Part shown: one piece after another, positions 1 to 64,000 of the stretch
Numbering within the stretch: the stretch's first letter is position 1
Layout: each line of letters starts with the position of its first letter
DNA from: an uncultured Saprospiraceae bacterium
GTDB lineage: Bacteria; Bacteroidota; Bacteroidia; Chitinophagales; Saprospiraceae
Direction: 5' to 3'
Length of the DNA: 64,000 nt
NCBI GenBank assembly: GCA_943788055.1
Contig: CALSOU010000002.1
Coordinates: 1 to 64,000 of the forward strand
Translations under genes and position numbers: made by a program
Notes under the pieces: generated by a model
What the model saw: only the letters and a program-made list of their open reading frames with translations
What the model was told of the DNA's origin: nothing
Database searches by the model: none

Positions 1-58
1 CCGCGCTCATAGAAGCGGGGATGGCTCCAACAAAAACCGGATCTAGTCATTAGACAAT

Positions 59-2172
59 CTACTTCTGAACAAGTCTACGATCCTGTTCGATCATATCTTG
101 CATGATCATCATCGTTTCATATAAATAGTGATCTTTCGTAAGGCCTTCAATAAAATCAAGATTCTTCGCCTTTCTACTCTCGTCTAAGTTAATAAAACTT
201 CTATCCTCATCAAGATTTCTGATCAGTATCCCTTCTACATTTGCCTCTCTCATATCCTCAAAAGGTTTCAATTCCGTATTGTCTTTATCAACTTCTGCAA
301 GATATTCCTTCAATGAAATTGAAATTTCAGTATCATCTTCTCGCTGTTCAACAAGCTCTCCATATTCTTGTACCTTATCGAAAAAATCACTATTCGCAAC
401 ACGGGAAGCACTCTTTTTTGCTAGTGTTTCTTTAGCTTTTACTTTATAGACATCTTGTCCAAAGTTCACAGCATTAATCTCAGAATAACTTAGGGCATCT
501 TCATACAGATCCTCACCATACTCCATGAAATCAAATTGATCAGGTAGGTGAATATCTGGTACTACACCTTTCAATTGATTACTTCTACCATTAATTCGAA
601 AGAATTTTTGAGTAGTCAATTTGATCTGTCCCAAAGGTTTCACATCACTTTCCCCACGAATCATTCGGTCTAAATTATAAACTCCTTGTACCGTTGCTTT
701 GCCAAAGGTCTTGTCTCCGCCGACGATTATCGCCCGACCATAGTCTTGAAGTGCTGCTGCTAAAATTTCGGAGGCTGAAGCACTGACTTCATTTACCATT
801 AAAATTAGGGGACCATCGTATGTTACAGTAGGATCTGGATCGTACTGAACCTCTGGCTTACCATCTCTTGACTTCACTTGCACGACTGGACCTTTTTCAA
901 TAAATAGTCCTGCCATTTCGATCACGTCAGGTAAGGACCCTCCACCGTTATATCGAAGGTCTAATATCACTCCATTTACTTCTTCACGCTTCAGTTTCTC
1001 CAGCTCTTCTTCTATATCATTTGCACAACTATTACCACCATCAAATGTACTGTAGAAAATAGGTAATTGAATATATCCAATCTTATCATTATAGCCTTCA
1101 GCGCTGATTATCATCGATTTAGCCGCTGCATCATCAAGAATCACTTCGTCTCTTTCGATCATAACAGCATGTAGCGTGCCATCCAATCGCTTGACATTCA
1201 AAATAACAGTTGTGCCTTTAGGACCGCGAATCATAGAAATAACATCGTCCAATCGCATTCCAGTAATATCAACTGCATCACGCTCATCTTTCTGACGTAC
1301 ACTTAAGATAACATCATCAACTTTCAGATCCTTACCCTTCCACGCAGGGCCTCCAGGCACTATTGAAAATATCTTCACAAAATCGCCAGCTTTCTGCAAA
1401 CGCGCTCCAATACCCTCCAACTTATTACCCATTTGTATATCGAAATTTTCTTTCCCTTTCGGAGAAAAATATTCACTGTGTGGGTCAAATTGATGAGTTA
1501 TGGTATTCATGTATTGGTCAAATCGATCTTCGCGACGTAGTTCATCCATTCTCGAGAACCATTCATCGAAAGTTTTTTTGACATCTTTTTGTGCTTTTTC
1601 CCTGATCTCTAATTCGGATAGAGAATCTGTCAGAATGCCTTGTTCTTGAATTTCTGAAATCTTTGCTACTACGCTAAACTTCATATACTTGCGCCATAAA
1701 TCTGCAAGTTCTACTGCATCTGCTGCATAGTCTCTCTTTTCCGCATCTAATTCCAGAACTTCAAGCTCATCAATCGCTAAATCTCCAGCAATAACACTCT
1801 GATAAATATCGTGGGAACGCTGAATTCCGGCTTCAATCAATCTTCTGCTTGGTTAAAAAAGGAAAAATTAAATGCTGCGATCTGATCATCAATTTCAAAT
1901 TTATGCTTCTGCAATAGTGTAATGTCGTGTTTTGTTAGAAATCGCTTTGATTGATCAATTTCTTTCAAGTAATCAAGGAATATTTCTTCTGAAAGTTCAT
2001 CAGTAACATCTTTTGGCTGAAAATGGAGATAATCAACAATCCCCAATGTCGCAAATAAGATCCTGTTTTCACGTTTTTCATTAACCTGATTGACGATATC
2101 CATTAGGGGATTCTGCATACTCATGAGAGTCACAGCTAGAAATGCGGTAATTATGGCTAGAATCTTATTCAT
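59..2172 (-). pseudogene. prc: Tail-specific protease Prc/Tsp (peptidase S41), split by a frameshift
   Basis: Periplasmic C-terminal processing protease that degrades or trims envelope proteins. The 5' part (1837-2172) encodes a signal-like segment and the Tsp N-terminal domain (LSEEIFLDYLKEIDQSKRFL). The 3' part (59-1840) encodes the rest of that domain, a PDZ domain (about residues 130-230 of that part) and the S41 domain, with the Ser of SASASE (353-357) and Lys381 of TFGKATVQ as the expected Ser-Lys dyad. Together they give a normal Prc of about 700 residues. The frames are offset by one base near 1841; TGA of the first part overlaps a TTG that could restart the second. The simplest reading is a missing base, either real inactivation or a sequence error. 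Coupled re-initiation is possible but unproven, since the N-terminal domain would be made as a separate chain. Confidence 0.85.
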
Positions 2173-2423
2173 TGCAGGATTTTTAGTTAATACAATAGTA
2201 ATGGAATATGATCTCAGTTGATGACAAAGGTCTATCTATTAACATTATATTAAATTCATAGTTGACCATTTTCGACTTAACATAAGACCCATCTACTTTT
2301 TTTGGCAAGATAGATATTCTCTAAAACGATTCACCACAACAAAGATGTCGCACCTTCGATGCTAGTTTTGTTTTGTGCGTATTATACTAAAAGTTGCAGT
2401 CCCGGTGGGATTAGCGTCCTTCG

Positions 2424-3482
2424 CTACCCTTTCTTGGCAAAATATCGTTGTACGTTCAATTCATGAGGAATTTCAACTTTACCTTCGATGTAGTCTACTA
2501 ATTGACTTGAAAAATAGGGAGCTAAGGAGCTTCCTTTGGTACCCATTCCGTTGAAAATATGTAGCTGGGAGTATTCTGGATGGGTACCCAAAACTGGCTT
2601 TCTGTTCTTAGATGAAGGCCGAATTCCAGTTCTTCGATGAATAATCTCAAATGGCACTTTTATCGTTTTTGTCACAAAATCAACCAGTCGATTCTGCATC
2701 TTTTTACTAGTATCTACAGTTAATTCGTTCCACTCTGATGTAGCTCCGCACCAGTATAGATCATTCCCCAAAGGAGTGATGAACATATCCTTCTTATAAG
2801 CTTTAGTTAATTTCAGTGAAGGTGCTTTGACTATCAGAAGCTCTCCTTTCGTAGGCGAAAAAGCCGGAATTTCAAAAAACGGGTTTTTAACAACTCGCCA
2901 TCCCTCTGCAAAGAATATGTGCTTTGCTTCTACTTCTTGGTATCGAATATTGGGTTCAATCGACAGTGCCTCAAAGTCAAACTCTTCTACGGAAATTGAA
3001 TCTAATGTGTCTAAATACGAAATATAATCTCTCTGTAATTCACCTGTCAGAATCCGATAGCAGTTCTTTAATTCACCCATCAACTCAGGCAATTGCAGAC
3101 TCTCTGACGTATCTGCCATATCCGCCTTCTCAAGTAGAAATTGCGACAAATAAGAATCTGCCGTTTTAGCGAGCCAAGTGTTTTCATCAGAAGCTGTTTG
3201 AAAGCTTCTAACTATATGCATTCGATCGATGTAGTTGGATTTCAATAACTGACCCAATTCATTATACCGATCTGCCGCGTACGGCATCACTTCTTCGATC
3301 ATCCAAGACTTCACAAATCTCCTCCCAGTTATTGGATTTATTAAGCCAGCTGCAACGGATGTGCTTTCACCGGGAAGGTTTGCGTGAATATGGTGAACAG
3401 AATAATTACGTTTTTGTAATTCGAAGGACAAATGAATCCCTGCTAGTCCAAGTCCGACAACGATACAATCAACTTTCTTCAT
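2424..3482 (-). CDS. FAD-dependent oxidoreductase, DAO/DadA family
   Basis: Likely oxidises an amine or amino acid using FAD; the substrate cannot be told from sequence. The N-terminus has the Rossmann motif GLGLAG (residues 10-15) for the ADP part of FAD, followed by the family-typical GESTSVAAGLINPITGRR segment. Near the C-terminus are TGIRPSSKNRKPVLG and HIFNGMGTKGSSLAPY, matching the second FAD-contacting segment of DAO enzymes. At 352 residues the length is normal. The start overlaps the end of the upstream MmcQ-like gene by 14 bases, so the two are probably cotranscribed. No signal peptide is seen, which suggests a cytoplasmic enzyme. Confidence 0.85.
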   Translation of the reverse strand: MKKVDCIVVGLGLAGIHLSFELQKRNYSVHHIHANLPGESTSVAAGLINPITGRRFVKSWMIEEVMPYAADRYNELGQLLKSNYIDRMHIVRSFQTASDENTWLAKTADSYLSQFLLEKADMADTSESLQLPELMGELKNCYRILTGELQRDYISYLDTLDSISVEEFDFEALSIEPNIRYQEVEAKHIFFAEGWRVVKNPFFEIPAFSPTKGELLIVKAPSLKLTKAYKKDMFITPLGNDLYWCGATSEWNELTVDTSKKMQNRLVDFVTKTIKVPFEIIHRRTGIRPSSKNRKPVLGTHPEYSQLHIFNGMGTKGSSLAPYFSSQLVDYIEGKVEIPHELNVQRYFAKKG

Positions 3483-3828
3483 GAAGCTTTTCTTTTTGAG
3501 CTTTAGAGAGAGAAGCTACAACAAGTTCATAAGAATGGTTGATCAATTCATAGATCATTTTTTCGGAAAGAAGTCCATCCATCTGGACAGTATTCCAGTG
3601 TTTTTTATTCATATGCCAACCTGATCTAACTTCGCGATAGTCATCTCTTAACAGAATGGCTCGTTCAGGATCGCACTTGAGATTCATAGATAAATCTTCT
3701 TTATCAATATCCATTAATGCATACATCTTCCCTGCCACCTTAAATACCAAAGTAGAGCCGTCGAACGGAAACCCTTCTGTGGTAGCCGGTTTCGCTAAGC
3801 AGTATAACCTTAATTTTTCTACATTCAT
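3469..3828 (-). CDS. MmcQ/YjbR family protein
   Basis: A 119-residue protein of the MmcQ/YjbR fold (a small double-wing DNA-binding-like fold of unsettled function). Family features seen are the N-terminal LRLYCLAKPATTEGFPF, the central VFKVAGKMYALMDI, and the C-terminal HMNKKHWNTVQMDG followed by a helix ending in a basic stretch. It is the first gene of a two-gene unit with the FAD oxidoreductase, which it overlaps. What links the two is not evident. The family call is firm; a DNA-binding role is only inferred from the fold. Confidence 0.85.
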   Translation of the reverse strand: MNVEKLRLYCLAKPATTEGFPFDGSTLVFKVAGKMYALMDIDKEDLSMNLKCDPERAILLRDDYREVRSGWHMNKKHWNTVQMDGLLSEKMIYELINHSYELVVASLSKAQKEKLHEES

Positions 3829-3919
3829 GAATCAAAGACAAAACTAGTGAATAGATGAGTTCTAAGATGCTATAATAATATAGAATCGATATAATCAAAC
3901 AAAATAACTACTCTTGGAT

Positions 3920-4484
3920 TTACATCTTACCCTTTACGCGCACATTTCCATTTCTTGTCGATCCTCCTAAGAGTAAAATAATTCAATAGCGATCGCTCGG
4001 AAAAGGATTATTATCACTTTCTCGTTTTGTACAATGGTAGTTTTCTATCCACCCTTAAACAGCAGTGTTTGTCTCTGCATTTTACCATCTCGGTGATTAT
4101 AGACTACATCAGCAACCGCTTTCATCCCATTGGCTTGAATCGAAGCAATCAGATTATCTACTTGTGCTTGGTTCCAAAACCTGTAAGGTCCAAGACCATA
4201 TTTTCATAGATCAAAGAGATCCTTCGGATCATATCCATTACTTCCATTACCTAAGCTACTTCTGCTTAAAGGAGGCAGCTACATGTGCGTAATTCCCTTA
4301 TCAGCTACATCAGCAATTTCACATTGAGGGTATCGGTCCAATTTGCTCCATTGGCAGTTTTCGGGTAATCCCAATACCAGCCTTGCATCATCACATCTTG
4401 AGAAAACCCTTTGGACCCCATGATCAGCATGAATAAACAAACACTAAATACTCTAGAAAGGCACGTGAAAGGACTTCTACTCAT
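3920..4484 (-). pseudogene. Alpha-amylase (GH13) remnant, N-terminal third only
   Basis: Translating the minus strand gives, piecewise, a secreted alpha-amylase N-terminus. It starts with ATG at 4484 and a signal-like segment, then MMQGWYWDYPKT, LPPLSRSS, GNGSNGYDPKDLF, VADVVYNHRDG (conserved region I, which includes the Asn and His of the active-site cleft), NAETNTAV, GWIENYHCTKRES and NNPFPSDRY. Between and inside these pieces lie at least four in-frame stops (where Trp, Gly, Glu and Arg would be expected) and at least two frameshifts. The C-terminal two thirds, including the catalytic Asp and Glu, are gone. This accounts for the roughly 800-base gap between the MmcQ gene and ribA. It is a true dead gene, not an artefact, because most lesions are substitutions. 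Confidence 0.88.
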
Positions 4485-4635
4485 GTTCCTACCTTAATAC
4501 TGAATTATAAAAATCTCGTATAAAGATAATACCAAATTAGAATCGGTAAAAGAAGATTAACAATTAAAAAGATAGATAATAGGAAACAGTTCTCTCTATT
4601 AAGTTACAATTGTCACTTCGGCAATAAGAAACCTA

Positions 4636-5223
4636 CTAGAGAATATGACCCATTTTGTACTTCTTGGTAGCGAAATAATCTTCGCTATATTCTTGACTTG
4701 GAAGCACAATGGGGATTCGTTCGATCACTTCAATGCCGTGCTCATTGAGGAAGGTAACTTTTTCTGGATTGTTAGTAAGAAGTCTTACCCTCTTAACACC
4801 AAGAAATTCTAGAATATCGATTGCATCCTCATAATCTCGCTCGTCTGCTTGATGCCCAAGTTTTAGGTTGGCGTCTACCGTATCTAATCCCTGATCCTGC
4901 AATTGGTAGGCTTTAAGTTTCTCAATCAAACCAATACCTCGACCCTCTTGGCGAAGATAAATTACAATTCCTTTATGCTTTTGAACGTAATCCAAAGAAT
5001 TTTGGAGTTGATCCTTACAATCACATTTGAGCGAGTGAAAAACGTCTCCAGTCATGCATTCTGAATGAATCCTAAGGACAACAGGATCTTTTCCGTCAAC
5101 ATGTGGGGATACCATAACCACGTGAGGCATCATATCACCTGCTTTTTGGGCGAAAGCCAAAACATCGAATCGACCAAATTCTGTCGGAACACTTGCCTGC
5201 GACTGAAGGGTTACTTTACTCAT
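4636..5223 (-). CDS. ribA: GTP cyclohydrolase II
   Basis: Converts GTP to 2,5-diamino-6-ribosylamino-4(3H)-pyrimidinone 5'-phosphate, formate and pyrophosphate, the first step of riboflavin synthesis. The zinc site is visible as Cys56, Cys67 and Cys69 in HSECMTGDVFHSLKCDC, followed by LRQEGRGIGL (90-99) and LTNNPEKV. At 195 residues it is the stand-alone form, not the RibBA fusion with DHBP synthase. No other riboflavin genes are nearby and the 60-base upstream gap is too short for an FMN riboswitch. The flanking amylase remnant and broken symporter make it an isolated intact gene here. Confidence 0.95.
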   Translation of the reverse strand: MSKVTLQSQASVPTEFGRFDVLAFAQKAGDMMPHVVMVSPHVDGKDPVVLRIHSECMTGDVFHSLKCDCKDQLQNSLDYVQKHKGIVIYLRQEGRGIGLIEKLKAYQLQDQGLDTVDANLKLGHQADERDYEDAIDILEFLGVKRVRLLTNNPEKVTFLNEHGIEVIERIPIVLPSQEYSEDYFATKKYKMGHIL

Positions 5224-5283
5224 ATTTTTAAGAACAACTACAAAGATAGATAGTTCCTTCTGAAAAGTACTATTTATGGTTTC

Positions 5284-6969
5284 CTACCAGAAATATGCGT
5301 ACAAAAATGCTACAATTAAGCATATTAAAATGGCACTGATATTAAAGGTCGACGAAGTTTTGAATATTCCTGAATGAAGATCGATTGCTTTCTCATCATC
5401 CTCCTTGCCTTTTTGGAGTTTACTGATCACAGCAATTATCAACATAGTCAATAAAGCAGTTAATCCCATCTGATGTAAGAATGGAAGATTTGGGAAAATC
5501 GCACTGTCGACCCACCCTTTTGCACCAATTTTAAAGAACATCGCAATCGGAATACTCATAATCACGCCCCATATTGCAGCGCTGTTGGTTGCCTTTCGAT
5601 AGAACAGTCCCATAATAAACACAGCTAAAATTCCCGGCGACACGATACCTGTATATTCTTGGATATACTGAAATACCTGCCCAAGATTTCCAAGCAAAGG
5701 CGCAATGAAAATAGCCATAATAAGTGCAACACCTCCTGTAATCCGTCCAACATTCACTAATCGAGTCTGAGATGCATCTTTGTTAATAAGTGGCTGATAA
5801 ATATCCATGGTGAAGATAGTACTCGTCGAATTGACCATAGAGGCCAAAGAAGAAACTATCGCAGCGGCAAGGGCAGCCAGAACAAGACCTTTAAGCCCAT
5901 CGGAACATACTTACTAATCAACCAAGGTGCGGCATTATCGTTGACAAAATTTCCATCTTTTAGAAACGTTGGATCAACGGAAGCAGCGGTAACTATACCT
6001 GATGTTACGTCTACATTCATGACATATGCGATGATACCTGGCAACACGACAATGATAGGAATAATCAATTTTAAAAAAGCCGCGAAAGCGATACCTTTCT
6101 GTGATTCCTTCAGACTCTTTGCAGCCAAGGTTCTCTGAATAATATATTGGTTAAAACCCCAATAATAAATATTTGCTACCCACATTCCACCAATCAGCAC
6201 CCAAACACCTGGTAAATCCCACCAAGCATCTTTACCGTTTGGCGTCAAAATTTCGCCTTTCTGGAGAATCATACTAAACTTCTCTGGAACAACTTCATAA
6301 ACATGGGCTAAACCAGCAAATACGCCACCTTCAGGTAATACATTGTCAAGCGCTATGATGACGGTAACAAGTCCACCAACTACTAGCAAGACTACTTGGA
6401 TAACGTCTGTCCAGGCAACCGCACTTAATCCACCCCAAAGTGAGTACGCTGCAGCGAACATACTCAAGCCGATAATACTAATCCACATTAATGATTCGTC
6501 ACCATTTCCAATGATGGTATCCATCGCCTTGGCTCCTAGATATAATACAGTAGTCAAATTGACAAAAACAAACAAGGCAATCCAAAAGATTGCAAGAATG
6601 GTTTTTAAGTCTTTACTAAATCTCTTTTCAACAAATTCAGGAATTGTATATAGCCCTTTCTCAATAAAAATCGGTAGAAAGTACTTACCCACGATTAGAA
6701 GTGTAATTGCCGCCATCCATTCATAACTAGCTATGGCTAAGCCGATTGCAAAACCTGATCCTGACATCCCGATGAATTGTTCGGCAGATATATTGGCAGC
6801 TATCAAAGATGCCCCGATTGCCCACCAAGGTAGTGATTTGGAAGCAAGAAAGTAATCTTCGGCGCTTTTAGTCTCACCTTTTTTGGTACGAGACACGTAT
6901 AATCCAATTCCTAGAATTAGTACAAGCATATGCAGCAAAAATGATGTAGTCTAGTGTTGAGAAATTCAT
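5284..6969 (-). pseudogene. Sodium:solute symporter (SSS family), two frameshifts
   Basis: Na+-coupled transporter of the SGLT/SSS family with about 13-14 hydrophobic segments. Reading continuously, the protein begins at ATG 6969 (MNFSTLDYIIFAAY, a typical family N-terminus), changes frame near 6928-6932, runs through KSAEDYFLASKSLPWWAIG, ISAEQFIGMSGSGFAIG and ANIYYWGFNQYIIQR, and changes frame again near 5888-5892. There, one missing G turns the expected GLKGLVLAALAAAIVSSLA into a premature stop. The 3' part (5284-5847) then gives the remaining transmembrane helices. Total length would be about 560 residues, normal for the family. With two independent indels the gene is probably dead; indel sequencing errors are the alternative. 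The WGFNQYIIQR stretch resembles sugar (vSGLT-like) transporters. Confidence 0.85.
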
Positions 6970-7041
6970 TAGTTGTTAAGTTTAATTGGAAGTAAGGAAG
7001 TTCGATAATCTGTTACAAAAAAGCTTTAATTAGATGGTAAA

Positions 7042-7644
7042 CTAGTACTTATGTTTCCCAACTTCCCAGTCGCTTTTCTTCGTAAGATACTTTTCTCCGC
7101 TCCCTACAGCAGGTTCTTCTAGCATTGTACCCATTGAATCATTCCATCTGTTGAGATATCCAAACAATGCAATTACCCCCATGATTTCTACGATCTCGCC
7201 TGAATCCCAATGCTTTCGCATTTCCTCTGATATTTCATCATTGACTTCATTTGGTACTCGTGATGCTGCAATCGTAAGATCAAATGCTGCCCTTTCGGCA
7301 TCTGTAAAAGCTGGATGAGTCTTGTACTCCCAAATATTATGCATCTGCTCTTCATGGGCACCATAGCGCTCCGCAGCGCGTATTGCATGCGCTTCGCAAT
7401 AACGGCAACCGGTTGTCATGCTCGATAGATATGCAACTAAACGCTTTAGAGCACTAGTTACGCGGCCTTTATTCTCCATCACAGACTGATTCATTTCTAA
7501 AAATGCGTTCGATATTCTCGGACGATGCATCATGGTAAACAAACTATTTGGGGTGAATCCCAAAGTCTCTTCGTAAAAATTGATCATTTCTTGCAATTCT
7601 GGATTGGAATCACGGTCTACTGGAGAAACTAACGGTTGCTTCAT
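7042..7644 (-). CDS. AhpD-like / carboxymuconolactone decarboxylase family protein
   Basis: A 200-residue all-helical protein of the peroxidase-related AhpD-like group. The active-site motif is GCRYCEAH (Cys80, Cys83, His86), matching the redox CxxC-His arrangement of AhpD. The N-terminus (YEETLGFTPNSLFTMMHRP) and the later FNLAIAAS-like segment (residues 116-124) also fit the family. It probably acts in peroxide or thiol redox chemistry in the cytoplasm, but its partner is unknown. It stands alone between the broken symporter and the insertion sequence. Confidence 0.8.
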   Translation of the reverse strand: MKQPLVSPVDRDSNPELQEMINFYEETLGFTPNSLFTMMHRPRISNAFLEMNQSVMENKGRVTSALKRLVAYLSSMTTGCRYCEAHAIRAAERYGAHEEQMHNIWEYKTHPAFTDAERAAFDLTIAASRVPNEVNDEISEEMRKHWDSGEIVEIMGVIALFGYLNRWNDSMGTMLEEPAVGSGEKYLTKKSDWEVGKHKY

Positions 7645-7827
7645 TTATTTGATTTGTTTTGCTTTCGTATTGGTTGTTCAATGTGAAAATCACTACACAC
7701 AGAGACATTGCTTCTATAGCCAAAATCTCTCGCTCACATATTTACAAAATTAAATGTGAACAGACACTAAATCTTTATTGATTAATATCTTTTGCTTGCT
7801 TTGGCATTGAAGATACATTGTGCAAAT

Positions 7828-7869
7828 AAAAAAAGAGCTGACTATCACAAAATGATAATAATCGACTCT
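7828..7869 (-). terminator. Possible terminator originally belonging to the hpd transcript
   Basis: On the minus strand an imperfect hairpin (AGAG and TATCA arms closing on TTTTG) is followed by seven T. It lies just outside the left end of the IS element. Before the IS inserted it would have followed hpd by about 65 bases. The stem is weak, so confidence is low. Confidence 0.35.
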
Positions 7870-7876
7870 CATTATT

Positions 7877-7900
7877 TATGTACCGTCCTAAAATAGTATT
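7877..7900 (+). repeat. Left inverted repeat of the IS3-like element
   Basis: TGTACCGTCCTAAAATAG and the following six bases match the reverse complement of 9243-9266 at 18 of 24 positions. It is preceded directly by the TTA target copy. Confidence 0.8.
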
Positions 7901-7922
7901 ACGGGTATAGATATAAAATTAA

Positions 7923-8828
7923 TCAATTAACCGCTAGAGGATCTAGATCCTCTAGTAGTTTTCTTTTGTACGTTTTAATGACCACTTCTGATTGATTATG
8001 CATAAATGAAGGTGTATGCATTTCATAGGACAAGTGCAGTCTTTCGTTATTGTAGATTTGGATACTTTGGCTCACTAGTTTTCTCATTAATGCTATGTCC
8101 TTCACTTTGATACCTAAAACAAATTCTTGCTTTAGTATTCCATTAATCCCTTCTGCTACTGCATTCTCATACGGATCGTATTGCTCGGTCATACTGCAAT
8201 TAATGTGATGTCTACTCTAATAACTCTTGATAGGCATCACTAAAATATTGTAAACCTCTGTCCGAGTGATGTATCAATGATATTGCTCTATATCATCTAC
8301 TTTTAATTGCTTGACTCAATGCGCGTATTGAACCAGATACCGATAGGCTCTCTGACACATCGTATCCTACTATCTTTTTTGAATGCGCATCCGTTACTAA
8401 TGCTAAATACGGTGGTGTCGCTCAACCTCCTATAGAAGTAATATCGCTTACCCATACTTGTTCTGGTCGCGCAACCTCCATATTTGAGATTAGGTTACTG
8501 TGTTTTCTGTAGCGATGGTGCGAGTTAGTTGTAATTCGATACTACTGCTTTCGATTGACTATCAGATGATTAGCACGTAAAATATCAAATAACTTAGTCC
8601 TGCCAACTTTTAATTCTCGTAACTCTGACTCTATTTTGTGGTATAACTTCTTCCCACTAATTCGAGGCATTCGCATCCGAACTGCTTTAACCAATTCGAC
8701 AACTTTCTCTGCTCTTTATTGACAAGATGTATAGTGTCTCTTTAATCTATGATATACCTGACGATTATACCCGAACAAGCTACAGGTGTCTGTAATACTC
8801 ATTTCTTGTTCTTTTTTGAAGCGTTTGA
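7923..8828 (-). pseudogene. IS3 orfB transposase (DDE integrase), degraded
   Basis: The C-terminal part is open at 7923-8192 and shows YENAVAEGINGILKQEF and IQIYNNERLHLSYEM, typical of the end of an IS3 transposase; the Glu of NAVAEG-type motifs belongs to the DDE triad. Upstream, the minus strand still gives SLIHHSDRGLQYFSDAYQ, which carries the second catalytic Asp, and SKKIVGYDVSESLSVSGS. These pieces lie in different frames with in-frame stops between them, for example just after SDAYQELLE. The gene cannot make a full transposase. Confidence 0.88.
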
Positions 8829-9227
8829 CTATTCGGGTGAGGAATTTTTTCTGTTTGCAATGTTGTATTCTTTCTCAGCGACATCTATCATCATGTCGAA
8901 TACAATTGCCTTATGATCCGATCGTTCTGCTTGCTTTTCTAAAAACTTCTTTTGCTTCTCTAAAAGCTTAACCTTAGCCTCTAGTTCTAGTATCTTTTGT
9001 TCATTACTCTTTGCCATTCTTGATGGTGTTTGAATCTCCCAAGCAAAACTACCATATTTCCTCAACCAATGGAATACTGTCGATCTGCCTTGGATTCCAT
9101 ACTTGCGCTTCGCAGCCGTAACTGGCAAATGACCAGATTCAACTTTTTTGACAATCCCAAACTTTAAAGACATACTATCGTCCTTCTGCGTTCGCTTTAC
9201 ATAATTGGGTTTCAAGCTCTTACTCAT
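8829..9227 (-). CDS. IS3 OrfA (helix-turn-helix transposase subunit)
   Basis: A 132-residue protein with an N-terminal helix-turn-helix (VKKVESGHLPVTAAKRKYGI and STVFHWLRKYG) and a C-terminal leucine-zipper-like coiled coil (EQKILELEAKVKLLEKQKKF). This is the DNA-binding and dimerisation half of an IS3 transposase, which binds the terminal repeats. In active elements it is fused to OrfB by -1 frameshifting; here orfB is ruined, so the product may be useless or act as an inhibitor of related copies. The frame itself looks intact. Confidence 0.85.
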   Translation of the reverse strand: MSKSLKPNYVKRTQKDDSMSLKFGIVKKVESGHLPVTAAKRKYGIQGRSTVFHWLRKYGSFAWEIQTPSRMAKSNEQKILELEAKVKLLEKQKKFLEKQAERSDHKAIVFDMMIDVAEKEYNIANRKNSSPE

Positions 9228-9242
9228 AACATTACTTTTTGT

Positions 9243-9266
9243 GTAACGCTATTTCAGGACAAGACA
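9243..9266 (-). repeat. Right inverted repeat of the IS3-like element
   Basis: Read on the minus strand it begins TGTCTTGTCCTGAAATAG, matching the left end at 18 of 24 positions. It is followed by the TTA target copy at 9267-9269. Confidence 0.8.
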
Positions 9267-9335
9267 TTAACTAAAACAAAAAAGCTAAAGATGTTCTTCT
9301 AGGCGTCTCAAACTTTTATCTTGCAAAAACTGAGC

Positions 9336-10463
9336 TTATAATGTTCCTCTCAATTCTTGTTCTCTTTCTATCGCTTCGAATAAAGCCTTAAAGTTCCCTT
9401 TCCCAAATGACTTGGCTCCCTTTCGTTGAATGATTTCGAAAAACATTGTTGGCCTTGCTTGAACTGGCTTTGTGAAAATCTGAAGTAAATAACCTTCATC
9501 ATCACGATCAACCAAAATTCCTAATTCCTTTAATGGCGCAATATCTTCGTCGATATGACCTACTCGATCTAGAACGGTATCATAATAAGTTCCGGGAACA
9601 CGCAAAAACTCAACTCCTCGATCTCTCAAAGCTGTTACGGTCTTTATTATATTATCAGTAGCGACTGCAATGTGTTGGACTCCTGGACCTTCATAAAAAT
9701 CAAGGTATTCTTCAATCTGAGATTTTTTCTTCCCATCTGCAGGTTCATTAATTGGAAATTTGATTCGTCCATTCCCATTACTCATCACTTTACTCATAAG
9801 AGCTGTGTAGTCAGTCGAAATATCATTGTCATCAAATGAAACTATCTGAGCAAAACCCATCACATCTTCGTAGAATTTAACCCAAGTGTTCATTTCTCCT
9901 AACTCAACATTTCCTACCATATGATCAACATACTTGAGTCCGATAGATGCTGGAGCGTAAGCTGGATTCCATTCTTTGAATCCAGGTAAGAATATCCCAT
10001 TATAGTCTTTTCTTTCAACGAAAACATGGACTGTCTCTCCATATGTGCAGATTCCAGATCGAACTACACTTCCTTGATTATCAGACTCTGTTTTCGGTTC
10101 CATGAATGACTTGGCACCTCTTTTCATTGCTTCTTTATACGCATAAGTTGCATCTTCAACCCATATAGCTGTGACCTTAACACCGTCTCCGTGTTTATCA
10201 ATATGCTCGCCGATTGATGTTCCACTTTTTAAAGGAGAAGTTAGCACTAGTCGAATTTTATCCTGCTCAACCACATAAGATTCAAAATCTCTATTTCCAG
10301 TTTCTAAACCCGCATAAGCTAAAGATTGAAATCCAAATGCAGATTTATAATAATAAGCAGCTTGTTTTGCATTACTGACATACAATTCCAAGTAATCTGT
10401 GCCAAGTAAAGGCATGAAATCTTGTGCTGCTTCGAACTCTTTCGGTAGGTGATCTGCTATCAT
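9336..10463 (-). CDS. hpd: 4-hydroxyphenylpyruvate dioxygenase
   Basis: Converts 4-hydroxyphenylpyruvate to homogentisate in tyrosine breakdown, using Fe(II) and O2. It has two glyoxalase-like halves. The iron ligands are visible as His181 (YVDHMVGN), His264 (GVQHIAVATDNI) and Glu343 (FFEIIQRKG), and the C-terminal GNFKALFEAIEREQ helix is the usual lid. At 375 residues the length is normal. A MarR gene lies 68 bases upstream on the same strand and may be cotranscribed with it. The next steps of the pathway (hmgA, fahA) are not in the window. The IS element sits 69 bases beyond its stop codon. Confidence 0.95.
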   Translation of the reverse strand: MIADHLPKEFEAAQDFMPLLGTDYLELYVSNAKQAAYYYKSAFGFQSLAYAGLETGNRDFESYVVEQDKIRLVLTSPLKSGTSIGEHIDKHGDGVKVTAIWVEDATYAYKEAMKRGAKSFMEPKTESDNQGSVVRSGICTYGETVHVFVERKDYNGIFLPGFKEWNPAYAPASIGLKYVDHMVGNVELGEMNTWVKFYEDVMGFAQIVSFDDNDISTDYTALMSKVMSNGNGRIKFPINEPADGKKKSQIEEYLDFYEGPGVQHIAVATDNIIKTVTALRDRGVEFLRVPGTYYDTVLDRVGHIDEDIAPLKELGILVDRDDEGYLLQIFTKPVQARPTMFFEIIQRKGAKSFGKGNFKALFEAIEREQELRGTL

Positions 10464-10531
10464 AATCTTTTCTCAATATTTTAAGTAGACTCAAAAGTAA
10501 AAAATAATATTATATTTAGTTGCATGTGCAA

Positions 10532-10969
10532 TCAATTGTCGGGCGACATATAATTCTGAAAGATATGTTCAAGCGTTTCAGAGAAACGTTTGGTCTGATC
10601 TGCATCCAAGCCGACTAGCCCTTGACGCCTAAGTTCGATGACAAGAGGTCGTACCTTGTCCATTAAAGCATCACCTTTTCGTGTGAGACAAATGTTTGTT
10701 GCTCGTTTATCTTGCTTATCAGAAGTCTTGTCAATCAAGCCTTTTTGGATCAGTCCATCTATTAATCTAGATATAGAAGGTGCATCTTTAAAGCTGATTT
10801 CAGCCAGTTGTTTTTGACTTAGCACGCCTTCTCTTTTCAAAATATCAATGATTACCCATTGTTCAGGTGTCAGGTCTACTCCATGCTCCTTGAAAAGCTG
10901 ATGAAATCTTAATTTGATCATACGCGTTGCACGTTCCATCATAAAACCTAAAGGGAGGCTTTCACTCAT
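10532..10969 (-). CDS. MarR family transcriptional regulator
   Basis: A 145-residue winged-helix repressor or activator. The wHTH is LSQKQLAEISFKDAPSISRL followed by the wing region (GLIDKTSDKQDKRATNICLT), flanked by long helices for dimerisation. Since hpd follows after 68 bases on the same strand, it may respond to an aromatic compound and control tyrosine catabolism; this is inference from position only. No clear operator palindrome was identified in the 220 bases upstream. Confidence 0.9.
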   Translation of the reverse strand: MSESLPLGFMMERATRMIKLRFHQLFKEHGVDLTPEQWVIIDILKREGVLSQKQLAEISFKDAPSISRLIDGLIQKGLIDKTSDKQDKRATNICLTRKGDALMDKVRPLVIELRRQGLVGLDADQTKRFSETLEHIFQNYMSPDN

Positions 10970-11201
10970 AGTTCACATATTTTTCGTAAAATACTAAAAG
11001 AACAAAAATATAGAAAGCTGAGGTGCATATAATAACTTCTCGGATCAAGTAATTGTAAAAATTGAAAACAGCTTGCAGTCCACAAGCATGCCAAATTGTT
11101 GCATTCAGCGAGTTATAGTCTTTAAGAAATCAATTTTATAAATCACTTTCAATTGATTTTCATAATTTGGAGTTTCACATAGGTCGCAAGAATTGACTAG
11201 C

Positions 11202-12695
11202 ATGAATTTTTGGAAAAATCCCGACGAAGAACTGACAAAGAAACAAACAGTTTACGGCTTTCTAATCATAATCTTAATTTCACTACTTTGCCACTTACCC
11301 TATTTCAGCATTGACCTTCAAGGCCATCATGGATGGAGAATAACGCAGACAGGATGGAACATTAGAAATTTTGTCCGTCATGACTTTAACATTTTTCATC
11401 CTCGAGTAAGTCATTTCAATAGTCAGTTTGAGGAGAATCTTTATCTATTTGAATTTCCTTTAATGCAATGGCTGATTGCTAGTGTACAGCGGATCACGGG
11501 GGAGTCCATATGGATCTTACGAGGATGCATGTTTATTATCGGCACATGGGGAATTATGGGGATGCTTCGTTTGGCAACCTTCACTTTTAGAAGAACCATC
11601 TGGTCATTGCTAACAACTTTCGCTTTTGCTTTTGGTCCTGTTTACTACTATTACATGATCAATCCCTTACCTGATGTTTTTGCATTGGCAAGTGGAATTT
11701 GGTTTATATACTTTGCGTTAGAATATTACGTAAACAACAAAAGACTTTCAATTTTTACTGCTGCTATCTGTTTGGCTATCAGCGTTCTAAGCAAGTTACC
11801 TTACATAATATTTACAATTATACCGATTTACTACTTTTTTACAGAGCAATTACAAGCTAAGAAGGTCTTGACAAAGCAGATTTTGGCTGCAGCTATCCTT
11901 TTGACATCGGTTATACCTGCTTTTTTCTGGTACAAGTATACACTCACCTTCTGGTCAGACATGCAGATTGTAACCGGATTGTTTGAGTCTACCATGTCAT
12001 TTGGTGAATTTTGGAAAATTTTCAGCTGGTATCTAAAAGAATACTTTCCTCGCGATTTACTCTCACCCATCTTGATGATTATGTTTTTAGCTGGTATTTA
12101 TTACCTCAAAAAGTCAACTTACAAAAAGGGATGGATCCATACATTGATTGGCATAACGATTTTCTATGTCATTTTTGAGTTCAAAGCGATCAAAACATCT
12201 CACGATTACTACCTGATGCCACTTCTCCCATGGATTTACATAACATTTGGGTTTGGGATTCGAGGGATTTGGAAAAACTGGAATTACGGGCGAATCATGG
12301 TCATTGTTCTCCTTGGACTTTCTCCGATATACAATCTTGTCTCTCTCAACAAATACTGGAGTGCTGCAAAAACACCATTAGGTAAAGATGCAGAACAACA
12401 TCGCCTAGTGCTCAAAAATGCGGTGCCAGATGACGCTCTGTGTATCATTCTAAACGACAGATCACATTTTATTTTCAGTTACCAAATTGACAAAATGGGA
12501 TTTGTATTTAAAGATGATGATTTACCTGCCGCATTTGTCAAGGATATGATTATCCGACAAGGTGCGGAGTACATGTATTCGGATTCGCGGATTGTAGACG
12601 AGCGAAAAGATATAGAGGTCTTTCTAGACTCTATAATTGTTAAAGCTGGTAATATTAAGGTTTGGAAATTAGTAGATAAGGAAGACTTGAAATAA
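11202..12695 (+). CDS. GT39-like integral membrane glycosyltransferase
   Basis: A protein of about 497 residues with some 10-12 hydrophobic segments and a soluble C-terminus of about 100 residues. The first loop carries HHGWRITQTGWNIRNF and the next FEFPLMQWLIASVQR, similar to the outer-face loops of dolichol/polyprenyl-phosphate-mannose type transferases (GT39/ArnT superfamily). Such enzymes move a sugar from a lipid carrier onto protein or lipid outside the inner membrane. An upstream TTG (11193) is in frame but ATG at 11202 is the better start. It is isolated and divergent from the MarR gene; the substrate is unknown. Confidence 0.65.
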   Translation: MNFWKNPDEELTKKQTVYGFLIIILISLLCHLPYFSIDLQGHHGWRITQTGWNIRNFVRHDFNIFHPRVSHFNSQFEENLYLFEFPLMQWLIASVQRITGESIWILRGCMFIIGTWGIMGMLRLATFTFRRTIWSLLTTFAFAFGPVYYYYMINPLPDVFALASGIWFIYFALEYYVNNKRLSIFTAAICLAISVLSKLPYIIFTIIPIYYFFTEQLQAKKVLTKQILAAAILLTSVIPAFFWYKYTLTFWSDMQIVTGLFESTMSFGEFWKIFSWYLKEYFPRDLLSPILMIMFLAGIYYLKKSTYKKGWIHTLIGITIFYVIFEFKAIKTSHDYYLMPLLPWIYITFGFGIRGIWKNWNYGRIMVIVLLGLSPIYNLVSLNKYWSAAKTPLGKDAEQHRLVLKNAVPDDALCIILNDRSHFIFSYQIDKMGFVFKDDDLPAAFVKDMIIRQGAEYMYSDSRIVDERKDIEVFLDSIIVKAGNIKVWKLVDKEDLK

Positions 12696-12887
12696 AAATT
12701 CTTGGGCGATGCGACTGCATGAAGATAAACTCAAAAAGTGATCAAAAATGCAATACTCAAAATTCAGATAGCACCGATGAAAGGGCAGTCGTCGGCGACT
12801 TTCGGAGTTCGCTAAAGCTCCGTACTACTCGCCTAGCTCGTCGTACCAAGTCCTACAGATTCCTATCGCGGGAATACTAGATTTCAG

Positions 12888-14657
12888 CTACAGCTTCACA
12901 AACTTACCTACTTGTACAATCTCATCGTTTGAGCGATGCATAAGAACATAACTACCAGGTTGCCATGATCTTAAGTCAACTCGTAAGTGACCTGACTGAT
13001 AATCCTCTTCCCAGATTAATTGTCCTAGCATATTGTAGGCTTGCATAGTTCCAACTGAATTAAAACGATTGCTATATGTAATATACAGATAATTGTCTGC
13101 AGGATTTGGATAGATAGCAAAAGAATCAGCACTTTGCTCGACAGTTGATGTCCAAGTAGATGCGGCATTTACAGCCGCTAGTGCATCTATACGTCCGTGG
13201 CCTGCTATAAAATTCGGTACCTGATCAGCAACAATTCCGTCACATGCTCGCGGATCTTTTACAGGAACAGCTGTCTCTTTTAAGATATTTTGAATTTCTT
13301 CGACTCTCCCCTTCAGTTCCGGATTTGCATCCAACATTAAAGCAACAGCACCTGCTACATGAGGTCCTGCCATACTTGTACCTGACCATGTACCAAAACC
13401 ATCCAAAATAATGCTCTTAACATCCACTCCCGGAGCTACAAGGTCAGGTTTCCATCTGCCACTACCATCGATAGTGACAGGACCATAACTACTGAAATGA
13501 GCTACAGAATCTACTTGATTACTGGCACCTACTACAAACGACGATTCAAACATTGAAGCAGGTCTATCAATACTAGAGCACCCTTGCGAACCGTCATTTC
13601 CAGCTGAAACTACGACCACTATTCCGGCAGCTACCAAATTGTCTATAACCGTTTCCATAAACATCCAATTATCTGGATTGCAACCTTCAATCTCTGGACA
13701 ACCCCATGAATTGGCAATCACATGTGGGGACTTTGAAGGATCGGGCAAATCATCATCTAGGTCTGTTGGTGCCAAAAACCATTCGAAGCATTCTGTGTAT
13801 GTCGAAGGACTCCCCCAACCTCTATCCATATTTCTACAACCGATCCATTGTGCTTTTGGAGCTACTCCTATCTTTATTTCCGGATCATTCCCAACCATCG
13901 TTCCCATTGTATGAGTTCCGTGATTATGATCATCACAAGGTATATCACTGTCTAGCCCACAAGGATTATTGGCAGGATCATCATCTGGATCATTATGAAG
14001 TGGATTTAAATAATGGATGGCATCGTGCCAATTATAACTATGTTCGTAATTGGCTCCGTCAAAACCTCTGTAATTTCCATTGATAAAGGGGTTATCAAAA
14101 TCGTAACCTGTATCTTGTCCAGCGACTACAACACCCTCTCCTTCTGTACCTAGTTCCCAGACTTTGTCAGCCTGAATTTGACTTACGCCCCACTCTATCT
14201 CTTCACGATTAATCGACTGTCCGCGATCATAGACTTGAAGTTGACTCGACTGGTCAAGAAGAATTGATTTTATTCCTTTGATTGCCTTAATCTCGTGTAA
14301 CTGCTTCTTAGTCAAAATTGTTTTCACGCCATTAAAAACGAAGTAGGGCTGATATTGAATCGATTCCTTTTTAAAATATGCTATAAGACTTTTCTGATCT
14401 TTCTTGGCAACTGCTTGCAAATTCTGAAATACAAACTTCCCTTTGGATTCTTTGTCCCAACTCTTAATAAACTCAGGAGCTTTCCACTGGTTCTTCATCA
14501 CAACAATACACGACTGCTCTTCTTGCACTTCAAAACCTTTTGATACATCCGAAGATATGAATGTGCCTTGCCCAAACGAGTTCTGTGTGAAGAGTAGTAA
14601 GCACGAAAGTGCTAAGCTACAAACCTTAGATAAATTCCTGCTCTCACCCATTCCCAT
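12888..14657 (-). CDS. Secreted subtilisin-like serine protease (S8) with T9SS sorting domain
   Basis: Extracellular or surface-bound protease. A signal peptide (to about residue 30, ending SFGQ) is followed by a propeptide and a subtilase domain with Asp182 (QDTGYD), His246 (HNHGTHTMG), the oxyanion Asn354 (SAGND) and Ser428 (WSGTSMAGPHVAG). The last 80 residues (from SFAIYPNPADN to IVQVGKFVKL) form a type A T9SS C-terminal sorting domain, which directs export through the outer membrane and anchoring. All catalytic residues are present. The gene stands alone. Two further T9SS proteases lie at 25-28 kb. Confidence 0.93.
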   Translation of the reverse strand: MGMGESRNLSKVCSLALSCLLLFTQNSFGQGTFISSDVSKGFEVQEEQSCIVVMKNQWKAPEFIKSWDKESKGKFVFQNLQAVAKKDQKSLIAYFKKESIQYQPYFVFNGVKTILTKKQLHEIKAIKGIKSILLDQSSQLQVYDRGQSINREEIEWGVSQIQADKVWELGTEGEGVVVAGQDTGYDFDNPFINGNYRGFDGANYEHSYNWHDAIHYLNPLHNDPDDDPANNPCGLDSDIPCDDHNHGTHTMGTMVGNDPEIKIGVAPKAQWIGCRNMDRGWGSPSTYTECFEWFLAPTDLDDDLPDPSKSPHVIANSWGCPEIEGCNPDNWMFMETVIDNLVAAGIVVVVSAGNDGSQGCSSIDRPASMFESSFVVGASNQVDSVAHFSSYGPVTIDGSGRWKPDLVAPGVDVKSIILDGFGTWSGTSMAGPHVAGAVALMLDANPELKGRVEEIQNILKETAVPVKDPRACDGIVADQVPNFIAGHGRIDALAAVNAASTWTSTVEQSADSFAIYPNPADNYLYITYSNRFNSVGTMQAYNMLGQLIWEEDYQSGHLRVDLRSWQPGSYVLMHRSNDEIVQVGKFVKL

Positions 14658-14804
14658 ACTTATAAATTTTGATTCATAAATCTAGCTTTTTAATAGTTCA
14701 AAAGCAAATCAATGTAGTCCATTTGTCCGCAAATCAAAAATGGCCTGATAGCGAACTACCAAACCATTTATCTATTCTTAATGAAACTGAATATTAAAGA
14801 CTTC

Positions 14805-16715
14805 TTATTTGTCTTCTACCTCTTCAAATTCCACATCTGTAACATCTTCTGTATCAGATCCAACATCAGCGTTTCCGCCATCAGCACCTGGAGTAGCTCC
14901 CGCACCTGCATCTTGCCCTTCTTGATACATTTCTTGACTTGCATCTTGCCAAGCAGCATTGAGCTCTGCCATCGAAGAATCAATCTTATCCATGTCTTGA
15001 AGCTTATGAGCTTCTTTCAATTCGTCAGCGGCTTTCTGGATTCTAGCTTTCTTCTCTTCAGGAAGCTTTTCACCATACTCCGTCAACTGCTTTTCAGTTT
15101 GGAAAACTAATGCATCAGCTTCGTTCAACTTGGAAGCTTTTTCTTTTGCTGCTTTATCAGCTTCAGAATTAGCTTCTGCTTCAGCCTTCATTCTTGCGAT
15201 TTCCTCATCAGACAATCCTGTTGATGCTTCGATTCTAATATTTTGCTCTTTTCCTGTCCCTTTATCCTTAGCGTGTACACTCAAGATACCATTAGCATCA
15301 ATGTCAAAAGTCACTTCAACTTGAGGAACGCCTCTTGGTGCCGGTGGGATACCGTCAAGGATAAATCGACCAATTGATCTGTTATCTCTTGCCATCGTTC
15401 TTTCTCCTTGAAGAATATGAATCTCAACAGAAGGCTGATTATCAGCTGCTGTAGAGTACACTTTTGATTTCTTCATTGGAATTGTTGAATTAGCCTCAAT
15501 TACAACATCATAGATATTGTTCATGGTTTCGATACCCAAAGACAAAGGAATGACATCTAGTAGAAGTACATCTTGTACATCTCCACTAAGTACACCACCT
15601 TGGATAGCTGCACCAACAGCAACAACTTCATCCGGATTTACTGAACGGTTTGGAGCTTTTCCAAAGAAAGACTCTACTGCCGCTTGAATTGCAGGAATAC
15701 GTGTTGAACCACCAACCAAAATAATTTCATCAATATCAGACTTTGAAAGTCCAGCATCTTTTAGTGCATCCTGACAAGGTTTCAATGTTCTTTTTATCAA
15801 TGAATCTGCTAATTGTTCGAACTTAGCACGAGACAACTTAATTACTAAGTGTTTTGGTACTCCATCTACAGCGGTCACATATGGTAGATTAATTTCAGTC
15901 TCTTCTGCGCTTGAAAGCTCTATTTTAGCTTTTTCAGCTGCCTCCTTTAATCTCTGAAGAGCCATTGGATCTTTTCTAAGATCAATATTCTCTTGCTCTT
16001 TGAATGAATCAGCTAACCAATCAATAATGACTTGGTCAAAGTCATCACCACCTAAGTGTGTATCTCCATTTGTAGACTTCACTTCAAATACTCCATCTCC
16101 TAATTCAAGGATCGAAATATCGAAAGTACCACCACCAAGGTCAAAAACAGCAATTGTTGAATCTTCTTGCTTTTTATCAAGTCCATAAGCCAAAGCTGCT
16201 GCAGTCGGCTCATTGATTATTCGTGAAATCTTAAGACCTGCAATTTCACCTGCTTCCTTTGTTGCTTGACGCTGAGCATCATTGAAATATGCTGGAACGG
16301 TTACTACCGCTTCTGTAACTTCACTTCCCAAAAAGTCTTCGGCAGTTTTCTTCATTTTTTGAAGAACCATAGCTGAAATCTCTTGAGGTGTATATTTACG
16401 ATCATCAATTGCTACACGTACTGTGTCATTATCTCCTTTTACTACTTTGTAAGCAGTTCTTCCTGCTTCTACAGTAACTTCACCATAACGATTACCCATG
16501 AATCGCTTAATTGAAGACACTGTTCTAGTAGGATTTGTAATCGCCTGTCTTTTCGCAGGATCACCAATTTTTCTTTCTCCATTATCTAGAAAAGCCACAA
16601 CAGATGGTGTTGTTCTTTTTCCTTCTTGATTGGGGATGACAACTGGCTCGTTACCTTCCATTACGGCAACGCAGGAATTTGTTGTTCCTAAGTCAATACC
16701 TATAATTTTACCCAT
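14805..16715 (-). CDS. dnaK: Chaperone DnaK (Hsp70)
   Basis: ATP-driven chaperone. The N-terminus has [17 protein letters not shown], then the phosphate loop [16 protein letters not shown] and [13 protein letters not shown]. The substrate-binding domain includes [15 protein letters not shown], and the helical lid ends in an acidic tail ([13 protein letters not shown]). The length of 636 residues is normal. No dnaJ or grpE adjoins it, and no CIRCE element was seen upstream (16716-16830). The Gly/Ala-rich linker [16 protein letters not shown] before the tail is usual. Confidence 0.98.
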
Positions 16716-16833
16716 TTTTATTTAGATTTTTTGTGTTTCTGAATGAATTATACAAATAGTATGTCAATATATGTGCCAATAGACCATAGAGTGACATTTT
16801 ATCAAGATGCTTGAAATAATGTCTTTATTCCAT

Positions 16834-16870
16834 AAAAAAATGCTGACATTTCGTCAGAATGTCAGCATTT
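16834..16870 (-). terminator. Rho-independent terminator after the 16900-17916 lipoprotein gene
   Basis: On the minus strand AATGCTGACATT pairs with AATGTCAGCATT around a seven-base loop and is followed by seven T. It lies 30 bases past the stop of the lipoprotein gene and separates it from dnaK. Confidence 0.85.
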
Positions 16871-16899
16871 GTTATGTCTTAATAAACAGATTTGTCAGC

Positions 16900-17916
16900 C
16901 TAATTGAATCCTAAATCTTTCGTAAACTGCCCAAATCTGAGACTATCCACAGTGGAATTTGAAAGGAATACGTTTCTTACGTACTGCACATTTCGCTCAG
17001 CAATCAATCCTAACCCTTCCGAAAGGTTAGTGTAAGGCGGAATTGGCTGAGAAGATGTAATACCTGTATTTGCATTTATAAAATCTAAGTACTTGACAAG
17101 CTCCTCGCCGCTGTATACAAACTCAGCGTCCATATACTCAAATGTCCTTACGTACTTCTCGTCTTTTTCTAGATTAGACCCCATAAACTTATAAAACTCT
17201 ATTCCAGGAATTGAAAGAATACTCTCATCTCTGACCTCTCCTAGTCTCCAACGTATTACTTTGGGTTCAAATTCTGGCTCTTCATCTAACAAATTGGCTT
17301 CCTCGTAGTGAATTATATAATTTACAGAATATAAAACTGCAGGATTATTACCGAAATTAGCCCACTGAATTCTATAGTCAGCTTGTGTCGGTATATTAAT
17401 ATTTGCACTTGGTTTTGGAGTAGAGATCAAAAGTGTATCTAACAAATTAATTGATGCAGTAACTGGCTCATCTCCTTCCTCACGCTGCAATTCGAAAGTT
17501 ACACGGTCACCTGGTCTAAAATCTGTTTCTGACCCAATGTGATAGTATATAAAATTGGGATCGGTTAAGAAAAAACCTTCAGCACGGTTAAAACCTAGTG
17601 TTTTTGCATCTACTTGATCCAAAACGAAACTAGTGTTCTGAGTTTCGTTTACAAGTCTGACGACTGCATTTGGATAATAAAGTGAATCTGCAATCTGCGC
17701 AATCTCAGAAGCAGGCCTTAGCGGATCAATAAAGCCTCTTTCAACTCTGATAAACTGTTCATTAGTTGTTGAAGACAACAAGGCATAGGCCACTGGAACA
17801 TCTGCACCCGGTTCAACTAGATTCAATGTATTGTCACATGAACTTAGAAAATACATACATCCAAACAGCAAAATTGATGCTTTTAAGTATGAAGTTATGT
17901 TTTGTATTTTTTTCAT
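16900..17916 (-). CDS. Lipoprotein of unknown function, DUF4249-like style
   Basis: A 338-residue protein with a lipoprotein signal (LLFGCMYFLSSC, lipid Cys27). The mature part is rich in beta-strands, and its opening (ADVPVAYALLSSTTNEQFIRVERGF) resembles the pattern of Bacteroidetes DUF4249-type lipoproteins that partner TonB-dependent receptors, but the match is not strong enough to assign. No receptor gene is next to it. A TAnnTTTG promoter box ends four bases before the ATG and a strong terminator follows the gene, so it is a single-gene unit, perhaps with a leaderless mRNA. Confidence 0.7.
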   Translation of the reverse strand: MKKIQNITSYLKASILLFGCMYFLSSCDNTLNLVEPGADVPVAYALLSSTTNEQFIRVERGFIDPLRPASEIAQIADSLYYPNAVVRLVNETQNTSFVLDQVDAKTLGFNRAEGFFLTDPNFIYYHIGSETDFRPGDRVTFELQREEGDEPVTASINLLDTLLISTPKPSANINIPTQADYRIQWANFGNNPAVLYSVNYIIHYEEANLLDEEPEFEPKVIRWRLGEVRDESILSIPGIEFYKFMGSNLEKDEKYVRTFEYMDAEFVYSGEELVKYLDFINANTGITSSQPIPPYTNLSEGLGLIAERNVQYVRNVFLSNSTVDSLRFGQFTKDLGFN

Positions 17917-17920
17917 CCTG

Positions 17921-17928
17921 CAAATGTA
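17921..17928 (-). promoter_or_regulatory. Bacteroidetes -7 promoter box TACATTTG
   Basis: TACATTTG fits the consensus TAnnTTTG. It ends only four bases upstream of the lipoprotein start codon (17916), so transcription would begin at or very near the ATG, giving a leaderless message. Confidence 0.55.
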
Positions 17929-18013
17929 ACGCTTATAACTAATAACTATGTCTTTCTAAAACGGATTATCCCGATCATTTCTTCATGAAAAGTCACATTG
18001 AATACATGTGTTG

Positions 18014-19094
18014 CTATTCAGGATTCCAAGTTAGGTAGGCTTTGAGGAATCCTTCGAGATCACCATCTAGAACCGCGTCCGTATTATTATTTGAAAAATT
18101 AGTTCGATGATCCTTCACTCTTCGATCATCCAACACATAAGATCGGATTTGAGATCCCCATTCATTTTTCATTTTCCCTGCCTCAATTTTCTGCTTCTCA
18201 AGTCTTCTTCGTTCTAGTTCAGCTTCGTACAATCTTGATTTAAGCATCACGATTGCTTTCTCTCTATTAAGATGTTGAGATCTCTCTTCTTGACATTCTA
18301 CGACGATTCCAGAAGGTAAATGTCTTACTCGCACAGCAGACTCAGTTTTATTTACATGCTGCCCTCCTGCTCCACTTGCCCTAAATGTATCCCAATCAAG
18401 ATCTGCTGGATTGACATCGATTTCAATTCGATTATCGATTAAGGGATGTACAAAAACTGATGCAAAAGATGTCATCCTTTTTCCTTGAGAATTGAATGGG
18501 CTTACCCTTACGAGCCTATGAACTCCATTTTCGCCTTTTAGCATACCAAATCCGTAATCACCTTGAATTTCAATAGATACAGACTTGATTCCTGCAACGT
18601 CACCAGAAACTTCATTAAGAATGGAGGTCTTATAATCATTCTTTTCAGCCCACATAAGATACATACGTCTAAGCATGTCAGCCCAATCGCAAGCTTCTGT
18701 ACCCCCTGCTCCTGCATTTATTTCCAAAATACAGGAAAGCTCATCTTCCTCTTGATCCATTGCTGTCCGGAACTCAACATCTTCAAATAACTCTACTGTT
18801 GTGTTGAATTTTTCATCCATTTCTGCTTCTGAAATATCTCCAGCTCGAAAAAACTCATCAAAGACTTCAAGTTCATCAAGTTTCTCCTTCAGTGCATCGT
18901 ACTTACTTATCCAATTCTTATGCGTTTTTATTATACGCATGATTTCCTCAGCACGTTTGGAATCCTCCCAAAAAGTAGGATCAACGGTTAATTGTTCATA
19001 CTCTTCAAGCTCTATTGATCGTTTTTCTACGTCAAAGATAGCCCTTCAAGTGGGCTAGCCTATTGGTTAAATCCTTAAACTGATCTGTTGTCAT
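18014..19094 (-). CDS. prfB: Peptide chain release factor 2, with programmed +1 frameshift
   Basis: RF2 ends translation at UGA and UAA. The gene starts at ATG 19094; 20 codons (ending HLKGYL) are followed by TGA (19032-19034) inside CTT TGA C, where ribosomes shift +1 to read GAC and continue to 18014, giving 359 residues. The sequence AAGGGCTATCTTTGAC closely matches the known prfB recoding site, including the Shine-Dalgarno-like stimulator. The main part has the stop-recognition tripeptide SPF in VRVSPFNSQGKR and the catalytic GGQ in RASGAGGQHVNK. Low RF2 levels promote the shift, so synthesis is self-regulated. Starting at 18940 would lose about 50 residues. Confidence 0.96.
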
Positions 19095-19101
19095 AGTATC
19101 G

Positions 19102-19139
19102 AAATAAAATAGCTGGTATCACATATGTCATACCAGCTA
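19102..19139 (-). terminator. Terminator between the FKBP gene and prfB
   Basis: On the minus strand TAGCTGGTAT pairs perfectly with ATACCAGCTA around a ten-base loop, followed by TTTTATTT. It lies 20 bases after the FKBP stop and directly before the prfB start. Confidence 0.85.
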
Positions 19140-19158
19140 CCAAAAACTAATTTTACGA

Positions 19159-20040
19159 TTATTGATCCACCTCAATGTAGAATATAAGCTCATCTCCTGG
19201 TTGTATTTTACCACTGCCAGATTCTCCATAACCTAAATCACTAGGAATTATTAGTGTTGCTTTACTACCCTTTGGAAGCAATGCTACACCTTCATCCCAA
19301 CCTTTTATCACGCGCCCTTGTCCCAATGGAAAACTAAAAGCCTGTCCTCTCTTCCACGAATTATCGAACTCCTCGCCCGTTCTCGCAAGCACTCCATAGT
19401 AATTTACTGAAACTCTGTTGCCCAACTCTGGTAAATCTCCGGTACCTTTTTCGTGAATGATATACTCTAATCCAGAATCAGTTTTCTGAATATCATTGCT
19501 CATTGCACCGCTCTTTATCTTAGCATAGTAATCAGCAACTTTAGAAGCGATCTCTTTTTCAACTGCTTTACTAGCTTCAATCAATTTAGCTTTTGCCTCT
19601 TGCTCAGCTTTTAATTTACTCTGATACTCAGCTTCATCAGCCATTTCAAAGAATCCGACCTTATAAATAAGACTATCGAAACCCGAACCTTGCGCTCCCT
19701 GATTTTTACCTAAATAAATGTGGATACTATCTCCAACAGAAGCATCTAAAAGAATTTCAGAAAAAGGACTTGGATTACCACCTGCACCTGGTTCAACTAA
19801 TTTCAAAATACCTGGTTGTCCTGATTCTTCTGAACTAAAGACCACTTCACCATCCAAGCTTACTACTTCTGCATTAAAGTATGCATAGTTGTTAAGTACT
19901 GCTTTTTCACCCTTACCTTGAGAAATTGTCTCGTATCTGTAACCCTCGGAAGTTTCTTTCACTTCGCTCTTAGTTACCGTTTCATTACATGATGCAATTA
20001 AAAAGCAAAGCATGCTCAATAAGATTATATTTTTTGTCAT
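19159..20040 (-). CDS. FKBP-type peptidyl-prolyl cis-trans isomerase, lipoprotein
   Basis: Speeds proline isomerisation during folding in the envelope. It has a lipoprotein signal (LLSMLCFLIASC, Cys18), an N-terminal domain of about 110 residues that itself looks like a diverged FKBP-like fold, a charged helical linker (about 130-165), and a C-terminal FKBP domain (about 190-293) with RVSVNYYGVLARTGEEFDNSW, FPLGQGRVIKGWDEGVALL and IPSDLGYGESG. At 293 residues it is longer than single-domain forms. It lies between a DHH phosphoesterase gene and prfB and has its own terminator. Confidence 0.92.
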   Translation of the reverse strand: MTKNIILLSMLCFLIASCNETVTKSEVKETSEGYRYETISQGKGEKAVLNNYAYFNAEVVSLDGEVVFSSEESGQPGILKLVEPGAGGNPSPFSEILLDASVGDSIHIYLGKNQGAQGSGFDSLIYKVGFFEMADEAEYQSKLKAEQEAKAKLIEASKAVEKEIASKVADYYAKIKSGAMSNDIQKTDSGLEYIIHEKGTGDLPELGNRVSVNYYGVLARTGEEFDNSWKRGQAFSFPLGQGRVIKGWDEGVALLPKGSKATLIIPSDLGYGESGSGKIQPGDELIFYIEVDQ

Positions 20041-20071
20041 TGTATTTTATAATATTTGAATAAAGTAAAAA

Positions 20072-21097
20072 TTATTTCTGGACTTCTCTTTTTTCCATAT
20101 ACTGCGGTAGAACTTCCTTAAACTTTTCGATAACCTTAGTTAGAGAACCATATTGCGCTCCACCAGCCGCATTTTTATGCCCTCCTCCTCTAAAATGATT
20201 TCTAGCTATTTCCTGAACGGAAATGTCTCCTTTCGATCTCATGGAGATTTTAACGATCTGTGGTTGCTGAGTTATAAAAGCTGCAAGTTCAATATCCTTC
20301 ATCATAAGCATATAATTTACTATGCCTTCAGTGTCACCTCGCTGTATATCAAAATTTTGGTAATCATATTTGTTCAGTACAATCAACGCAGTTCTGTACT
20401 CCTCTAGTATCTCCATCCGCTTATACAGCGCATGCGCAAGCAGTTTCATCTGCTTAACTTTCATGCTATTAAAGATGAGATCTTGTATTTCCTTTACATT
20501 GATACCAGTTGCTTGCATTGCGGCAGCACATGTGAATGTTTCGGGTCTTGTATTATACTTGAATGAACCTGTATCTGTTATCAATCCAGTCATAATACAA
20601 GTTGCTACTTCCATGCTTATCGGCGCACGAAATTCTAACTGTTTGATAAATTCGTAAACGAGTTCGGCAGTCGAGCTGGCAGTAGTTTCAGACAATCCAT
20701 AATCGTAAAATGGCTCTGGATCTAAATGATGGTCAATCATAATGATCTTAGCATCTTTCAATGATGCAATTTTTGCACCCAATCTATCAATCCGGTCAAG
20801 TGCATTAAAATCTAGCGCAAATACCACATCACAAGTGTCAATAAATGGATCAAGTTCCTCATTGTGTACGTCATAAATGAAGAAGCTCTTTATTTGAGGT
20901 AAATACGTAAAAGTTGAAGGATACTCACTAGGAGCCGCAACTTTTACATTATGTCCCATTTCTTGAAGATATAAGGATAGTGCCAATGATGAACCAAGGG
21001 CATCCCCATCAGGATTCCTGTGGGATGTGATTAATATATTTTTTGATATTCTGAGTAAATCTCGAACCTCTTGAATTCCTTCCATAAGCAGCCGCAA
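20072..21097 (-). CDS. DHH/DHHA1 phosphoesterase (NrnA-like oligoribonuclease / pAp phosphatase)
   Basis: Probably degrades short oligoribonucleotides and dephosphorylates 3'-phosphoadenosine 5'-phosphate in the cytoplasm. The DHH domain shows HRNPDGDALGSS (His26, Asp30, Asp32), VFALDFNALDRI and IMIDHHLDPEP, all metal ligands. The DHHA1 domain ends in HFRGGGHKNAAGG, which binds substrate. At 341 residues the length is typical of NrnA. It lies 31 bases upstream of the FKBP gene and may share its transcript. Confidence 0.9.
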   Translation of the reverse strand: MRLLMEGIQEVRDLLRISKNILITSHRNPDGDALGSSLALSLYLQEMGHNVKVAAPSEYPSTFTYLPQIKSFFIYDVHNEELDPFIDTCDVVFALDFNALDRIDRLGAKIASLKDAKIIMIDHHLDPEPFYDYGLSETTASSTAELVYEFIKQLEFRAPISMEVATCIMTGLITDTGSFKYNTRPETFTCAAAMQATGINVKEIQDLIFNSMKVKQMKLLAHALYKRMEILEEYRTALIVLNKYDYQNFDIQRGDTEGIVNYMLMMKDIELAAFITQQPQIVKISMRSKGDISVQEIARNHFRGGGHKNAAGGAQYGSLTKVIEKFKEVLPQYMEKREVQK

Positions 21098-21307
21098 AAT
21101 TCGATAAATATAATGACATATCCAATTTAAGCTGTAGCAAAAGACCTACTCAAAATTCATGTAGCGAATCTAATTCGTTAGCAAGCTCCATTAGGATTTC
21201 GATCAACAAACAGATTAGAGTATTTCAACAAGGAAGCTGATTAACATTGGCTTGCAAATCAGACCTAATAGTAAATCTGAACCTTTATAAGCTAGAAAAT
21301 ACTGTTT

Positions 21308-22267
21308 TTAGTACACACCGTTGATATCCAAACGGAATGTAAACTTACCACACTGCTCCGCAGGAGCATTTATATCCTTCTCATAAAGATAATTTTTTGC
21401 TACACGCAAAGCCTCTTTCATGAGTGCTTTATCTCTAATTGTAGTTTCTTTTCGATTCAGCTCAGTGTGGATTACTTGCCCTCTCGGATTTACACACATC
21501 TTAATAACAATTTTACCTGTTACTTTTTGACTCATTATCGTCCCTAAGCTCGGTGTCTTAATAATTCTTCTTCCGAATATACCGTTACCTGAGTCGTCAT
21601 AAGCCCCGGTACCTGCTCCACTATTAGCATCATTGCCTGAATCATCTTTTCCGCTCCCCGAACCAGAGGTTGAACTACCGCTTCCTGGATTCCCTGTACT
21701 AGGCTTAGTACTTGTATTATTGCTCCCAGGACCTGAACCAGATGATGATGGTTTTGAAGTACTGGGCTTTGGTTTTGACACAGGTATATCCTTTGCCGGA
21801 ATATCCGGAACGGGATCTTTTTCTGGCTGTTCAAGCTCTATGTCCTCAACAGCTTCAATTGGACTATCTTCTTCGACAATGTCCTCAACTATAGGATCAA
21901 TGGGGTCTGGTACTTCTTGGACGGCCTCGTCAACTATTTCCTCTTCGACCGGTTCTTCCTGGAGTTCTTCAATCACTTCTCGTATTGCTGGAACATCCTC
22001 TTGTATTTCTACTTCTTTTGCTCTTTCTTCTTTTTCAGCTTGCGCAGGAGGACCTCCAGCTTTTTCTCTACCCGAGGTGCTATTGCTACTTTTATCAAAC
22101 GAAAAGTCAATAGCTACGGCATATTGCTCGTTGATTGACTCATCTGGATCATCTTGAAACCTTCCGAAAATAAAAAGCAGGAGCAACAAAATTACATGAA
22201 TAGCAATAGAATAGTTTCTACTCTTTCTTTGGTTCTTTTGTTCTACAACAGTTAATTCCTCGTACAT
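21308..22267 (-). CDS. TonB-like energy transducer / inner-membrane anchored protein
   Basis: A 319-residue protein with one N-terminal membrane helix (SIAIHVILLLLLFIFGRF), a long Pro/Glu-rich stretch (about residues 75-175), a Ser/Gly/Thr-rich low-complexity stretch (about 170-225) and a C-terminal domain with TGKIVIKMCVNPRGQVIHTE, similar to the TonB C-terminal fold. This layout spans the periplasm to drive outer-membrane transport. The C-terminal match is weaker than in classical TonB, so an AglT/TonB-like variant is also possible. ExbB/ExbD genes are not next to it. Confidence 0.7.
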   Translation of the reverse strand: MYEELTVVEQKNQRKSRNYSIAIHVILLLLLFIFGRFQDDPDESINEQYAVAIDFSFDKSSNSTSGREKAGGPPAQAEKEERAKEVEIQEDVPAIREVIEELQEEPVEEEIVDEAVQEVPDPIDPIVEDIVEEDSPIEAVEDIELEQPEKDPVPDIPAKDIPVSKPKPSTSKPSSSGSGPGSNNTSTKPSTGNPGSGSSTSGSGSGKDDSGNDANSGAGTGAYDDSGNGIFGRRIIKTPSLGTIMSQKVTGKIVIKMCVNPRGQVIHTELNRKETTIRDKALMKEALRVAKNYLYEKDINAPAEQCGKFTFRLDINGVY

Positions 22268-22496
22268 AATTTATCTCTTTTGTCGTTGCAAGATAGTGAT
22301 AACTTTCTCTAGATCTATACTCACAAGTTACTCCCCTTAATCGAGCAAGTGTCAAAAATTACGCCATCTTTCTATAATCATGACGAATTGAAGTAGTAGA
22401 TTACACAAATATAAATATCATATTATATATTATCGTAATATATTGAACTAGTTTAAGAAGATCTTGCTAATCCTCGAGTTCGCATTTGTCAATGCA

Positions 22497-23384
22497 TCAG
22501 TCGTTTCGATTGTTAAACAACCGTGACTTCGTTTCCTGCTCGGGCTCCTCTTTCTTAAATGCTCGAACATCACCTGCTCCCCAAAGTTTATCCTTATATA
22601 TCCACTCACCCCCATCCTTAAAATATGCAGTATAGGTTCCGTCTGGCACAAAGGTATTACCCGATACTCCGGGAATTCGAGACCGAACTTCCATTAAATG
22701 GTCAATAACAACAGCACCCAATTCCTGATCATCTCGAATCGTCATTGAAACGTCTGCTGAATAAGTATATATCTTTCTATATTGCTCGATATTGCGAGCA
22801 GTCTCCTGTCTTTTGATCAACACAGGTGCTCCAAAAACGGGCTTTCCTTGATCGAATGACAGCACTTCCAAAACTTTCCTTTTTTCGTACAATGAAGGTT
22901 GACTGTAAGCGAAAAGTAAGTAGTGCTTTTTTCCATTATTGACAAAAGGCACCATGTGATAATATAATCCAGACACCCACCGTTCAGTGCCAAGCTCCTC
23001 AAACTCAATATCTTCTAGATTTTTTGTTGGTTGGAGTGCATAATATGAATTATCTTCCTTTAATTGGATGTATCCAAAATCAGTTGATTTGCCAGAGCGT
23101 TCATTAATCTGAAAAGTAAACAGTTTAAAACTTGAATCAGGAGGTATTAAAGTGCTAATATAGGGGGTGTTTTCGAGAGGGATTGAATAGGAACTCGGTT
23201 GATCGAGGAATCCTTCAAAGCGGGTTTTAAATTCTTCCAAAGCCTTAAGACGATGTGATTCAGCCTCTGCGTGGACCATCACGTCAGCATAAAAGAATAG
23301 ATCTTCTAAATTAGTCTTCTGAGCATCAAGATAATTGATAACAGCTACAAAAAGTAGAAGGGTTAAGGAAATACTTTTGAGCAT
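22497..23384 (-). CDS. Secreted protein of unknown function
   Basis: A 295-residue protein with a Sec signal peptide (LTLLLFVAVINYLDAQ, cut near residue 21). The mature part has an N-terminal helical segment of about 40 residues rich in Glu and Arg, then a predicted beta-rich body with repeated aromatic residues (VSGLYYHMVPFVNNGKKHYL) and a DGTYTAYFKDGGEWIYKD segment. The C-terminus is charged. No known domain was recognised. It is monocistronic, probably periplasmic, with no informative neighbours. Confidence 0.7.
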   Translation of the reverse strand: MLKSISLTLLLFVAVINYLDAQKTNLEDLFFYADVMVHAEAESHRLKALEEFKTRFEGFLDQPSSYSIPLENTPYISTLIPPDSSFKLFTFQINERSGKSTDFGYIQLKEDNSYYALQPTKNLEDIEFEELGTERWVSGLYYHMVPFVNNGKKHYLLFAYSQPSLYEKRKVLEVLSFDQGKPVFGAPVLIKRQETARNIEQYRKIYTYSADVSMTIRDDQELGAVVIDHLMEVRSRIPGVSGNTFVPDGTYTAYFKDGGEWIYKDKLWGAGDVRAFKKEEPEQETKSRLFNNRND

Positions 23385-23488
23385 AGATTCATATTTACCT
23401 TAAGATAACGCTTGAAAATAAAAATATGATACAAAGAAATTACAAGTTTTTCTTGAGCTTGACTCAAATAACGAATTTATCAGTACTA

Positions 23489-24022
23489 CTATATTGTAGC
23501 CAAGTCAAGATAATTTGGATAATCGCCCACACTACTATAGATAAAAGACTTTTCAATCTTGTCGTTTTCAAGAAGAAAAATTCCAGGAAGCTGAGTAGGG
23601 TCACCCATTACTTTATCAGGTCTATTACCTTTAATTGTTGCCCGGCCCATTCCCAACCAAGACTTAAATCCAAATAGTTGTTTGAAGTCTCCTTTACTAA
23701 GTCCGAATTCCTGATAATACTTATTGTCGACATCGGACACGTGATGAATGTCCCTGAATTCATACTTCTCAAACAACTCTGAAGCCTCTTGAAATTCAGC
23801 CATATGCACAAGTACAATTCGAGTACCCAAGCTAGTAATCTTATCCTTAATTTTCTTCAAGTCTGAAAGTGTTTCTCGACAAAACACGCAACCTAGATGT
23901 CTCAGAAAGACAAGTAGTACAGGGCTTTGATGACTAAGTTCAGAGATCGTTAATCCCTTTTCAGTTATCATTTCCTTCAGAATTCCCTTATCCTGTAATA
24001 TAAACATATCGTAACTTAACAA
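23489..24022 (-). CDS. Peroxiredoxin-like (AhpC/TSA_2, PRXL2-type) protein
   Basis: A thioredoxin-fold protein of 177 residues. It has a CxxC-type site FLRHLGCVFCRETL (Cys45, Cys48), then TRIVLVHMAEF and HHVSDVDNKYYQEFGLSKG, which follow the strand order of AhpC/TSA proteins. The LPGIFLLENDKI strand is the usual cis-Pro region. It likely works in thiol redox chemistry in the cytoplasm; the exact substrate is unknown. An internal ATG at codon 6 could also be the start. Confidence 0.8.
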   Translation of the reverse strand: MLSYDMFILQDKGILKEMITEKGLTISELSHQSPVLLVFLRHLGCVFCRETLSDLKKIKDKITSLGTRIVLVHMAEFQEASELFEKYEFRDIHHVSDVDNKYYQEFGLSKGDFKQLFGFKSWLGMGRATIKGNRPDKVMGDPTQLPGIFLLENDKIEKSFIYSSVGDYPNYLDLATI

Positions 24023-24108
24023 TTCTATTTAAAAACGGCCAAGATACATAATATCGGTAATAGTAGCCTAACTACGAAAAAGCTAGCAGTATTTTCTGAA
24101 TTAGAGGT

Positions 24109-24133
24109 AAAAAAAAGCCGCGCCAAAGCGCGA
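24109..24133 (-). terminator. Terminator downstream of mdh
   Basis: On the minus strand GTCGCGC pairs with GCGCGGC around TTTG and is followed by eight T. It lies 13 bases past the mdh stop. Confidence 0.85.
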
Positions 24134-24145
24134 CTTCTAATAATT

Positions 24146-25072
24146 CTACATTTTATCGTAAACACTCATAACTTCCCTTACATGACCTGCTGAAGTATTA
24201 AGGTCACTCATTTCTCTTTCATTGAGTTTAAGCTCAATAATCTCTTTGATTCCACCTTTTCCAAGCTTGACAGGAACACCTAAGAAAATATCATTTAGTC
24301 CAAACTCTCCATTTAATCTTGCACATACAGGAAATATTCTATCTTCATCTCGAACGATAGCAGCTACCATTTGAGCTGCAGCAGCGCCAGGAGCATACCA
24401 TGCAGAAGTCCCCATGAGCTTTACTAACTCTCCCCCACCTTTCTTTGTTCTATTTACAATCTCTGTCAGTCGCTCTTCTGAAATCAAATCCGTTACTGGA
24501 ATACCTCCCACGTTTGTATATCTAGGTAAAGGAACCATCGTATCTCCGTGACCTCCCAATAATAATGCTTGGACGTCTTTGACAGAAACTCCTAACTCCA
24601 TTGAAATAAAAGCACGATATCGAGCTGTATCCAAGATCCCTGCCATTCCAAAGACCTTCTTGTCACTCAAGCCTGAATGCTTATGAGCTGCGTATGTCAT
24701 TACGTCAAGTGGATTTGATACCACAATAATAATTGGGTCTGGTGAATACTTGAGTATAGAGTCAGTTACAGTCCCTACTATATTGGCGTTTGTAGAAATA
24801 AGATCATCTCTACTCATACCTGGTTTTCTCGGAATCCCTGCAGTAATAACGACAACATCACTTCCTGCCGTATCTGCATAATTGTCAGTTCCGATGACAC
24901 GAGTACTGTAAGAATCTATGGAAGCTTGTTGGTAAGTATCCAATGCCTTACCTTTCGCAAAATCTCCTTTAATATCAACAAGTACGATTTCTCGTACCAA
25001 ATCTTGATGTGCTAAAACATTGGCTACAGTGGCACCTACATTTCCTGCGCCCACGACAGTTACTTTACTCAT
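24146..25072 (-). CDS. mdh: Malate dehydrogenase (LDH-like)
   Basis: Interconverts malate and oxaloacetate with NAD in the TCA cycle. It shows the NAD-binding GAGNVG (8-13) with Asp33 after it, the substrate arginines Arg82 and Arg88 in PRKPGMSRDDL, Arg151, and the catalytic His175 in GGHGDTMVPL. At 308 residues it belongs to the LDH-like MDH branch found in Bacteroidetes. It is a single-gene unit, divergent from the M43 protease pair. sucC of the same pathway lies 3 kb away. Confidence 0.96.
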   Translation of the reverse strand: MSKVTVVGAGNVGATVANVLAHQDLVREIVLVDIKGDFAKGKALDTYQQASIDSYSTRVIGTDNYADTAGSDVVVITAGIPRKPGMSRDDLISTNANIVGTVTDSILKYSPDPIIIVVSNPLDVMTYAAHKHSGLSDKKVFGMAGILDTARYRAFISMELGVSVKDVQALLLGGHGDTMVPLPRYTNVGGIPVTDLISEERLTEIVNRTKKGGGELVKLMGTSAWYAPGAAAAQMVAAIVRDEDRIFPVCARLNGEFGLNDIFLGVPVKLGKGGIKEIIELKLNEREMSDLNTSAGHVREVMSVYDKM

Positions 25073-25262
25073 TCTTTAATTCTTTTAGTTTAGTATAAAT
25101 TATGTTTTCTTGATGACATATACGTAACATACTATATCAATTCAAACTACTTTTGTTCTTATTTTGTTAAAGATATAGGAGATCTTTAGTCTAATAACGG
25201 CAAATTTAAGGTTTCTCTCAGATTAGACTCGGATTAGACAAATTAAATCCTTTCATATTTCA

Positions 25263-25270
25263 TATTTTTG
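25263..25270 (+). promoter_or_regulatory. Bacteroidetes -7 promoter box TATTTTTG
   Basis: TATTTTTG fits TAnnTTTG and lies 18 bases before the ATG at 25289. It overlaps an in-frame TTG at 25268, which argues that this TTG is promoter and not the start codon. Confidence 0.5.
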
Positions 25271-25288
25271 ACGCACAAAATAAATAAC

Positions 25289-26785
25289 ATGAGAATACAC
25301 ACCCTACTGCTAAGTCTTGTAATGGCAGCAATAAGCTTTACAAGTAATGCACAATTTTGCGGATATGATTCCGACGCAGCTGAGACGGCAAGACTTCTAA
25401 GGAACAAAAAAGCATACAAGACAAGTGGTCCACAAAGATCGGTTGTGGATATTTATATTCCGATAACCTTTCATATTGTAAGTGAAACAAACGGAACCGG
25501 TGGAATTGACGAAGATAGAGTAATTGCTCAGCTCTGCGCGCTTAATCAAGACTACAATCCCCACGGTATTTACTTCTATCTCAAAGACAAAACTTTTAAC
25601 TACGTGAAAAGTACGATACTTTTCAGTTCTCCAACTGCGCAGTCCGCTGGAACGAAGATGATTACGGAAAAAATCAATAATGGTAAGAATTCTGTCAATA
25701 TCTTTATTTGCGAAAATGCAGATACCGGTGGAACAAGCGGTGGAACAACACTAGGTTATTATGATCCTTTCTTAGATGCTATTGTTATTAGAAAGCAAGA
25801 TGTCAATGCCTTCACAGGTACTTTATCACATGAGCTGGGACATTTCTTTTCTCTAGATCACACATTTAATGGTTGGGATTTCGAATCATATGATCCAGCA
25901 GTGCACGGAAACCCTGTAAGCTCGATGTTTTCGCCCGGTGGTGTTCAAAATGAACTAGCAGACGGAAGCAATTGTGAGAATGCTGGTGACTTTCTTTGCG
26001 ATACTCCAGCTGACTACAATCTAGGTCTTGGTTGGGCAGGTTGTGCACCATATACTGGTGGAGCAAAAGATTTCAATGGAGAGGAACTTGATCCGGATGA
26101 AGAAAACTTCATGGGTTACTTCATTGGTTGCGATGAGTATCATTTTTCCGATCTGCAGATAGAAATGGTTATAGCAGATTACCAGTCAAATGACAGAGAT
26201 TTCCTTAATAGTCTCAGCTATGTACCGAATTTAAATCTCAACCTTGACAATACAACTTTGGTAGCACCTGCTAATGCGGCAACTGTAGAAACTTATAATT
26301 ATGTCAAGCTAGAGTGGACTGAGGTATCAGGAGCAGATGGTTATATAATTGAAGTTACACAAGGAATTACCAATAGTATATACTTATCTCCAAATCCGTA
26401 TCTTCATATTACTGATTTAGAAGCAGATAAAACTTATCGATGGAAAGTGCTTCCATATTCAGAAGTTGGAGGTTGTGCAAGCTTTACAACCGAAAGAATT
26501 GTTAAAACTGGCAATATCTTAGCTTCATCTGAACTTTCACAAATAGGAATCTCGCTTTATCCAACTGTAATTGAAGGAGGAAGTGAAGTCATTATCGAAA
26601 GTTCAGGATCTTATGATGGAAATGTTAGCATTTTTGATGTTCAAGGAAAATTGCTCAACAATTTTAGACTAAATCTTCAGTCAGGATTAAATCGTATTGA
26701 TGATATTCCTAGCCAAGCAGGATTATACTTCGTCTCTGTTGTGACACTTGGTCAGCAACAAACCTTCAAATTAGTTGTTCAATAG
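25289..26785 (+). CDS. Secreted M43 zinc metalloprotease with T9SS sorting domain (copy 1)
   Basis: Extracellular pappalysin-type (M43) metalloprotease. From ATG 25289 it has a signal peptide (LLSLVMAAISFTSNAQ), a catalytic domain with HELGHFFSLDH (zinc motif HExxHxxxxxH at about 181-191) and later a Met-turn region in the GYFIGCDEYHFS area, one fibronectin III-like domain (ADGYIIEV...TYRWKVLPY), and a type A T9SS sorting domain ending TFKLVVQ. An in-frame TTG lies upstream but coincides with the promoter box. A paralogue follows 32 bases downstream on the same strand. Confidence 0.9.
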   Translation: MRIHTLLLSLVMAAISFTSNAQFCGYDSDAAETARLLRNKKAYKTSGPQRSVVDIYIPITFHIVSETNGTGGIDEDRVIAQLCALNQDYNPHGIYFYLKDKTFNYVKSTILFSSPTAQSAGTKMITEKINNGKNSVNIFICENADTGGTSGGTTLGYYDPFLDAIVIRKQDVNAFTGTLSHELGHFFSLDHTFNGWDFESYDPAVHGNPVSSMFSPGGVQNELADGSNCENAGDFLCDTPADYNLGLGWAGCAPYTGGAKDFNGEELDPDEENFMGYFIGCDEYHFSDLQIEMVIADYQSNDRDFLNSLSYVPNLNLNLDNTTLVAPANAATVETYNYVKLEWTEVSGADGYIIEVTQGITNSIYLSPNPYLHITDLEADKTYRWKVLPYSEVGGCASFTTERIVKTGNILASSELSQIGISLYPTVIEGGSEVIIESSGSYDGNVSIFDVQGKLLNNFRLNLQSGLNRIDDIPSQAGLYFVSVVTLGQQQTFKLVVQ

Positions 26786-26817
26786 GAAATTTTAATAAAA
26801 TTAGAAAAAAGCGATCT

Positions 26818-28263
26818 ATGAAGTTGCACCTAGTCATGGCTTTCAGCCTTATGACCCTATTTACCTATTCTCAGAACGAAGTGTCTCTAAATCCGTGTGG
26901 AACTTCGACGGATATTGAAGCAGATAAATTTCTGACCAAGTTTTTTGATGGAGAATTGAATTACAAAATTGTTGAAGATATCATATGGGTGCCTATGACT
27001 TCTCATTTAGTTTATCCGGAAGAAGGCAAGCCGAATTTCGATGAAGTGAATATTCTGAAGGCGCTTTGCCATTTGAATGAGAATTTCTCAGAAGTTGGTA
27101 TACAATTCTATCACAGTTCTTTTGAATATATTTTTAACGATGATTACTACGATCATGGATTCAGTGATGGAATTCAAATGATGAATGAAAACAACATTTT
27201 TGGAACAGCTAACAGTTATTTTGTCTTAAGTCCTGCTGGAAATTGTGGTTACTATGCTCCCAGTGGAGGTGCCGTTGCTATGGCCTTTAGCTGCTCTGGT
27301 GCATTTGACGATACTTGGGCACACGAAATGGGACATTACTTCTCACTTCCTCATACTTTCCGCGGTTGGGAAGGTGAAGATTATGTGAATAATGGTCAAA
27401 AGGCTCCAACTTTTGTAAACAACAGAAAAGTTGAACTAGCAGAAGATGATCCTGATTGCCAAATTTCAGGTGATAAGTTTTGTGACACTCCCGCTGACTA
27501 CTTATCTTTCAGATGGACATGCAACAACAATGGACTATCTAGTGTGTTACAATTGGACCCAGATTCTATTGCTTTCAGATCTGATGGATCATACTTTATG
27601 AGTTATGCAAACTCATCTTGCATGAACCAATTCTCTCCTTTACAAATGGAAGCAATGGTTGCAAATTTACAGAGTACAAAATCTTCACAGATTGATGCTG
27701 ACTATGAATTTGTTAATGTAAATACTGAAGAGACAATACTCGTGGCTCCTTCTCAGGATGAAATAATTACATCTCCGTCAACAACACTCAGTTGGGAGGA
27801 AACAGGAAATGCCACACATTACCAGGTGGAAGTAAGTAGATTTCCCGGATTTAACTTTTTAAACGTAAAGGTATACACTACCGATCTTAGCTTATTGGTT
27901 TCCAATTTACAACCGGACAAGACTTATTACTGGAGAGTCACTCCATTTGGAGATTCAGACTTTTGTACTGAAAAAACAGAAGAAAAATCCTTCACTACGC
28001 AGTTCACTCCTGTCTCAATAGATGATTTTCTTTCAGATAATTTTGAGATCCACCCAAATCCAAGCACTGATTTATTAACAATTAAGTGGGGCGGTAACGC
28101 TAAATTCAATATTAATTTCATGAATATTTATGGCCAAATAGTAAGCTCCAAAAAGCAAGTTGAAAATGGCACAAGCATTTTACACGATTTATCAGCGGGT
28201 ATATATTTGATCGAAGTAAGCAATGAAGATAAACGCGTTACAAAAAGAATAATCGTTCAATAA
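26818..28263 (+). CDS. Secreted M43 zinc metalloprotease with T9SS sorting domain (copy 2)
   Basis: A paralogue of the preceding gene with the same layout: signal peptide (LVMAFSLMTLFTYSQ), M43 catalytic domain with HEMGHYFSLPH (169-179) and the Met-turn segment SYFMSYANSSCMNQFSP, a fibronectin III-like domain (THYQVEVSRF to TYYWRVTPF), and a type A T9SS domain ending TKRIIVQ. The shared CDTPADY after the zinc motif shows recent common origin. The two genes are 32 bases apart and probably one transcript. Sequence divergence outside the motifs is large, suggesting an old duplication and perhaps different substrates. Confidence 0.9.
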   Translation: MKLHLVMAFSLMTLFTYSQNEVSLNPCGTSTDIEADKFLTKFFDGELNYKIVEDIIWVPMTSHLVYPEEGKPNFDEVNILKALCHLNENFSEVGIQFYHSSFEYIFNDDYYDHGFSDGIQMMNENNIFGTANSYFVLSPAGNCGYYAPSGGAVAMAFSCSGAFDDTWAHEMGHYFSLPHTFRGWEGEDYVNNGQKAPTFVNNRKVELAEDDPDCQISGDKFCDTPADYLSFRWTCNNNGLSSVLQLDPDSIAFRSDGSYFMSYANSSCMNQFSPLQMEAMVANLQSTKSSQIDADYEFVNVNTEETILVAPSQDEIITSPSTTLSWEETGNATHYQVEVSRFPGFNFLNVKVYTTDLSLLVSNLQPDKTYYWRVTPFGDSDFCTEKTEEKSFTTQFTPVSIDDFLSDNFEIHPNPSTDLLTIKWGGNAKFNINFMNIYGQIVSSKKQVENGTSILHDLSAGIYLIEVSNEDKRVTKRIIVQ

Positions 28264-28280
28264 GCTGAAGTGATTTTTTC

Positions 28281-28288
28281 TACATTTG
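28281..28288 (+). promoter_or_regulatory. Bacteroidetes -7 promoter box TACATTTG upstream of sucC
   Basis: TACATTTG fits TAnnTTTG exactly and lies 22 bases before the sucC ATG. No convincing TTTG was seen at the -33 position. Confidence 0.5.
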
Positions 28289-28310
28289 CACCAACAATCA
28301 AAAACGAACT

Positions 28311-29513
28311 ATGAATTTACACGAGTATCAAGGAAAACAGTTGTTATCTAAATATGGAGTTGCAATTCAAAGAGGAGTTGTGGTCGAAAATGCTTCTGAA
28401 ATCGACGCGGCACTCAAACAATTAAGAGAAGAGACCAACACAGAATTTGCTGTTGTCAAAGCGCAGATTCACGCTGGAGGACGAGGTAAAGGTGGTGGCG
28501 TAAAAGTTGGCAAAAATGATGCTGAAATAAAAGAATATGCTGAGAACATCTTAGGTATGATGCTTAAGACTCCTCAGACTCCTGGCGGTCTTGACGGAGA
28601 GGGCAAATTGGTGAGTAAAGTATTAATCGCTGAAGATAGCTACGCGCCTGATTTCGATGCTTGTAAAGAATACTATGTGTCGATCATGTTGGATCGTGAA
28701 AAGAAAAGAAACGTAATTATTTACAGTACAGAAGGTGGAATGAACATAGAAGAAGTGGCAGAACAAACACCTCATTTAGTTCACAAAGAGCACATTCATC
28801 CTCATATCGGCCTACAAGGTTTCCAAGCTAGAAAAATTGCCTTTAATCTTGGTCTTAGTGGTCAAGCTTTCAAAGAAATGACTAAATTCATAAATAAGCT
28901 TTATGCTGCTTTCTTGGGTTCAGATGCGTCATTATTTGAAATCAATCCGACTATCAAAACTGCGGATGATAGAATCGTTGCTGTTGACTGTAAAGTAAGC
29001 CTTGATGAAAATGCTCTTTATCGCCATAAGGATTTGGCTGAGATGCGCGATACTTCAGAAGAAGATCCTACTGAGGTAGAAGCTCAGAGTTATGGCCTAA
29101 ATTACGTACAATTGGACGGAAATGTTGGTTGTATGGTAAATGGTGCAGGACTAGCAATGGCAACTATGGATATCATCAAGTTGTCGGGTGGTTCTCCAGC
29201 AAACTTTTTGGATGTGGGAGGAACTGCTGATGCAGCTCGTGTTGAACAAGCATTCCGTATCATTATGAGAGACAAAGGTGTGAAAGCGATCTTAATCAAT
29301 ATCTTTGGAGGTATTGTACGTTGTGATCGTGTTGCACAAGGAGTTGTTGACGCTTACAAAAACATAGGAAATATTGATATTCCGATTATTGTTAGACTTC
29401 AAGGTACGAATGCAGATATAGCAAAGAAACTTATCGACGAATCTGGCTTAGAAGTTCATTCAGCAATTCAACTGGGTGAAGCTGCTGGTTTGGTAGAAAA
29501 CCTAATCAAGTAA
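28311..29513 (+). CDS. sucC: Succinyl-CoA synthetase (ADP-forming), beta subunit
   Basis: TCA cycle enzyme making ATP or GTP from succinyl-CoA. The N-terminus MNLHEYQGKQLLSKYGV and the ATP-grasp segment KAQIHAGGRGKGGGVKVG are characteristic, as are FEINPTIKTADDRIVAVDCK and the carboxyl-domain INIFGGIVRCDRVAQGVV. At 400 residues the length is normal. The alpha subunit gene (sucD) is not adjacent, as is common in Bacteroidetes. It has its own promoter box and a strong terminator, so it is a single-gene unit. Confidence 0.97.
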   Translation: MNLHEYQGKQLLSKYGVAIQRGVVVENASEIDAALKQLREETNTEFAVVKAQIHAGGRGKGGGVKVGKNDAEIKEYAENILGMMLKTPQTPGGLDGEGKLVSKVLIAEDSYAPDFDACKEYYVSIMLDREKKRNVIIYSTEGGMNIEEVAEQTPHLVHKEHIHPHIGLQGFQARKIAFNLGLSGQAFKEMTKFINKLYAAFLGSDASLFEINPTIKTADDRIVAVDCKVSLDENALYRHKDLAEMRDTSEEDPTEVEAQSYGLNYVQLDGNVGCMVNGAGLAMATMDIIKLSGGSPANFLDVGGTADAARVEQAFRIIMRDKGVKAILINIFGGIVRCDRVAQGVVDAYKNIGNIDIPIIVRLQGTNADIAKKLIDESGLEVHSAIQLGEAAGLVENLIK

Positions 29514-29540
29514 TCTCGTAGATATTTGAAGAATTACAAA

Positions 29541-29570
29541 AGCTCATGCGATATCGCATGAGCTTTTTTT
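29541..29570 (+). terminator. Terminator of sucC
   Basis: A perfect 24-base palindrome (AGCTCATGCGAT with its complement) is followed by seven T. It lies 28 bases after the sucC stop. Confidence 0.9.
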
Positions 29571-29657
29571 GTTGTTATATCTTCTGAGTTGAGTCGAGAT
29601 ACTGAGTCTAGAATTCGAAGATGATTCAAGTTAACTTCAATTCATTATCAAGAGGTC

Positions 29658-31556
29658 TTAGGATGCCATATACTCCCATGCAGATTTGTAAAAATCTTCA
29701 GTTTCGATAAATTCAGAAAGATCTCGAAACAGACTATTAGTTGATAAGGTAGATAAATCTCCTACCATCACCAATTTCATCTTGGCTCTGGTCATAGCTA
29801 CATTCAGTCTTCTTTCATCTGATAAGAAGCCTATTGCCGCTCTGTCGTTTGACCTAACCAATGAGATATAGATTATGTCTTTTTCTTGACCCTGAAAACC
29901 GTCAACTGTATCTATTTCAATATTCATCCCTTCGAACACCTCATCTTCTTTCACCGAATCTCTGATATACTGAACTTGACTAGCATATGGAGAAATAATC
30001 CCAATGTTGTAAGGTAATTGCTTTTCCCTTTGCGTTAGTAGATATTCTCTTAAAATTAAGAATTCTTGACTATTCTTGTATGATCTTTTTTTTGTGTCAA
30101 ACTCTTCTTCAAAACCACATCCACTAGTATCAATCATCACGACGGATTCTTGATCTTCTGGCAACAATCTGTCTTTTACAGTATGATGACTTTTAAGCAA
30201 ATTCTTATAAAATCGAGCATTTGAAAATTGCAGTATTTTTTCATGCATTCGATATTGCGTATCTAAAAGAAAGTCGAAATGTATCTTACCGGTTAATCTG
30301 TCAAGCAAAGTCTTATCCAATTCGTATTTTTTCGCTTCATCGCTTTTTACAACAGGTGCCAATTGCAGGTGATCTCCAGCAAGAATAGTTCTGCGAGCAA
30401 GCCGCATAGCCACCCATGATTCTGGTTCCAATGCCTGTGAAGCTTCGTCAATAACTAGTGTCGAATACTTCAAATGCTCTATAACTCGACTTTGCGTTCC
30501 GATGAGTGTTGTGCATATTACCCTTGCCTCATCAATTAACAAATTAGTCAATCTATCTTCTAATTCTCTTGCCCATTTACGTAGCTCTTTAGCTTCCAGA
30601 CGCATTTGTCTTCGTTCATTTCGCTGTTGCTCTCCAAACTTTCGCTTATGCTGCTCAGCCATTTTTGATGCTTCATTGGCATCGATACGTACTTTCTTGA
30701 TATGTTTCCAATCATTATGATTTCGAGCTTTTTCAGATAGACTAAGGTAGACTAGTTCGTCACCTATTCTAGATATATTTCCAATCCTTAAGACCGGTAC
30801 ATTCTTCTCATCTAGTAGCTTAGCTAGCAAGTCCACTGCATTATTGGAAGGAGCACAAACGAGTATTTTCTTTTCAGTTTTTGCTAGCTGCTCGATGAGA
30901 GCTACCAAGGTAGTTGTTTTACCTGTACCCGGGGGGCCATGTATTATTCCTATTTGCCCACAAGAAGAGATGCTTGAAATTGCGTTCCTTTGCGCATCAT
31001 TGAGATAATCAGGTAGTGCTTGAAGATCGACAGGGTGATGCCATTCTTCTTGAAAAGCATCTTCATTATCCAGACCATCTCTGATTGTAATGATATGTTC
31101 CTCCTTCGATTTTAACAACGAATCAATTGAGTTTCTCATCACCTTGTAGGGTCTTTCATCGTATACTAATTCTAGGCCTACGTTTCCATACTGTATATCG
31201 TTATCGTGCATTAATCTTTCATCCAGCACAGATACTACAGCCCTATCTTTTCGTATGTGCGACAAAACGCCTTGATAGTCTTTGTCCCTGCCTTCTTTGA
31301 ATAAACGAACTCCTGCTCCAACCTTCAATTTATGAGGTTCACCAGTCATTCTAGTGCGTTCAACCTGGACTTCAACTACATCACCGATTCCGTATCTTCT
31401 CGAATTTATCTTCACACCCCACCATAACAGTCCAGAATCTAATCGTTGACTCACCGATCTTTTCGCAGCAAGATTCTTAAAGTACTGCTCTTCATTCTTT
31501 CTTTCAGCTTCAATAGCTTTCAACATATTCCTATATCGAGCAAATTTCTCTTCCAT
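29658..31556 (-). CDS. SF1 DNA/RNA helicase, IGHMBP2/UPF1-like
   Basis: ATP-driven helicase of superfamily 1B. An N-terminal beta-barrel-like domain of about 175 residues precedes motif I GPPGTGKTTT (207-216), motif II in STLVIDEASQALEPE, motif III ILAGDHLQLAPV, then LDTQYRMHEKI (motif IV region), DTVDGFQGQEKDII (motif V) and RLNVAMTRAKMKLVMVGD (motif VI). A charged helical insertion (about 285-325) falls between motifs Ia and II, as in IGHMBP2. At 632 residues it fits the family. It probably acts on nucleic acid in general maintenance. A 97-residue gene lies just upstream. Confidence 0.92.
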   Translation of the reverse strand: MEEKFARYRNMLKAIEAERKNEEQYFKNLAAKRSVSQRLDSGLLWWGVKINSRRYGIGDVVEVQVERTRMTGEPHKLKVGAGVRLFKEGRDKDYQGVLSHIRKDRAVVSVLDERLMHDNDIQYGNVGLELVYDERPYKVMRNSIDSLLKSKEEHIITIRDGLDNEDAFQEEWHHPVDLQALPDYLNDAQRNAISSISSCGQIGIIHGPPGTGKTTTLVALIEQLAKTEKKILVCAPSNNAVDLLAKLLDEKNVPVLRIGNISRIGDELVYLSLSEKARNHNDWKHIKKVRIDANEASKMAEQHKRKFGEQQRNERRQMRLEAKELRKWARELEDRLTNLLIDEARVICTTLIGTQSRVIEHLKYSTLVIDEASQALEPESWVAMRLARRTILAGDHLQLAPVVKSDEAKKYELDKTLLDRLTGKIHFDFLLDTQYRMHEKILQFSNARFYKNLLKSHHTVKDRLLPEDQESVVMIDTSGCGFEEEFDTKKRSYKNSQEFLILREYLLTQREKQLPYNIGIISPYASQVQYIRDSVKEDEVFEGMNIEIDTVDGFQGQEKDIIYISLVRSNDRAAIGFLSDERRLNVAMTRAKMKLVMVGDLSTLSTNSLFRDLSEFIETEDFYKSAWEYMAS

Positions 31557-31576
31557 CTTTACGACATTACATTAAA

Positions 31577-31870
31577 TTATATTCGCTGATATAACTGCTT
31601 AATCACAGGCATTCCATTCGGACTAGTAGTAGCTTGAGAGTGCTCGTACTTCCATCCAAATCGATGTAGATCGTTCAAGTAGTCAACTTCGCTTACAAGG
31701 GCTATTTCTTCACCTTTGCTATCAGTTATTTTGGATTCTAACTCTACGCCTCTTCCAATATCGATCTTAATTTTGATTTTTGTACCCCATACATTTCGCT
31801 CGAGATGAACCATAATATATTGTACTTCTTTGATTTCATTAACATTATGACCGTTAATAAACAGATCCAT
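31577..31870 (-). CDS. Small protein of unknown function
   Basis: A 97-residue cytoplasmic protein starting MDLFINGHNVNEIKEVQYI, with alternating strands (KIKIKIDIGRGVELES) and a C-terminal NDLHRFGWKYEHSQ. It has no signal peptide and no recognised motif. It lies 20 bases upstream of the SF1 helicase on the same strand, so the two are likely one operon; a functional link is possible but not shown. Confidence 0.6.
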   Translation of the reverse strand: MDLFINGHNVNEIKEVQYIMVHLERNVWGTKIKIKIDIGRGVELESKITDSKGEEIALVSEVDYLNDLHRFGWKYEHSQATTSPNGMPVIKQLYQRI

Positions 31871-31979
31871 ATTATTTTATTTTAATAAACACCAAACTAC
31901 CGTTTTTTGGAGTAGTTGCTCTATAAACCTCTGAAAAATATATATTATACGAATAAACAAAAACATCAATTTATAAAAG

Positions 31980-31987
31980 TATCTTTG
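31980..31987 (+). promoter_or_regulatory. Bacteroidetes -7 promoter box TATCTTTG upstream of typA
   Basis: TATCTTTG fits TAnnTTTG and ends 19 bases before the typA ATG. Confidence 0.55.
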
Positions 31988-32006
31988 CGGCAAAATTGTA
32001 AGAAGT

Positions 32007-33785
32007 ATGGAATCTATCCGCAATATCGCTATTATAGCACACGTTGACCACGGTAAAACAACGCTAGTTGACAAAATCATTCAAGAGTGTCAATTAATTG
32101 ATGAACGGAATCAAACTGGTGAATTAATCCTTGACAATAATGATCTTGAGCGAGAAAGAGGGATCACTATTCTATCTAAGAATGTAGCAGTTCAGTACGA
32201 GGGTGTCAAAATTAACATTCTAGACACACCAGGTCACGCCGACTTCGGAGGTGAAGTTGAACGTGTATTGAAAATGGCTGACGGAGTACTCTTGCTAGTT
32301 GATGCTTTTGAAGGGCCAATGCCTCAGACACGTTTCGTACTTGGAAAAGCTATAGAGTTGGGATTGAAACCAATTGTTGTTGTAAATAAAGTGGATAAAG
32401 AAAACTGTAAGCCAGAGGATGTACAAGGCGACGTTTTTGACTTGATGTTCAATCTAGATGCAAGTGAAGATCAACTCGACTTCGTTACAATTTACGGGTC
32501 ATCAAAGCAAAACTGGATGAGCTATGATCACAATCAAAGAACAACAAATATCCGTCCTCTTCTAGACGCAGTTGTCCAGCATATTCCTGAGGCTCCATAC
32601 AATGAAGGTACAGTACAGATGCAGATTACCTCTTTAGATTTCTCTAAATTTCAAGGTAGAATTGCAATTGGAAGACTTTTACGTGGAGATTTAAAAGTAG
32701 GTCAAGACTATACCCTTTGCCAAGCTGATAATAAATTCAAGAAAATTAGGATTAAGGAGTTGTTCCTATTTGAGGGGTTAGGTAGAGTATCTGTTCAAGA
32801 CGTAAGAAGTGGAGATCTATGTGCTGTTGTAGGAATTGAAGATTTCGAAATTGGAGATACGATCGCAGATCTTGAGAATCCAGAGTCATTACAGCGAATT
32901 GCTGTAGATGAACCAACAATGAGTATGTTGTTCACAATTAATAACAGTCCTTTCTTTGGAAAGGAAGGTAAATTTGTAACAAGTAGGCACTTAAGAGAAC
33001 GTCTTTTCAAAGAAACTGAAAAGAATCTTGCATTACGCGTCGAAGAAACTGATACAGAGGATAAGTTTAACGTTTTTGGTAGAGGTATTCTACACTTATC
33101 TGTACTTATTGAAACAATGAGAAGAGAGCAATATGAACTTCAAGTGGGAAAACCTGAAGTACTATTCAAAGAAGTGGACGGCATAAAGTGTGAACCTATT
33201 GAGGCTTTAGTCATTGATGTACCTGAAGATTATTCTGGAAAAGTAATAGAATTAGTAACTCAACGTAAAGGAATGTTGAGCGTAATGGAACCAAAAGGAG
33301 ATGTGCAACATCTTGAATTTGATATCCCTTCAAGAGGTCTTATTGGATTAAGAAACAATATACTTACTACTTCTGCAGGTACTGCTGTCATGACGCATCG
33401 TTTCTCAAAGTACGAACCATTTAAAGGTGACATACCTTCTAGGAATAAAGGATCATTAGTATCAATGGAGCAAGGTCAAGCTTTGGCATATGCGCTAGAT
33501 CGTCTTCAAGATCGAGGCAAGTTCTTTATTGAGCCTGGTGATATAGTTTATAAAGGACAGGTGATTGGAGAGCATACAAGAGAAAATGATATTGAGCTCA
33601 ACGTTATAAAAGGTAAAAAGTTAAGTAACATGCGTTCATCTGGAAATGATGATAGCGCCAAACTTGCACCGAAAATTGAATTTTCTTTGGAAGAGTCTAT
33701 GGAATATATCAGAGACGATGAATATTTGGAGGTTACTCCTGCCAATCTTAGAATGAGAAAGATTGATCTAAAGAAAAAGCTTTAG
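32007..33785 (+). CDS. typA: Ribosome-associated GTPase TypA/BipA
   Basis: Translational GTPase that binds 70S ribosomes and helps growth under stress. The GTPase motifs are AHVDHGKTTLVDKI (G1), GITILSKN (G2), DTPGHADFGGEVERVL (G3) and NKVDKE (G4). Domains II, III and the TypA-specific C-terminal domain follow, with ERERGITI, PSRGLIGLRNNILT and the final ANLRMRKIDLKK tail. At 592 residues the length is normal. It has its own promoter box and is followed after 17 bases by a dehydrogenase gene with a separate promoter box. Confidence 0.97.
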   Translation: MESIRNIAIIAHVDHGKTTLVDKIIQECQLIDERNQTGELILDNNDLERERGITILSKNVAVQYEGVKINILDTPGHADFGGEVERVLKMADGVLLLVDAFEGPMPQTRFVLGKAIELGLKPIVVVNKVDKENCKPEDVQGDVFDLMFNLDASEDQLDFVTIYGSSKQNWMSYDHNQRTTNIRPLLDAVVQHIPEAPYNEGTVQMQITSLDFSKFQGRIAIGRLLRGDLKVGQDYTLCQADNKFKKIRIKELFLFEGLGRVSVQDVRSGDLCAVVGIEDFEIGDTIADLENPESLQRIAVDEPTMSMLFTINNSPFFGKEGKFVTSRHLRERLFKETEKNLALRVEETDTEDKFNVFGRGILHLSVLIETMRREQYELQVGKPEVLFKEVDGIKCEPIEALVIDVPEDYSGKVIELVTQRKGMLSVMEPKGDVQHLEFDIPSRGLIGLRNNILTTSAGTAVMTHRFSKYEPFKGDIPSRNKGSLVSMEQGQALAYALDRLQDRGKFFIEPGDIVYKGQVIGEHTRENDIELNVIKGKKLSNMRSSGNDDSAKLAPKIEFSLEESMEYIRDDEYLEVTPANLRMRKIDLKKKL

Positions 33786-33787
33786 AC

Positions 33788-33795
33788 TATTTTTG
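33788..33795 (+). promoter_or_regulatory. Bacteroidetes -7 promoter box TATTTTTG upstream of the dehydrogenase gene
   Basis: TATTTTTG fits TAnnTTTG, with a TTG at 33763-33765, 22 bases upstream, as possible -33 element. It begins two bases after the typA stop and ends seven bases before the ATG at 33803, so the message may be leaderless or nearly so. Confidence 0.5.
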
Positions 33796-33802
33796 TACTT
33801 TT

Positions 33803-35008
33803 ATGCGCATGAAATATGCCATAATTAGAGAAGATAAAATTCCACCAGATTCTAGAGTGGTATTAACTCCAAGCCAGGTTAAGCAACTGCTTGATCAAGA
33901 GTATGATATTGTAGTACAACGCTCAAGGAATCGTTGTTTCCCCGACTCAGCTTATGAGGCTTTGCGAATACCTATGGTCGATGAAATATCCGATCGCGAT
34001 GTTCTCATCGGTGTCAAGGAGGTTCCCAAAGAAAATATCCTGACGGGAAAGACTTATTTCATGTTCTCTCATACGATAAAAGAGCAGCCCTATAATCAGG
34101 GATTATTACGTAGAATTATCGCTAAGAAGTCGAGTTTAATCGATTATGAAATGCTTACTAACCAAAGAGGTGCAAGAGTAATTGCTTTTGGAAAATTTGC
34201 GGGTATGGTAGGTGCTCATAATGCAATGCATACTTATGGTAAAAGAACTGGAGAATTTGATCTACCACGTATGCATAGTATTGATGACTACAAGGCAGCA
34301 AAAGAGGTATATAAGACAATAAAATTTCCACCGGTTAAAATCGTTTTGACAGGCACCGGTCGAGTTAGTGAGGGTGCAGCACTTGTCCTGAGTGACATGG
34401 GGATTAGAAAAGTTACGCCACTTGACTTTTTGGAGGAAAGTTATGACGAACCAGTTTATTCTCAACTCACGGCTTTTTACTATGTAAAAAGAAAAGATGG
34501 TAATGTTTTTGAAAAAGTAGAGGATTTCTACAATAATCCGACAGATTTTGAGTCCGAGTTTGAACACTACACTCATGCAGCGGACATCATGATTAATGGA
34601 ATCTACTGGGATCCACAAGCGCCAGCCTTCTTTACCTCTGATCAGATGAACCAAGCAGATTTCAACATTAAAGTAATCGCAGACGTAACTTGTGATATAG
34701 CACCAGAATCAAGTATACCTAGTACTTTGAAAGCCTCAACCATCAAGGATCCAATTTTTGGGTACAATCCAAAAACAAGGAAAGAAGACAAAGCTTTTCA
34801 AGAGGATGTTGTGGATATGATGACGATTGATAACTTACCCAATGAACTACCAAAAGATGCTTCCGAAGCTTTCGGTAATATGTTTATCGAACATGTTTTA
34901 CCAGAGCTCGCTAAAGAAGACAGCGAAATGATCGAAAAAGCCACAATCATCAACAAAGGTAAACTTGGCAAGCATTTCGAGTATCTGAGAGATTACGCAG
35001 GTTTGTAA
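33803..35008 (+). CDS. NAD(P)-dependent saccharopine/alanine dehydrogenase-like protein
   Basis: A 401-residue protein of the alanine dehydrogenase/PNT N-terminal fold, closest in pattern to NAD-dependent saccharopine dehydrogenases. The N-terminus (AIIREDKIPPDSRVVLTPSQ) matches the RREdK-type substrate-binding start. The Rossmann motif is VLTGTGRVSEGAALVLSDMG (about 180-199), followed by MINGIYWDPQAPAFF and VIADVTCDIAPES. It probably makes or breaks an amino-acid-keto-acid conjugate such as saccharopine; the true substrate is uncertain. A second ATG two codons in (33809) is an alternative start. Confidence 0.82.
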   Translation: MRMKYAIIREDKIPPDSRVVLTPSQVKQLLDQEYDIVVQRSRNRCFPDSAYEALRIPMVDEISDRDVLIGVKEVPKENILTGKTYFMFSHTIKEQPYNQGLLRRIIAKKSSLIDYEMLTNQRGARVIAFGKFAGMVGAHNAMHTYGKRTGEFDLPRMHSIDDYKAAKEVYKTIKFPPVKIVLTGTGRVSEGAALVLSDMGIRKVTPLDFLEESYDEPVYSQLTAFYYVKRKDGNVFEKVEDFYNNPTDFESEFEHYTHAADIMINGIYWDPQAPAFFTSDQMNQADFNIKVIADVTCDIAPESSIPSTLKASTIKDPIFGYNPKTRKEDKAFQEDVVDMMTIDNLPNELPKDASEAFGNMFIEHVLPELAKEDSEMIEKATIINKGKLGKHFEYLRDYAGL

Positions 35009-35034
35009 AACACAGTCTTTCTAAGACAATCACA

Positions 35035-35352
35035 TTACATCAATCCTAAAATCTTAGCGTATTTGAGCATTTCTGACTGGTTAGATATTTTTAGCTTACC
35101 AGTTAGCAATGCCATCATTGGATTTAGATCCTTTTTGATTAGTTTTGCTAAGTTTTCTGCAGTAGACTTCACCACGCAAGTAGGCTCCCCTTCTAGACCT
35201 TCTTTTGCTGTTAGTACTCCATCTTCAATAGCCATAGTAACCTCTCCTCCTTCATCTCCAGAAAGTATGAAGTGAAATCGCGTATTATGTCCTTCCAATA
35301 CATCTTTGTTACTCTTTTCTGGCAATGCCAGTAAAAACTCTTTTGCATTCAT
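35035..35352 (-). CDS. SCP2 sterol-binding domain protein
   Basis: A 105-residue stand-alone SCP2-like domain: a beta-sheet with TRFHFILSGDEGGEVTMAIEDG, then CVVKSTAENLAKLIKKDLNPMMALLTGKLKIS, which is the hallmark GKLKI(S/K)G-type segment, and a final LKYAKILGLM helix. Such proteins bind hydrophobic ligands such as fatty acyl-CoA. It lies six bases downstream of the OmpA-like gene on the same strand and may be cotranscribed with it. Confidence 0.85.
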   Translation of the reverse strand: MNAKEFLLALPEKSNKDVLEGHNTRFHFILSGDEGGEVTMAIEDGVLTAKEGLEGEPTCVVKSTAENLAKLIKKDLNPMMALLTGKLKISNQSEMLKYAKILGLM

Positions 35353-35358
35353 TACTTT

Positions 35359-37074
35359 CTATTTTAATCTACGACCATTTTCAAATTGAACGACATACGA
35401 TCCTGGATACTTACGTGAAGTCGTCCTTGAAACAAATTCATCAGCTTCATTCTGGGTTTTAAAGTTACCAATCATGTATAGCATCGATCCCGAACTTGCC
35501 TTATACTCTAGTAAGTCTTCATGCTCTTTAAAAATCTCGTGATCGGTAGAGATTGGGTCTTTACTAGATTGAATGACAACTTTATAGCCAGTATAATCAT
35601 CTAGTTTATATCTTTCTGCCTGGGCCTTTTTCATCTCATTATATCTCCTTCTCTGCTCAGCCACAGATCCTTGAACTATTGAATTTTCTACTTGGGGCAT
35701 TTGCTTCTGGCGTATTACCTTTGCAGGAAGCTCGTTTTCTACATTCAAATCCTCCGTTTTACCACTACTTGGACTTAGACTACTAGTAACCTTTATAGCC
35801 GTTTCTTCCACCACTTCTTCTATCATTTGATTCTTCTCTTGAGCAGTCTGCTTATTGACAATCTGCTCCTGATTATCCGATAAAGGGCTTTCATTAATTG
35901 CCGACTCTCCCACACTAGAAGCTTTTTCAACCTTAGTCTCTATTTCTCCTTCAAGGACAGACTTGGTAAACTCTTCTTCAAGCCGTATTTCTGCTATAGT
36001 CTTTTGAATTCGATTTTTATTAGTGATATTCAACACTTTAATTTCAGTTCTGCGATTCTGCTGATGTTCTCCTTCTGAACACTCTACCCCATCAGCACAA
36101 CCATTTACCAATGATGTTTCTCCGTAGCCTGCAGCAATGATCGAATTTCTAGGAATATCAAGACGATTCACCAAGTAATCAACTGCTGTTTTCGCCCTTG
36201 CTTCTGACAGCTTTTGATTGTCAAAAGTTGTTCCGCGAGAATCTGTATGAGAGCCAAGTTCAACAGAAACATGGGGGTTATCTTTAAGTGCTGTTGCTAG
36301 ATCTTTAAGTGCTTTTTTTGCTTCCGGTCGTAAATTTGATTTAGCGTAGTCATAATAAATATTCTTTACCTCAAAAGTCTTTCCAGAAAACAGCGGCACT
36401 AATTCTACGTTCGCCAATAGAACCCCCATTTCGTTCCCATCAGTCAAATTATCAACTACACCAGGCTGAACACTCCCTACTCCTTCAAAACACAAGATAC
36501 ACCCCTCAACATTGACATAGGCCTCCATTCTCTTTGTAAAAAAACCCTCTTTTCTAATCATCAAAGTATAGTGATTCCCCTTGTCAAAGTGCACATCAAA
36601 CTCGAGGTTTGGGTGATCTTTTAGATTTAAAATCTCCTCCTTGGTTGTGTTATTATATACTTCGATCCATGCTCCTCTGATTGCATCAACAGGAATATCA
36701 TCGCTATCTCTTGTTGGTGCTAGGGTAACTTCAAAATCGTAGCCAGGTTCGCGTTCCATTTGTATCTTCACAAATTGCTTCTTTCCCTGCGCTGTGTTTT
36801 TGGTTGTAAACTCTAGTGTTTGGAGCTTAAACAGCTGCTTTTTGGCGGAAGCCACATAATATTGATCCCTAGGCAAGTCGATTTCAAAGTAACCTTCATT
36901 ATTGCTATATATCTTCCCGACCTCTTGACCTGAAGTTTTGTTGGTGATCGATACTAAAACCTGATTAAGAGATCCCCTATTTCCAGTTTCAAATACGTAA
37001 CCAATAACAGTAACATTTTGCGCATTCAGGCTTACGCCCAAAAGGCAGAAAAGAATGAAAAAGCGGTAATTCAT
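35359..37074 (-). CDS. OmpA-family peptidoglycan-binding protein with SPOR-like end
   Basis: A 571-residue envelope protein. It has a signal peptide (FILFCLLGVSLNAQ), an N-terminal CarboxypepD-regulatory-like domain (about 22-100), a second beta domain (about 115-225), an OmpA C-terminal domain (about 235-350) with HTDSRGTTFDNQKLSEARA and QQNRRTEIKVL, a low-complexity Glu-rich linker (about 355-480), and a C-terminal SPOR-like domain (YTGYKVVIQSSKDP to YPGSYVVQFENGR). The OmpA part would bind diaminopimelate of peptidoglycan and the SPOR part denuded glycan. It resembles the OmpA proteins found with gliding and PorE-type envelope machinery. Confidence 0.87.
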   Translation of the reverse strand: MNYRFFILFCLLGVSLNAQNVTVIGYVFETGNRGSLNQVLVSITNKTSGQEVGKIYSNNEGYFEIDLPRDQYYVASAKKQLFKLQTLEFTTKNTAQGKKQFVKIQMEREPGYDFEVTLAPTRDSDDIPVDAIRGAWIEVYNNTTKEEILNLKDHPNLEFDVHFDKGNHYTLMIRKEGFFTKRMEAYVNVEGCILCFEGVGSVQPGVVDNLTDGNEMGVLLANVELVPLFSGKTFEVKNIYYDYAKSNLRPEAKKALKDLATALKDNPHVSVELGSHTDSRGTTFDNQKLSEARAKTAVDYLVNRLDIPRNSIIAAGYGETSLVNGCADGVECSEGEHQQNRRTEIKVLNITNKNRIQKTIAEIRLEEEFTKSVLEGEIETKVEKASSVGESAINESPLSDNQEQIVNKQTAQEKNQMIEEVVEETAIKVTSSLSPSSGKTEDLNVENELPAKVIRQKQMPQVENSIVQGSVAEQRRRYNEMKKAQAERYKLDDYTGYKVVIQSSKDPISTDHEIFKEHEDLLEYKASSGSMLYMIGNFKTQNEADEFVSRTTSRKYPGSYVVQFENGRRLK

Positions 37075-37162
37075 GAATTTGTCTTTAAATATTTTTGAAT
37101 AGTACTATTGGTACTATTAACGTGCTTATTACAAAAATCAAATTGACATAGTTCCAAAAGAA

Positions 37163-37825
37163 TTAATCGTCAATCTCCATTTCTTTCACGTTTTCAGAAA
37201 CTACTAACTTGCCAGCTGTAGATTGTCGGATCTCATCAATGGTTACTCCTGGTGCAATTTCAAGTAAATGAAATGCACCCTCCTTGATTTCTAAGTAACC
37301 TAAGTTAGTCATAACTTTTTTGATACATGCTTTTCCAGTAAGCGGCAGAGTACAGCTTGGAAGTAGCTTAGAATGGCCTGCTCTGTTGGTATGCATCATA
37401 GCCACGATAATATTATCGGCTCCAGCAACTAGGTCCATAGCTCCTCCCATTCCTTTAACCATTTTCCCTGGAATTTTCCAGTTTGCTATATCTCCATCTT
37501 GCGAAACTTCCATAGCACCTAAAACCGTAAGATCTACCCTTCCACTTCTAATCATTGCGAAACTCATAGCCGAGTCAAAAAGTGATGAACCAGCTAATGT
37601 TGTTACTGTTTGTTTACCAGCATTAATTAAGTCTGCATCGACCTCCTCTTCTGTCGGAAAAGGACCCATACCTAATAGACCATTTTCAGATTGTAGGACA
37701 ACTTGAATCCCCTCGGGAATATAATTTGCAATCAAAGTGGGAATACCTATTCCCAAATTAACATAGTATCCATCTTGAAGTTCTTTTGCAATTCTTTTTG
37801 CAATACCGTATTTATCCAATCCCAT
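37163..37825 (-). CDS. scoB: Succinyl-CoA:3-ketoacid CoA-transferase subunit B
   Basis: Beta subunit of a class I CoA-transferase that moves CoA between succinyl-CoA and acetoacetate in ketone body use. The catalytic Glu47 lies in VVLQSENGLLGMG, preceded by YYVNLGIGIPTL, and followed by DLTVLGAMEVSQDGDIANW and KGMGGAMDLVAG. At 220 residues the length is normal. It follows the alpha subunit gene after 46 bases on the same strand. Confidence 0.94.
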   Translation of the reverse strand: MGLDKYGIAKRIAKELQDGYYVNLGIGIPTLIANYIPEGIQVVLQSENGLLGMGPFPTEEEVDADLINAGKQTVTTLAGSSLFDSAMSFAMIRSGRVDLTVLGAMEVSQDGDIANWKIPGKMVKGMGGAMDLVAGADNIIVAMMHTNRAGHSKLLPSCTLPLTGKACIKKVMTNLGYLEIKEGAFHLLEIAPGVTIDEIRQSTAGKLVVSENVKEMEIDD

Positions 37826-37871
37826 TACTAATTAATTTGTCTTTTTCTCTTAGGTAAAATGTTTACAAAGG

Positions 37872-38564
37872 CTACGATTGCACAGTTCTTTGCTCAATGC
37901 GCTTTTCGTAATCTACACCTTGAAAAATGCGATTTACAAAAATGCCTGGTACATGTATAAAGTTTGGATCCAAGCTACCTGCTGGAACTAGTTCTTCAAC
38001 TTCTGCGATAGTTACTTTTCCAGCCATTGCCATCATTGGATTAAAATTACGTGCTGTGCCTTTAAAAATAAGGTTTCCCGCCGTGTCTCCCTTCCACGCT
38101 TTTACTAGAGCGAAGTCACTGTTAAATGATTCCTCCATGACGTACATCCTACCATTAAATTCTCTCACCTCCTTTCCTTCTTGTACTTCAGTACCGTAAC
38201 CCGCAGGTGTAAAAAAAGCTGGAATCCCTGCACCAGTAGCTCTAATTCTTTCAGATAGTGTACCTTGAGGTACTAAATCGACCTCCAATTCGCCAGACAA
38301 CAATTGACGCTCAAACTCTGCATTCTCACCGACGTAGCTTGATATCATTTTCTTGACTTGTTTACCTTGCAACATTAGTCCAATTCCGAAATCATCAACA
38401 CCAGCGTTGTTACTTATGCAGGTTAGACCTTTCACTCCAGATTGCACTAAAGCTTTGATACAATTCTCTGGAATTCCGCAAAGTCCGAAACCTCCAAGCA
38501 TCAGAGTCATGTTATCTGAGATCCCTTCAATTGCAGCCTTCGCATCAGAAACTATCTTACTCAT
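37872..38564 (-). CDS. scoA: Succinyl-CoA:3-ketoacid CoA-transferase subunit A
   Basis: Alpha subunit of the same CoA-transferase. Typical features are [20 protein letters not shown] near residue 18-37, [52 protein letters not shown] and [18 protein letters not shown]. It has 230 residues, normal for the subunit. It is the first gene of the scoA-scoB operon; the product pairs with the subunit at 37163-37825. Confidence 0.94.
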
Positions 38565-38713
38565 ATTATATTAATTTATTGACTTCCCAAAAATAAGTTA
38601 ATTCACTCTATTAATCGATTATTGAGGTCTTCGCATTGTAACTGATCGATACAATTATCATTGAAGATTCCTTCCAAAAGCGGTTGTGATTCACGGTAAA
38701 AGGTATCTCAGTA

Positions 38714-39175
38714 TTATTTCGTTTTACATCTGACCGATAAGCCCAATTCGAAGTTTGCAATCTCCTCCTGCTCAAATTTGTCATAGTTTGTATACGCTTC
38801 AACCACAATTTGCTTCGTTATTCTTTCCCCTGTTGATTGAGATTCTTTAAGCATTTCAACAAACTGCATGTTATTCTTCACTACAAAATAAACATCTGAG
38901 GTAGGACGTTTTAGAAATTTACTAGTCATATTTTTAAAAGCAAGTGAAATGTTAATCTTCTGATCTCGAGCAATAAATGCGGTTGGCAAACCAGCAGCTA
39001 AGTCAGCCCCTATCGCCAAAGCACCCAAATACATACTATTCATATGATTTCTCGTTCTTCTAGTAAGTTTTATCTTTATAACAACTCTATCACGATTAAA
39101 AGCAATTACCTTCGGACTTGCATATCCGATCATCTTGATCTGGAACATTCCAAGCTGCCACAAGAGGAAATTCAT
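38714..39175 (-). CDS. Hotdog-fold thioesterase-like protein (DUF4442 type)
   Basis: A 153-residue protein with the pattern of the DUF4442 hotdog family: KLTRRTRNHMNSMYLGALAIGADLAAG places the usual Asn-His and the long hotdog helix, followed by strands INISLAFKNM and DVYFVVKN. The second half contains IVVEAYTNYDK. It likely hydrolyses or binds acyl-CoA esters. It lies upstream of the CoA-transferase operon with a 149-base gap, so a shared fatty-acid/ketone context is possible. Confidence 0.75.
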   Translation of the reverse strand: MNFLLWQLGMFQIKMIGYASPKVIAFNRDRVVIKIKLTRRTRNHMNSMYLGALAIGADLAAGLPTAFIARDQKINISLAFKNMTSKFLKRPTSDVYFVVKNNMQFVEMLKESQSTGERITKQIVVEAYTNYDKFEQEEIANFELGLSVRCKTK

Positions 39176-39404
39176 TTTTTTTTACAGAGCTTGACTCGAA
39201 ATTGAAATTCATGTATATTGCATTATATTTATGTGTAGTTTAAACAATATTATATAAATAAATTTAGTGACGCAGAATTCACTTTAATAATTAGGCAATA
39301 ATTATCGTATAGATCACATTTAATTTCTCGCCAATCCATTTTTAAATTGGATCAAGGCAACGGATTTAAGACATAGTTACTCTTGTTAATGTAAACACTC
39401 CCAT

Positions 39405-39962
39405 ATGCTTTTAAAAGCCCACAGTTTGACTGAAAAACAACTCATCCAGGGTTGCGTTGAAAGAGACCCAAAATGTCAAAAAGGTGTTGTTGATCGTTAC
39501 GGATCAAAGATGCTAGCTGTTGTAAGAAGGTATGCCCGTCATGAAATGGAAGCAGAAGATATGCTCCAAGATGGTTTTGTTAAAGTGTTCAAGTACATAG
39601 ACACCTTTGGAAACAGAGGGTCGTTTGAAGGCTGGATCAGAAGAATTATGATCAACACAGCCCTCAAACATTGCAGTAAAGTTGCTTTTAAAAAAGAATC
39701 AATTGGTGTTGAAAAGCTCCCTGAGAATTCCACTGACCCAGCAATATTCTCAAAGTTAGGAATTGATGAGTTGATGAAATTAGTTCAAGACCTTCCAGAT
39801 GGTTATCGAATCGTATTTAATTTATATGCAGTTGAAGGTTATAGTCATAAAGAAATAGCTGATCTTCTAAATATAGGTGAAAGCACTTCGCGGTCACAAC
39901 TTGTGAAAGCAAGAAGAATATTACAACAACGCGTTGAAGAATTGGCGAAAATAGCGGTATGA
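39405..39962 (+). CDS. ECF-type RNA polymerase sigma factor
   Basis: A 185-residue sigma-70 family factor. Region 2 covers about residues 25-95 (MEAEDMLQDGFVKVFKYI for core binding and GSFEGWIRRIMINTALKH for -10 recognition). Region 4 covers about 125-180 (PDGYRIVFNLYAVEGYSHKE with the HTH EIADLLNIGESTSRSQLVKA). No region 1 or 3 is present. Its stop overlaps the start of the downstream membrane protein gene (ATGA), so the pair is translationally coupled; that partner probably controls it. Confidence 0.93.
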   Translation: MLLKAHSLTEKQLIQGCVERDPKCQKGVVDRYGSKMLAVVRRYARHEMEAEDMLQDGFVKVFKYIDTFGNRGSFEGWIRRIMINTALKHCSKVAFKKESIGVEKLPENSTDPAIFSKLGIDELMKLVQDLPDGYRIVFNLYAVEGYSHKEIADLLNIGESTSRSQLVKARRILQQRVEELAKIAV

Positions 39963-41335
39963 GTGATTTCGATGACATCTTCAAAAAAGGACTTCACGAT
40001 CACAAAGTAGATGTTCCTGACGATTTATGGTCTCGTATTGAACAGGAAGTCAATCCAAAAAAAAAGTTTCGAAAAGAATTCGTGCTATTGGCGATTGGAT
40101 TTCTAGCCTTTAGTAGTCTTGGAATTTGGTATATGTCAACTGACCAGGGTAAAGAAATTCAAGAAACTAAATTTTCGGAATCTTCAAAAATACTGGCCGC
40201 ACCTGATTCAGATGACGTTTTACGTGATTATCTCACTGCAAAAAATGCTGGAAGAGAATTAAGTAGTGAGGAAATAGAAAGAATTTCAGATAGTGAAAAC
40301 TCTCAATCAACAGAAGTAATAGAAGATGCTGTAGGAAAAACAATTAGCACGCACAGTAAGATAGGTCAAGATAAGGCAAAGCTATACTTTGAATCCTACT
40401 CGTCAGTTTCATTATACAAATCTGACAACACTAGTTCCTTTCCCGTAAAGGAAGATATTAAGCCTGTTCAAGTTTTTGAACTTGATACTAAATCAAGTAG
40501 TTTTCAAAACCCTGAGCGGAAAATAATCTTGCCAGATGTAATTTGGGCACTAGATGCGTTGCCTGACTATGACAAACAATGTCCTAAATTTGGTAAAAGA
40601 AAAACTGGATATTTTAGTGTGGAGACATATCACTCTTCTGACATGATCATGAAAGCGCTGATAGCAAAAAGTAGCGAAGATGAAAATTATGCTGCTGCGA
40701 GAATGGATAGTGAAAGTCAACTATATTCTTTTTCAAATGGTGTAGGCGTAACATGGCATCACATAGACGGAATTGGAATTGGACTAGGTATAGAGCGCAG
40801 TCAAATAAACGAATTGTTCAGTTTTGTAGAACAAGATGCAAGAGAGGTAAAAGTGCTTATCACACTCGATACGCTTTTCAATACAGATGGAACCTACACT
40901 ACCTCAATTGATACAAAAAGGATTGAAGTCCAAGGAGTTAAAAAGAACTATGTTACAAATCAATACACTTCTATTGATCTGCCAATTTCGCTGTCTTACA
41001 GATGGGATAGAAAAAGATGGGGTATAGGAGTCAGAGGAGCTGTCTACTTAAATCTACTGTTCAATCAGAAAGGTCGAGTTTTAGGTATTAACGGCAAGCC
41101 AGCTTGGATTACAGAAGGTAATCAAAATGAGTTGGACGCCTATCGCGCCAAAAGTGGCTTAAAATTTGATGGTTCGATAGATGTAACTTATCATTTGACA
41201 CATATGTGGGATGTTTATATGCAACCATATTTTAGATACAATGAAAATACTTACACCCAAGACAATTATCAATTGGATCATTTCATGAATACAATGGGTG
41301 TAAGAGCAGGAATAAGGTATAACTTTGGATTTTAG
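39959..41335 (+). CDS. Sigma-factor-coupled membrane protein with beta-barrel-like C-terminus
   Basis: A 458-residue protein coupled to the sigma gene by an ATGA overlap. An N-terminal segment of about 38 residues (FKKGLHDHKVDVPDDLWSRI) resembles the short cytoplasmic motif in Bacteroidetes proteins encoded next to ECF sigma factors. One membrane helix follows (about 40-58, FVLLAIGFLAFSSLGIWYM), then a Ser/Glu-rich stretch (about 60-150), then from about 215 alternating aromatic strands (YSFSNGVGVTWHHIDGIGIG) ending MGVRAGIRYNFGF with a terminal Phe as in outer-membrane barrels. A single inner-membrane helix and a barrel-like end in one chain is odd. It may be an anti-sigma-like sensor; that role is inferred. 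Confidence 0.65.
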   Translation: MSDFDDIFKKGLHDHKVDVPDDLWSRIEQEVNPKKKFRKEFVLLAIGFLAFSSLGIWYMSTDQGKEIQETKFSESSKILAAPDSDDVLRDYLTAKNAGRELSSEEIERISDSENSQSTEVIEDAVGKTISTHSKIGQDKAKLYFESYSSVSLYKSDNTSSFPVKEDIKPVQVFELDTKSSSFQNPERKIILPDVIWALDALPDYDKQCPKFGKRKTGYFSVETYHSSDMIMKALIAKSSEDENYAAARMDSESQLYSFSNGVGVTWHHIDGIGIGLGIERSQINELFSFVEQDAREVKVLITLDTLFNTDGTYTTSIDTKRIEVQGVKKNYVTNQYTSIDLPISLSYRWDRKRWGIGVRGAVYLNLLFNQKGRVLGINGKPAWITEGNQNELDAYRAKSGLKFDGSIDVTYHLTHMWDVYMQPYFRYNENTYTQDNYQLDHFMNTMGVRAGIRYNFGF

Positions 41336-41381
41336 AAGAACATTTCTAAGCAGGGTACTAGCAGCATAGAATTGAAGAATT

Positions 41382-42356
41382 ATGAACAAGGACTACATGA
41401 ACAATATCAGATTTAAGGAATTTCTTATTTGCTGGTTTTTGATTTCGATCTCGATCATATCTTGTCAAAAAGATGTAATTGACGAATTCACGCCATTAGA
41501 CGAAAGATGGACTAGCCTCGACAGCTTTTTTTCAAACGCTGAGAAAATTAAGAGAATTTTAATACCGAATGCAGAAGATGAGTTTGTAGTATCCTCAAAC
41601 GGCTTATACTACCATTTTTTGGGAGAAAGTCTACTAAACGAAGATAATTCAAAAGTAACAGGCCAAGCAACTTTGGAAATAAAGGAAATTCGGAAAACAG
41701 GAGATTATATCTTGAATCAGATTGACTCGGAAACGTACGATGGAGAAAGTATGTTTCCAGAAGCTATATTCAGTCTTCGACTAGTAAAGAATGGTAAAGA
41801 ACTTAAATTGAAGGATAAAATACTTATTTATCAAGAAACTTCAGATTTCGAAGTCGACTTGGAAGTCACTACTGAATGGATTGACGACAATACGAATGAC
41901 GGCTGGTTTCCAACTGTAAGTCTAGATGTATTCAATCACAGCTGGGACTTTGATATCAACACAGAAAATTTTCAAGGAGCGGGCTTCAAGATGTATTTGA
42001 GAAAGCTTGGATGGTTCCAAATGGGCTCATATGCGAGTCAGGTTTATCCATCTGGAGATGTTTTTGGCACCGTAGAAGTTGAAATCCCTACTGAACTTAC
42101 GAGTGAAGATGTTAAAGTATTTCTGGCCTACAAAGACAGACTATGTCTACTACCTAGTACTAGACTTGATAACAAATTTACGTTCAAGCAAGTATTAAAA
42201 GCAGAAGAAGTCGAAGTTATAATGCTTACGGTAAGAGAAGACAATCTATATTTTGGAAAAAAGCACTTCATTACCGAAAACGAGAGTAAAGTAATACTAA
42301 ATACTATTGAAAAAACAGATTTTGTGAGCCTTATTGCCTACTTGCAAGATTTATAA
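41382..42356 (+). CDS. Lipoprotein of unknown function in the sigma-factor cluster
   Basis: A 324-residue protein with a lipoprotein signal (FLICWFLISISIISC, lipid Cys near residue 29). The mature part is acidic and beta-rich, with a WSFDINTEN-like stretch (HSWDFDINTENFQGAG) and a GWFQMGSYASQVYPSG segment similar in style to carboxypeptidase-regulatory-like or ZU5-type beta domains, but no firm family was recognised. It follows the sigma-coupled membrane protein by 46 bases and is closed by a strong terminator, so sigma factor, membrane protein and lipoprotein form one three-gene unit. Confidence 0.7.
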   Translation: MNKDYMNNIRFKEFLICWFLISISIISCQKDVIDEFTPLDERWTSLDSFFSNAEKIKRILIPNAEDEFVVSSNGLYYHFLGESLLNEDNSKVTGQATLEIKEIRKTGDYILNQIDSETYDGESMFPEAIFSLRLVKNGKELKLKDKILIYQETSDFEVDLEVTTEWIDDNTNDGWFPTVSLDVFNHSWDFDINTENFQGAGFKMYLRKLGWFQMGSYASQVYPSGDVFGTVEVEIPTELTSEDVKVFLAYKDRLCLLPSTRLDNKFTFKQVLKAEEVEVIMLTVREDNLYFGKKHFITENESKVILNTIEKTDFVSLIAYLQDL

Positions 42357-42384
42357 GAGACGTTTTTTATTCGTAAATGGGAGT

Positions 42385-42417
42385 GGCCTGCTATACAAAT
42401 TGTATAGCGGGCCTTTT
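42385..42417 (+). terminator. Terminator closing the sigma-factor operon
   Basis: GGCCTGCTATACAA pairs with TTGTATAGCGGGCC (one G-T pair) and is followed by TTTT. It lies 28 bases after the lipoprotein stop. Confidence 0.9.
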
Positions 42418-42548
42418 ACGTAAACTCTTGTGGCCTGTGAAGGCAAATAGTACATAACTGTAAGTTTCTTTCTCTACTATCCTTCTTCTTGCTATTTGTT
42501 TATTAAATTTACAGAAGATCTAATCGTTAATTTAATCAAAGAGGTAGC

Positions 42549-45500
42549 ATGATTTTACATTTTACTAAAGAGTCGATATTTTCAGCAATGATTCTACTAC
42601 TCTCCTTTATGTCTTTGTCTGCCCAAAATAATAAATCTGATAGCAAAGTTGACAGCGATTGCGTTGGGAGATTTAGCGAGCCTGGAAGTATCAGATTGGT
42701 CTCAATGGAATCAAACGAGGTATATCAATTACGCTTCCAACATGAAATCAAAATTGAAAATAATTATAATCATTTCCCGGAAGGTGGAGTGAAATCATAC
42801 TGGTTTGAAAATAACTTACTACATTTTATACCTCTACAAAAAAATGTATACTTTCACTACCCTGCCTCAAGCTGCAACGCATCGATAGTGCAGAAAAATC
42901 TATTTCAACTTAAAAATACAAGCCCTAAAAAGTCAAATTCAATCATTCCCATAACGGGGGAAACACCTCAATTTCTAGTTGAAAATGTTTTACTAGGTGA
43001 CTTTTGTCTAAATATTTCAAATGTATCTGCACCAGCAGGTGGAAACTCGATCGGTCAATTTTTTGGTGGGCAAGGTAGTATTAATGTTGAAACTGGTATT
43101 ATGTTAGTGAACGGTGACATCAATCAAGCTGTTGGGCCAAACAATAGTACTGGAACGTCAAGTACTACAGCAGCAAATCTCTCCGACCCAGATATTGAAG
43201 CCATTTCAGGATCAGTATCAAGAGACGCTTCGATCTTGGAGTTTGACTTTGTACCCGATCAAGACTCTATCAAGTTCGACTATGTTTTTGCTTCCGAAGA
43301 ATATTGTGAATATGTAGGCGGCTTTAATGACGCATTTGGTTTCTTTCTCAGTGGACCTGGAATAAATGGTCCTTACACTGATGGAGCTGAAAATATTGCG
43401 ATTCTTCCAGATAATGTGACACCTGTGTCCATTAATACGGTAAATTTTGGATTAAATGGTCAATACTATGAAAGTAACGCAGTTCCACCGGGGACTCAAG
43501 GTGATCCTGACTGTGATCCCAATCCGACTGGCAAGTTCAATCAATTTATCGAATACGATGGCTTTACAACTGTTTTGGAGGCGAAAGCTGCTGTGCAAGC
43601 CTGTGAGACTTATCATATAAAAATTGTAGTCGCTGATGCTCTAGATCAGATTTTTGACTCAGCTGTTTTTCTTGGTTCAAATTCCTTTATTTCTGGAGAT
43701 CCCGGTTTACGACTGACTACGGAAGTTGGATACACAAATCCTACAGAAGAGACTGCAACAGAAGGCTGCTCTGGGGCTTATATATCATTTGTTAAGTTCG
43801 GTGGAACTTTCGAAAATATGGAATTCACAATTAATATCGATAATACAAGTACAGCTACTGAAGGAGTTGATTATGCCGATTTACCAAGCACTTTCACAAT
43901 ACCGCCAGGAGTTACGGTTGATACTTTATGGCTTGATATATTTAATGATGATATAGAAGAAGGTGTAGAAACAATTGATATTACAATTGGAGGATTATGT
44001 GATTGCTTAGACCCCGTTCTTCAAATTCAAATAGATGATCCAGAGCCTCTCGTTATTGACCCTATTGATGACATAGGAGTTTGCAGTCCAGAAGTTTTTC
44101 AAATCCCTGCAATTGCAAGCGGGGGTACAGCTCCATATACATATAGTTGGTCGAACGGATCTAGTGATGCAACTGCTGTTGTTTTCGTCAACCAGTCTGG
44201 CTTCTACGATGTAACTGTCACTGATGAATGTGGGCAAGAAGAAACTGCCGAGTTCTATGCAGAAATCTACCCAAATTACGAAGAGAGTCAGACTGTTGAA
44301 ATCTGTGAAGGAGATTCCTATTTTGTGGGAGGTGCTCCGCAATCGACAACTGGCAACTATGTCGATCTGTATCCAACTGTATTTGGTTGTGATAGCATAA
44401 TCACTACGTCCCTAATTGTTAAACCAAAGGCATACTACGATACTTTAGTTTATAGTTGTGTAAGTGAACCAGTGGTGATAAATGGAACCACGCTTAACTT
44501 TCCAGGTGTATTTGACATTCCACTTTTTGGAGCTGCAGCCAATGGGTGCGATAGCATTGTTAATGTTGAAGTTGTGTGGCTAAACCCCATATCCTCTATT
44601 GACGATCCCGACTTACTAACTTGCGATGTTGACTCCGTGCAATTATCAATAATAGTTCCAAACGAAGGAGATGGATTTGAATATTTTTGGACAGGTCCAA
44701 ATAGTTTTGAATCATCAGAGGAATCTCCATGGGCATTTGATGCTGGTACTTATACGCTAACTGTAACGCAAACTATAAACGGTGTTTTTTGTGAATCTGT
44801 TTTCCCTTTCAGTAATGAAGTTGAAATTGATACTTTAGCTCCAATCATTGACAGTATTCCAGACGTGACAATTTCATGCGGTCTTTCTGAGGTTACAATC
44901 GATGCGTCAATTGTAAATCTACAGGATCTCTCAGAGATAGAAGTCGAATGGAGTGGACCAAATGGTTTTTTAAGTGATCAACTTACCATAACGGTAAGTG
45001 ACAGCGGAGCATATGTTCTCAACGTTTTAAACCCATTGACAGGTTGTTCTTCTTTTGAAGCAGTAGATGTTTCAATTGACAATATTGAACCAACTGTTAA
45101 TTCTACTGGAGGTTCTATTGGCTGTAGCGCTGATTCTATTCAAATTTATGCTGAGGTCAACTTGTTAAATGGAAGTTTTTCATGGACTGGACCAAATGGT
45201 TTTTTAGCTGATAGTCAAAACCCATTTGTTTACGAATCAGGGACGTATATTGTCGAGTACAACCTAACTAATCAATGCATTGCGTATGACACAGTTTTGG
45301 TGATCAATGACAACACTGTTCCTGACATCTCAACAACTCCGGACACCGTTTTTTGTGGTCAAGGAATCGGAGAATTAATAGCATTCTCCATGACACCTAA
45401 CGTCATTTACAGTTGGGAAGGTCCAAATGGTTTTGTTGCGAATAGTGCTACTATCGACGTGACTGAAGAAGGTATCTACACCGTCAGTATCACAGGAGAA

Positions 45501-48197
45501 AATGGGTGCCTTGTCAGCGAAGATGTTGAATTTTTGTTGATAGATGTTTTTCCAACTGCCACGACTGCTTTGGATACAATTGATTGCGGTGAGGACTTCA
45601 TAACGCTGCCACTCAGCACCTCTGATTCTGACCTAAGTTTCGCTTGGACAGGTCCGTCAAATTTTTCTTCTACGGATCAGAATCCAACGACTAATATCCC
45701 CGGAGAATACCAAGTTATTATCACGACGGATTTGGGCTGTAGCAGCACTCTATCAACAACTATCAGTGCCGACACTCTAATTCCGCAAGTAACGGTAGTG
45801 GCCCCAACTATTACTTGTGACAACCCTTTACCTGCTATTGAAGTGTCAGACATCAATGAAGTCCTTGATTTTTCTTGGATAGGCCCAAATGGATTTAATT
45901 CGACACAGGAATCTCCAATCGTTGATCAACCAGGACAATACGAGCTAACAATTAGTAGCCTCAATGGATGTGACAATAGCTACAATTTAACAATTCCAAT
46001 CGATACACTTAGTCCTTCGTTTACAGCCACAGGAGACACAATTGATTGCATCAATGGTAGTGCTTTCGTTAGCTCCGACCTTAGTGGTGGACAGTATGAA
46101 GTACTGTGGACTGATGAAAACAACAACACCGTCGGATTGAATTTTGACGAAGAAGTCAGCGTTGCCGGTCTTTACACAATCGTAGCTAGTTTTAAGGATA
46201 ATGGTTGTTCAACAACTAGAATAGTTGAAGTATTCAAAAATGACGATGTTCCTGATATTTCTATTTTAGGAGATACCCTTAATTGCCTTTCAATGGGTGG
46301 ATTAATATCGTCAGACTCTCAAACTCCGGGAGTAACTTATTCTTGGACAGGACCTAATGGCTTCAGCTCGTCTAGTAATAGTACAAGCGTAAATGAAGGA
46401 GGTCTTTACAATCTAACTATTACTGCTCCTAATGGGTGTATAGCAACAGCTTCAACTACAGTTGTTGAAGACCAAGACGACCCAGATATTTCCATTGATC
46501 CTCTCACTCTAGACTGCTATACAACTAGTTCAAGCATTTCGATTAATACAACTGGGCAAGGCAATCAGTATTCATGGATCGGGCCGAATGGTTTTTCAAG
46601 TAATCTTCAGTCTCCGACAATAAATGAAAATGGAATGTATGAGGTTACAGTAACTTCAGAAAACGGTTGTTCATCAGTCGAGTCAATCTTGGTAAATGGA
46701 GATTTTGTGCAACCAACAGCGTTGATTTCCACTCCTGATGTTATCGACTGTAATAATCCAAGTGTGGATATCGACCTTTCATCAAATGCACCTATAGGCA
46801 GTACTTTTAGTTGGACAGGTCCAAATTCATTTAGCTCAGATGAGAAGGATTTGTCTGTAGATCAACCTGGATTGTATTCAGTTATAGTTACGGGAACAAA
46901 TGGCTGTACAAATTTGGCAACTACAACTATTGATATAGATATCGAGCCTATTCAATTAACTACTGAAGACGACTTCATAGACTGTGATAAGCCATCAGTT
47001 GAGCTATCAATAACATACTCAAATAATCAAATATTTGATCTACAATGGGACGGTCCGAATAATTTCACGTCAGTTCAGTTAAAACCAACTATAGATCAAG
47101 GTGGAACTTACACACTTCAAGTAGTAGGTCTAAATGGATGCACTTCAAACACTAGCATATTCATAGAAGATAGAATTGAGTATCCGAATTTCAGCTTGAG
47201 CGGTAATGACCTAAGCTGTGAGGAGGAAGTAAGTAATATATTTGCTACGATTGCTAGTGGAGACTTCAGCTTTGCTTGGGAAGATGCGCAAGATATGTCA
47301 ATTGGAACTAACTCTGACAACATACAAGTCAATGAAGAAGGCTATTACTATACAACAATTACAGACAATTCAAATGGTTGTAGTACTATTGATTCAATAG
47401 AAATATTTCAGCTACCAGAGTTAAACTCATTCGAATTTGAATCTGAAAACCCAAATTGCTTTGTGAACTACGGAACTATAGACTTTACGGATGTTCAAGG
47501 TGGGACCGAACCGTATGAATATTCCATCAATGGTGGTTCTAATTTTTCCTTAGAACCATTCTTTGATGAAGTTGAAGCTGGTAATTATGATCTAATGGTA
47601 ATTGACGCCAATGGGTGTGAACTACTTGACGACGCGACGATTATTGGACTTGAGGAATTTGATATTTCGTCTGAAGAACTTTATACAATAGTATTAGGAA
47701 ATAACCAACAACTAGAAGTTCAAACGTCCATTCCACAGGCAGATATCCAAAATATTACATGGGTGCCTGAAGATTTTCTGTCGTGTACCAACTGTCTTAA
47801 TCCGATTTCAAATCCAAATTCTGATATTGTCTATCTAGTCATATTAACTGACAAGAACGGTTGTGAACTTCAGACTGAAATTGAAATCCGGGTAGTAGAT
47901 AACCCTATTTATGTACCTAATATCTTTACGCCAAACAATGATGGTATAAATGAAGAGTTTACAATATTGGGAGATTTATCCACGATTGAAACAATCAACA
48001 CCTTCTCAATATATGATCGGTGGGGTGAACAAGTTTTCTTGCGAGAGAATATTGACCCTAGTCAGGATGAAATAACTTGGGACGGTCGATGTAAAGACCA
48101 AACCGTAAAAGTTGGAGTCTATGCATACTACCTTGAATACGTCTCGATTCGTGGTGAATTAGAGCAACTTGTCGGTAATATTACCGTAGTTCGTTAA
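42549..48197 (+). CDS. Giant T9SS-secreted repeat protein, adhesin-like, with gliding-type C-terminus
   Basis: A surface or secreted protein of 1882 residues. A signal peptide (FSAMILLLSFMSLSAQ) is followed by a choice-of-anchor L domain (about 150-385; FDYVFASEEYCEYVGGFNDA), a Calx-beta-like domain (about 390-500; WLDIFNDDIEEGVETIDI), a PKD-like module (about 515-570; GGTAPYTYSWSNGSSDA) and, from about 690 to 1610, about 12 Ig-like modules of roughly 80 residues. Ten carry a W-x-G-P-x-x-F core, such as SWTGPNGFSS, and most end near NGC. A SprB-like repeat (about 1630-1700; GGTEPYEYSINGGSNF) precedes the C-terminal gliding-type domain (VYVPNIFTPNNDGINEEF to GNITVVR), a type B T9SS signal. It is probably an adhesin. 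Confidence 0.9.
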   Translation: MILHFTKESIFSAMILLLSFMSLSAQNNKSDSKVDSDCVGRFSEPGSIRLVSMESNEVYQLRFQHEIKIENNYNHFPEGGVKSYWFENNLLHFIPLQKNVYFHYPASSCNASIVQKNLFQLKNTSPKKSNSIIPITGETPQFLVENVLLGDFCLNISNVSAPAGGNSIGQFFGGQGSINVETGIMLVNGDINQAVGPNNSTGTSSTTAANLSDPDIEAISGSVSRDASILEFDFVPDQDSIKFDYVFASEEYCEYVGGFNDAFGFFLSGPGINGPYTDGAENIAILPDNVTPVSINTVNFGLNGQYYESNAVPPGTQGDPDCDPNPTGKFNQFIEYDGFTTVLEAKAAVQACETYHIKIVVADALDQIFDSAVFLGSNSFISGDPGLRLTTEVGYTNPTEETATEGCSGAYISFVKFGGTFENMEFTINIDNTSTATEGVDYADLPSTFTIPPGVTVDTLWLDIFNDDIEEGVETIDITIGGLCDCLDPVLQIQIDDPEPLVIDPIDDIGVCSPEVFQIPAIASGGTAPYTYSWSNGSSDATAVVFVNQSGFYDVTVTDECGQEETAEFYAEIYPNYEESQTVEICEGDSYFVGGAPQSTTGNYVDLYPTVFGCDSIITTSLIVKPKAYYDTLVYSCVSEPVVINGTTLNFPGVFDIPLFGAAANGCDSIVNVEVVWLNPISSIDDPDLLTCDVDSVQLSIIVPNEGDGFEYFWTGPNSFESSEESPWAFDAGTYTLTVTQTINGVFCESVFPFSNEVEIDTLAPIIDSIPDVTISCGLSEVTIDASIVNLQDLSEIEVEWSGPNGFLSDQLTITVSDSGAYVLNVLNPLTGCSSFEAVDVSIDNIEPTVNSTGGSIGCSADSIQIYAEVNLLNGSFSWTGPNGFLADSQNPFVYESGTYIVEYNLTNQCIAYDTVLVINDNTVPDISTTPDTVFCGQGIGELIAFSMTPNVIYSWEGPNGFVANSATIDVTEEGIYTVSITGENGCLVSEDVEFLLIDVFPTATTALDTIDCGEDFITLPLSTSDSDLSFAWTGPSNFSSTDQNPTTNIPGEYQVIITTDLGCSSTLSTTISADTLIPQVTVVAPTITCDNPLPAIEVSDINEVLDFSWIGPNGFNSTQESPIVDQPGQYELTISSLNGCDNSYNLTIPIDTLSPSFTATGDTIDCINGSAFVSSDLSGGQYEVLWTDENNNTVGLNFDEEVSVAGLYTIVASFKDNGCSTTRIVEVFKNDDVPDISILGDTLNCLSMGGLISSDSQTPGVTYSWTGPNGFSSSSNSTSVNEGGLYNLTITAPNGCIATASTTVVEDQDDPDISIDPLTLDCYTTSSSISINTTGQGNQYSWIGPNGFSSNLQSPTINENGMYEVTVTSENGCSSVESILVNGDFVQPTALISTPDVIDCNNPSVDIDLSSNAPIGSTFSWTGPNSFSSDEKDLSVDQPGLYSVIVTGTNGCTNLATTTIDIDIEPIQLTTEDDFIDCDKPSVELSITYSNNQIFDLQWDGPNNFTSVQLKPTIDQGGTYTLQVVGLNGCTSNTSIFIEDRIEYPNFSLSGNDLSCEEEVSNIFATIASGDFSFAWEDAQDMSIGTNSDNIQVNEEGYYYTTITDNSNGCSTIDSIEIFQLPELNSFEFESENPNCFVNYGTIDFTDVQGGTEPYEYSINGGSNFSLEPFFDEVEAGNYDLMVIDANGCELLDDATIIGLEEFDISSEELYTIVLGNNQQLEVQTSIPQADIQNITWVPEDFLSCTNCLNPISNPNSDIVYLVILTDKNGCELQTEIEIRVVDNPIYVPNIFTPNNDGINEEFTILGDLSTIETINTFSIYDRWGEQVFLRENIDPSQDEITWDGRCKDQTVKVGVYAYYLEYVSIRGELEQLVGNITVVR

Positions 48198-48231
48198 TAT
48201 CTACATTTCCATATGAAATAAGTAAGTTGCA

Positions 48232-48522
48232 ATGAAAAGGATTCTGACTTTACACCCACAAAGCAAAAAAGGTGTCAAAATATCTATCGAGAAATACGAG
48301 CAAATAAGAGCGTTTATTCTTGACTATTTGATACTCCACGGACCAACAACTTATGAGAAACTTTCAGATACGGCAGTAAAAGAACTATCAACAACTTTCA
48401 AAAGTAGCGTGGTATAGTACGTTGTGTCAGTTAAGCTAGATCTTGAAGCTAGAAGCATCATCAAGAGAATTCCAAAAACTAGTCCTCATAAAGTAAGCCT
48501 AGTTGATCCTAAAAAGGAATAA
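48232..48522 (+). pseudogene. DUF6958 family protein, broken by an amber codon
   Basis: The frame opens at 48232 (MKRILTLHPQSKKGVKI) and meets TAG at 48415-48417. Past the TAG the same frame stays open to TAA at 48520 and reads YVVSVKLDLEARSIIKRIP then KTSPHKVSL. Both parts together (96 codons) match the layout of a small Bacteroidetes family (DUF6958) in which a Trp precedes the Y-x-x-x-V-K-L-D-L-E-A-R segment. A single G-to-A change of TGG to TAG explains the stop. Everything else looks intact, so the lesion is recent or a sequencing error. The function of the family is unknown. Confidence 0.75.
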
Positions 48523-48727
48523 AAAACCTCCATCACATAGGACACAAGTAAGACATGTTGTCTTATATACAACATTTATTACAGTAAGTATTGAGAGTAA
48601 TCAAGAGCTCAAATAAATAGCCTTGCTGGTCCTTACCAAATATGCTATCTTTATTCTTGGTATTTAAATCAATATGCAGGGTTAGTTGTTATAATCATGA
48701 TTTCACCTTCACATCTAAAGCAAATAG

Positions 48728-49591
48728 TTGGCAAAAAAGAATAGTTATAGAGTTGTCGAAAAGGAAGAAATAATCGCTCGAAAAATCCACAAGATAAGAA
48801 GATCGAATGATGGTTCGACTTTTGAATCCTCTGAGACAATCGACGATTTAAGTGTCGAAAAACCGCTAGAAATTAGGGTACGTACAATAGGCGTTACTGC
48901 ATTCAAAAGCATCGCAGTAACCATGCGAACACCAGGTCAAGACCAAAACCTAGTTACTGGATTCCTCTACAGTGAAGGAATAACAAAAGACCCAAAAGCC
49001 ATTGTGACATATAATCAAAAAACTAAGAACATTGCAGAAGTAGAATTAATCAATGGCTTTCAAGACAAGTTAGATTCAATAAAAAGAAATTTCTTTACGA
49101 GTTCGAGCTGTGGGATTTGCTCTAAAGGAAGCTTGGATCAAGTAGAGATTGAAAGTACCATCCTACCCTACACTTCCACCATACAACTTAACCAAAATAC
49201 TATCTTTAATATGGTCGAAAAATGCGACCATATTAAGGGAGTTTTCAGTAAAACAGGTGGATGCCATTCTATGACCTTATTTGATTCTAAAGCCAATCTC
49301 GTTATCCAACAAGAAGATGTTGGACGACATAATGCAATGGACAAATTAATAGGTTACAGTTTGCTCTCAGGCATAAACAATTTCAGTAATCACTGTGTCG
49401 TTGTAAGTGGTCGGCTTAGTTTTGAATTAATCCAGAAGGCAAGTATGATGGGGACAGCAATACTAATTGCTAGAGGTGCCCCCACGAGTTTAGCAATTGA
49501 AGAGGCAGTTGCCCAAAATATGTGCTTAATTGGATTTGCCGATTCAAGCAGATTAAACATTTATTCAGGATTTGAACGATTAAAAACTTAA
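48728..49591 (+). CDS. fdhD: Formate dehydrogenase accessory sulfurtransferase FdhD
   Basis: Passes sulfur from a cysteine desulfurase to the molybdenum cofactor of formate dehydrogenase type enzymes. The active CxxC lies in SSSCGICSKGSLDQVE, and DVGRHNAMDKLIGYSLL and VVVSGRLSFELIQKA are family signatures. At 287 residues it is of normal length. The likely start is TTG at 48728, because a TAG stop in the same frame immediately precedes it and no in-frame ATG is near. Its stop overlaps the start of the oxidoreductase gene (TAATG), so the enzyme and its maturation factor are made together. Confidence 0.95.
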   Translation: MAKKNSYRVVEKEEIIARKIHKIRRSNDGSTFESSETIDDLSVEKPLEIRVRTIGVTAFKSIAVTMRTPGQDQNLVTGFLYSEGITKDPKAIVTYNQKTKNIAEVELINGFQDKLDSIKRNFFTSSSCGICSKGSLDQVEIESTILPYTSTIQLNQNTIFNMVEKCDHIKGVFSKTGGCHSMTLFDSKANLVIQQEDVGRHNAMDKLIGYSLLSGINNFSNHCVVVSGRLSFELIQKASMMGTAILIARGAPTSLAIEEAVAQNMCLIGFADSSRLNIYSGFERLKT

Positions 49592-51885
49592 TGAGTAAGA
49601 ATAAGCAACATAGACCCCCGTCGTCATCAACCAATCTACAAGTATCCAAGGCACCAACAAAATCTGTTGGACTTCCAGCTATCATGGAATCGATGAAACA
49701 AATGGGAAGATGGATGGATATGCCTAAAGCCTTCAAAGCATCATTGAAAATGAATCAAAAAGATGGCTTTGATTGTCCAGGTTGTGCTTGGCCAGATCCA
49801 AATGACGAAAGGTCATCGGTGGGCGAATACTGCGAAAATGGTATTAAAGCACTTGCAGAAGAAGCAACAAATAAGAAAGCCGACCCTAGGTTTTTTGCTC
49901 AGTATTCAGTTCAGGAATTGAGTGAAATGAGTGATTACCAACTAGGCAAAAGTGGCAGAATAACGGACCCAATGTATCTTGCACCAGGTGCTACACACTA
50001 CAAGAAAATTAGCTGGGACAATGCCATGCAGAAAATGGCCAATCAATTAAAAGAATTAGATGACCCAGATGAAGCAATCTTCTATACTTCAGGTCGCACA
50101 AGTAACGAAGCTGCTTTCATGTACGGGACATTCATTCGAGCTTTTGGCACAAATAACCTTCCTGATTGCTCCAATATGTGCCACGAATCAAGTGGGTACG
50201 CACTTTCAAAAACACAAGGAATCGGTAAGGGATCAGTAGTCTTATCAGACATATATGAGGCAGATCTTGTGATCATAATGGGTCAAAATCCTGGTACAAA
50301 TCACCCAAGAATGCTGTCAGCTCTTGAGAAAAATAAAGTAAATGGAGGTACAATCGTTGCCGTAAATCCACTAAAAGAGGCTGGACTACTTCACTATACA
50401 AACCCACAAAAGCCATTCAGAATGTTGACTGGAGGATTGGTTTTGACTGATCTTTATTTGCAAGTAAATATTAATGGTGATCTAGCTTTACTAAAAGCAA
50501 TTCTTTTTAAATTACAACAAAGAGAGGAAGCGGGCGAGAGTATTTGGGACAGGGCTTTCATTGACGAACATACTGAGGGGTACGATGAACTTAAAGCTGA
50601 AATTCAAGCGACGGATTTGGAAGCTTGCATTAAAGAATGCGGGATAGATTCAGATAAGATTGATGAACTTGTAGAGTTGATTGCCAAGAAAGAAAAAATT
50701 ATCATTTGCTGGGCAATGGGCTTAACACAGCAAGTAAACGGTGTAGCTACGATCCAAGAAATTGTCAATCTATTACTTTTGAAGGGAAGCTTAGGTAAAC
50801 CAGGTGCCGGAACTTGTCCAGTTCGTGGTCATAGTAATGTCCAAGGTGACAGAACAATGGGAATCTGGGAGAAGATGCCAGATTCTTTTCACGAAAAACT
50901 AGGAACAGCTTTTGGATTCCAATCCCCTACTCATCATGGTTACGACACCGTAGAGAGTATTAAGGCAATGGCTGAAGGAAAAGCTTCATTTTTCTTTGGT
51001 ATGGGTGGCAACTTTCTATCGGCTTCACCTGACACCGATCTCACTGCCCGAGCTTTACAGCAATGCGATATGACGGTGCATGTTTCAACGAAACCAAATA
51101 GATCTCATTTGATTCACGGTAAAGAAGCTTTAATACTTCCCTGCAAAGGAAGAACGGAAATCGATGAACAGAATAATACTTATCAGTTTACCAGTGTTGA
51201 AAATAGTATGGGTAAAGTACATAGCAGTAAAGGTGTGCTGCCTCCTATTTCTAAAAATCTAAAGAGTGAGGTTGAAATTGTGTGTGATCTAGGTGAAGCT
51301 TATTTTGGCGAAGACCATATCATCGAATGGACAGCATATTCAAAGGATTACGATCTAATCCGAGACAAGATTGAAGAAGTGATACCAGGTTTTGAACAGT
51401 TCAATACAAAAATTAGAGAAACTTCTGGCTTCTACTTGCCAAACCCTGCTCGCGATAGAAGATTCTTGGGTAAAGGTATAGCGAAGTTTACAGTCAACAA
51501 ACTAGCTATAAAGTCAGAAACTGAGCAGCGCTTCAAACTAATGACTTTACGCTCACATGATCAGTACAACACTACAATTTATGGTCTGAACGATAGATAC
51601 AGGGGAATTTCTAACGGACGAAAGCTGATCATGATGAATATGGATGATATGATCAAACTCGGCCTTATTGATCAACAACTAGTACATGTACACAGTTATC
51701 ATTCAGGTAAAAAGAGATCAATTTTTAATTTTCGAGTTGTGCCTTATGATATTCCCAGACGCTGCCTTGCCGCATACTTTCCTGAAGCAAATCCACTTGT
51801 TTCCATTGACCATGTTGCAATAGATAGCAATACACCGGTAAGTAAGAATATAACTGTGGAAATTGAGAAAGCTACCGAGATGTAG
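49591..51885 (+). CDS. YdeP/FdhF-type molybdopterin oxidoreductase
   Basis: Molybdopterin-guanine-dinucleotide enzyme of the DMSO reductase superfamily, YdeP branch (764 residues). It has a reduced N-terminal cysteine motif DCPGCAWPDP (Cys62, Cys65) rather than a full 4Fe-4S set, TSGRTSNEAAFMYGTFIRAF, NMCHESSGYALSKTQGIG at the place of the usual Mo ligand, GQNPGTNHPRML and PVRGHSNVQGDRTMGIWE, and the C-terminal molydopterin-binding domain (LMTLRSHDQYNTTIYGLNDR). It probably oxidises or reduces a small molecule; formate is suggested only by the coupled fdhD gene. No signal peptide was found, so it is cytoplasmic. Confidence 0.9.
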   Translation: MSKNKQHRPPSSSTNLQVSKAPTKSVGLPAIMESMKQMGRWMDMPKAFKASLKMNQKDGFDCPGCAWPDPNDERSSVGEYCENGIKALAEEATNKKADPRFFAQYSVQELSEMSDYQLGKSGRITDPMYLAPGATHYKKISWDNAMQKMANQLKELDDPDEAIFYTSGRTSNEAAFMYGTFIRAFGTNNLPDCSNMCHESSGYALSKTQGIGKGSVVLSDIYEADLVIIMGQNPGTNHPRMLSALEKNKVNGGTIVAVNPLKEAGLLHYTNPQKPFRMLTGGLVLTDLYLQVNINGDLALLKAILFKLQQREEAGESIWDRAFIDEHTEGYDELKAEIQATDLEACIKECGIDSDKIDELVELIAKKEKIIICWAMGLTQQVNGVATIQEIVNLLLLKGSLGKPGAGTCPVRGHSNVQGDRTMGIWEKMPDSFHEKLGTAFGFQSPTHHGYDTVESIKAMAEGKASFFFGMGGNFLSASPDTDLTARALQQCDMTVHVSTKPNRSHLIHGKEALILPCKGRTEIDEQNNTYQFTSVENSMGKVHSSKGVLPPISKNLKSEVEIVCDLGEAYFGEDHIIEWTAYSKDYDLIRDKIEEVIPGFEQFNTKIRETSGFYLPNPARDRRFLGKGIAKFTVNKLAIKSETEQRFKLMTLRSHDQYNTTIYGLNDRYRGISNGRKLIMMNMDDMIKLGLIDQQLVHVHSYHSGKKRSIFNFRVVPYDIPRRCLAAYFPEANPLVSIDHVAIDSNTPVSKNITVEIEKATEM

Positions 51886-51942
51886 AAATGACCTAGCTTT
51901 TCAATCTTACATTTTGTCTTTAGTAACAGTTGCATCCTATGC

Positions 51943-51971
51943 TTTGGTATTTATATTTTAAAGTACCTTTG
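51943..51971 (+). promoter_or_regulatory. Bacteroidetes promoter: TTTG, 17 bases, TACCTTTG
   Basis: TTTG at 51943-51946 and TACCTTTG at 51964-51971 fit the -33 and -7 elements with 17 bases between them. The -7 box ends 23 bases before the DUF1573 start codon. This is the best two-element promoter seen in the window. Confidence 0.6.
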
Positions 51972-51994
51972 CACTCATAAACTGTTAAAAGTAC

Positions 51995-52516
51995 ATGACA
52001 AATTTCAAACCATTCCCGAGTTTTACTTTTCAAATTATAGTTTACGCAATTACAATGTTAATGTTTCTCGGATGCAAAGAGGCAGCTACTAAGATTGAAG
52101 AGCCAAAAGACCCAGTTCTGGAAGAAATTGTGGGTGACTATTATCAAGAATTGATACGAACTCCTGTAAATGCAGATGGAACTGTTGATACAACCGACAT
52201 TCCAAAGATTTACTTTGAAAAAGATATTCACCACTTTGGAATACTAAATCAGGAAGACAAACAAAAACATCGATTTACATTTGAGAATAAAGGAAGTAGA
52301 AACCTAGTTCTGTTAGATGTCAAAACTTCTTGTGGGTGTACTGTTGCTAGCTATGATGAGGAGCCGATAAAGCCAGGCGAAAAAGGAGAAATAAACATCG
52401 AATACGATCCAAAAAATCGCAAAGGTCTGCAGGAGAAAAAAATAATCGTCACTTCCAATGCTTTCCCAAATAAGACAGAATTGACTATTATTGCTGACGT
52501 GATTTATGAGAACTAA
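51995..52516 (+). CDS. DUF1573 lipoprotein
   Basis: A 173-residue lipoprotein (signal IVYAITMLMFLGC, lipid Cys27). The mature part holds one Ig-like DUF1573 domain: IHHFGILNQEDKQKHRFTFE, then LLDVKTSCGCTVASYDEEPI and the closing KIIVTSNAFPNKTELTIIADV. The CGCT motif is typical of the family, whose role is unknown. It lies 88 bases upstream of yajC, as often seen in Bacteroidetes, and both may share a transcript ending at the terminator at 52957. Confidence 0.9.
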   Translation: MTNFKPFPSFTFQIIVYAITMLMFLGCKEAATKIEEPKDPVLEEIVGDYYQELIRTPVNADGTVDTTDIPKIYFEKDIHHFGILNQEDKQKHRFTFENKGSRNLVLLDVKTSCGCTVASYDEEPIKPGEKGEINIEYDPKNRKGLQEKKIIVTSNAFPNKTELTIIADVIYEN

Positions 52517-52604
52517 GCCTGTTGCATATGATGTTTTACGCAGTTGGCATGTGTTTCCAGTCCTCTACAAATATTTTGACATTAACTAAAAAACTAGAAT
52601 AATA

Positions 52605-52952
52605 ATGCAAATAGATTTTTTTTTATTACAAGCGGCTCCGGGAGGAAGTGGAACTTCATCTCTTATATTCTTTGGAGCAATCATTGCCGTATTTTATCTC
52701 TTCATGATAAGACCTCAGGTTAAAAAGCAGAAAGAACAAAGAGACTTCATTAATACCGTCCAGAAAGGAGATGAGGTCGTTACGAATGCAGGAATTGTTG
52801 GAAAAGTCAACAAAATCGAGGGTAATCAAGTGACTTTGGAAAGCTCCAAAACCTTCATTAAGGTACTGACTACCTCCATTTCAAAAGAACTCACAGACTC
52901 CATAAAAGAAAAGCCGGAGGGTGAGAAAAAGAAAGGCATTTTTGGATTCTAA
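52605..52952 (+). CDS. yajC: Preprotein translocase accessory subunit YajC
   Basis: Small inner-membrane subunit of the SecDF-YajC complex, which aids protein export. It has one N-terminal membrane helix (SSLIFFGAIIAVFYLFMI) followed by the signature RPQVKKQKEQRDFINTVQKG and DEVVTNAGIVGKVNKIEG. At 115 residues it is typical. secD and secF are not next to it. The C-terminus is short and lysine-rich (EKPEGEKKKGIFGF). A terminator follows directly. Confidence 0.95.
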   Translation: MQIDFFLLQAAPGGSGTSSLIFFGAIIAVFYLFMIRPQVKKQKEQRDFINTVQKGDEVVTNAGIVGKVNKIEGNQVTLESSKTFIKVLTTSISKELTDSIKEKPEGEKKKGIFGF

Positions 52953-52956
52953 CTCT

Positions 52957-52993
52957 AAAAAAGGCAAGATATTTCAATCATCTTGCCTTTTTT
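52957..52993 (+). terminator. Terminator of yajC
   Basis: AAAAAAGGCAAGAT pairs with ATCTTGCCTTTTTT around a nine-base loop; the T run follows. It starts four bases after the yajC stop. Confidence 0.9.
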
Positions 52994-53148
52994 ATTTTAT
53001 CTTATAGTAATCTGACCATTTAAAACATATTAATAATAATACTAATGTGTTTTCCCGATATCTTGCAGATATATGTATATTTTTTTGGTAGTGGTTATTG
53101 CAAAAAGTAAATATCTCAATAACCTTAGTTCGTAGGAATTGAATAAAC

Positions 53149-53376
53149 CTATGTACCTACAGTTTTGAAACTCACGATCTGTACTGCTGCACCCCACATC
53201 TGAAATCCAAAATCATCTTCTAAGTATTCCACCATGCATTCAATTTTGGCACCTTCAATCTTGAATTGCTCAGGCATCATCTGAGGTCGAAGATATTCTC
53301 CTTCTTCCGTCTTAATTGCCCAAAATCCTCCCTCAATATCTTGAAATTCAGAAGTACCAATTACACGTGTGCTCAT
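53149..53376 (-). CDS. Small EGGFW-motif domain protein
   Basis: A 75-residue protein reading GTSEFQDIEGGFWAIKTEEG, LRPQMMPEQFKIEGAKIECM and FGFQMWGAAVQIVSF. The EGGFW opening and the MWGxxV near the end resemble a small beta-barrel-like domain found in many bacterial lipoproteins of unknown role, but here there is no signal peptide. Its start overlaps the stop of the LexA-like regulator gene by four bases (ATGA), so the two are translationally coupled and probably act together. Confidence 0.6.
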   Translation of the reverse strand: MSTRVIGTSEFQDIEGGFWAIKTEEGEYLRPQMMPEQFKIEGAKIECMVEYLEDDFGFQMWGAAVQIVSFKTVGT

Positions 53377-54215
53377 CTCGATCGATTTTGTCTTAACATC
53401 TTCTCAATCGTAGAATTGAGACTGTGAATAAGTTCATTTTGGGAAGTCAAGGTATTACGTAGTGCATCGATTTCTAAATGTAATCCATTTCGGATATTCT
53501 TTGGCGAAGACATAAAGCGACTGATCTTTAGTTTGATAGACCATAACTCCAGTACTTCATCACCTGGAACAATTCGTTCTGGATAGTACTCATTATCCGA
53601 ATGGAGAATAAAACAACCATTCTCACTTAACTTATTCTCCACTCTTTTTACCACAATATCATCATGCGTGATCACCACATAGACATGATTACTTTTAATA
53701 GAATGTTTCCAAGCATTTTTTTCTGTAAAAGAACACACTACGCGTTCTCCTTCGAAAAGAGTTGGCTCCATACTATCCCCCACCACATCAAACGATCTGA
53801 AAGTTCCAGACTGAAAAAATTGATCAGGTAATGTAAAAGTTGGTAGTTCACTGATGTAATCAGGGTCTGTTAATTGACCGCCATATCCTGCTTGAGCAGC
53901 GTACGGCACGTGTACGATTCGTTCATTGTTGTTCTGATCTGCGACCACAACCAAAACATCTTTCTTACTCTCCTCTTCTGATGTTGGAAGTATCTGACCT
54001 TGTCCTGTATATAAAAACTTTGGACAGATATTGTATTTCTCTACAAGTTTTCTGGTGAGTTCAACGGTAACGTTTCGTCTACCCTTCAAGATTTCACTCA
54101 AGCTCTGAGGTAGATAATCAAGACTGAGAGCAAACTGCCGACTTGAACGAACTATGCCGTTTTCTCGCAGCTCTTTATGACATTGAATGAAGCGTTTAGT
54201 AATAATATCTTGCAT
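53373..54215 (-). CDS. LexA-like transcriptional regulator, HTH plus S24 peptidase domain
   Basis: A 280-residue regulator. The N-terminus is a Cro/C1-type HTH (residues about 5-70; SSRQFALSLDYLPQSLSEIL). The C-terminus is an S24 self-cleaving domain with Ser148 (VVGDSMEPT), Lys190 (DIVVKRVEN) and a likely Ala-Gly cleavage site in AAQAGYGGQ (109-110). After that comes a tail of about 55 residues with helices. This is the architecture of LexA and phage C1 repressors, so it may be lifted by RecA during DNA damage. No phage genes adjoin it. It is coupled to the small EGGFW protein. Confidence 0.87.
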   Translation of the reverse strand: MQDIITKRFIQCHKELRENGIVRSSRQFALSLDYLPQSLSEILKGRRNVTVELTRKLVEKYNICPKFLYTGQGQILPTSEEESKKDVLVVVADQNNNERIVHVPYAAQAGYGGQLTDPDYISELPTFTLPDQFFQSGTFRSFDVVGDSMEPTLFEGERVVCSFTEKNAWKHSIKSNHVYVVITHDDIVVKRVENKLSENGCFILHSDNEYYPERIVPGDEVLELWSIKLKISRFMSSPKNIRNGLHLEIDALRNTLTSQNELIHSLNSTIEKMLRQNRSR

Positions 54216-54328
54216 GTAGAACTCTTATTTTCTTTGTAGTGAAACAATAGACCTTACAAATATATAAATATTCTTAATATGTCATCAATTTAATGACAGC
54301 AAAATAGTGATAACTTAGGAACAATCGT

Positions 54329-54673
54329 TTAATCTTCCGACTCAGGCTCAATAATACCTGTCTTTTCGCCAAAATAATGAACAAAACGCTGCAATTCATT
54401 TGAAAGCTCGCCGTTATTCGTAGCCTTATAATATGTATCAACTAAACCTCGTAGTGTTTGAAACATGAACTTGTCCATCTCATTCACTTGTAAGTCTTTT
54501 GTCCATAGATCTAGCTTGAAAGTATCCAAATGCTCTTTGTCAAATAGAGATAGTAAAAAAGCCTTACAAGGTATCCTTTCAGCGCCTGGTTGATCGTCAG
54601 CCTGCCAAAATATTGATTCAGGTGTATTGCGATCGTCTAAAACAACTTTGATTTTTATTTCTTTTTCTTGCAT
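54329..54673 (-). CDS. gldC: Gliding motility protein GldC
   Basis: A 114-residue protein that matches GldC: KEIKIKVVLDDRNTPESIFW, then CKAFLLSLFDKEHLDTFKLD, LWTKDLQVNEMDKFMFQTLR and RFVHYFGEKTGI. GldC is a cytoplasmic helper linked to Bacteroidetes gliding; its mechanism is not well known. gldB is usually its neighbour but is not seen here. It lies 113 bases upstream of the LexA-like regulator on the same strand. Confidence 0.88.
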   Translation of the reverse strand: MQEKEIKIKVVLDDRNTPESIFWQADDQPGAERIPCKAFLLSLFDKEHLDTFKLDLWTKDLQVNEMDKFMFQTLRGLVDTYYKATNNGELSNELQRFVHYFGEKTGIIEPESED

Positions 54674-54957
54674 ACTTTTTATTTCTGTAAGTGTGACTTT
54701 AGAATTAGCTCTTTAGCAAGCTAAATGCACCACAAAAGTATAGGAATTAATCAAAGTGTAGTCCATTAAAACAGGAGAAAATCGTGTTTGCCGTACTACT
54801 TATGCAAACTTCCTTGTAGTTACTTTTGCTTCGCTAATTATTGAAAAAAACACGAATCAAACAAAAACGCAAAAAGAAGGAAATTCGGATATATAAGCTT
54901 CTCTCAATCAAAATTTATAAATTAGTTGCTGAATAGATTAACTAGTTTTCAAGAAGT

Positions 54958-55704
54958 ATGCTCGCATTCTCATTTAATAGCCCTCTTGTATTTGAGCACA
55001 GCTTTATTGGTTACTCCTCTGAGCACTTTTTTATCTTAAGCTTTTTCTGTCTTAGTGGCTTGATTTATATTCGATCTCTAGGAAAACTGAACCTCGAAAG
55101 ACAACACAGAATTCTCTTTTTCAGTGCAATCGTGTTGGCTCTTGTTCAACTTAGCCGCATCCCTATCTTAGCAATCAACGGACAATTTAACATAGAAACT
55201 GATCTTCCTTTGCACCTATGCAATTTTCTACCTTTTGCAATGATCTGGAGTTATGGTGTTCGATCTGAAAAAATCTGGTCTGTTATGTTTTTCTGGATCA
55301 TGTTGGGATGCAGTCAAGCTAATTTTACTCCTGCTGTACGCGAGTCACTATTCTACTATGATGCTATACGATATTGGGTAGTACATGCGTTTCTAGTAAT
55401 TCTTTGCCTCTACCCTGCTATCAATTGTAACTGGAAAATAAAACACATTGACATCTGGCGGAGTCTAGGATGGTTACATATCGTGTCAGCTATTATCTAC
55501 TCAATTAATCTAGCTACAGGAGGAAACTATATGTACTTAAATGCAAAGCCAGCAGGTACAAATTTCTACAGTATTCTCCCTGAATGGCCATACTACATAC
55601 TTTCATTGGAATTTGTGATTCTTGCGCTTTCGTATTTGCTATTTGGTATATTCAGTGTAATAGCAAGAAACAAGAATGAGCTTTCGCCCAAAAGCGCATA
55701 TTAG
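54958..55704 (+). CDS. TIGR02206 family integral membrane protein (YwaF-like)
   Basis: A 248-residue protein with about six hydrophobic helices. Family hallmarks are HSFIGYSSEHFFIL near the start, FNIETDLPLHLCNFLPF and the C-terminal NAKPAGTNFYSILPEWPYYI. The function of the TIGR02206/YwaF family is unknown. It stands alone, divergent from gldC and convergent with the DUF4249 gene. No signal peptide beyond the first membrane helix is needed. Confidence 0.88.
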   Translation: MLAFSFNSPLVFEHSFIGYSSEHFFILSFFCLSGLIYIRSLGKLNLERQHRILFFSAIVLALVQLSRIPILAINGQFNIETDLPLHLCNFLPFAMIWSYGVRSEKIWSVMFFWIMLGCSQANFTPAVRESLFYYDAIRYWVVHAFLVILCLYPAINCNWKIKHIDIWRSLGWLHIVSAIIYSINLATGGNYMYLNAKPAGTNFYSILPEWPYYILSLEFVILALSYLLFGIFSVIARNKNELSPKSAY

Positions 55705-55766
55705 CAAGTACTGCAATTATGATAGCTTAACCACTTCCGATTGCAGAAACAAAGCGACCTATATTG

Positions 55767-56735
55767 TTATTCAATAATGACCTCATAATATTTGATCGCA
55801 GAACCACCCCATATTCCGATACCTCCTTCAATATTTGACTTTGCTCGCGAATATGAGGCAAATGGCCCCTGATTTGCTCTAGCAAACTCGATCGTGTTCC
55901 AAAAGTCAAAATGATCCTCATCGAGTAATTGCCATTCTAATCTCGCAGTATCTGACACTTCAAATAAACCAGCTGTATTCGGGTCAATTTCCATTGTGAA
56001 ATCAACGGGTTTTGGTACAGGAAAGTCAAAAGCCTTTCCGTCGAAGAAAACATCATCAGTTACGCTGCTGAAGTCCGCTGCAAAAGGTGATCCGTCTACA
56101 CTAACTCTCAGACGATAGAAATTGGGACCAAGTGGATCTGTAAAGAAGGCATTCATAGACCGAAAATTTGGAATCCCCAGTTGATCAAGTACTTTCAAAC
56201 TGTCAATAGGAACAAAAGTTGGAATCGTCGTACTAGCTGTAATCTCTTCACCCTCAAAAACGACTCTCAAATCGTAGCTTTCGCCTTCCGACGGGACAAT
56301 CGATTGATTTACATCAATATAAAAGCATAGATCTTGCTCCAAGAAAAGACTATCTAGTCCGATAAGATCTAGCGTCTGTTCAGCTAATACTGGATCCAAA
56401 TTTGCTGTACAGATCTCAGTTAGAGGGTAAATTTGGCCATTATGTATGACTGTTACAAAGGCTCCTCCTAGAAACAATTCAGGTCCTTGTATTTCATCCC
56501 CTGTTTGGAATAATGGATAAGTCTTCCCTATTGTTACATAAGGTGGTATTGCATCTTCCCCTGCTTGAATGTAACCTTCAATGACAACTGTCGGAGGGTC
56601 GTCAGCATAATCCGGCACAAACACTTCTTGGCAAGAACCTAGAAAGATCACTACTATCAGAAGTAGGGACAAATTTTTGATCTTCGAAACAGCCTTAGGT
56701 ATTGAGGTCATCTTTACTTCGTTTTTTGTCTCCAT
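55767..56735 (-). CDS. DUF4249 lipoprotein, partner of a TonB-dependent receptor
   Basis: A 322-residue lipoprotein (signal LSLLLIVVIFLGSC, lipid Cys35). Its beginning (TVVIEGYIQAGEDAIPPYVTIGKTYPLF) is the usual DUF4249 pattern, followed by a beta-rich body with YDLRVVFEGEEITASTTIP. It is thought to sit at the outer face of the outer membrane beside the receptor. The annotated start overlaps the receptor stop by 22 bases; ATG at 56711 (MTSIPKAV) is a good alternative with no overlap. The two genes are one operon. Confidence 0.9.
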   Translation of the reverse strand: METKNEVKMTSIPKAVSKIKNLSLLLIVVIFLGSCQEVFVPDYADDPPTVVIEGYIQAGEDAIPPYVTIGKTYPLFQTGDEIQGPELFLGGAFVTVIHNGQIYPLTEICTANLDPVLAEQTLDLIGLDSLFLEQDLCFYIDVNQSIVPSEGESYDLRVVFEGEEITASTTIPTFVPIDSLKVLDQLGIPNFRSMNAFFTDPLGPNFYRLRVSVDGSPFAADFSSVTDDVFFDGKAFDFPVPKPVDFTMEIDPNTAGLFEVSDTARLEWQLLDEDHFDFWNTIEFARANQGPFASYSRAKSNIEGGIGIWGGSAIKYYEVIIE

Positions 56736-59026
56736 TTGTAATTATATGTGATACTAGGGATCAGTGGAAATATTGTAATCTTAAAAGACTCTAATTGCGG
56801 AGCAGTTGGCAGACTATTCGGTGCTTCCTCAAAAAATGTAAAGAATGGATTCTTGCGATTGTAAATATTGTATATTCCGAATGACCATGAGCCCGAAAAT
56901 CGTTTGTCAGAATTAGGTTTAGGAGTATAGGTTACCGAAAGGTCCGCTCTATGATAATCAGGCAGCCTCGCACTATTTCTCGGACCATAAAAGAAATTGA
57001 GCGAATTTTCAAGAAAGAATAAGCCAGAAAGTGGCGTGTAAGATTGTCCTGATCCATATATAAATACACCTGAACACTCCCATTTAGGTGAAATGGCATA
57101 ATTCATTACAACCGATAGATCGTGAGGTCGGTCATACACTGCAGGATACCAGCGGCCATCTTCTATATCATTAAAAGAACGTTCTGACCTTGAAAGCGTA
57201 TAACCAATCCATCCGTTAAAGTCACCTTTTGCTTTCTTGAGAAAGAACTCGATTCCATAAGCCCTTCCTATTCCCGAAATAAACTTAAGTTCTTCATCGG
57301 CACCCAGCTCATTTACTGATGTTTCCGAATAGTCTAATTGATTCTGTAAATCTTTGTAATAAACCTCTATAGAAGTTTCATACATATTGTCTCGGAAGTT
57401 TTTAAAGTATCCTATCGCATATTGAAGTCCAATCTGTGGTTTCACTCGCTCTGTGCTAGGAGACCACACATCTGTGGGTAAGGTTGAACTAGAATTACTA
57501 ACCAAGTGAATGTACTGATTAGTTCTTGTTACTCCAAGCTTCACTGATTGACTTTTTCCAAAACTATATTTTCCAGAAAATCTTGGTTCTAAACCAGTAT
57601 AAGTAATTACAGGATCCCATCGATCATATACTGTTCCATCAATATTACTCGTGTAAGGTCCTATCTGAGTAAATGTAGAGAATCTAACCCCGTAGTCGAT
57701 GCTCAGTCTAGAGTTGATCTTCCATTCATCTTTTGCGTAGATTGCATTTTCGATGGCATACTTCGGGTTTTGGTCTGTTTCAAAATCAACATCTCCGCTT
57801 GTCGCTGATGCGGTGTTTGGTACTAGTTCGTGGTATGTGGAATTAATTCCAACTTTGATCAAGTGATCTGGATTAGGAAAATAGTCAAAGTCAACTTTCG
57901 CACCATAGTCACGAACACCACTGAACAACTTAAAAGAAAACTGATCTTGACCACCATCAAACTCAAATTGGTAGTCATTATAGATACCTGTAACATTCAT
58001 AAACAGCTTATTTGAAAATAAATGATTCCATCTTGCTGTTAATGTACTATTGCCATATGGTAAATCAAATACAAAATCTCTAGCTGGTTGAGAAAAATTA
58101 AGAACATCTCGTCCAAAGTAACCGCTCAAGAAAAGTCGATTGTTCTTATTGACTTTATAGTTGATCTTGGTATTTAAGTCATAAAAAAAGTAGTTAGTTC
58201 CTTCAAAATTACCTCCTTCCAAAAAAGGCTGAATTAAGTCACCCACGTAAGTGCGTCTTGCACTTGCTATAAATGAGATTTTATCCTTTAGAATTGGCCC
58301 TTGCACTGTAAATCTAGAAGAAATAAGTCCGATACCACCTTCAGCTTCTAAGAACTTGTTATTTCCTTCTTTCATTTGTACATCAACAACCGATGATAGT
58401 CTACCACCATAATTCGCAGGCATACCTCCTTTAATAAGTGTTGTGTTTTTGATTGCATCAGCATTAAAAACGGAGAAAAAGCCCAATAAATGGCCACTAT
58501 TGTATACTAAGGCTTCATCTAATAAAACTAGATTCTGGTCCGGTCCTCCTCCTCGAACGTAAAATCCCGCATTTCCTTCTCCTGAAGACATAACACCGGG
58601 AAGTAACTGAATCGATTTTAGAACATCAACCTCGCCCATAAGTGCGGGTAGCTTTTTGATTTCCTCTACTGGTAACTCCAAGGTGCCCATCTGAGTGGAC
58701 TCGAAATTTTTCTTCTCATCTTCCTTTTCGGCTGAAACGATGACTTCATCCATGAAAACTCCATCGTTAAGCTCAACATCTAACTCTACATCTTCATCTA
58801 GGTTTATTTCGAAACTCTGGGGTTTAAACCCTAGATATGCGTAGGTAACTTTGTACGTGCCTTTTGGAAGAGACAGGGAATAAAATCCATATGCGTTTGT
58901 TGCAGTACCAGTTCCTTGATCACTTGAAAGAAACACTGTCGCCCCGATTAAAGTCTCACCGTTTGTTTGGTCTTTTACATAACCTGACAAGGTATAGTTA
59001 TGAGCAATTAAGGCAAACTGCATCAA
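56714..59026 (-). CDS. TonB-dependent outer-membrane receptor
   Basis: Outer-membrane transporter of 770 residues. It opens with a CarboxypepD-regulatory-like domain (about 10-95; YTLSGYVKDQTNGETLIGAT), then a plug domain (about 130-240; LLPGVMSSGEGNAGFYVRGG and NADAIKNTTLIKGGMPANYG) and a beta-barrel of about 500 residues. The receptor probably imports a siderophore or peptide-like solute; its partner is the DUF4249 lipoprotein. The best signal peptide reads upstream of the ATG (IKQLLPTAVFVLM), but no start codon is found there because a 63-bp repeat begins at that point. Present starts (TTG 59026, ATG 59023) leave a shortened signal, so export may be impaired. Confidence 0.88.
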   Translation of the reverse strand: MMQFALIAHNYTLSGYVKDQTNGETLIGATVFLSSDQGTGTATNAYGFYSLSLPKGTYKVTYAYLGFKPQSFEINLDEDVELDVELNDGVFMDEVIVSAEKEDEKKNFESTQMGTLELPVEEIKKLPALMGEVDVLKSIQLLPGVMSSGEGNAGFYVRGGGPDQNLVLLDEALVYNSGHLLGFFSVFNADAIKNTTLIKGGMPANYGGRLSSVVDVQMKEGNNKFLEAEGGIGLISSRFTVQGPILKDKISFIASARRTYVGDLIQPFLEGGNFEGTNYFFYDLNTKINYKVNKNNRLFLSGYFGRDVLNFSQPARDFVFDLPYGNSTLTARWNHLFSNKLFMNVTGIYNDYQFEFDGGQDQFSFKLFSGVRDYGAKVDFDYFPNPDHLIKVGINSTYHELVPNTASATSGDVDFETDQNPKYAIENAIYAKDEWKINSRLSIDYGVRFSTFTQIGPYTSNIDGTVYDRWDPVITYTGLEPRFSGKYSFGKSQSVKLGVTRTNQYIHLVSNSSSTLPTDVWSPSTERVKPQIGLQYAIGYFKNFRDNMYETSIEVYYKDLQNQLDYSETSVNELGADEELKFISGIGRAYGIEFFLKKAKGDFNGWIGYTLSRSERSFNDIEDGRWYPAVYDRPHDLSVVMNYAISPKWECSGVFIYGSGQSYTPLSGLFFLENSLNFFYGPRNSARLPDYHRADLSVTYTPKPNSDKRFSGSWSFGIYNIYNRKNPFFTFFEEAPNSLPTAPQLESFKITIFPLIPSITYNYKWRQKTK

Positions 59027-59050
59027 TACAAAAACTGCTGTGGGTAGTAA

Positions 59051-59113
59051 CTGTTTGATAAATTCTTGATTTTAGAAAGTAACGGATAAACAAGCAAATT
59101 GATGCAAAGAATG
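59051..59113 (+). repeat. 63-bp direct repeat, copy 1
   Basis: 57 of 63 positions match the sequence at 60244-60306 in the same orientation. It includes AAGTAACGGATAAA and AAGCAAATTGATGCAA. It directly abuts the 5' end of the TonB-dependent receptor gene. Confidence 0.85.
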
Positions 59114-59121
59114 CTGAAAAA

Positions 59122-59400
59122 ATGAAAATAATTGAAGGTGGTGAATCTATTGCTAACTTAGAAGTATATCCTAACCCATCTAATGATGTATTTAACATTA
59201 GCTTTACTTCTGAATCAATACAAGATTTAAGAGTTAGAGTACTAAGTATTGTTGGAGAAGAATTAATAGTTGAAGACTTGCAACAGTTCATTGGTGAATA
59301 CACCAAGAAAGTATCTCTAAATAAAAATGCTAAAGGAATCTACTTCTTAGAAATAGAAACTAAGGATGGTGTAATTAATAAGAAACTTATTTTACAATAA
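59122..59400 (+). CDS. Orphan T9SS type A sorting domain
   Basis: A 92-residue product starting MKIIEGGESIANLEVYPNPS and ending YFLEIETKDGVINKKLILQ, which is a complete type A T9SS C-terminal domain and nothing else. There is no signal peptide and no passenger. Such a domain cannot be secreted alone, so it is probably the 3' end of a larger gene that was cut, with the cut near the 63-bp repeat eight bases upstream. The frame stays open for 14 codons before the ATG and then meets a TAA inside the repeat. It is more AT-rich than its neighbours. Confidence 0.7.
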   Translation: MKIIEGGESIANLEVYPNPSNDVFNISFTSESIQDLRVRVLSIVGEELIVEDLQQFIGEYTKKVSLNKNAKGIYFLEIETKDGVINKKLILQ

Positions 59401-59477
59401 ATACAATTATGTGCTAAAAAGATTGTTTAAGTATTTTGAAATTAGTACCTTCATGCTCAATCAAAAAAATTAAAAGA

Positions 59478-59981
59478 ATGAAAAATTTAATATTATTATC
59501 ACTTATTGTAGTCTTTTCTGCTTGTAATCAATCAGATAATTTAGATTTATACAAGACAAATGTTGCAATTGCTAAAAAAGCAATATCTTGCTATGAAACA
59601 CCTTCAGATTTTGAGACATTTAAGTCTTTAGTTCATGAAGATGTTGTACATCAATCACCTATGTACGGTCAAGGACAAGTTGACTATGAAGGTGTTTTAG
59701 GTCAAGCAAAATTTTATATGGGAGGTTTTACTAATGTAAAATTTACTGACGCTGTTTGGTTGCCTGGTGTAGATACTGTAAATCTTCAGAATAATGGAAG
59801 CGTAAGAGTTTATGGAACTTGGTCAGGTGAAAGTATTGAGACAGGAAATTCATTCTCTGTAGATTCTTATCATTACTTTGATATTGATGGCGGTAAAATA
59901 GTTAGTTCTGGTGACTTCTTTGATGCTACCGGAATGGTAATGGCTGTTTCTGCTCCAGCACCATCTGAGACTGAACAATAG
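59478..59981 (+). CDS. SnoaL-like (NTF2-fold) lipoprotein
   Basis: A 167-residue protein from ATG 59478 with a lipoprotein signal (NLILLSLIVVFSAC). The mature part follows the SnoaL/NTF2-like pattern: a helix with ETFKSLVHEDVVHQSPMYGQ, then strands with FTDAVWLPGVDTV, SVRVYGTWSGES and SYHYFDIDGGKIVSSGDFFDATG. Members include polyketide cyclases and many uncharacterised stress proteins; no function is assigned here. An upstream in-frame frame opens at 59436, but the signal fits the later ATG. It lies in the AT-rich, repeat-bracketed cassette and has its own terminator. Confidence 0.85.
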   Translation: MKNLILLSLIVVFSACNQSDNLDLYKTNVAIAKKAISCYETPSDFETFKSLVHEDVVHQSPMYGQGQVDYEGVLGQAKFYMGGFTNVKFTDAVWLPGVDTVNLQNNGSVRVYGTWSGESIETGNSFSVDSYHYFDIDGGKIVSSGDFFDATGMVMAVSAPAPSETEQ

Positions 59982-59999
59982 TAATTTTCACTTTAACTT

Positions 60000-60038
60000 A
60001 ATAGCCTTGATTAAAAAAAATCAAGGCTATTTTTTTTA
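60000..60038 (+). terminator. Terminator of the SnoaL-like gene
   Basis: AATAGCCTTGATT pairs with AATCAAGGCTATT around an A-rich loop, followed by eight T. It lies 19 bases past the gene. Confidence 0.9.
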
Positions 60039-60070
60039 GATCTGCGTGTAATTTTAATAACTGCATAAAA

Positions 60071-60310
60071 TCAAAAATAGAAATTATTGCATTTCCTAAT
60101 ATAAATAATAGTTCTTGCTAAATCTATTTCATTTGTAATTTGACTACTAGTATCATTAATGTTAGCTTGGATCTGATATCTGTAAACTAGAGAATCTCTT
60201 TTAAGAGTTAAAATTTTACCAGACTTTACATTAAACAAAGAATCTTTTTGATAAAGTCGTGATTTAAGAAAGTAACGGATAAAGAAGCAAATTGATGCAA
60301 GGAATGACAA
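60071..60310 (-). CDS. Small possible protein carrying the repeat-encoded segment
   Basis: A 79-codon frame read on the minus strand begins with a hydrophobic segment encoded by the 63-bp repeat (LASICFFIRYFLKSRLYQ). Copy 1 of the repeat, read in the same frame, gives ASICLFIRYFLKSRIYQ, where differences are synonymous or conservative. This hints that the repeat may once have been coding in this direction. The rest of the frame (VKSGKILTLKRDSLVYRYQI) shows no known domain. It may be a real small membrane protein or chance. Confidence 0.3.
   Translation of the reverse strand: MSFLASICFFIRYFLKSRLYQKDSLFNVKSGKILTLKRDSLVYRYQIQANINDTSSQITNEIDLARTIIYIRKCNNFYF
60244..60306 (+). repeat. 63-bp direct repeat, copy 2
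   Basis: The second copy of the repeat at 59051-59113 (57 of 63 positions match). It lies 60 bases from the end of the TraB/GumN gene and closes the AT-rich cassette. Confidence 0.85.
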
Positions 60311-60366
60311 AAAATTAAAAAATAGAGTGGATCAAAATAGATTTAAAATCAGTACAACTCTCACTA

Positions 60367-61176
60367 CTAACGTAAATCAAGCTTGACTGGAGACAGTCTA
60401 TAACCCTTTTTGTTGAGGAGGTGTAGCAGTCCATTTTTGCCAGATAGATGTGCCGCCCCAACTGCAGCAAATACGCTCTTAGTGGTTGATAACTGCGTAA
60501 AATTTGCTGCCATTTTATGGTTTCTACTGTATAGTAGTGCATCCTTAATACTACCAATTGATTTTTTAGATAATTTATAAAGCTTATGAATTTCTTGGTT
60601 TTGATACAAATCAAGTAGTTGGAGCGTCTTTGATCGAAACTTAGAAACATTGGACAAAGCGGAGCCTAAGGAACGGAGTTGATAATCAAGCGAAATCTGA
60701 TTAAGGGTCTGAATATGATCATCCATTGACTCCATAGATGAGAGTTCTCTTTCTACAGATTCTGCATAGGACCATAATTGAAAATCCATCGTATTCACTG
60801 GATTATCGGCTTTAGTTGATAAGGCTTGCTGAGTCATATAATTCAGTAAAAATAACGGCAACATCTTATCGAATAACTCAAGATTTAGACCAAATGACTT
60901 TCTTAGAAATGCTTTATACTTGTCATACTTTCTATCTGACAGTAAAGCACTAAGCTTAAAGTCATTTGGAAGGTGAACATGCGCTCCCATTCTGCGCTGT
61001 GCATCAGAATGCAGAAGTATTTCGGGTGCAAAAACATCACATTGATCTATAGCTTCCTTCAAGCGTCCAAAATCAGAAAAGGCTACACCTATTGGAACGT
61101 GCATCGTTCCGAAGATATAACCTTTAAAAATATTTTTAGAATGAATCTCCCAGAGGAGTGCATTTCTACTAGACAT
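60367..61176 (-). CDS. TraB/GumN family protein
   Basis: A 269-residue protein of the TraB/GumN (Tiki-like protease) family. It starts with LLWEIHSKNIFKGYIFGTMHVP, where GTMH is the first conserved motif, followed by DQCDVFAPEILL with the conserved Glu, and ends with KSVFAAVGAAHLSGKNGLLHL, the GAxHLxGxxGLL motif. These residues bind metal in Tiki metalloproteases. No signal peptide is seen, though many family members are secreted. The start overlaps the Lrp regulator gene by eight bases, so the two are cotranscribed. Confidence 0.87.
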   Translation of the reverse strand: MSSRNALLWEIHSKNIFKGYIFGTMHVPIGVAFSDFGRLKEAIDQCDVFAPEILLHSDAQRRMGAHVHLPNDFKLSALLSDRKYDKYKAFLRKSFGLNLELFDKMLPLFLLNYMTQQALSTKADNPVNTMDFQLWSYAESVERELSSMESMDDHIQTLNQISLDYQLRSLGSALSNVSKFRSKTLQLLDLYQNQEIHKLYKLSKKSIGSIKDALLYSRNHKMAANFTQLSTTKSVFAAVGAAHLSGKNGLLHLLNKKGYRLSPVKLDLR

Positions 61177-61657
61177 TATTTACCTCATCTTGATCGTAGT
61201 TGAAAGGTAGGACTTTTGACTTCTTAACTTTTGACAAAGTCATAAGAGTCTTGATACGTTCAACCTCATCAATCTGGGAAAGCTTTTTAAATAACAATTG
61301 CTCGTATGTAGCGATATCTTTACAGACTATTTTCATAATAAAGTCCGAATCACCAGTTATTATGTAGCACTCTGTTATTTCGGGAATATTCTGCACCTTA
61401 GTAATAAAGTTTTCCAAGGCATTATCTTTCTGCCATGCCAAGTTAACTTGCACGTAAGTATTCACCTTCAATCCTAGGGATTCCGGATCAACTTTAGCGT
61501 GATAGCTACTAATTATACCCGTTTGTTCTAGTTTTTTTACTCGTTCCAAAGTAGGAGCAGGAGAAAGTCCAATTTTCTTAGACAGATCAAGATTCGTAAT
61601 CTTACTATTAGTTTGTAATTGCTCTAATATTTTAAGATCGATTTTATCGAGTTTCAT
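61169..61657 (-). CDS. Lrp/AsnC family transcriptional regulator
   Basis: A 162-residue feast/famine regulator from ATG 61657 (MKLDKIDLKILEQLQTNSKI). The HTH is NLDLSKKIGLSPAPTLERVK, and the C-terminal RAM domain has VQVNLAWQK and ECYIITGDSDFIMKIVCKD for amino-acid binding. Longer versions starting at 61729 add an unlikely N-terminal extension. As glutamate dehydrogenase lies just upstream and TraB just downstream, it may tune amino acid metabolism, but this is inference. Confidence 0.92.
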   Translation of the reverse strand: MKLDKIDLKILEQLQTNSKITNLDLSKKIGLSPAPTLERVKKLEQTGIISSYHAKVDPESLGLKVNTYVQVNLAWQKDNALENFITKVQNIPEITECYIITGDSDFIMKIVCKDIATYEQLLFKKLSQIDEVERIKTLMTLSKVKKSKVLPFNYDQDEVNNV

Positions 61658-61918
61658 ATACAGTTCTAATTTTAAAATTTCAGACCCAAAGAAAAGCATT
61701 TTAGAATAATATTTGCTGTTTACAGTCAATTATTAACATAAATTTTACGTTAGACCCATTTATTAAACCATTTAACAGAAATAATACGATAAGACGACTT
61801 CGAACTTTCAATATTTATCAAGATAAGATCGTAACTAAGCTTCGAATACCCAATTAAGAAACCACCTACAGAATTACTCCATAAGTGGTTATTATAACTT
61901 TCAAAATGATGTTCTTCA

Positions 61919-63337
61919 CTAAGGAAAAACACCAAGTTGCATATAGTCACTAGCTATTTTCTGCAGTGCATTCAAGAACGCTGCTTCTCTAAGTGTTATA
62001 GGCTTCTTCTTACGTTTCTTAATTTCACGGATTTGTTTGTAAGCATTTATCATTGTTTCTTCCAAACCAGAACGTACCAAATCAACTTCGTCTGCGCCTC
62101 TCACAATCATTGCTTTTTCCTTGTTGGTAATTTTTTTACCCGTAGTTTTCTCAACGATATCGACGATATTAGAGTAGGTATTCTGATCAAACCTCTTCTG
62201 AAGGCGACCAAAACGCATATGAGAAAGGTTCTTTAACCATTCAAAGTACGAAACCGTTACACCTCCAGCATTTAGATACATATCAGGAACCACTACAATT
62301 CCTCTTTTTGACAACATGTCCTCAGCAACATCTGTCACTGGACCGTTTGCTGCTTCTCCGATTATTTTTGCTTTAACTAAATCAGCGTTATCTTCTCGAA
62401 TCTGGCTTTCAAGTGCTGCCGGAATAAGTATGTCACATTCTATACCTACCCAATCATTTCTTTCTTTCAATGTCGTTGTGCCAGGAAATCCTAATATCGA
62501 GCCCGTCTTCTTACGGAACTTCACCAATTTATCAATATCAATACCAGTCTTATTATAAATTGTGCCTTCAATCTCAGAAACTCCGACGATGATAGCACCT
62601 CCCTCCTTCTGACATATTGAACCAGTATAGGTTCCAACATTACCAAGACCTTGTATGACAATTGTTTTACCTTTCATACCAGGTTTCAGTCCTAATTCTG
62701 CCATATCATCCGCATACGACACGATTTCTCTTAATCCATAAAACACTCCTCGTCCGGTGGCTTCTGTTCTTCCAGCAATCCCTCCATGTGAAACAGGCTT
62801 GCCTGTTACACATCCTAAAGCATCAATTTCTCCATTCTTCAAAACTTGATAAGTATCTAGAATCCATGCCATCTCACGAGGACCTGTTCCATAATCAGGA
62901 GCCGGCACATCAGTGCCAGGACCAATGAAGTTCTTTCGAATAAGTTCTGTAGTATATCTACGAGTTATTCTTTCCAATTCATTTTCAGAATAACTTCTCG
63001 GTGATACTTTTACACCACCTTTGGCTCCACCAAATGGTACATCAACAATCGCACATTTGTATGTCATCAGTGATGCTAGTGCCATCACCTCTTCTTGATT
63101 CACGTGATGTGAAAAACGAATACCACCTTTCGTTGGAAGTCGATGATGACTGTGTTGGACTCGATATGCTTCAATCACTTCATATTTATTTCCGATTTTC
63201 ACCGGAAACCGCATCTGATACACAGCATTACATGCGCGTATCTGCTTCAGAAGTCCACTTGGAAGACCTGAATAGGCTGCTGCTCTATCAAAGTTTGCAA
63301 GTACACTTTCGTAGAATCTTGCCTGTTTATTGCTCAT
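61919..63337 (-). CDS. Glutamate dehydrogenase (Glu/Leu/Phe/Val type)
   Basis: Interconverts glutamate and 2-oxoglutarate with ammonia and NAD(P). The N-terminal half has HHRLPTKGGIRFSHHVN and VDVPFGGAKGGVKVSPRSYS with the catalytic Lys, then GTDVPAPDYGTGPREMAWIL. The NAD domain has VIQGLGNVGTYTGSI and GEAANGPVTDVAEDML. At 472 residues it is in the hexameric range; similarity to the other members of the superfamily (leucine dehydrogenase) means exact substrate is not settled, but the length and the motif set favour glutamate. Its start overlaps the end of the small ccmD-like gene by 11 bases. Confidence 0.93.
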   Translation of the reverse strand: MSNKQARFYESVLANFDRAAAYSGLPSGLLKQIRACNAVYQMRFPVKIGNKYEVIEAYRVQHSHHRLPTKGGIRFSHHVNQEEVMALASLMTYKCAIVDVPFGGAKGGVKVSPRSYSENELERITRRYTTELIRKNFIGPGTDVPAPDYGTGPREMAWILDTYQVLKNGEIDALGCVTGKPVSHGGIAGRTEATGRGVFYGLREIVSYADDMAELGLKPGMKGKTIVIQGLGNVGTYTGSICQKEGGAIIVGVSEIEGTIYNKTGIDIDKLVKFRKKTGSILGFPGTTTLKERNDWVGIECDILIPAALESQIREDNADLVKAKIIGEAANGPVTDVAEDMLSKRGIVVVPDMYLNAGGVTVSYFEWLKNLSHMRFGRLQKRFDQNTYSNIVDIVEKTTGKKITNKEKAMIVRGADEVDLVRSGLEETMINAYKQIREIKKRKKKPITLREAAFLNALQKIASDYMQLGVFP

Positions 63338-63542
63338 CTTTAATTTGGTTTTCTAATTTAGTAATCCTCCGCTCCAGAAAGAACAGAAATAGGAAAATAC
63401 CGCTCAATATCGCACAAACAACCATAACGGTTGTCAGCATTTTTCCTTCATTTGGTAAGGGTGTAGTAGATTGAGCAGCTAGAATCGAAGCGCTCAAAAA
63501 AGAACTTAAGAAACCTATAAGTAAAACGATATTTTTTCTCAT
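63327..63542 (-). CDS. CcmD-like small membrane protein
   Basis: A 71-residue protein with a signal-like first helix (IVLLIGFLSSFLSASILAA) and a second helix (LTTVMVVCAILSGIFLFLFF) followed by ERRITKLENQIKDEQ. This layout and its place after ccmC match CcmD, the small helper of haem delivery in cytochrome c maturation. The gene overlaps the glutamate dehydrogenase gene, so the two are coupled although unrelated in function. The short length makes homology weak, and context carries much of the call. Confidence 0.7.
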   Translation of the reverse strand: MRKNIVLLIGFLSSFLSASILAAQSTTPLPNEGKMLTTVMVVCAILSGIFLFLFFLERRITKLENQIKDEQ

Positions 63543-63654
63543 TGTATTCTGCTTACAGCTTATCGTATAAGTCTCGATAAAGCTAAACGCAACACGAGGA
63601 CGAATCTGATATTATTTTTAGGATTGTACAAACATTTCTCTTGTTATTTACAAA

Positions 63655-64000
63655 TTATTCCATCATTTTTAAATGTACTTTTTCATCGAGTCTCTTGATC
63701 CTAAGGACAAGGCTTGCAATCCAAGTTCCCAATAGTGTAAAGCCAATTATCGCTGGATAAAAAACCATACGCATAGTATTATCCATATCTTCTCCTCCAA
63801 ATGCAGGATTTCCCCCATTGCCTGGATGGAGCGAATCTGTAATCCGAGGAATCACAAAAATTAAGGGTACAATTGTAAAGAACGCAAATATGCTATATGC
63901 AGAAGAGATGCGTGCACGTTTGTCGACGTCATCCATGCTAGACCTAAGTATAAGGTATGCAAAATAGATCATCATAGAAATTGCAGACATATTTAGTTTC
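63655..64000 (-). CDS. ccmC: Cytochrome c assembly protein CcmC, C-terminal part (cut by window edge)
   Basis: The frame is open to the window end. It codes for the last 114 or so residues of a haem-export membrane protein: MIYFAYLILRSSMDDVDKR, ARISSAYSIFAFFTIVPLIF, VIPRITDSLHPGNGG and a final membrane helix (MVFYPAIIGFTLLGTWIASL). The PRxTDSLHPGNGG segment is typical of CcmC of Bacteroidetes. A full protein is about 220 residues, so roughly half is missing. ATG at 63990 is internal, not the start. Confidence 0.87.
   Translation of the reverse strand, partial: KLNMSAISMMIYFAYLILRSSMDDVDKRARISSAYSIFAFFTIVPLIFVIPRITDSLHPGNGGNPAFGGEDMDNTMRMVFYPAIIGFTLLGTWIASLVLRIKRLDEKVHLKMME

Follow-up and report, generated by a model that had tools for sequence, protein, structure and literature searches.

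The window, by which we mean the whole 64-kb stretch of DNA analysed here, contains a short AT-rich segment lying between a gene for a TonB-dependent receptor and a gene of the TraB/PrgY/gumN family and bracketed by two direct repeats (Table 1). The first-pass annotation of this DNA had noticed two plus-strand open reading frames, one with a T9SS domain and one for a SnoaL-like protein, among minus-strand neighbours, together with a raised AT content over the bracketed 1.1 kb and the absence of any integrase or transposase, and we agree with it on all of these points. The GC content of the interior is 0.29 compared to 0.38 for the window. Its reading frames are the tail of a T9SS protein (a match to Por_Secre_tail with E 3e-15), the SnoaL-like lipoprotein and a third gene fragment that had been overlooked, the tail of a lipoprotein gene on the minus strand. 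The SnoaL gene is still open and is the only intact cargo; the two fragments that flank it are scrap. Its protein has no sequence relative in the PDB at E 0.01. The minus-strand reading frame that runs on through the second repeat copy (79 codons, 60071-60310) consists of the lipoprotein tail plus repeat and is a chance fusion, which could nevertheless receive an annotation as a hypothetical protein.

Table 1. Features in and around the insert, with positions in the window.
Feature	Position	Strand	Remarks
TonB-dependent receptor gene (recipient), left neighbour	56714..59026	-	adjoins the TraB gene in relatives
Left repeat copy	59051..59128		87% identical to 60244-60320; just upstream of the TonB-receptor gene
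Foreign insert, ~1.12 kb	59130..60252	+	92% DNA identity to L042 (NYTT01000064.1) 2566-3666
3' fragment with T9SS C-terminal sorting domain, ~88 codons	59131..59400	+	tail of a donor gene with 944 codons or more
Complete SnoaL-like (NTF2 fold family) lipoprotein gene, 167 aa	59478..59981	+	lipobox FSAC; SnoaL_2, E 6e-6
Intrinsic-terminator-like hairpin 3' of SnoaL, 13-bp arms	60000..60031	+	inverted repeat; counterpart at L042 3438-3468
3' fragment of a 209-aa donor lipoprotein gene, ~57 codons	60071..60249	-	L042 3491-4120, minus strand
Right repeat copy	60244..60320		second of two genomic copies
TraB/PrgY/gumN family gene (recipient), right neighbour	60367..61176	-	adjoins the TonB receptor in relatives

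The repeats are as the first-pass annotation had described them: 57 of 63 positions match between 59051-59113 and 60244-60306, so that the copies differ by 9.5%. The alignment can be extended to 78 columns at 87% identity, and the copies start 1193 bp apart. The pair scores 93.3 bits, while the best score over 60 shuffles of the region was 35.6, and it is the top-scoring repeat of the entire window (the runner-up has 43.7 bits). A search for further copies, which had been advised, was run over the 3.0-Mb genome; it returned these two, with all remaining matches at chance level. The suggestion that the repeat might be part of a duplicated coding sequence is not supported: it is located upstream of the TonB-receptor gene, and in its best frame four of the six changed codons alter the amino acid. 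Elsewhere in the window, weaker direct repeats (31-53 bp, 77-90% identity) are clustered at 44677-46605.

The origin of the insert became apparent when the genomes of GTDB species were scanned with the SnoaL protein. A contig of the metagenome-assembled genome (MAG) Flavobacteriales bacterium CPC60, which we call L042, encodes a protein with 96% amino-acid identity to it. The DNA match covers the insert at 92% identity and ends with it on both sides; the L042 genes continue intact beyond both junctions. There, a repetitive protein with a length of 944 aa or more ends in the T9SS sorting domain, and the minus-strand frame turns out to be the C-terminal part of a 209-aa lipoprotein. Since the window versions of both genes break off at the edges of the insert, the transfer went from an L042-like genome into the genome of the window. 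The UvrA encoded on the L042 contig has its best matches in other orders of the class (70-71% identity, versus 59% to the UvrA of the window genome), which places the contig outside the order of the window. Judged by these comparisons, the insert is of foreign origin and comes from a different order, and the terminator-like hairpin is, by its counterpart in L042, inherited from the donor. No other L042 sequence of high identity occurs in the window genome, and a larger transfer from that contig was rejected on this ground. When 395 genomes of the phylum were searched at DNA level, only short matches at chance level turned up besides the genome itself.

The first-pass annotation had suggested looking for empty sites and had named conservation of the same arrangement in all relatives, with no empty site, as the observation that would speak against integration. 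Instead, the two flanking genes are direct neighbours, with no insert, in five relatives: the congeners G002 and G003 and the other family members G020, G033 and G015. The gap between the matched ends of the two genes is about 115-230 bp in these five, in contrast to about 1.37 kb in the window. The first repeat copy can be aligned to the region upstream of the TonB-receptor gene of G002 (shuffle p 0.006), as can the second (p 0.04), and CTTTTTGATA is common to the second copy and G002. In G003, the other of the two congeners tested, likeness of the repeat to the upstream region is undetectable (p 0.68). The repeat was not found in the flanks of the donor locus, which are unrelated to it. Because it is absent there and resembles the empty site of G002, duplicated recipient DNA is the simplest reading: the repeat probably represents target sequence, about 80 bp of which stands on either side of the insert. 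The proposal of an integrated cassette is partly right. Integration is upheld by the foreign homologue at 92% identity and by the five empty sites. The cassette is not, given that the segment is cut off within a donor gene at either end, that the repeats lie outside the donor sequence and have no extra copies in the genome, and that they show no attC-like fold.

In a tree of SnoaL proteins the window is sister to L042 (support 97/94) within a clade of five members (99/99), in a family made up mainly of Flavobacteriales and Cytophagales-type MAGs. The protein is rare among close kin: with the window genome counted, 4 genomes out of 199 in the family and 9 out of 398 in the order have it. The three parts of the insert have diverged from L042 to different extents: dN 0.015 and dS 0.068 for the intact SnoaL gene, dN 0.11 and dS 0.38 for the lipoprotein fragment, which is preceded by a spacer with several gaps, and dN 0.010 and dS 0.28 for the T9SS fragment, where the changes are almost all synonymous. 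The low dN of the T9SS fragment suggests a short residence, and the larger difference between the repeats could mean that they predate the insert or evolve faster; the numbers behind both suggestions are small.

What might have happened? The explanation that we hold to be very probable is that illegitimate recombination captured a short piece of foreign DNA in a single, isolated event and duplicated about 80 bp of target as it did so. The donor would be a marine Flavobacteriales relative of CPC60 and the recipient an ancestor of the window bacterium, a member of the Chitinophagales. A chromosomal fragment of about 1.12 kb would have entered this ancestor, presumably as naked DNA, and integrated between the genes for the TonB receptor and the TraB/gumN protein. 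The target, a stretch upstream of the former gene and presumably single-copy until then, would have been duplicated so that direct repeats came to bracket the insert. Joining would have been RecA-independent and perhaps assisted by microhomology. It may have occurred by a template switch, in which the nascent strand copies the fragment and returns about 80 bases behind its point of departure, or by the fill-in of a staggered break. Either of these we infer, as distinct from the foreign origin itself, which the donor match demonstrates. Donor and recipient lack extended homology where they are joined; the longest shared runs are 5 and 4 nt, a weak microhomology that is not significant in DNA this AT-rich (background p 0.08 and 0.28). 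Ku-dependent end joining was rejected as no match to Ku (PF02735) was found in the genome, which is 97% complete, while the B. subtilis control was positive. The genome encodes a homologue of ComEC, though proteins of this type are widespread and are not proof of competence.

The capture has competitors. The region of 80 bp upstream of the TonB gene might have been duplicated in tandem first and the foreign fragment inserted between the copies later. The 9.5% divergence of the copies is above what one would expect from the T9SS fragment, where amino-acid changes are nearly absent; on small numbers, this is in tension with a single old event and leaves room for a prior tandem duplication. However, the tandem pair is seen in no relative, and both ends of the insert are only a few bases away from the edges of the repeats, which is what a single event producing both would give. 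We consider the two-step history unlikely. An artefact of assembly, with Flavobacteriales sequence misjoined into the draft genome, deserves mention because the genome is a draft of 13 contigs with an insert that matches another organism's contig at 92% identity. Yet both junctions are on one contig, the two repeats are not identical and match neither flank of the donor, the insert is 8% diverged from L042, and nothing else nearly identical to L042 is in the genome. We attach very little credence to it.

Direct repeats on both sides of a short, AT-rich stretch that holds a single intact gene, at a place where an empty site exists, would also be left by a mobile cassette or small element that integrates site-specifically, the repeats being its attachment sites. 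Here the donor locus is largely decisive against such an element, since the insert begins and terminates within two donor genes. The repeat is, moreover, missing from the donor flanks and from the rest of the genome, and its copies have no stronger fold than shuffles do (z +0.3 to +0.6). These same properties, no attC-type fold and no further cassettes or sites beyond the two copies, led us to reject an integron gene cassette. Carriage of the SnoaL gene by a phage or plasmid was likewise rejected: it has no match in collections of phages, plasmids and viral contigs, and its protein was assigned to no PHROG. An insertion sequence or transposon was discarded, there being no transposase, no long inverted repeats at the ends and no reading frame without another assignment. 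We regard site-specific integration as very improbable, and the event looks like accidental gene transfer rather than the work of a mobile element.

Illegitimate integration of foreign DNA during transformation is an established process, and the 2008 work of Hulter and Wackernagel, as cited in PMC13344027 and PMC8116780, is reportedly a source for it. The capture proposed here is similar: a short foreign segment is joined to the chromosome in the absence of a mobile element and of extended recipient homology at the joints, and a ComEC-type gene is present. The duplication of about 80 bp of target may set the locus apart from that process. Breakpoints of horizontal transfer in gut metagenomes, studied with LocalHGT, show microhomology, and non-homologous and alternative end joining (NHEJ and alt-EJ) were named as the main mechanisms (PMC11317153). 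The window resembles these breakpoints in the transfer between species and in the short or absent microhomology at the joints; it differs in the absence of a Ku match and in the duplication of target on both sides of the insert. As with the target-site duplications of transposition, foreign DNA is flanked by direct repeats of target DNA. Unlike them, the repeats are about 80 bp long, there are neither terminal inverted repeats nor a transposase, and the insert ends inside unrelated genes.

In our judgement the locus records a real and ordinary, if unusually readable, transfer of a DNA fragment between orders, and not a cassette system. It is a natural example of gene gain across orders without a mobile element in which donor, empty site and both joints are all legible. 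An AT-rich gene between direct repeats, then, is not necessarily a cassette, and a long duplication flanking an insert is a signature that could be used to count similar events in other genomes. A more speculative suggestion, which we think quite unlikely, is that capture of foreign fragments in these marine Bacteroidota follows a recurrent pathway that duplicates target stretches of tens of bases. If correct, such a pathway would leave cassette-like scars with direct repeats and no element-encoded enzyme.

Some further observations can be mentioned. A second genome of the same order, Chitinophagales BS30m-G25 (L043, 458-1080), carries a SnoaL gene 80% identical to that of the window, and 3' of the SnoaL terminator it has a short stretch like the end of a T9SS tail (KKLILQ followed by a stop); this is possibly another lateral fragment. 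The SnoaL match of the same-order genome G269 has the same coordinates as that of L043 (461-955), in keeping with a place of the window in the Chitinophagales. In two Flavobacteriales (L044 and L045, about 6000-8390) SnoaL adjoins a gene whose DNA is about 70% identical to window 32006-33764; it is probably a conserved housekeeping gene that stands there by coincidence. Finally, the reading frame of the TonB receptor (56714-59071, minus strand) has no ATG, GTG or TTG start far enough upstream to take in what is probably the complete signal peptide (IKQLLPTAVFVLMQFALIA). Its first listed start is a TTG at 59026; by eye, the receptor genes of the congeners apparently start with TTG in G002 and with GTG in G003.
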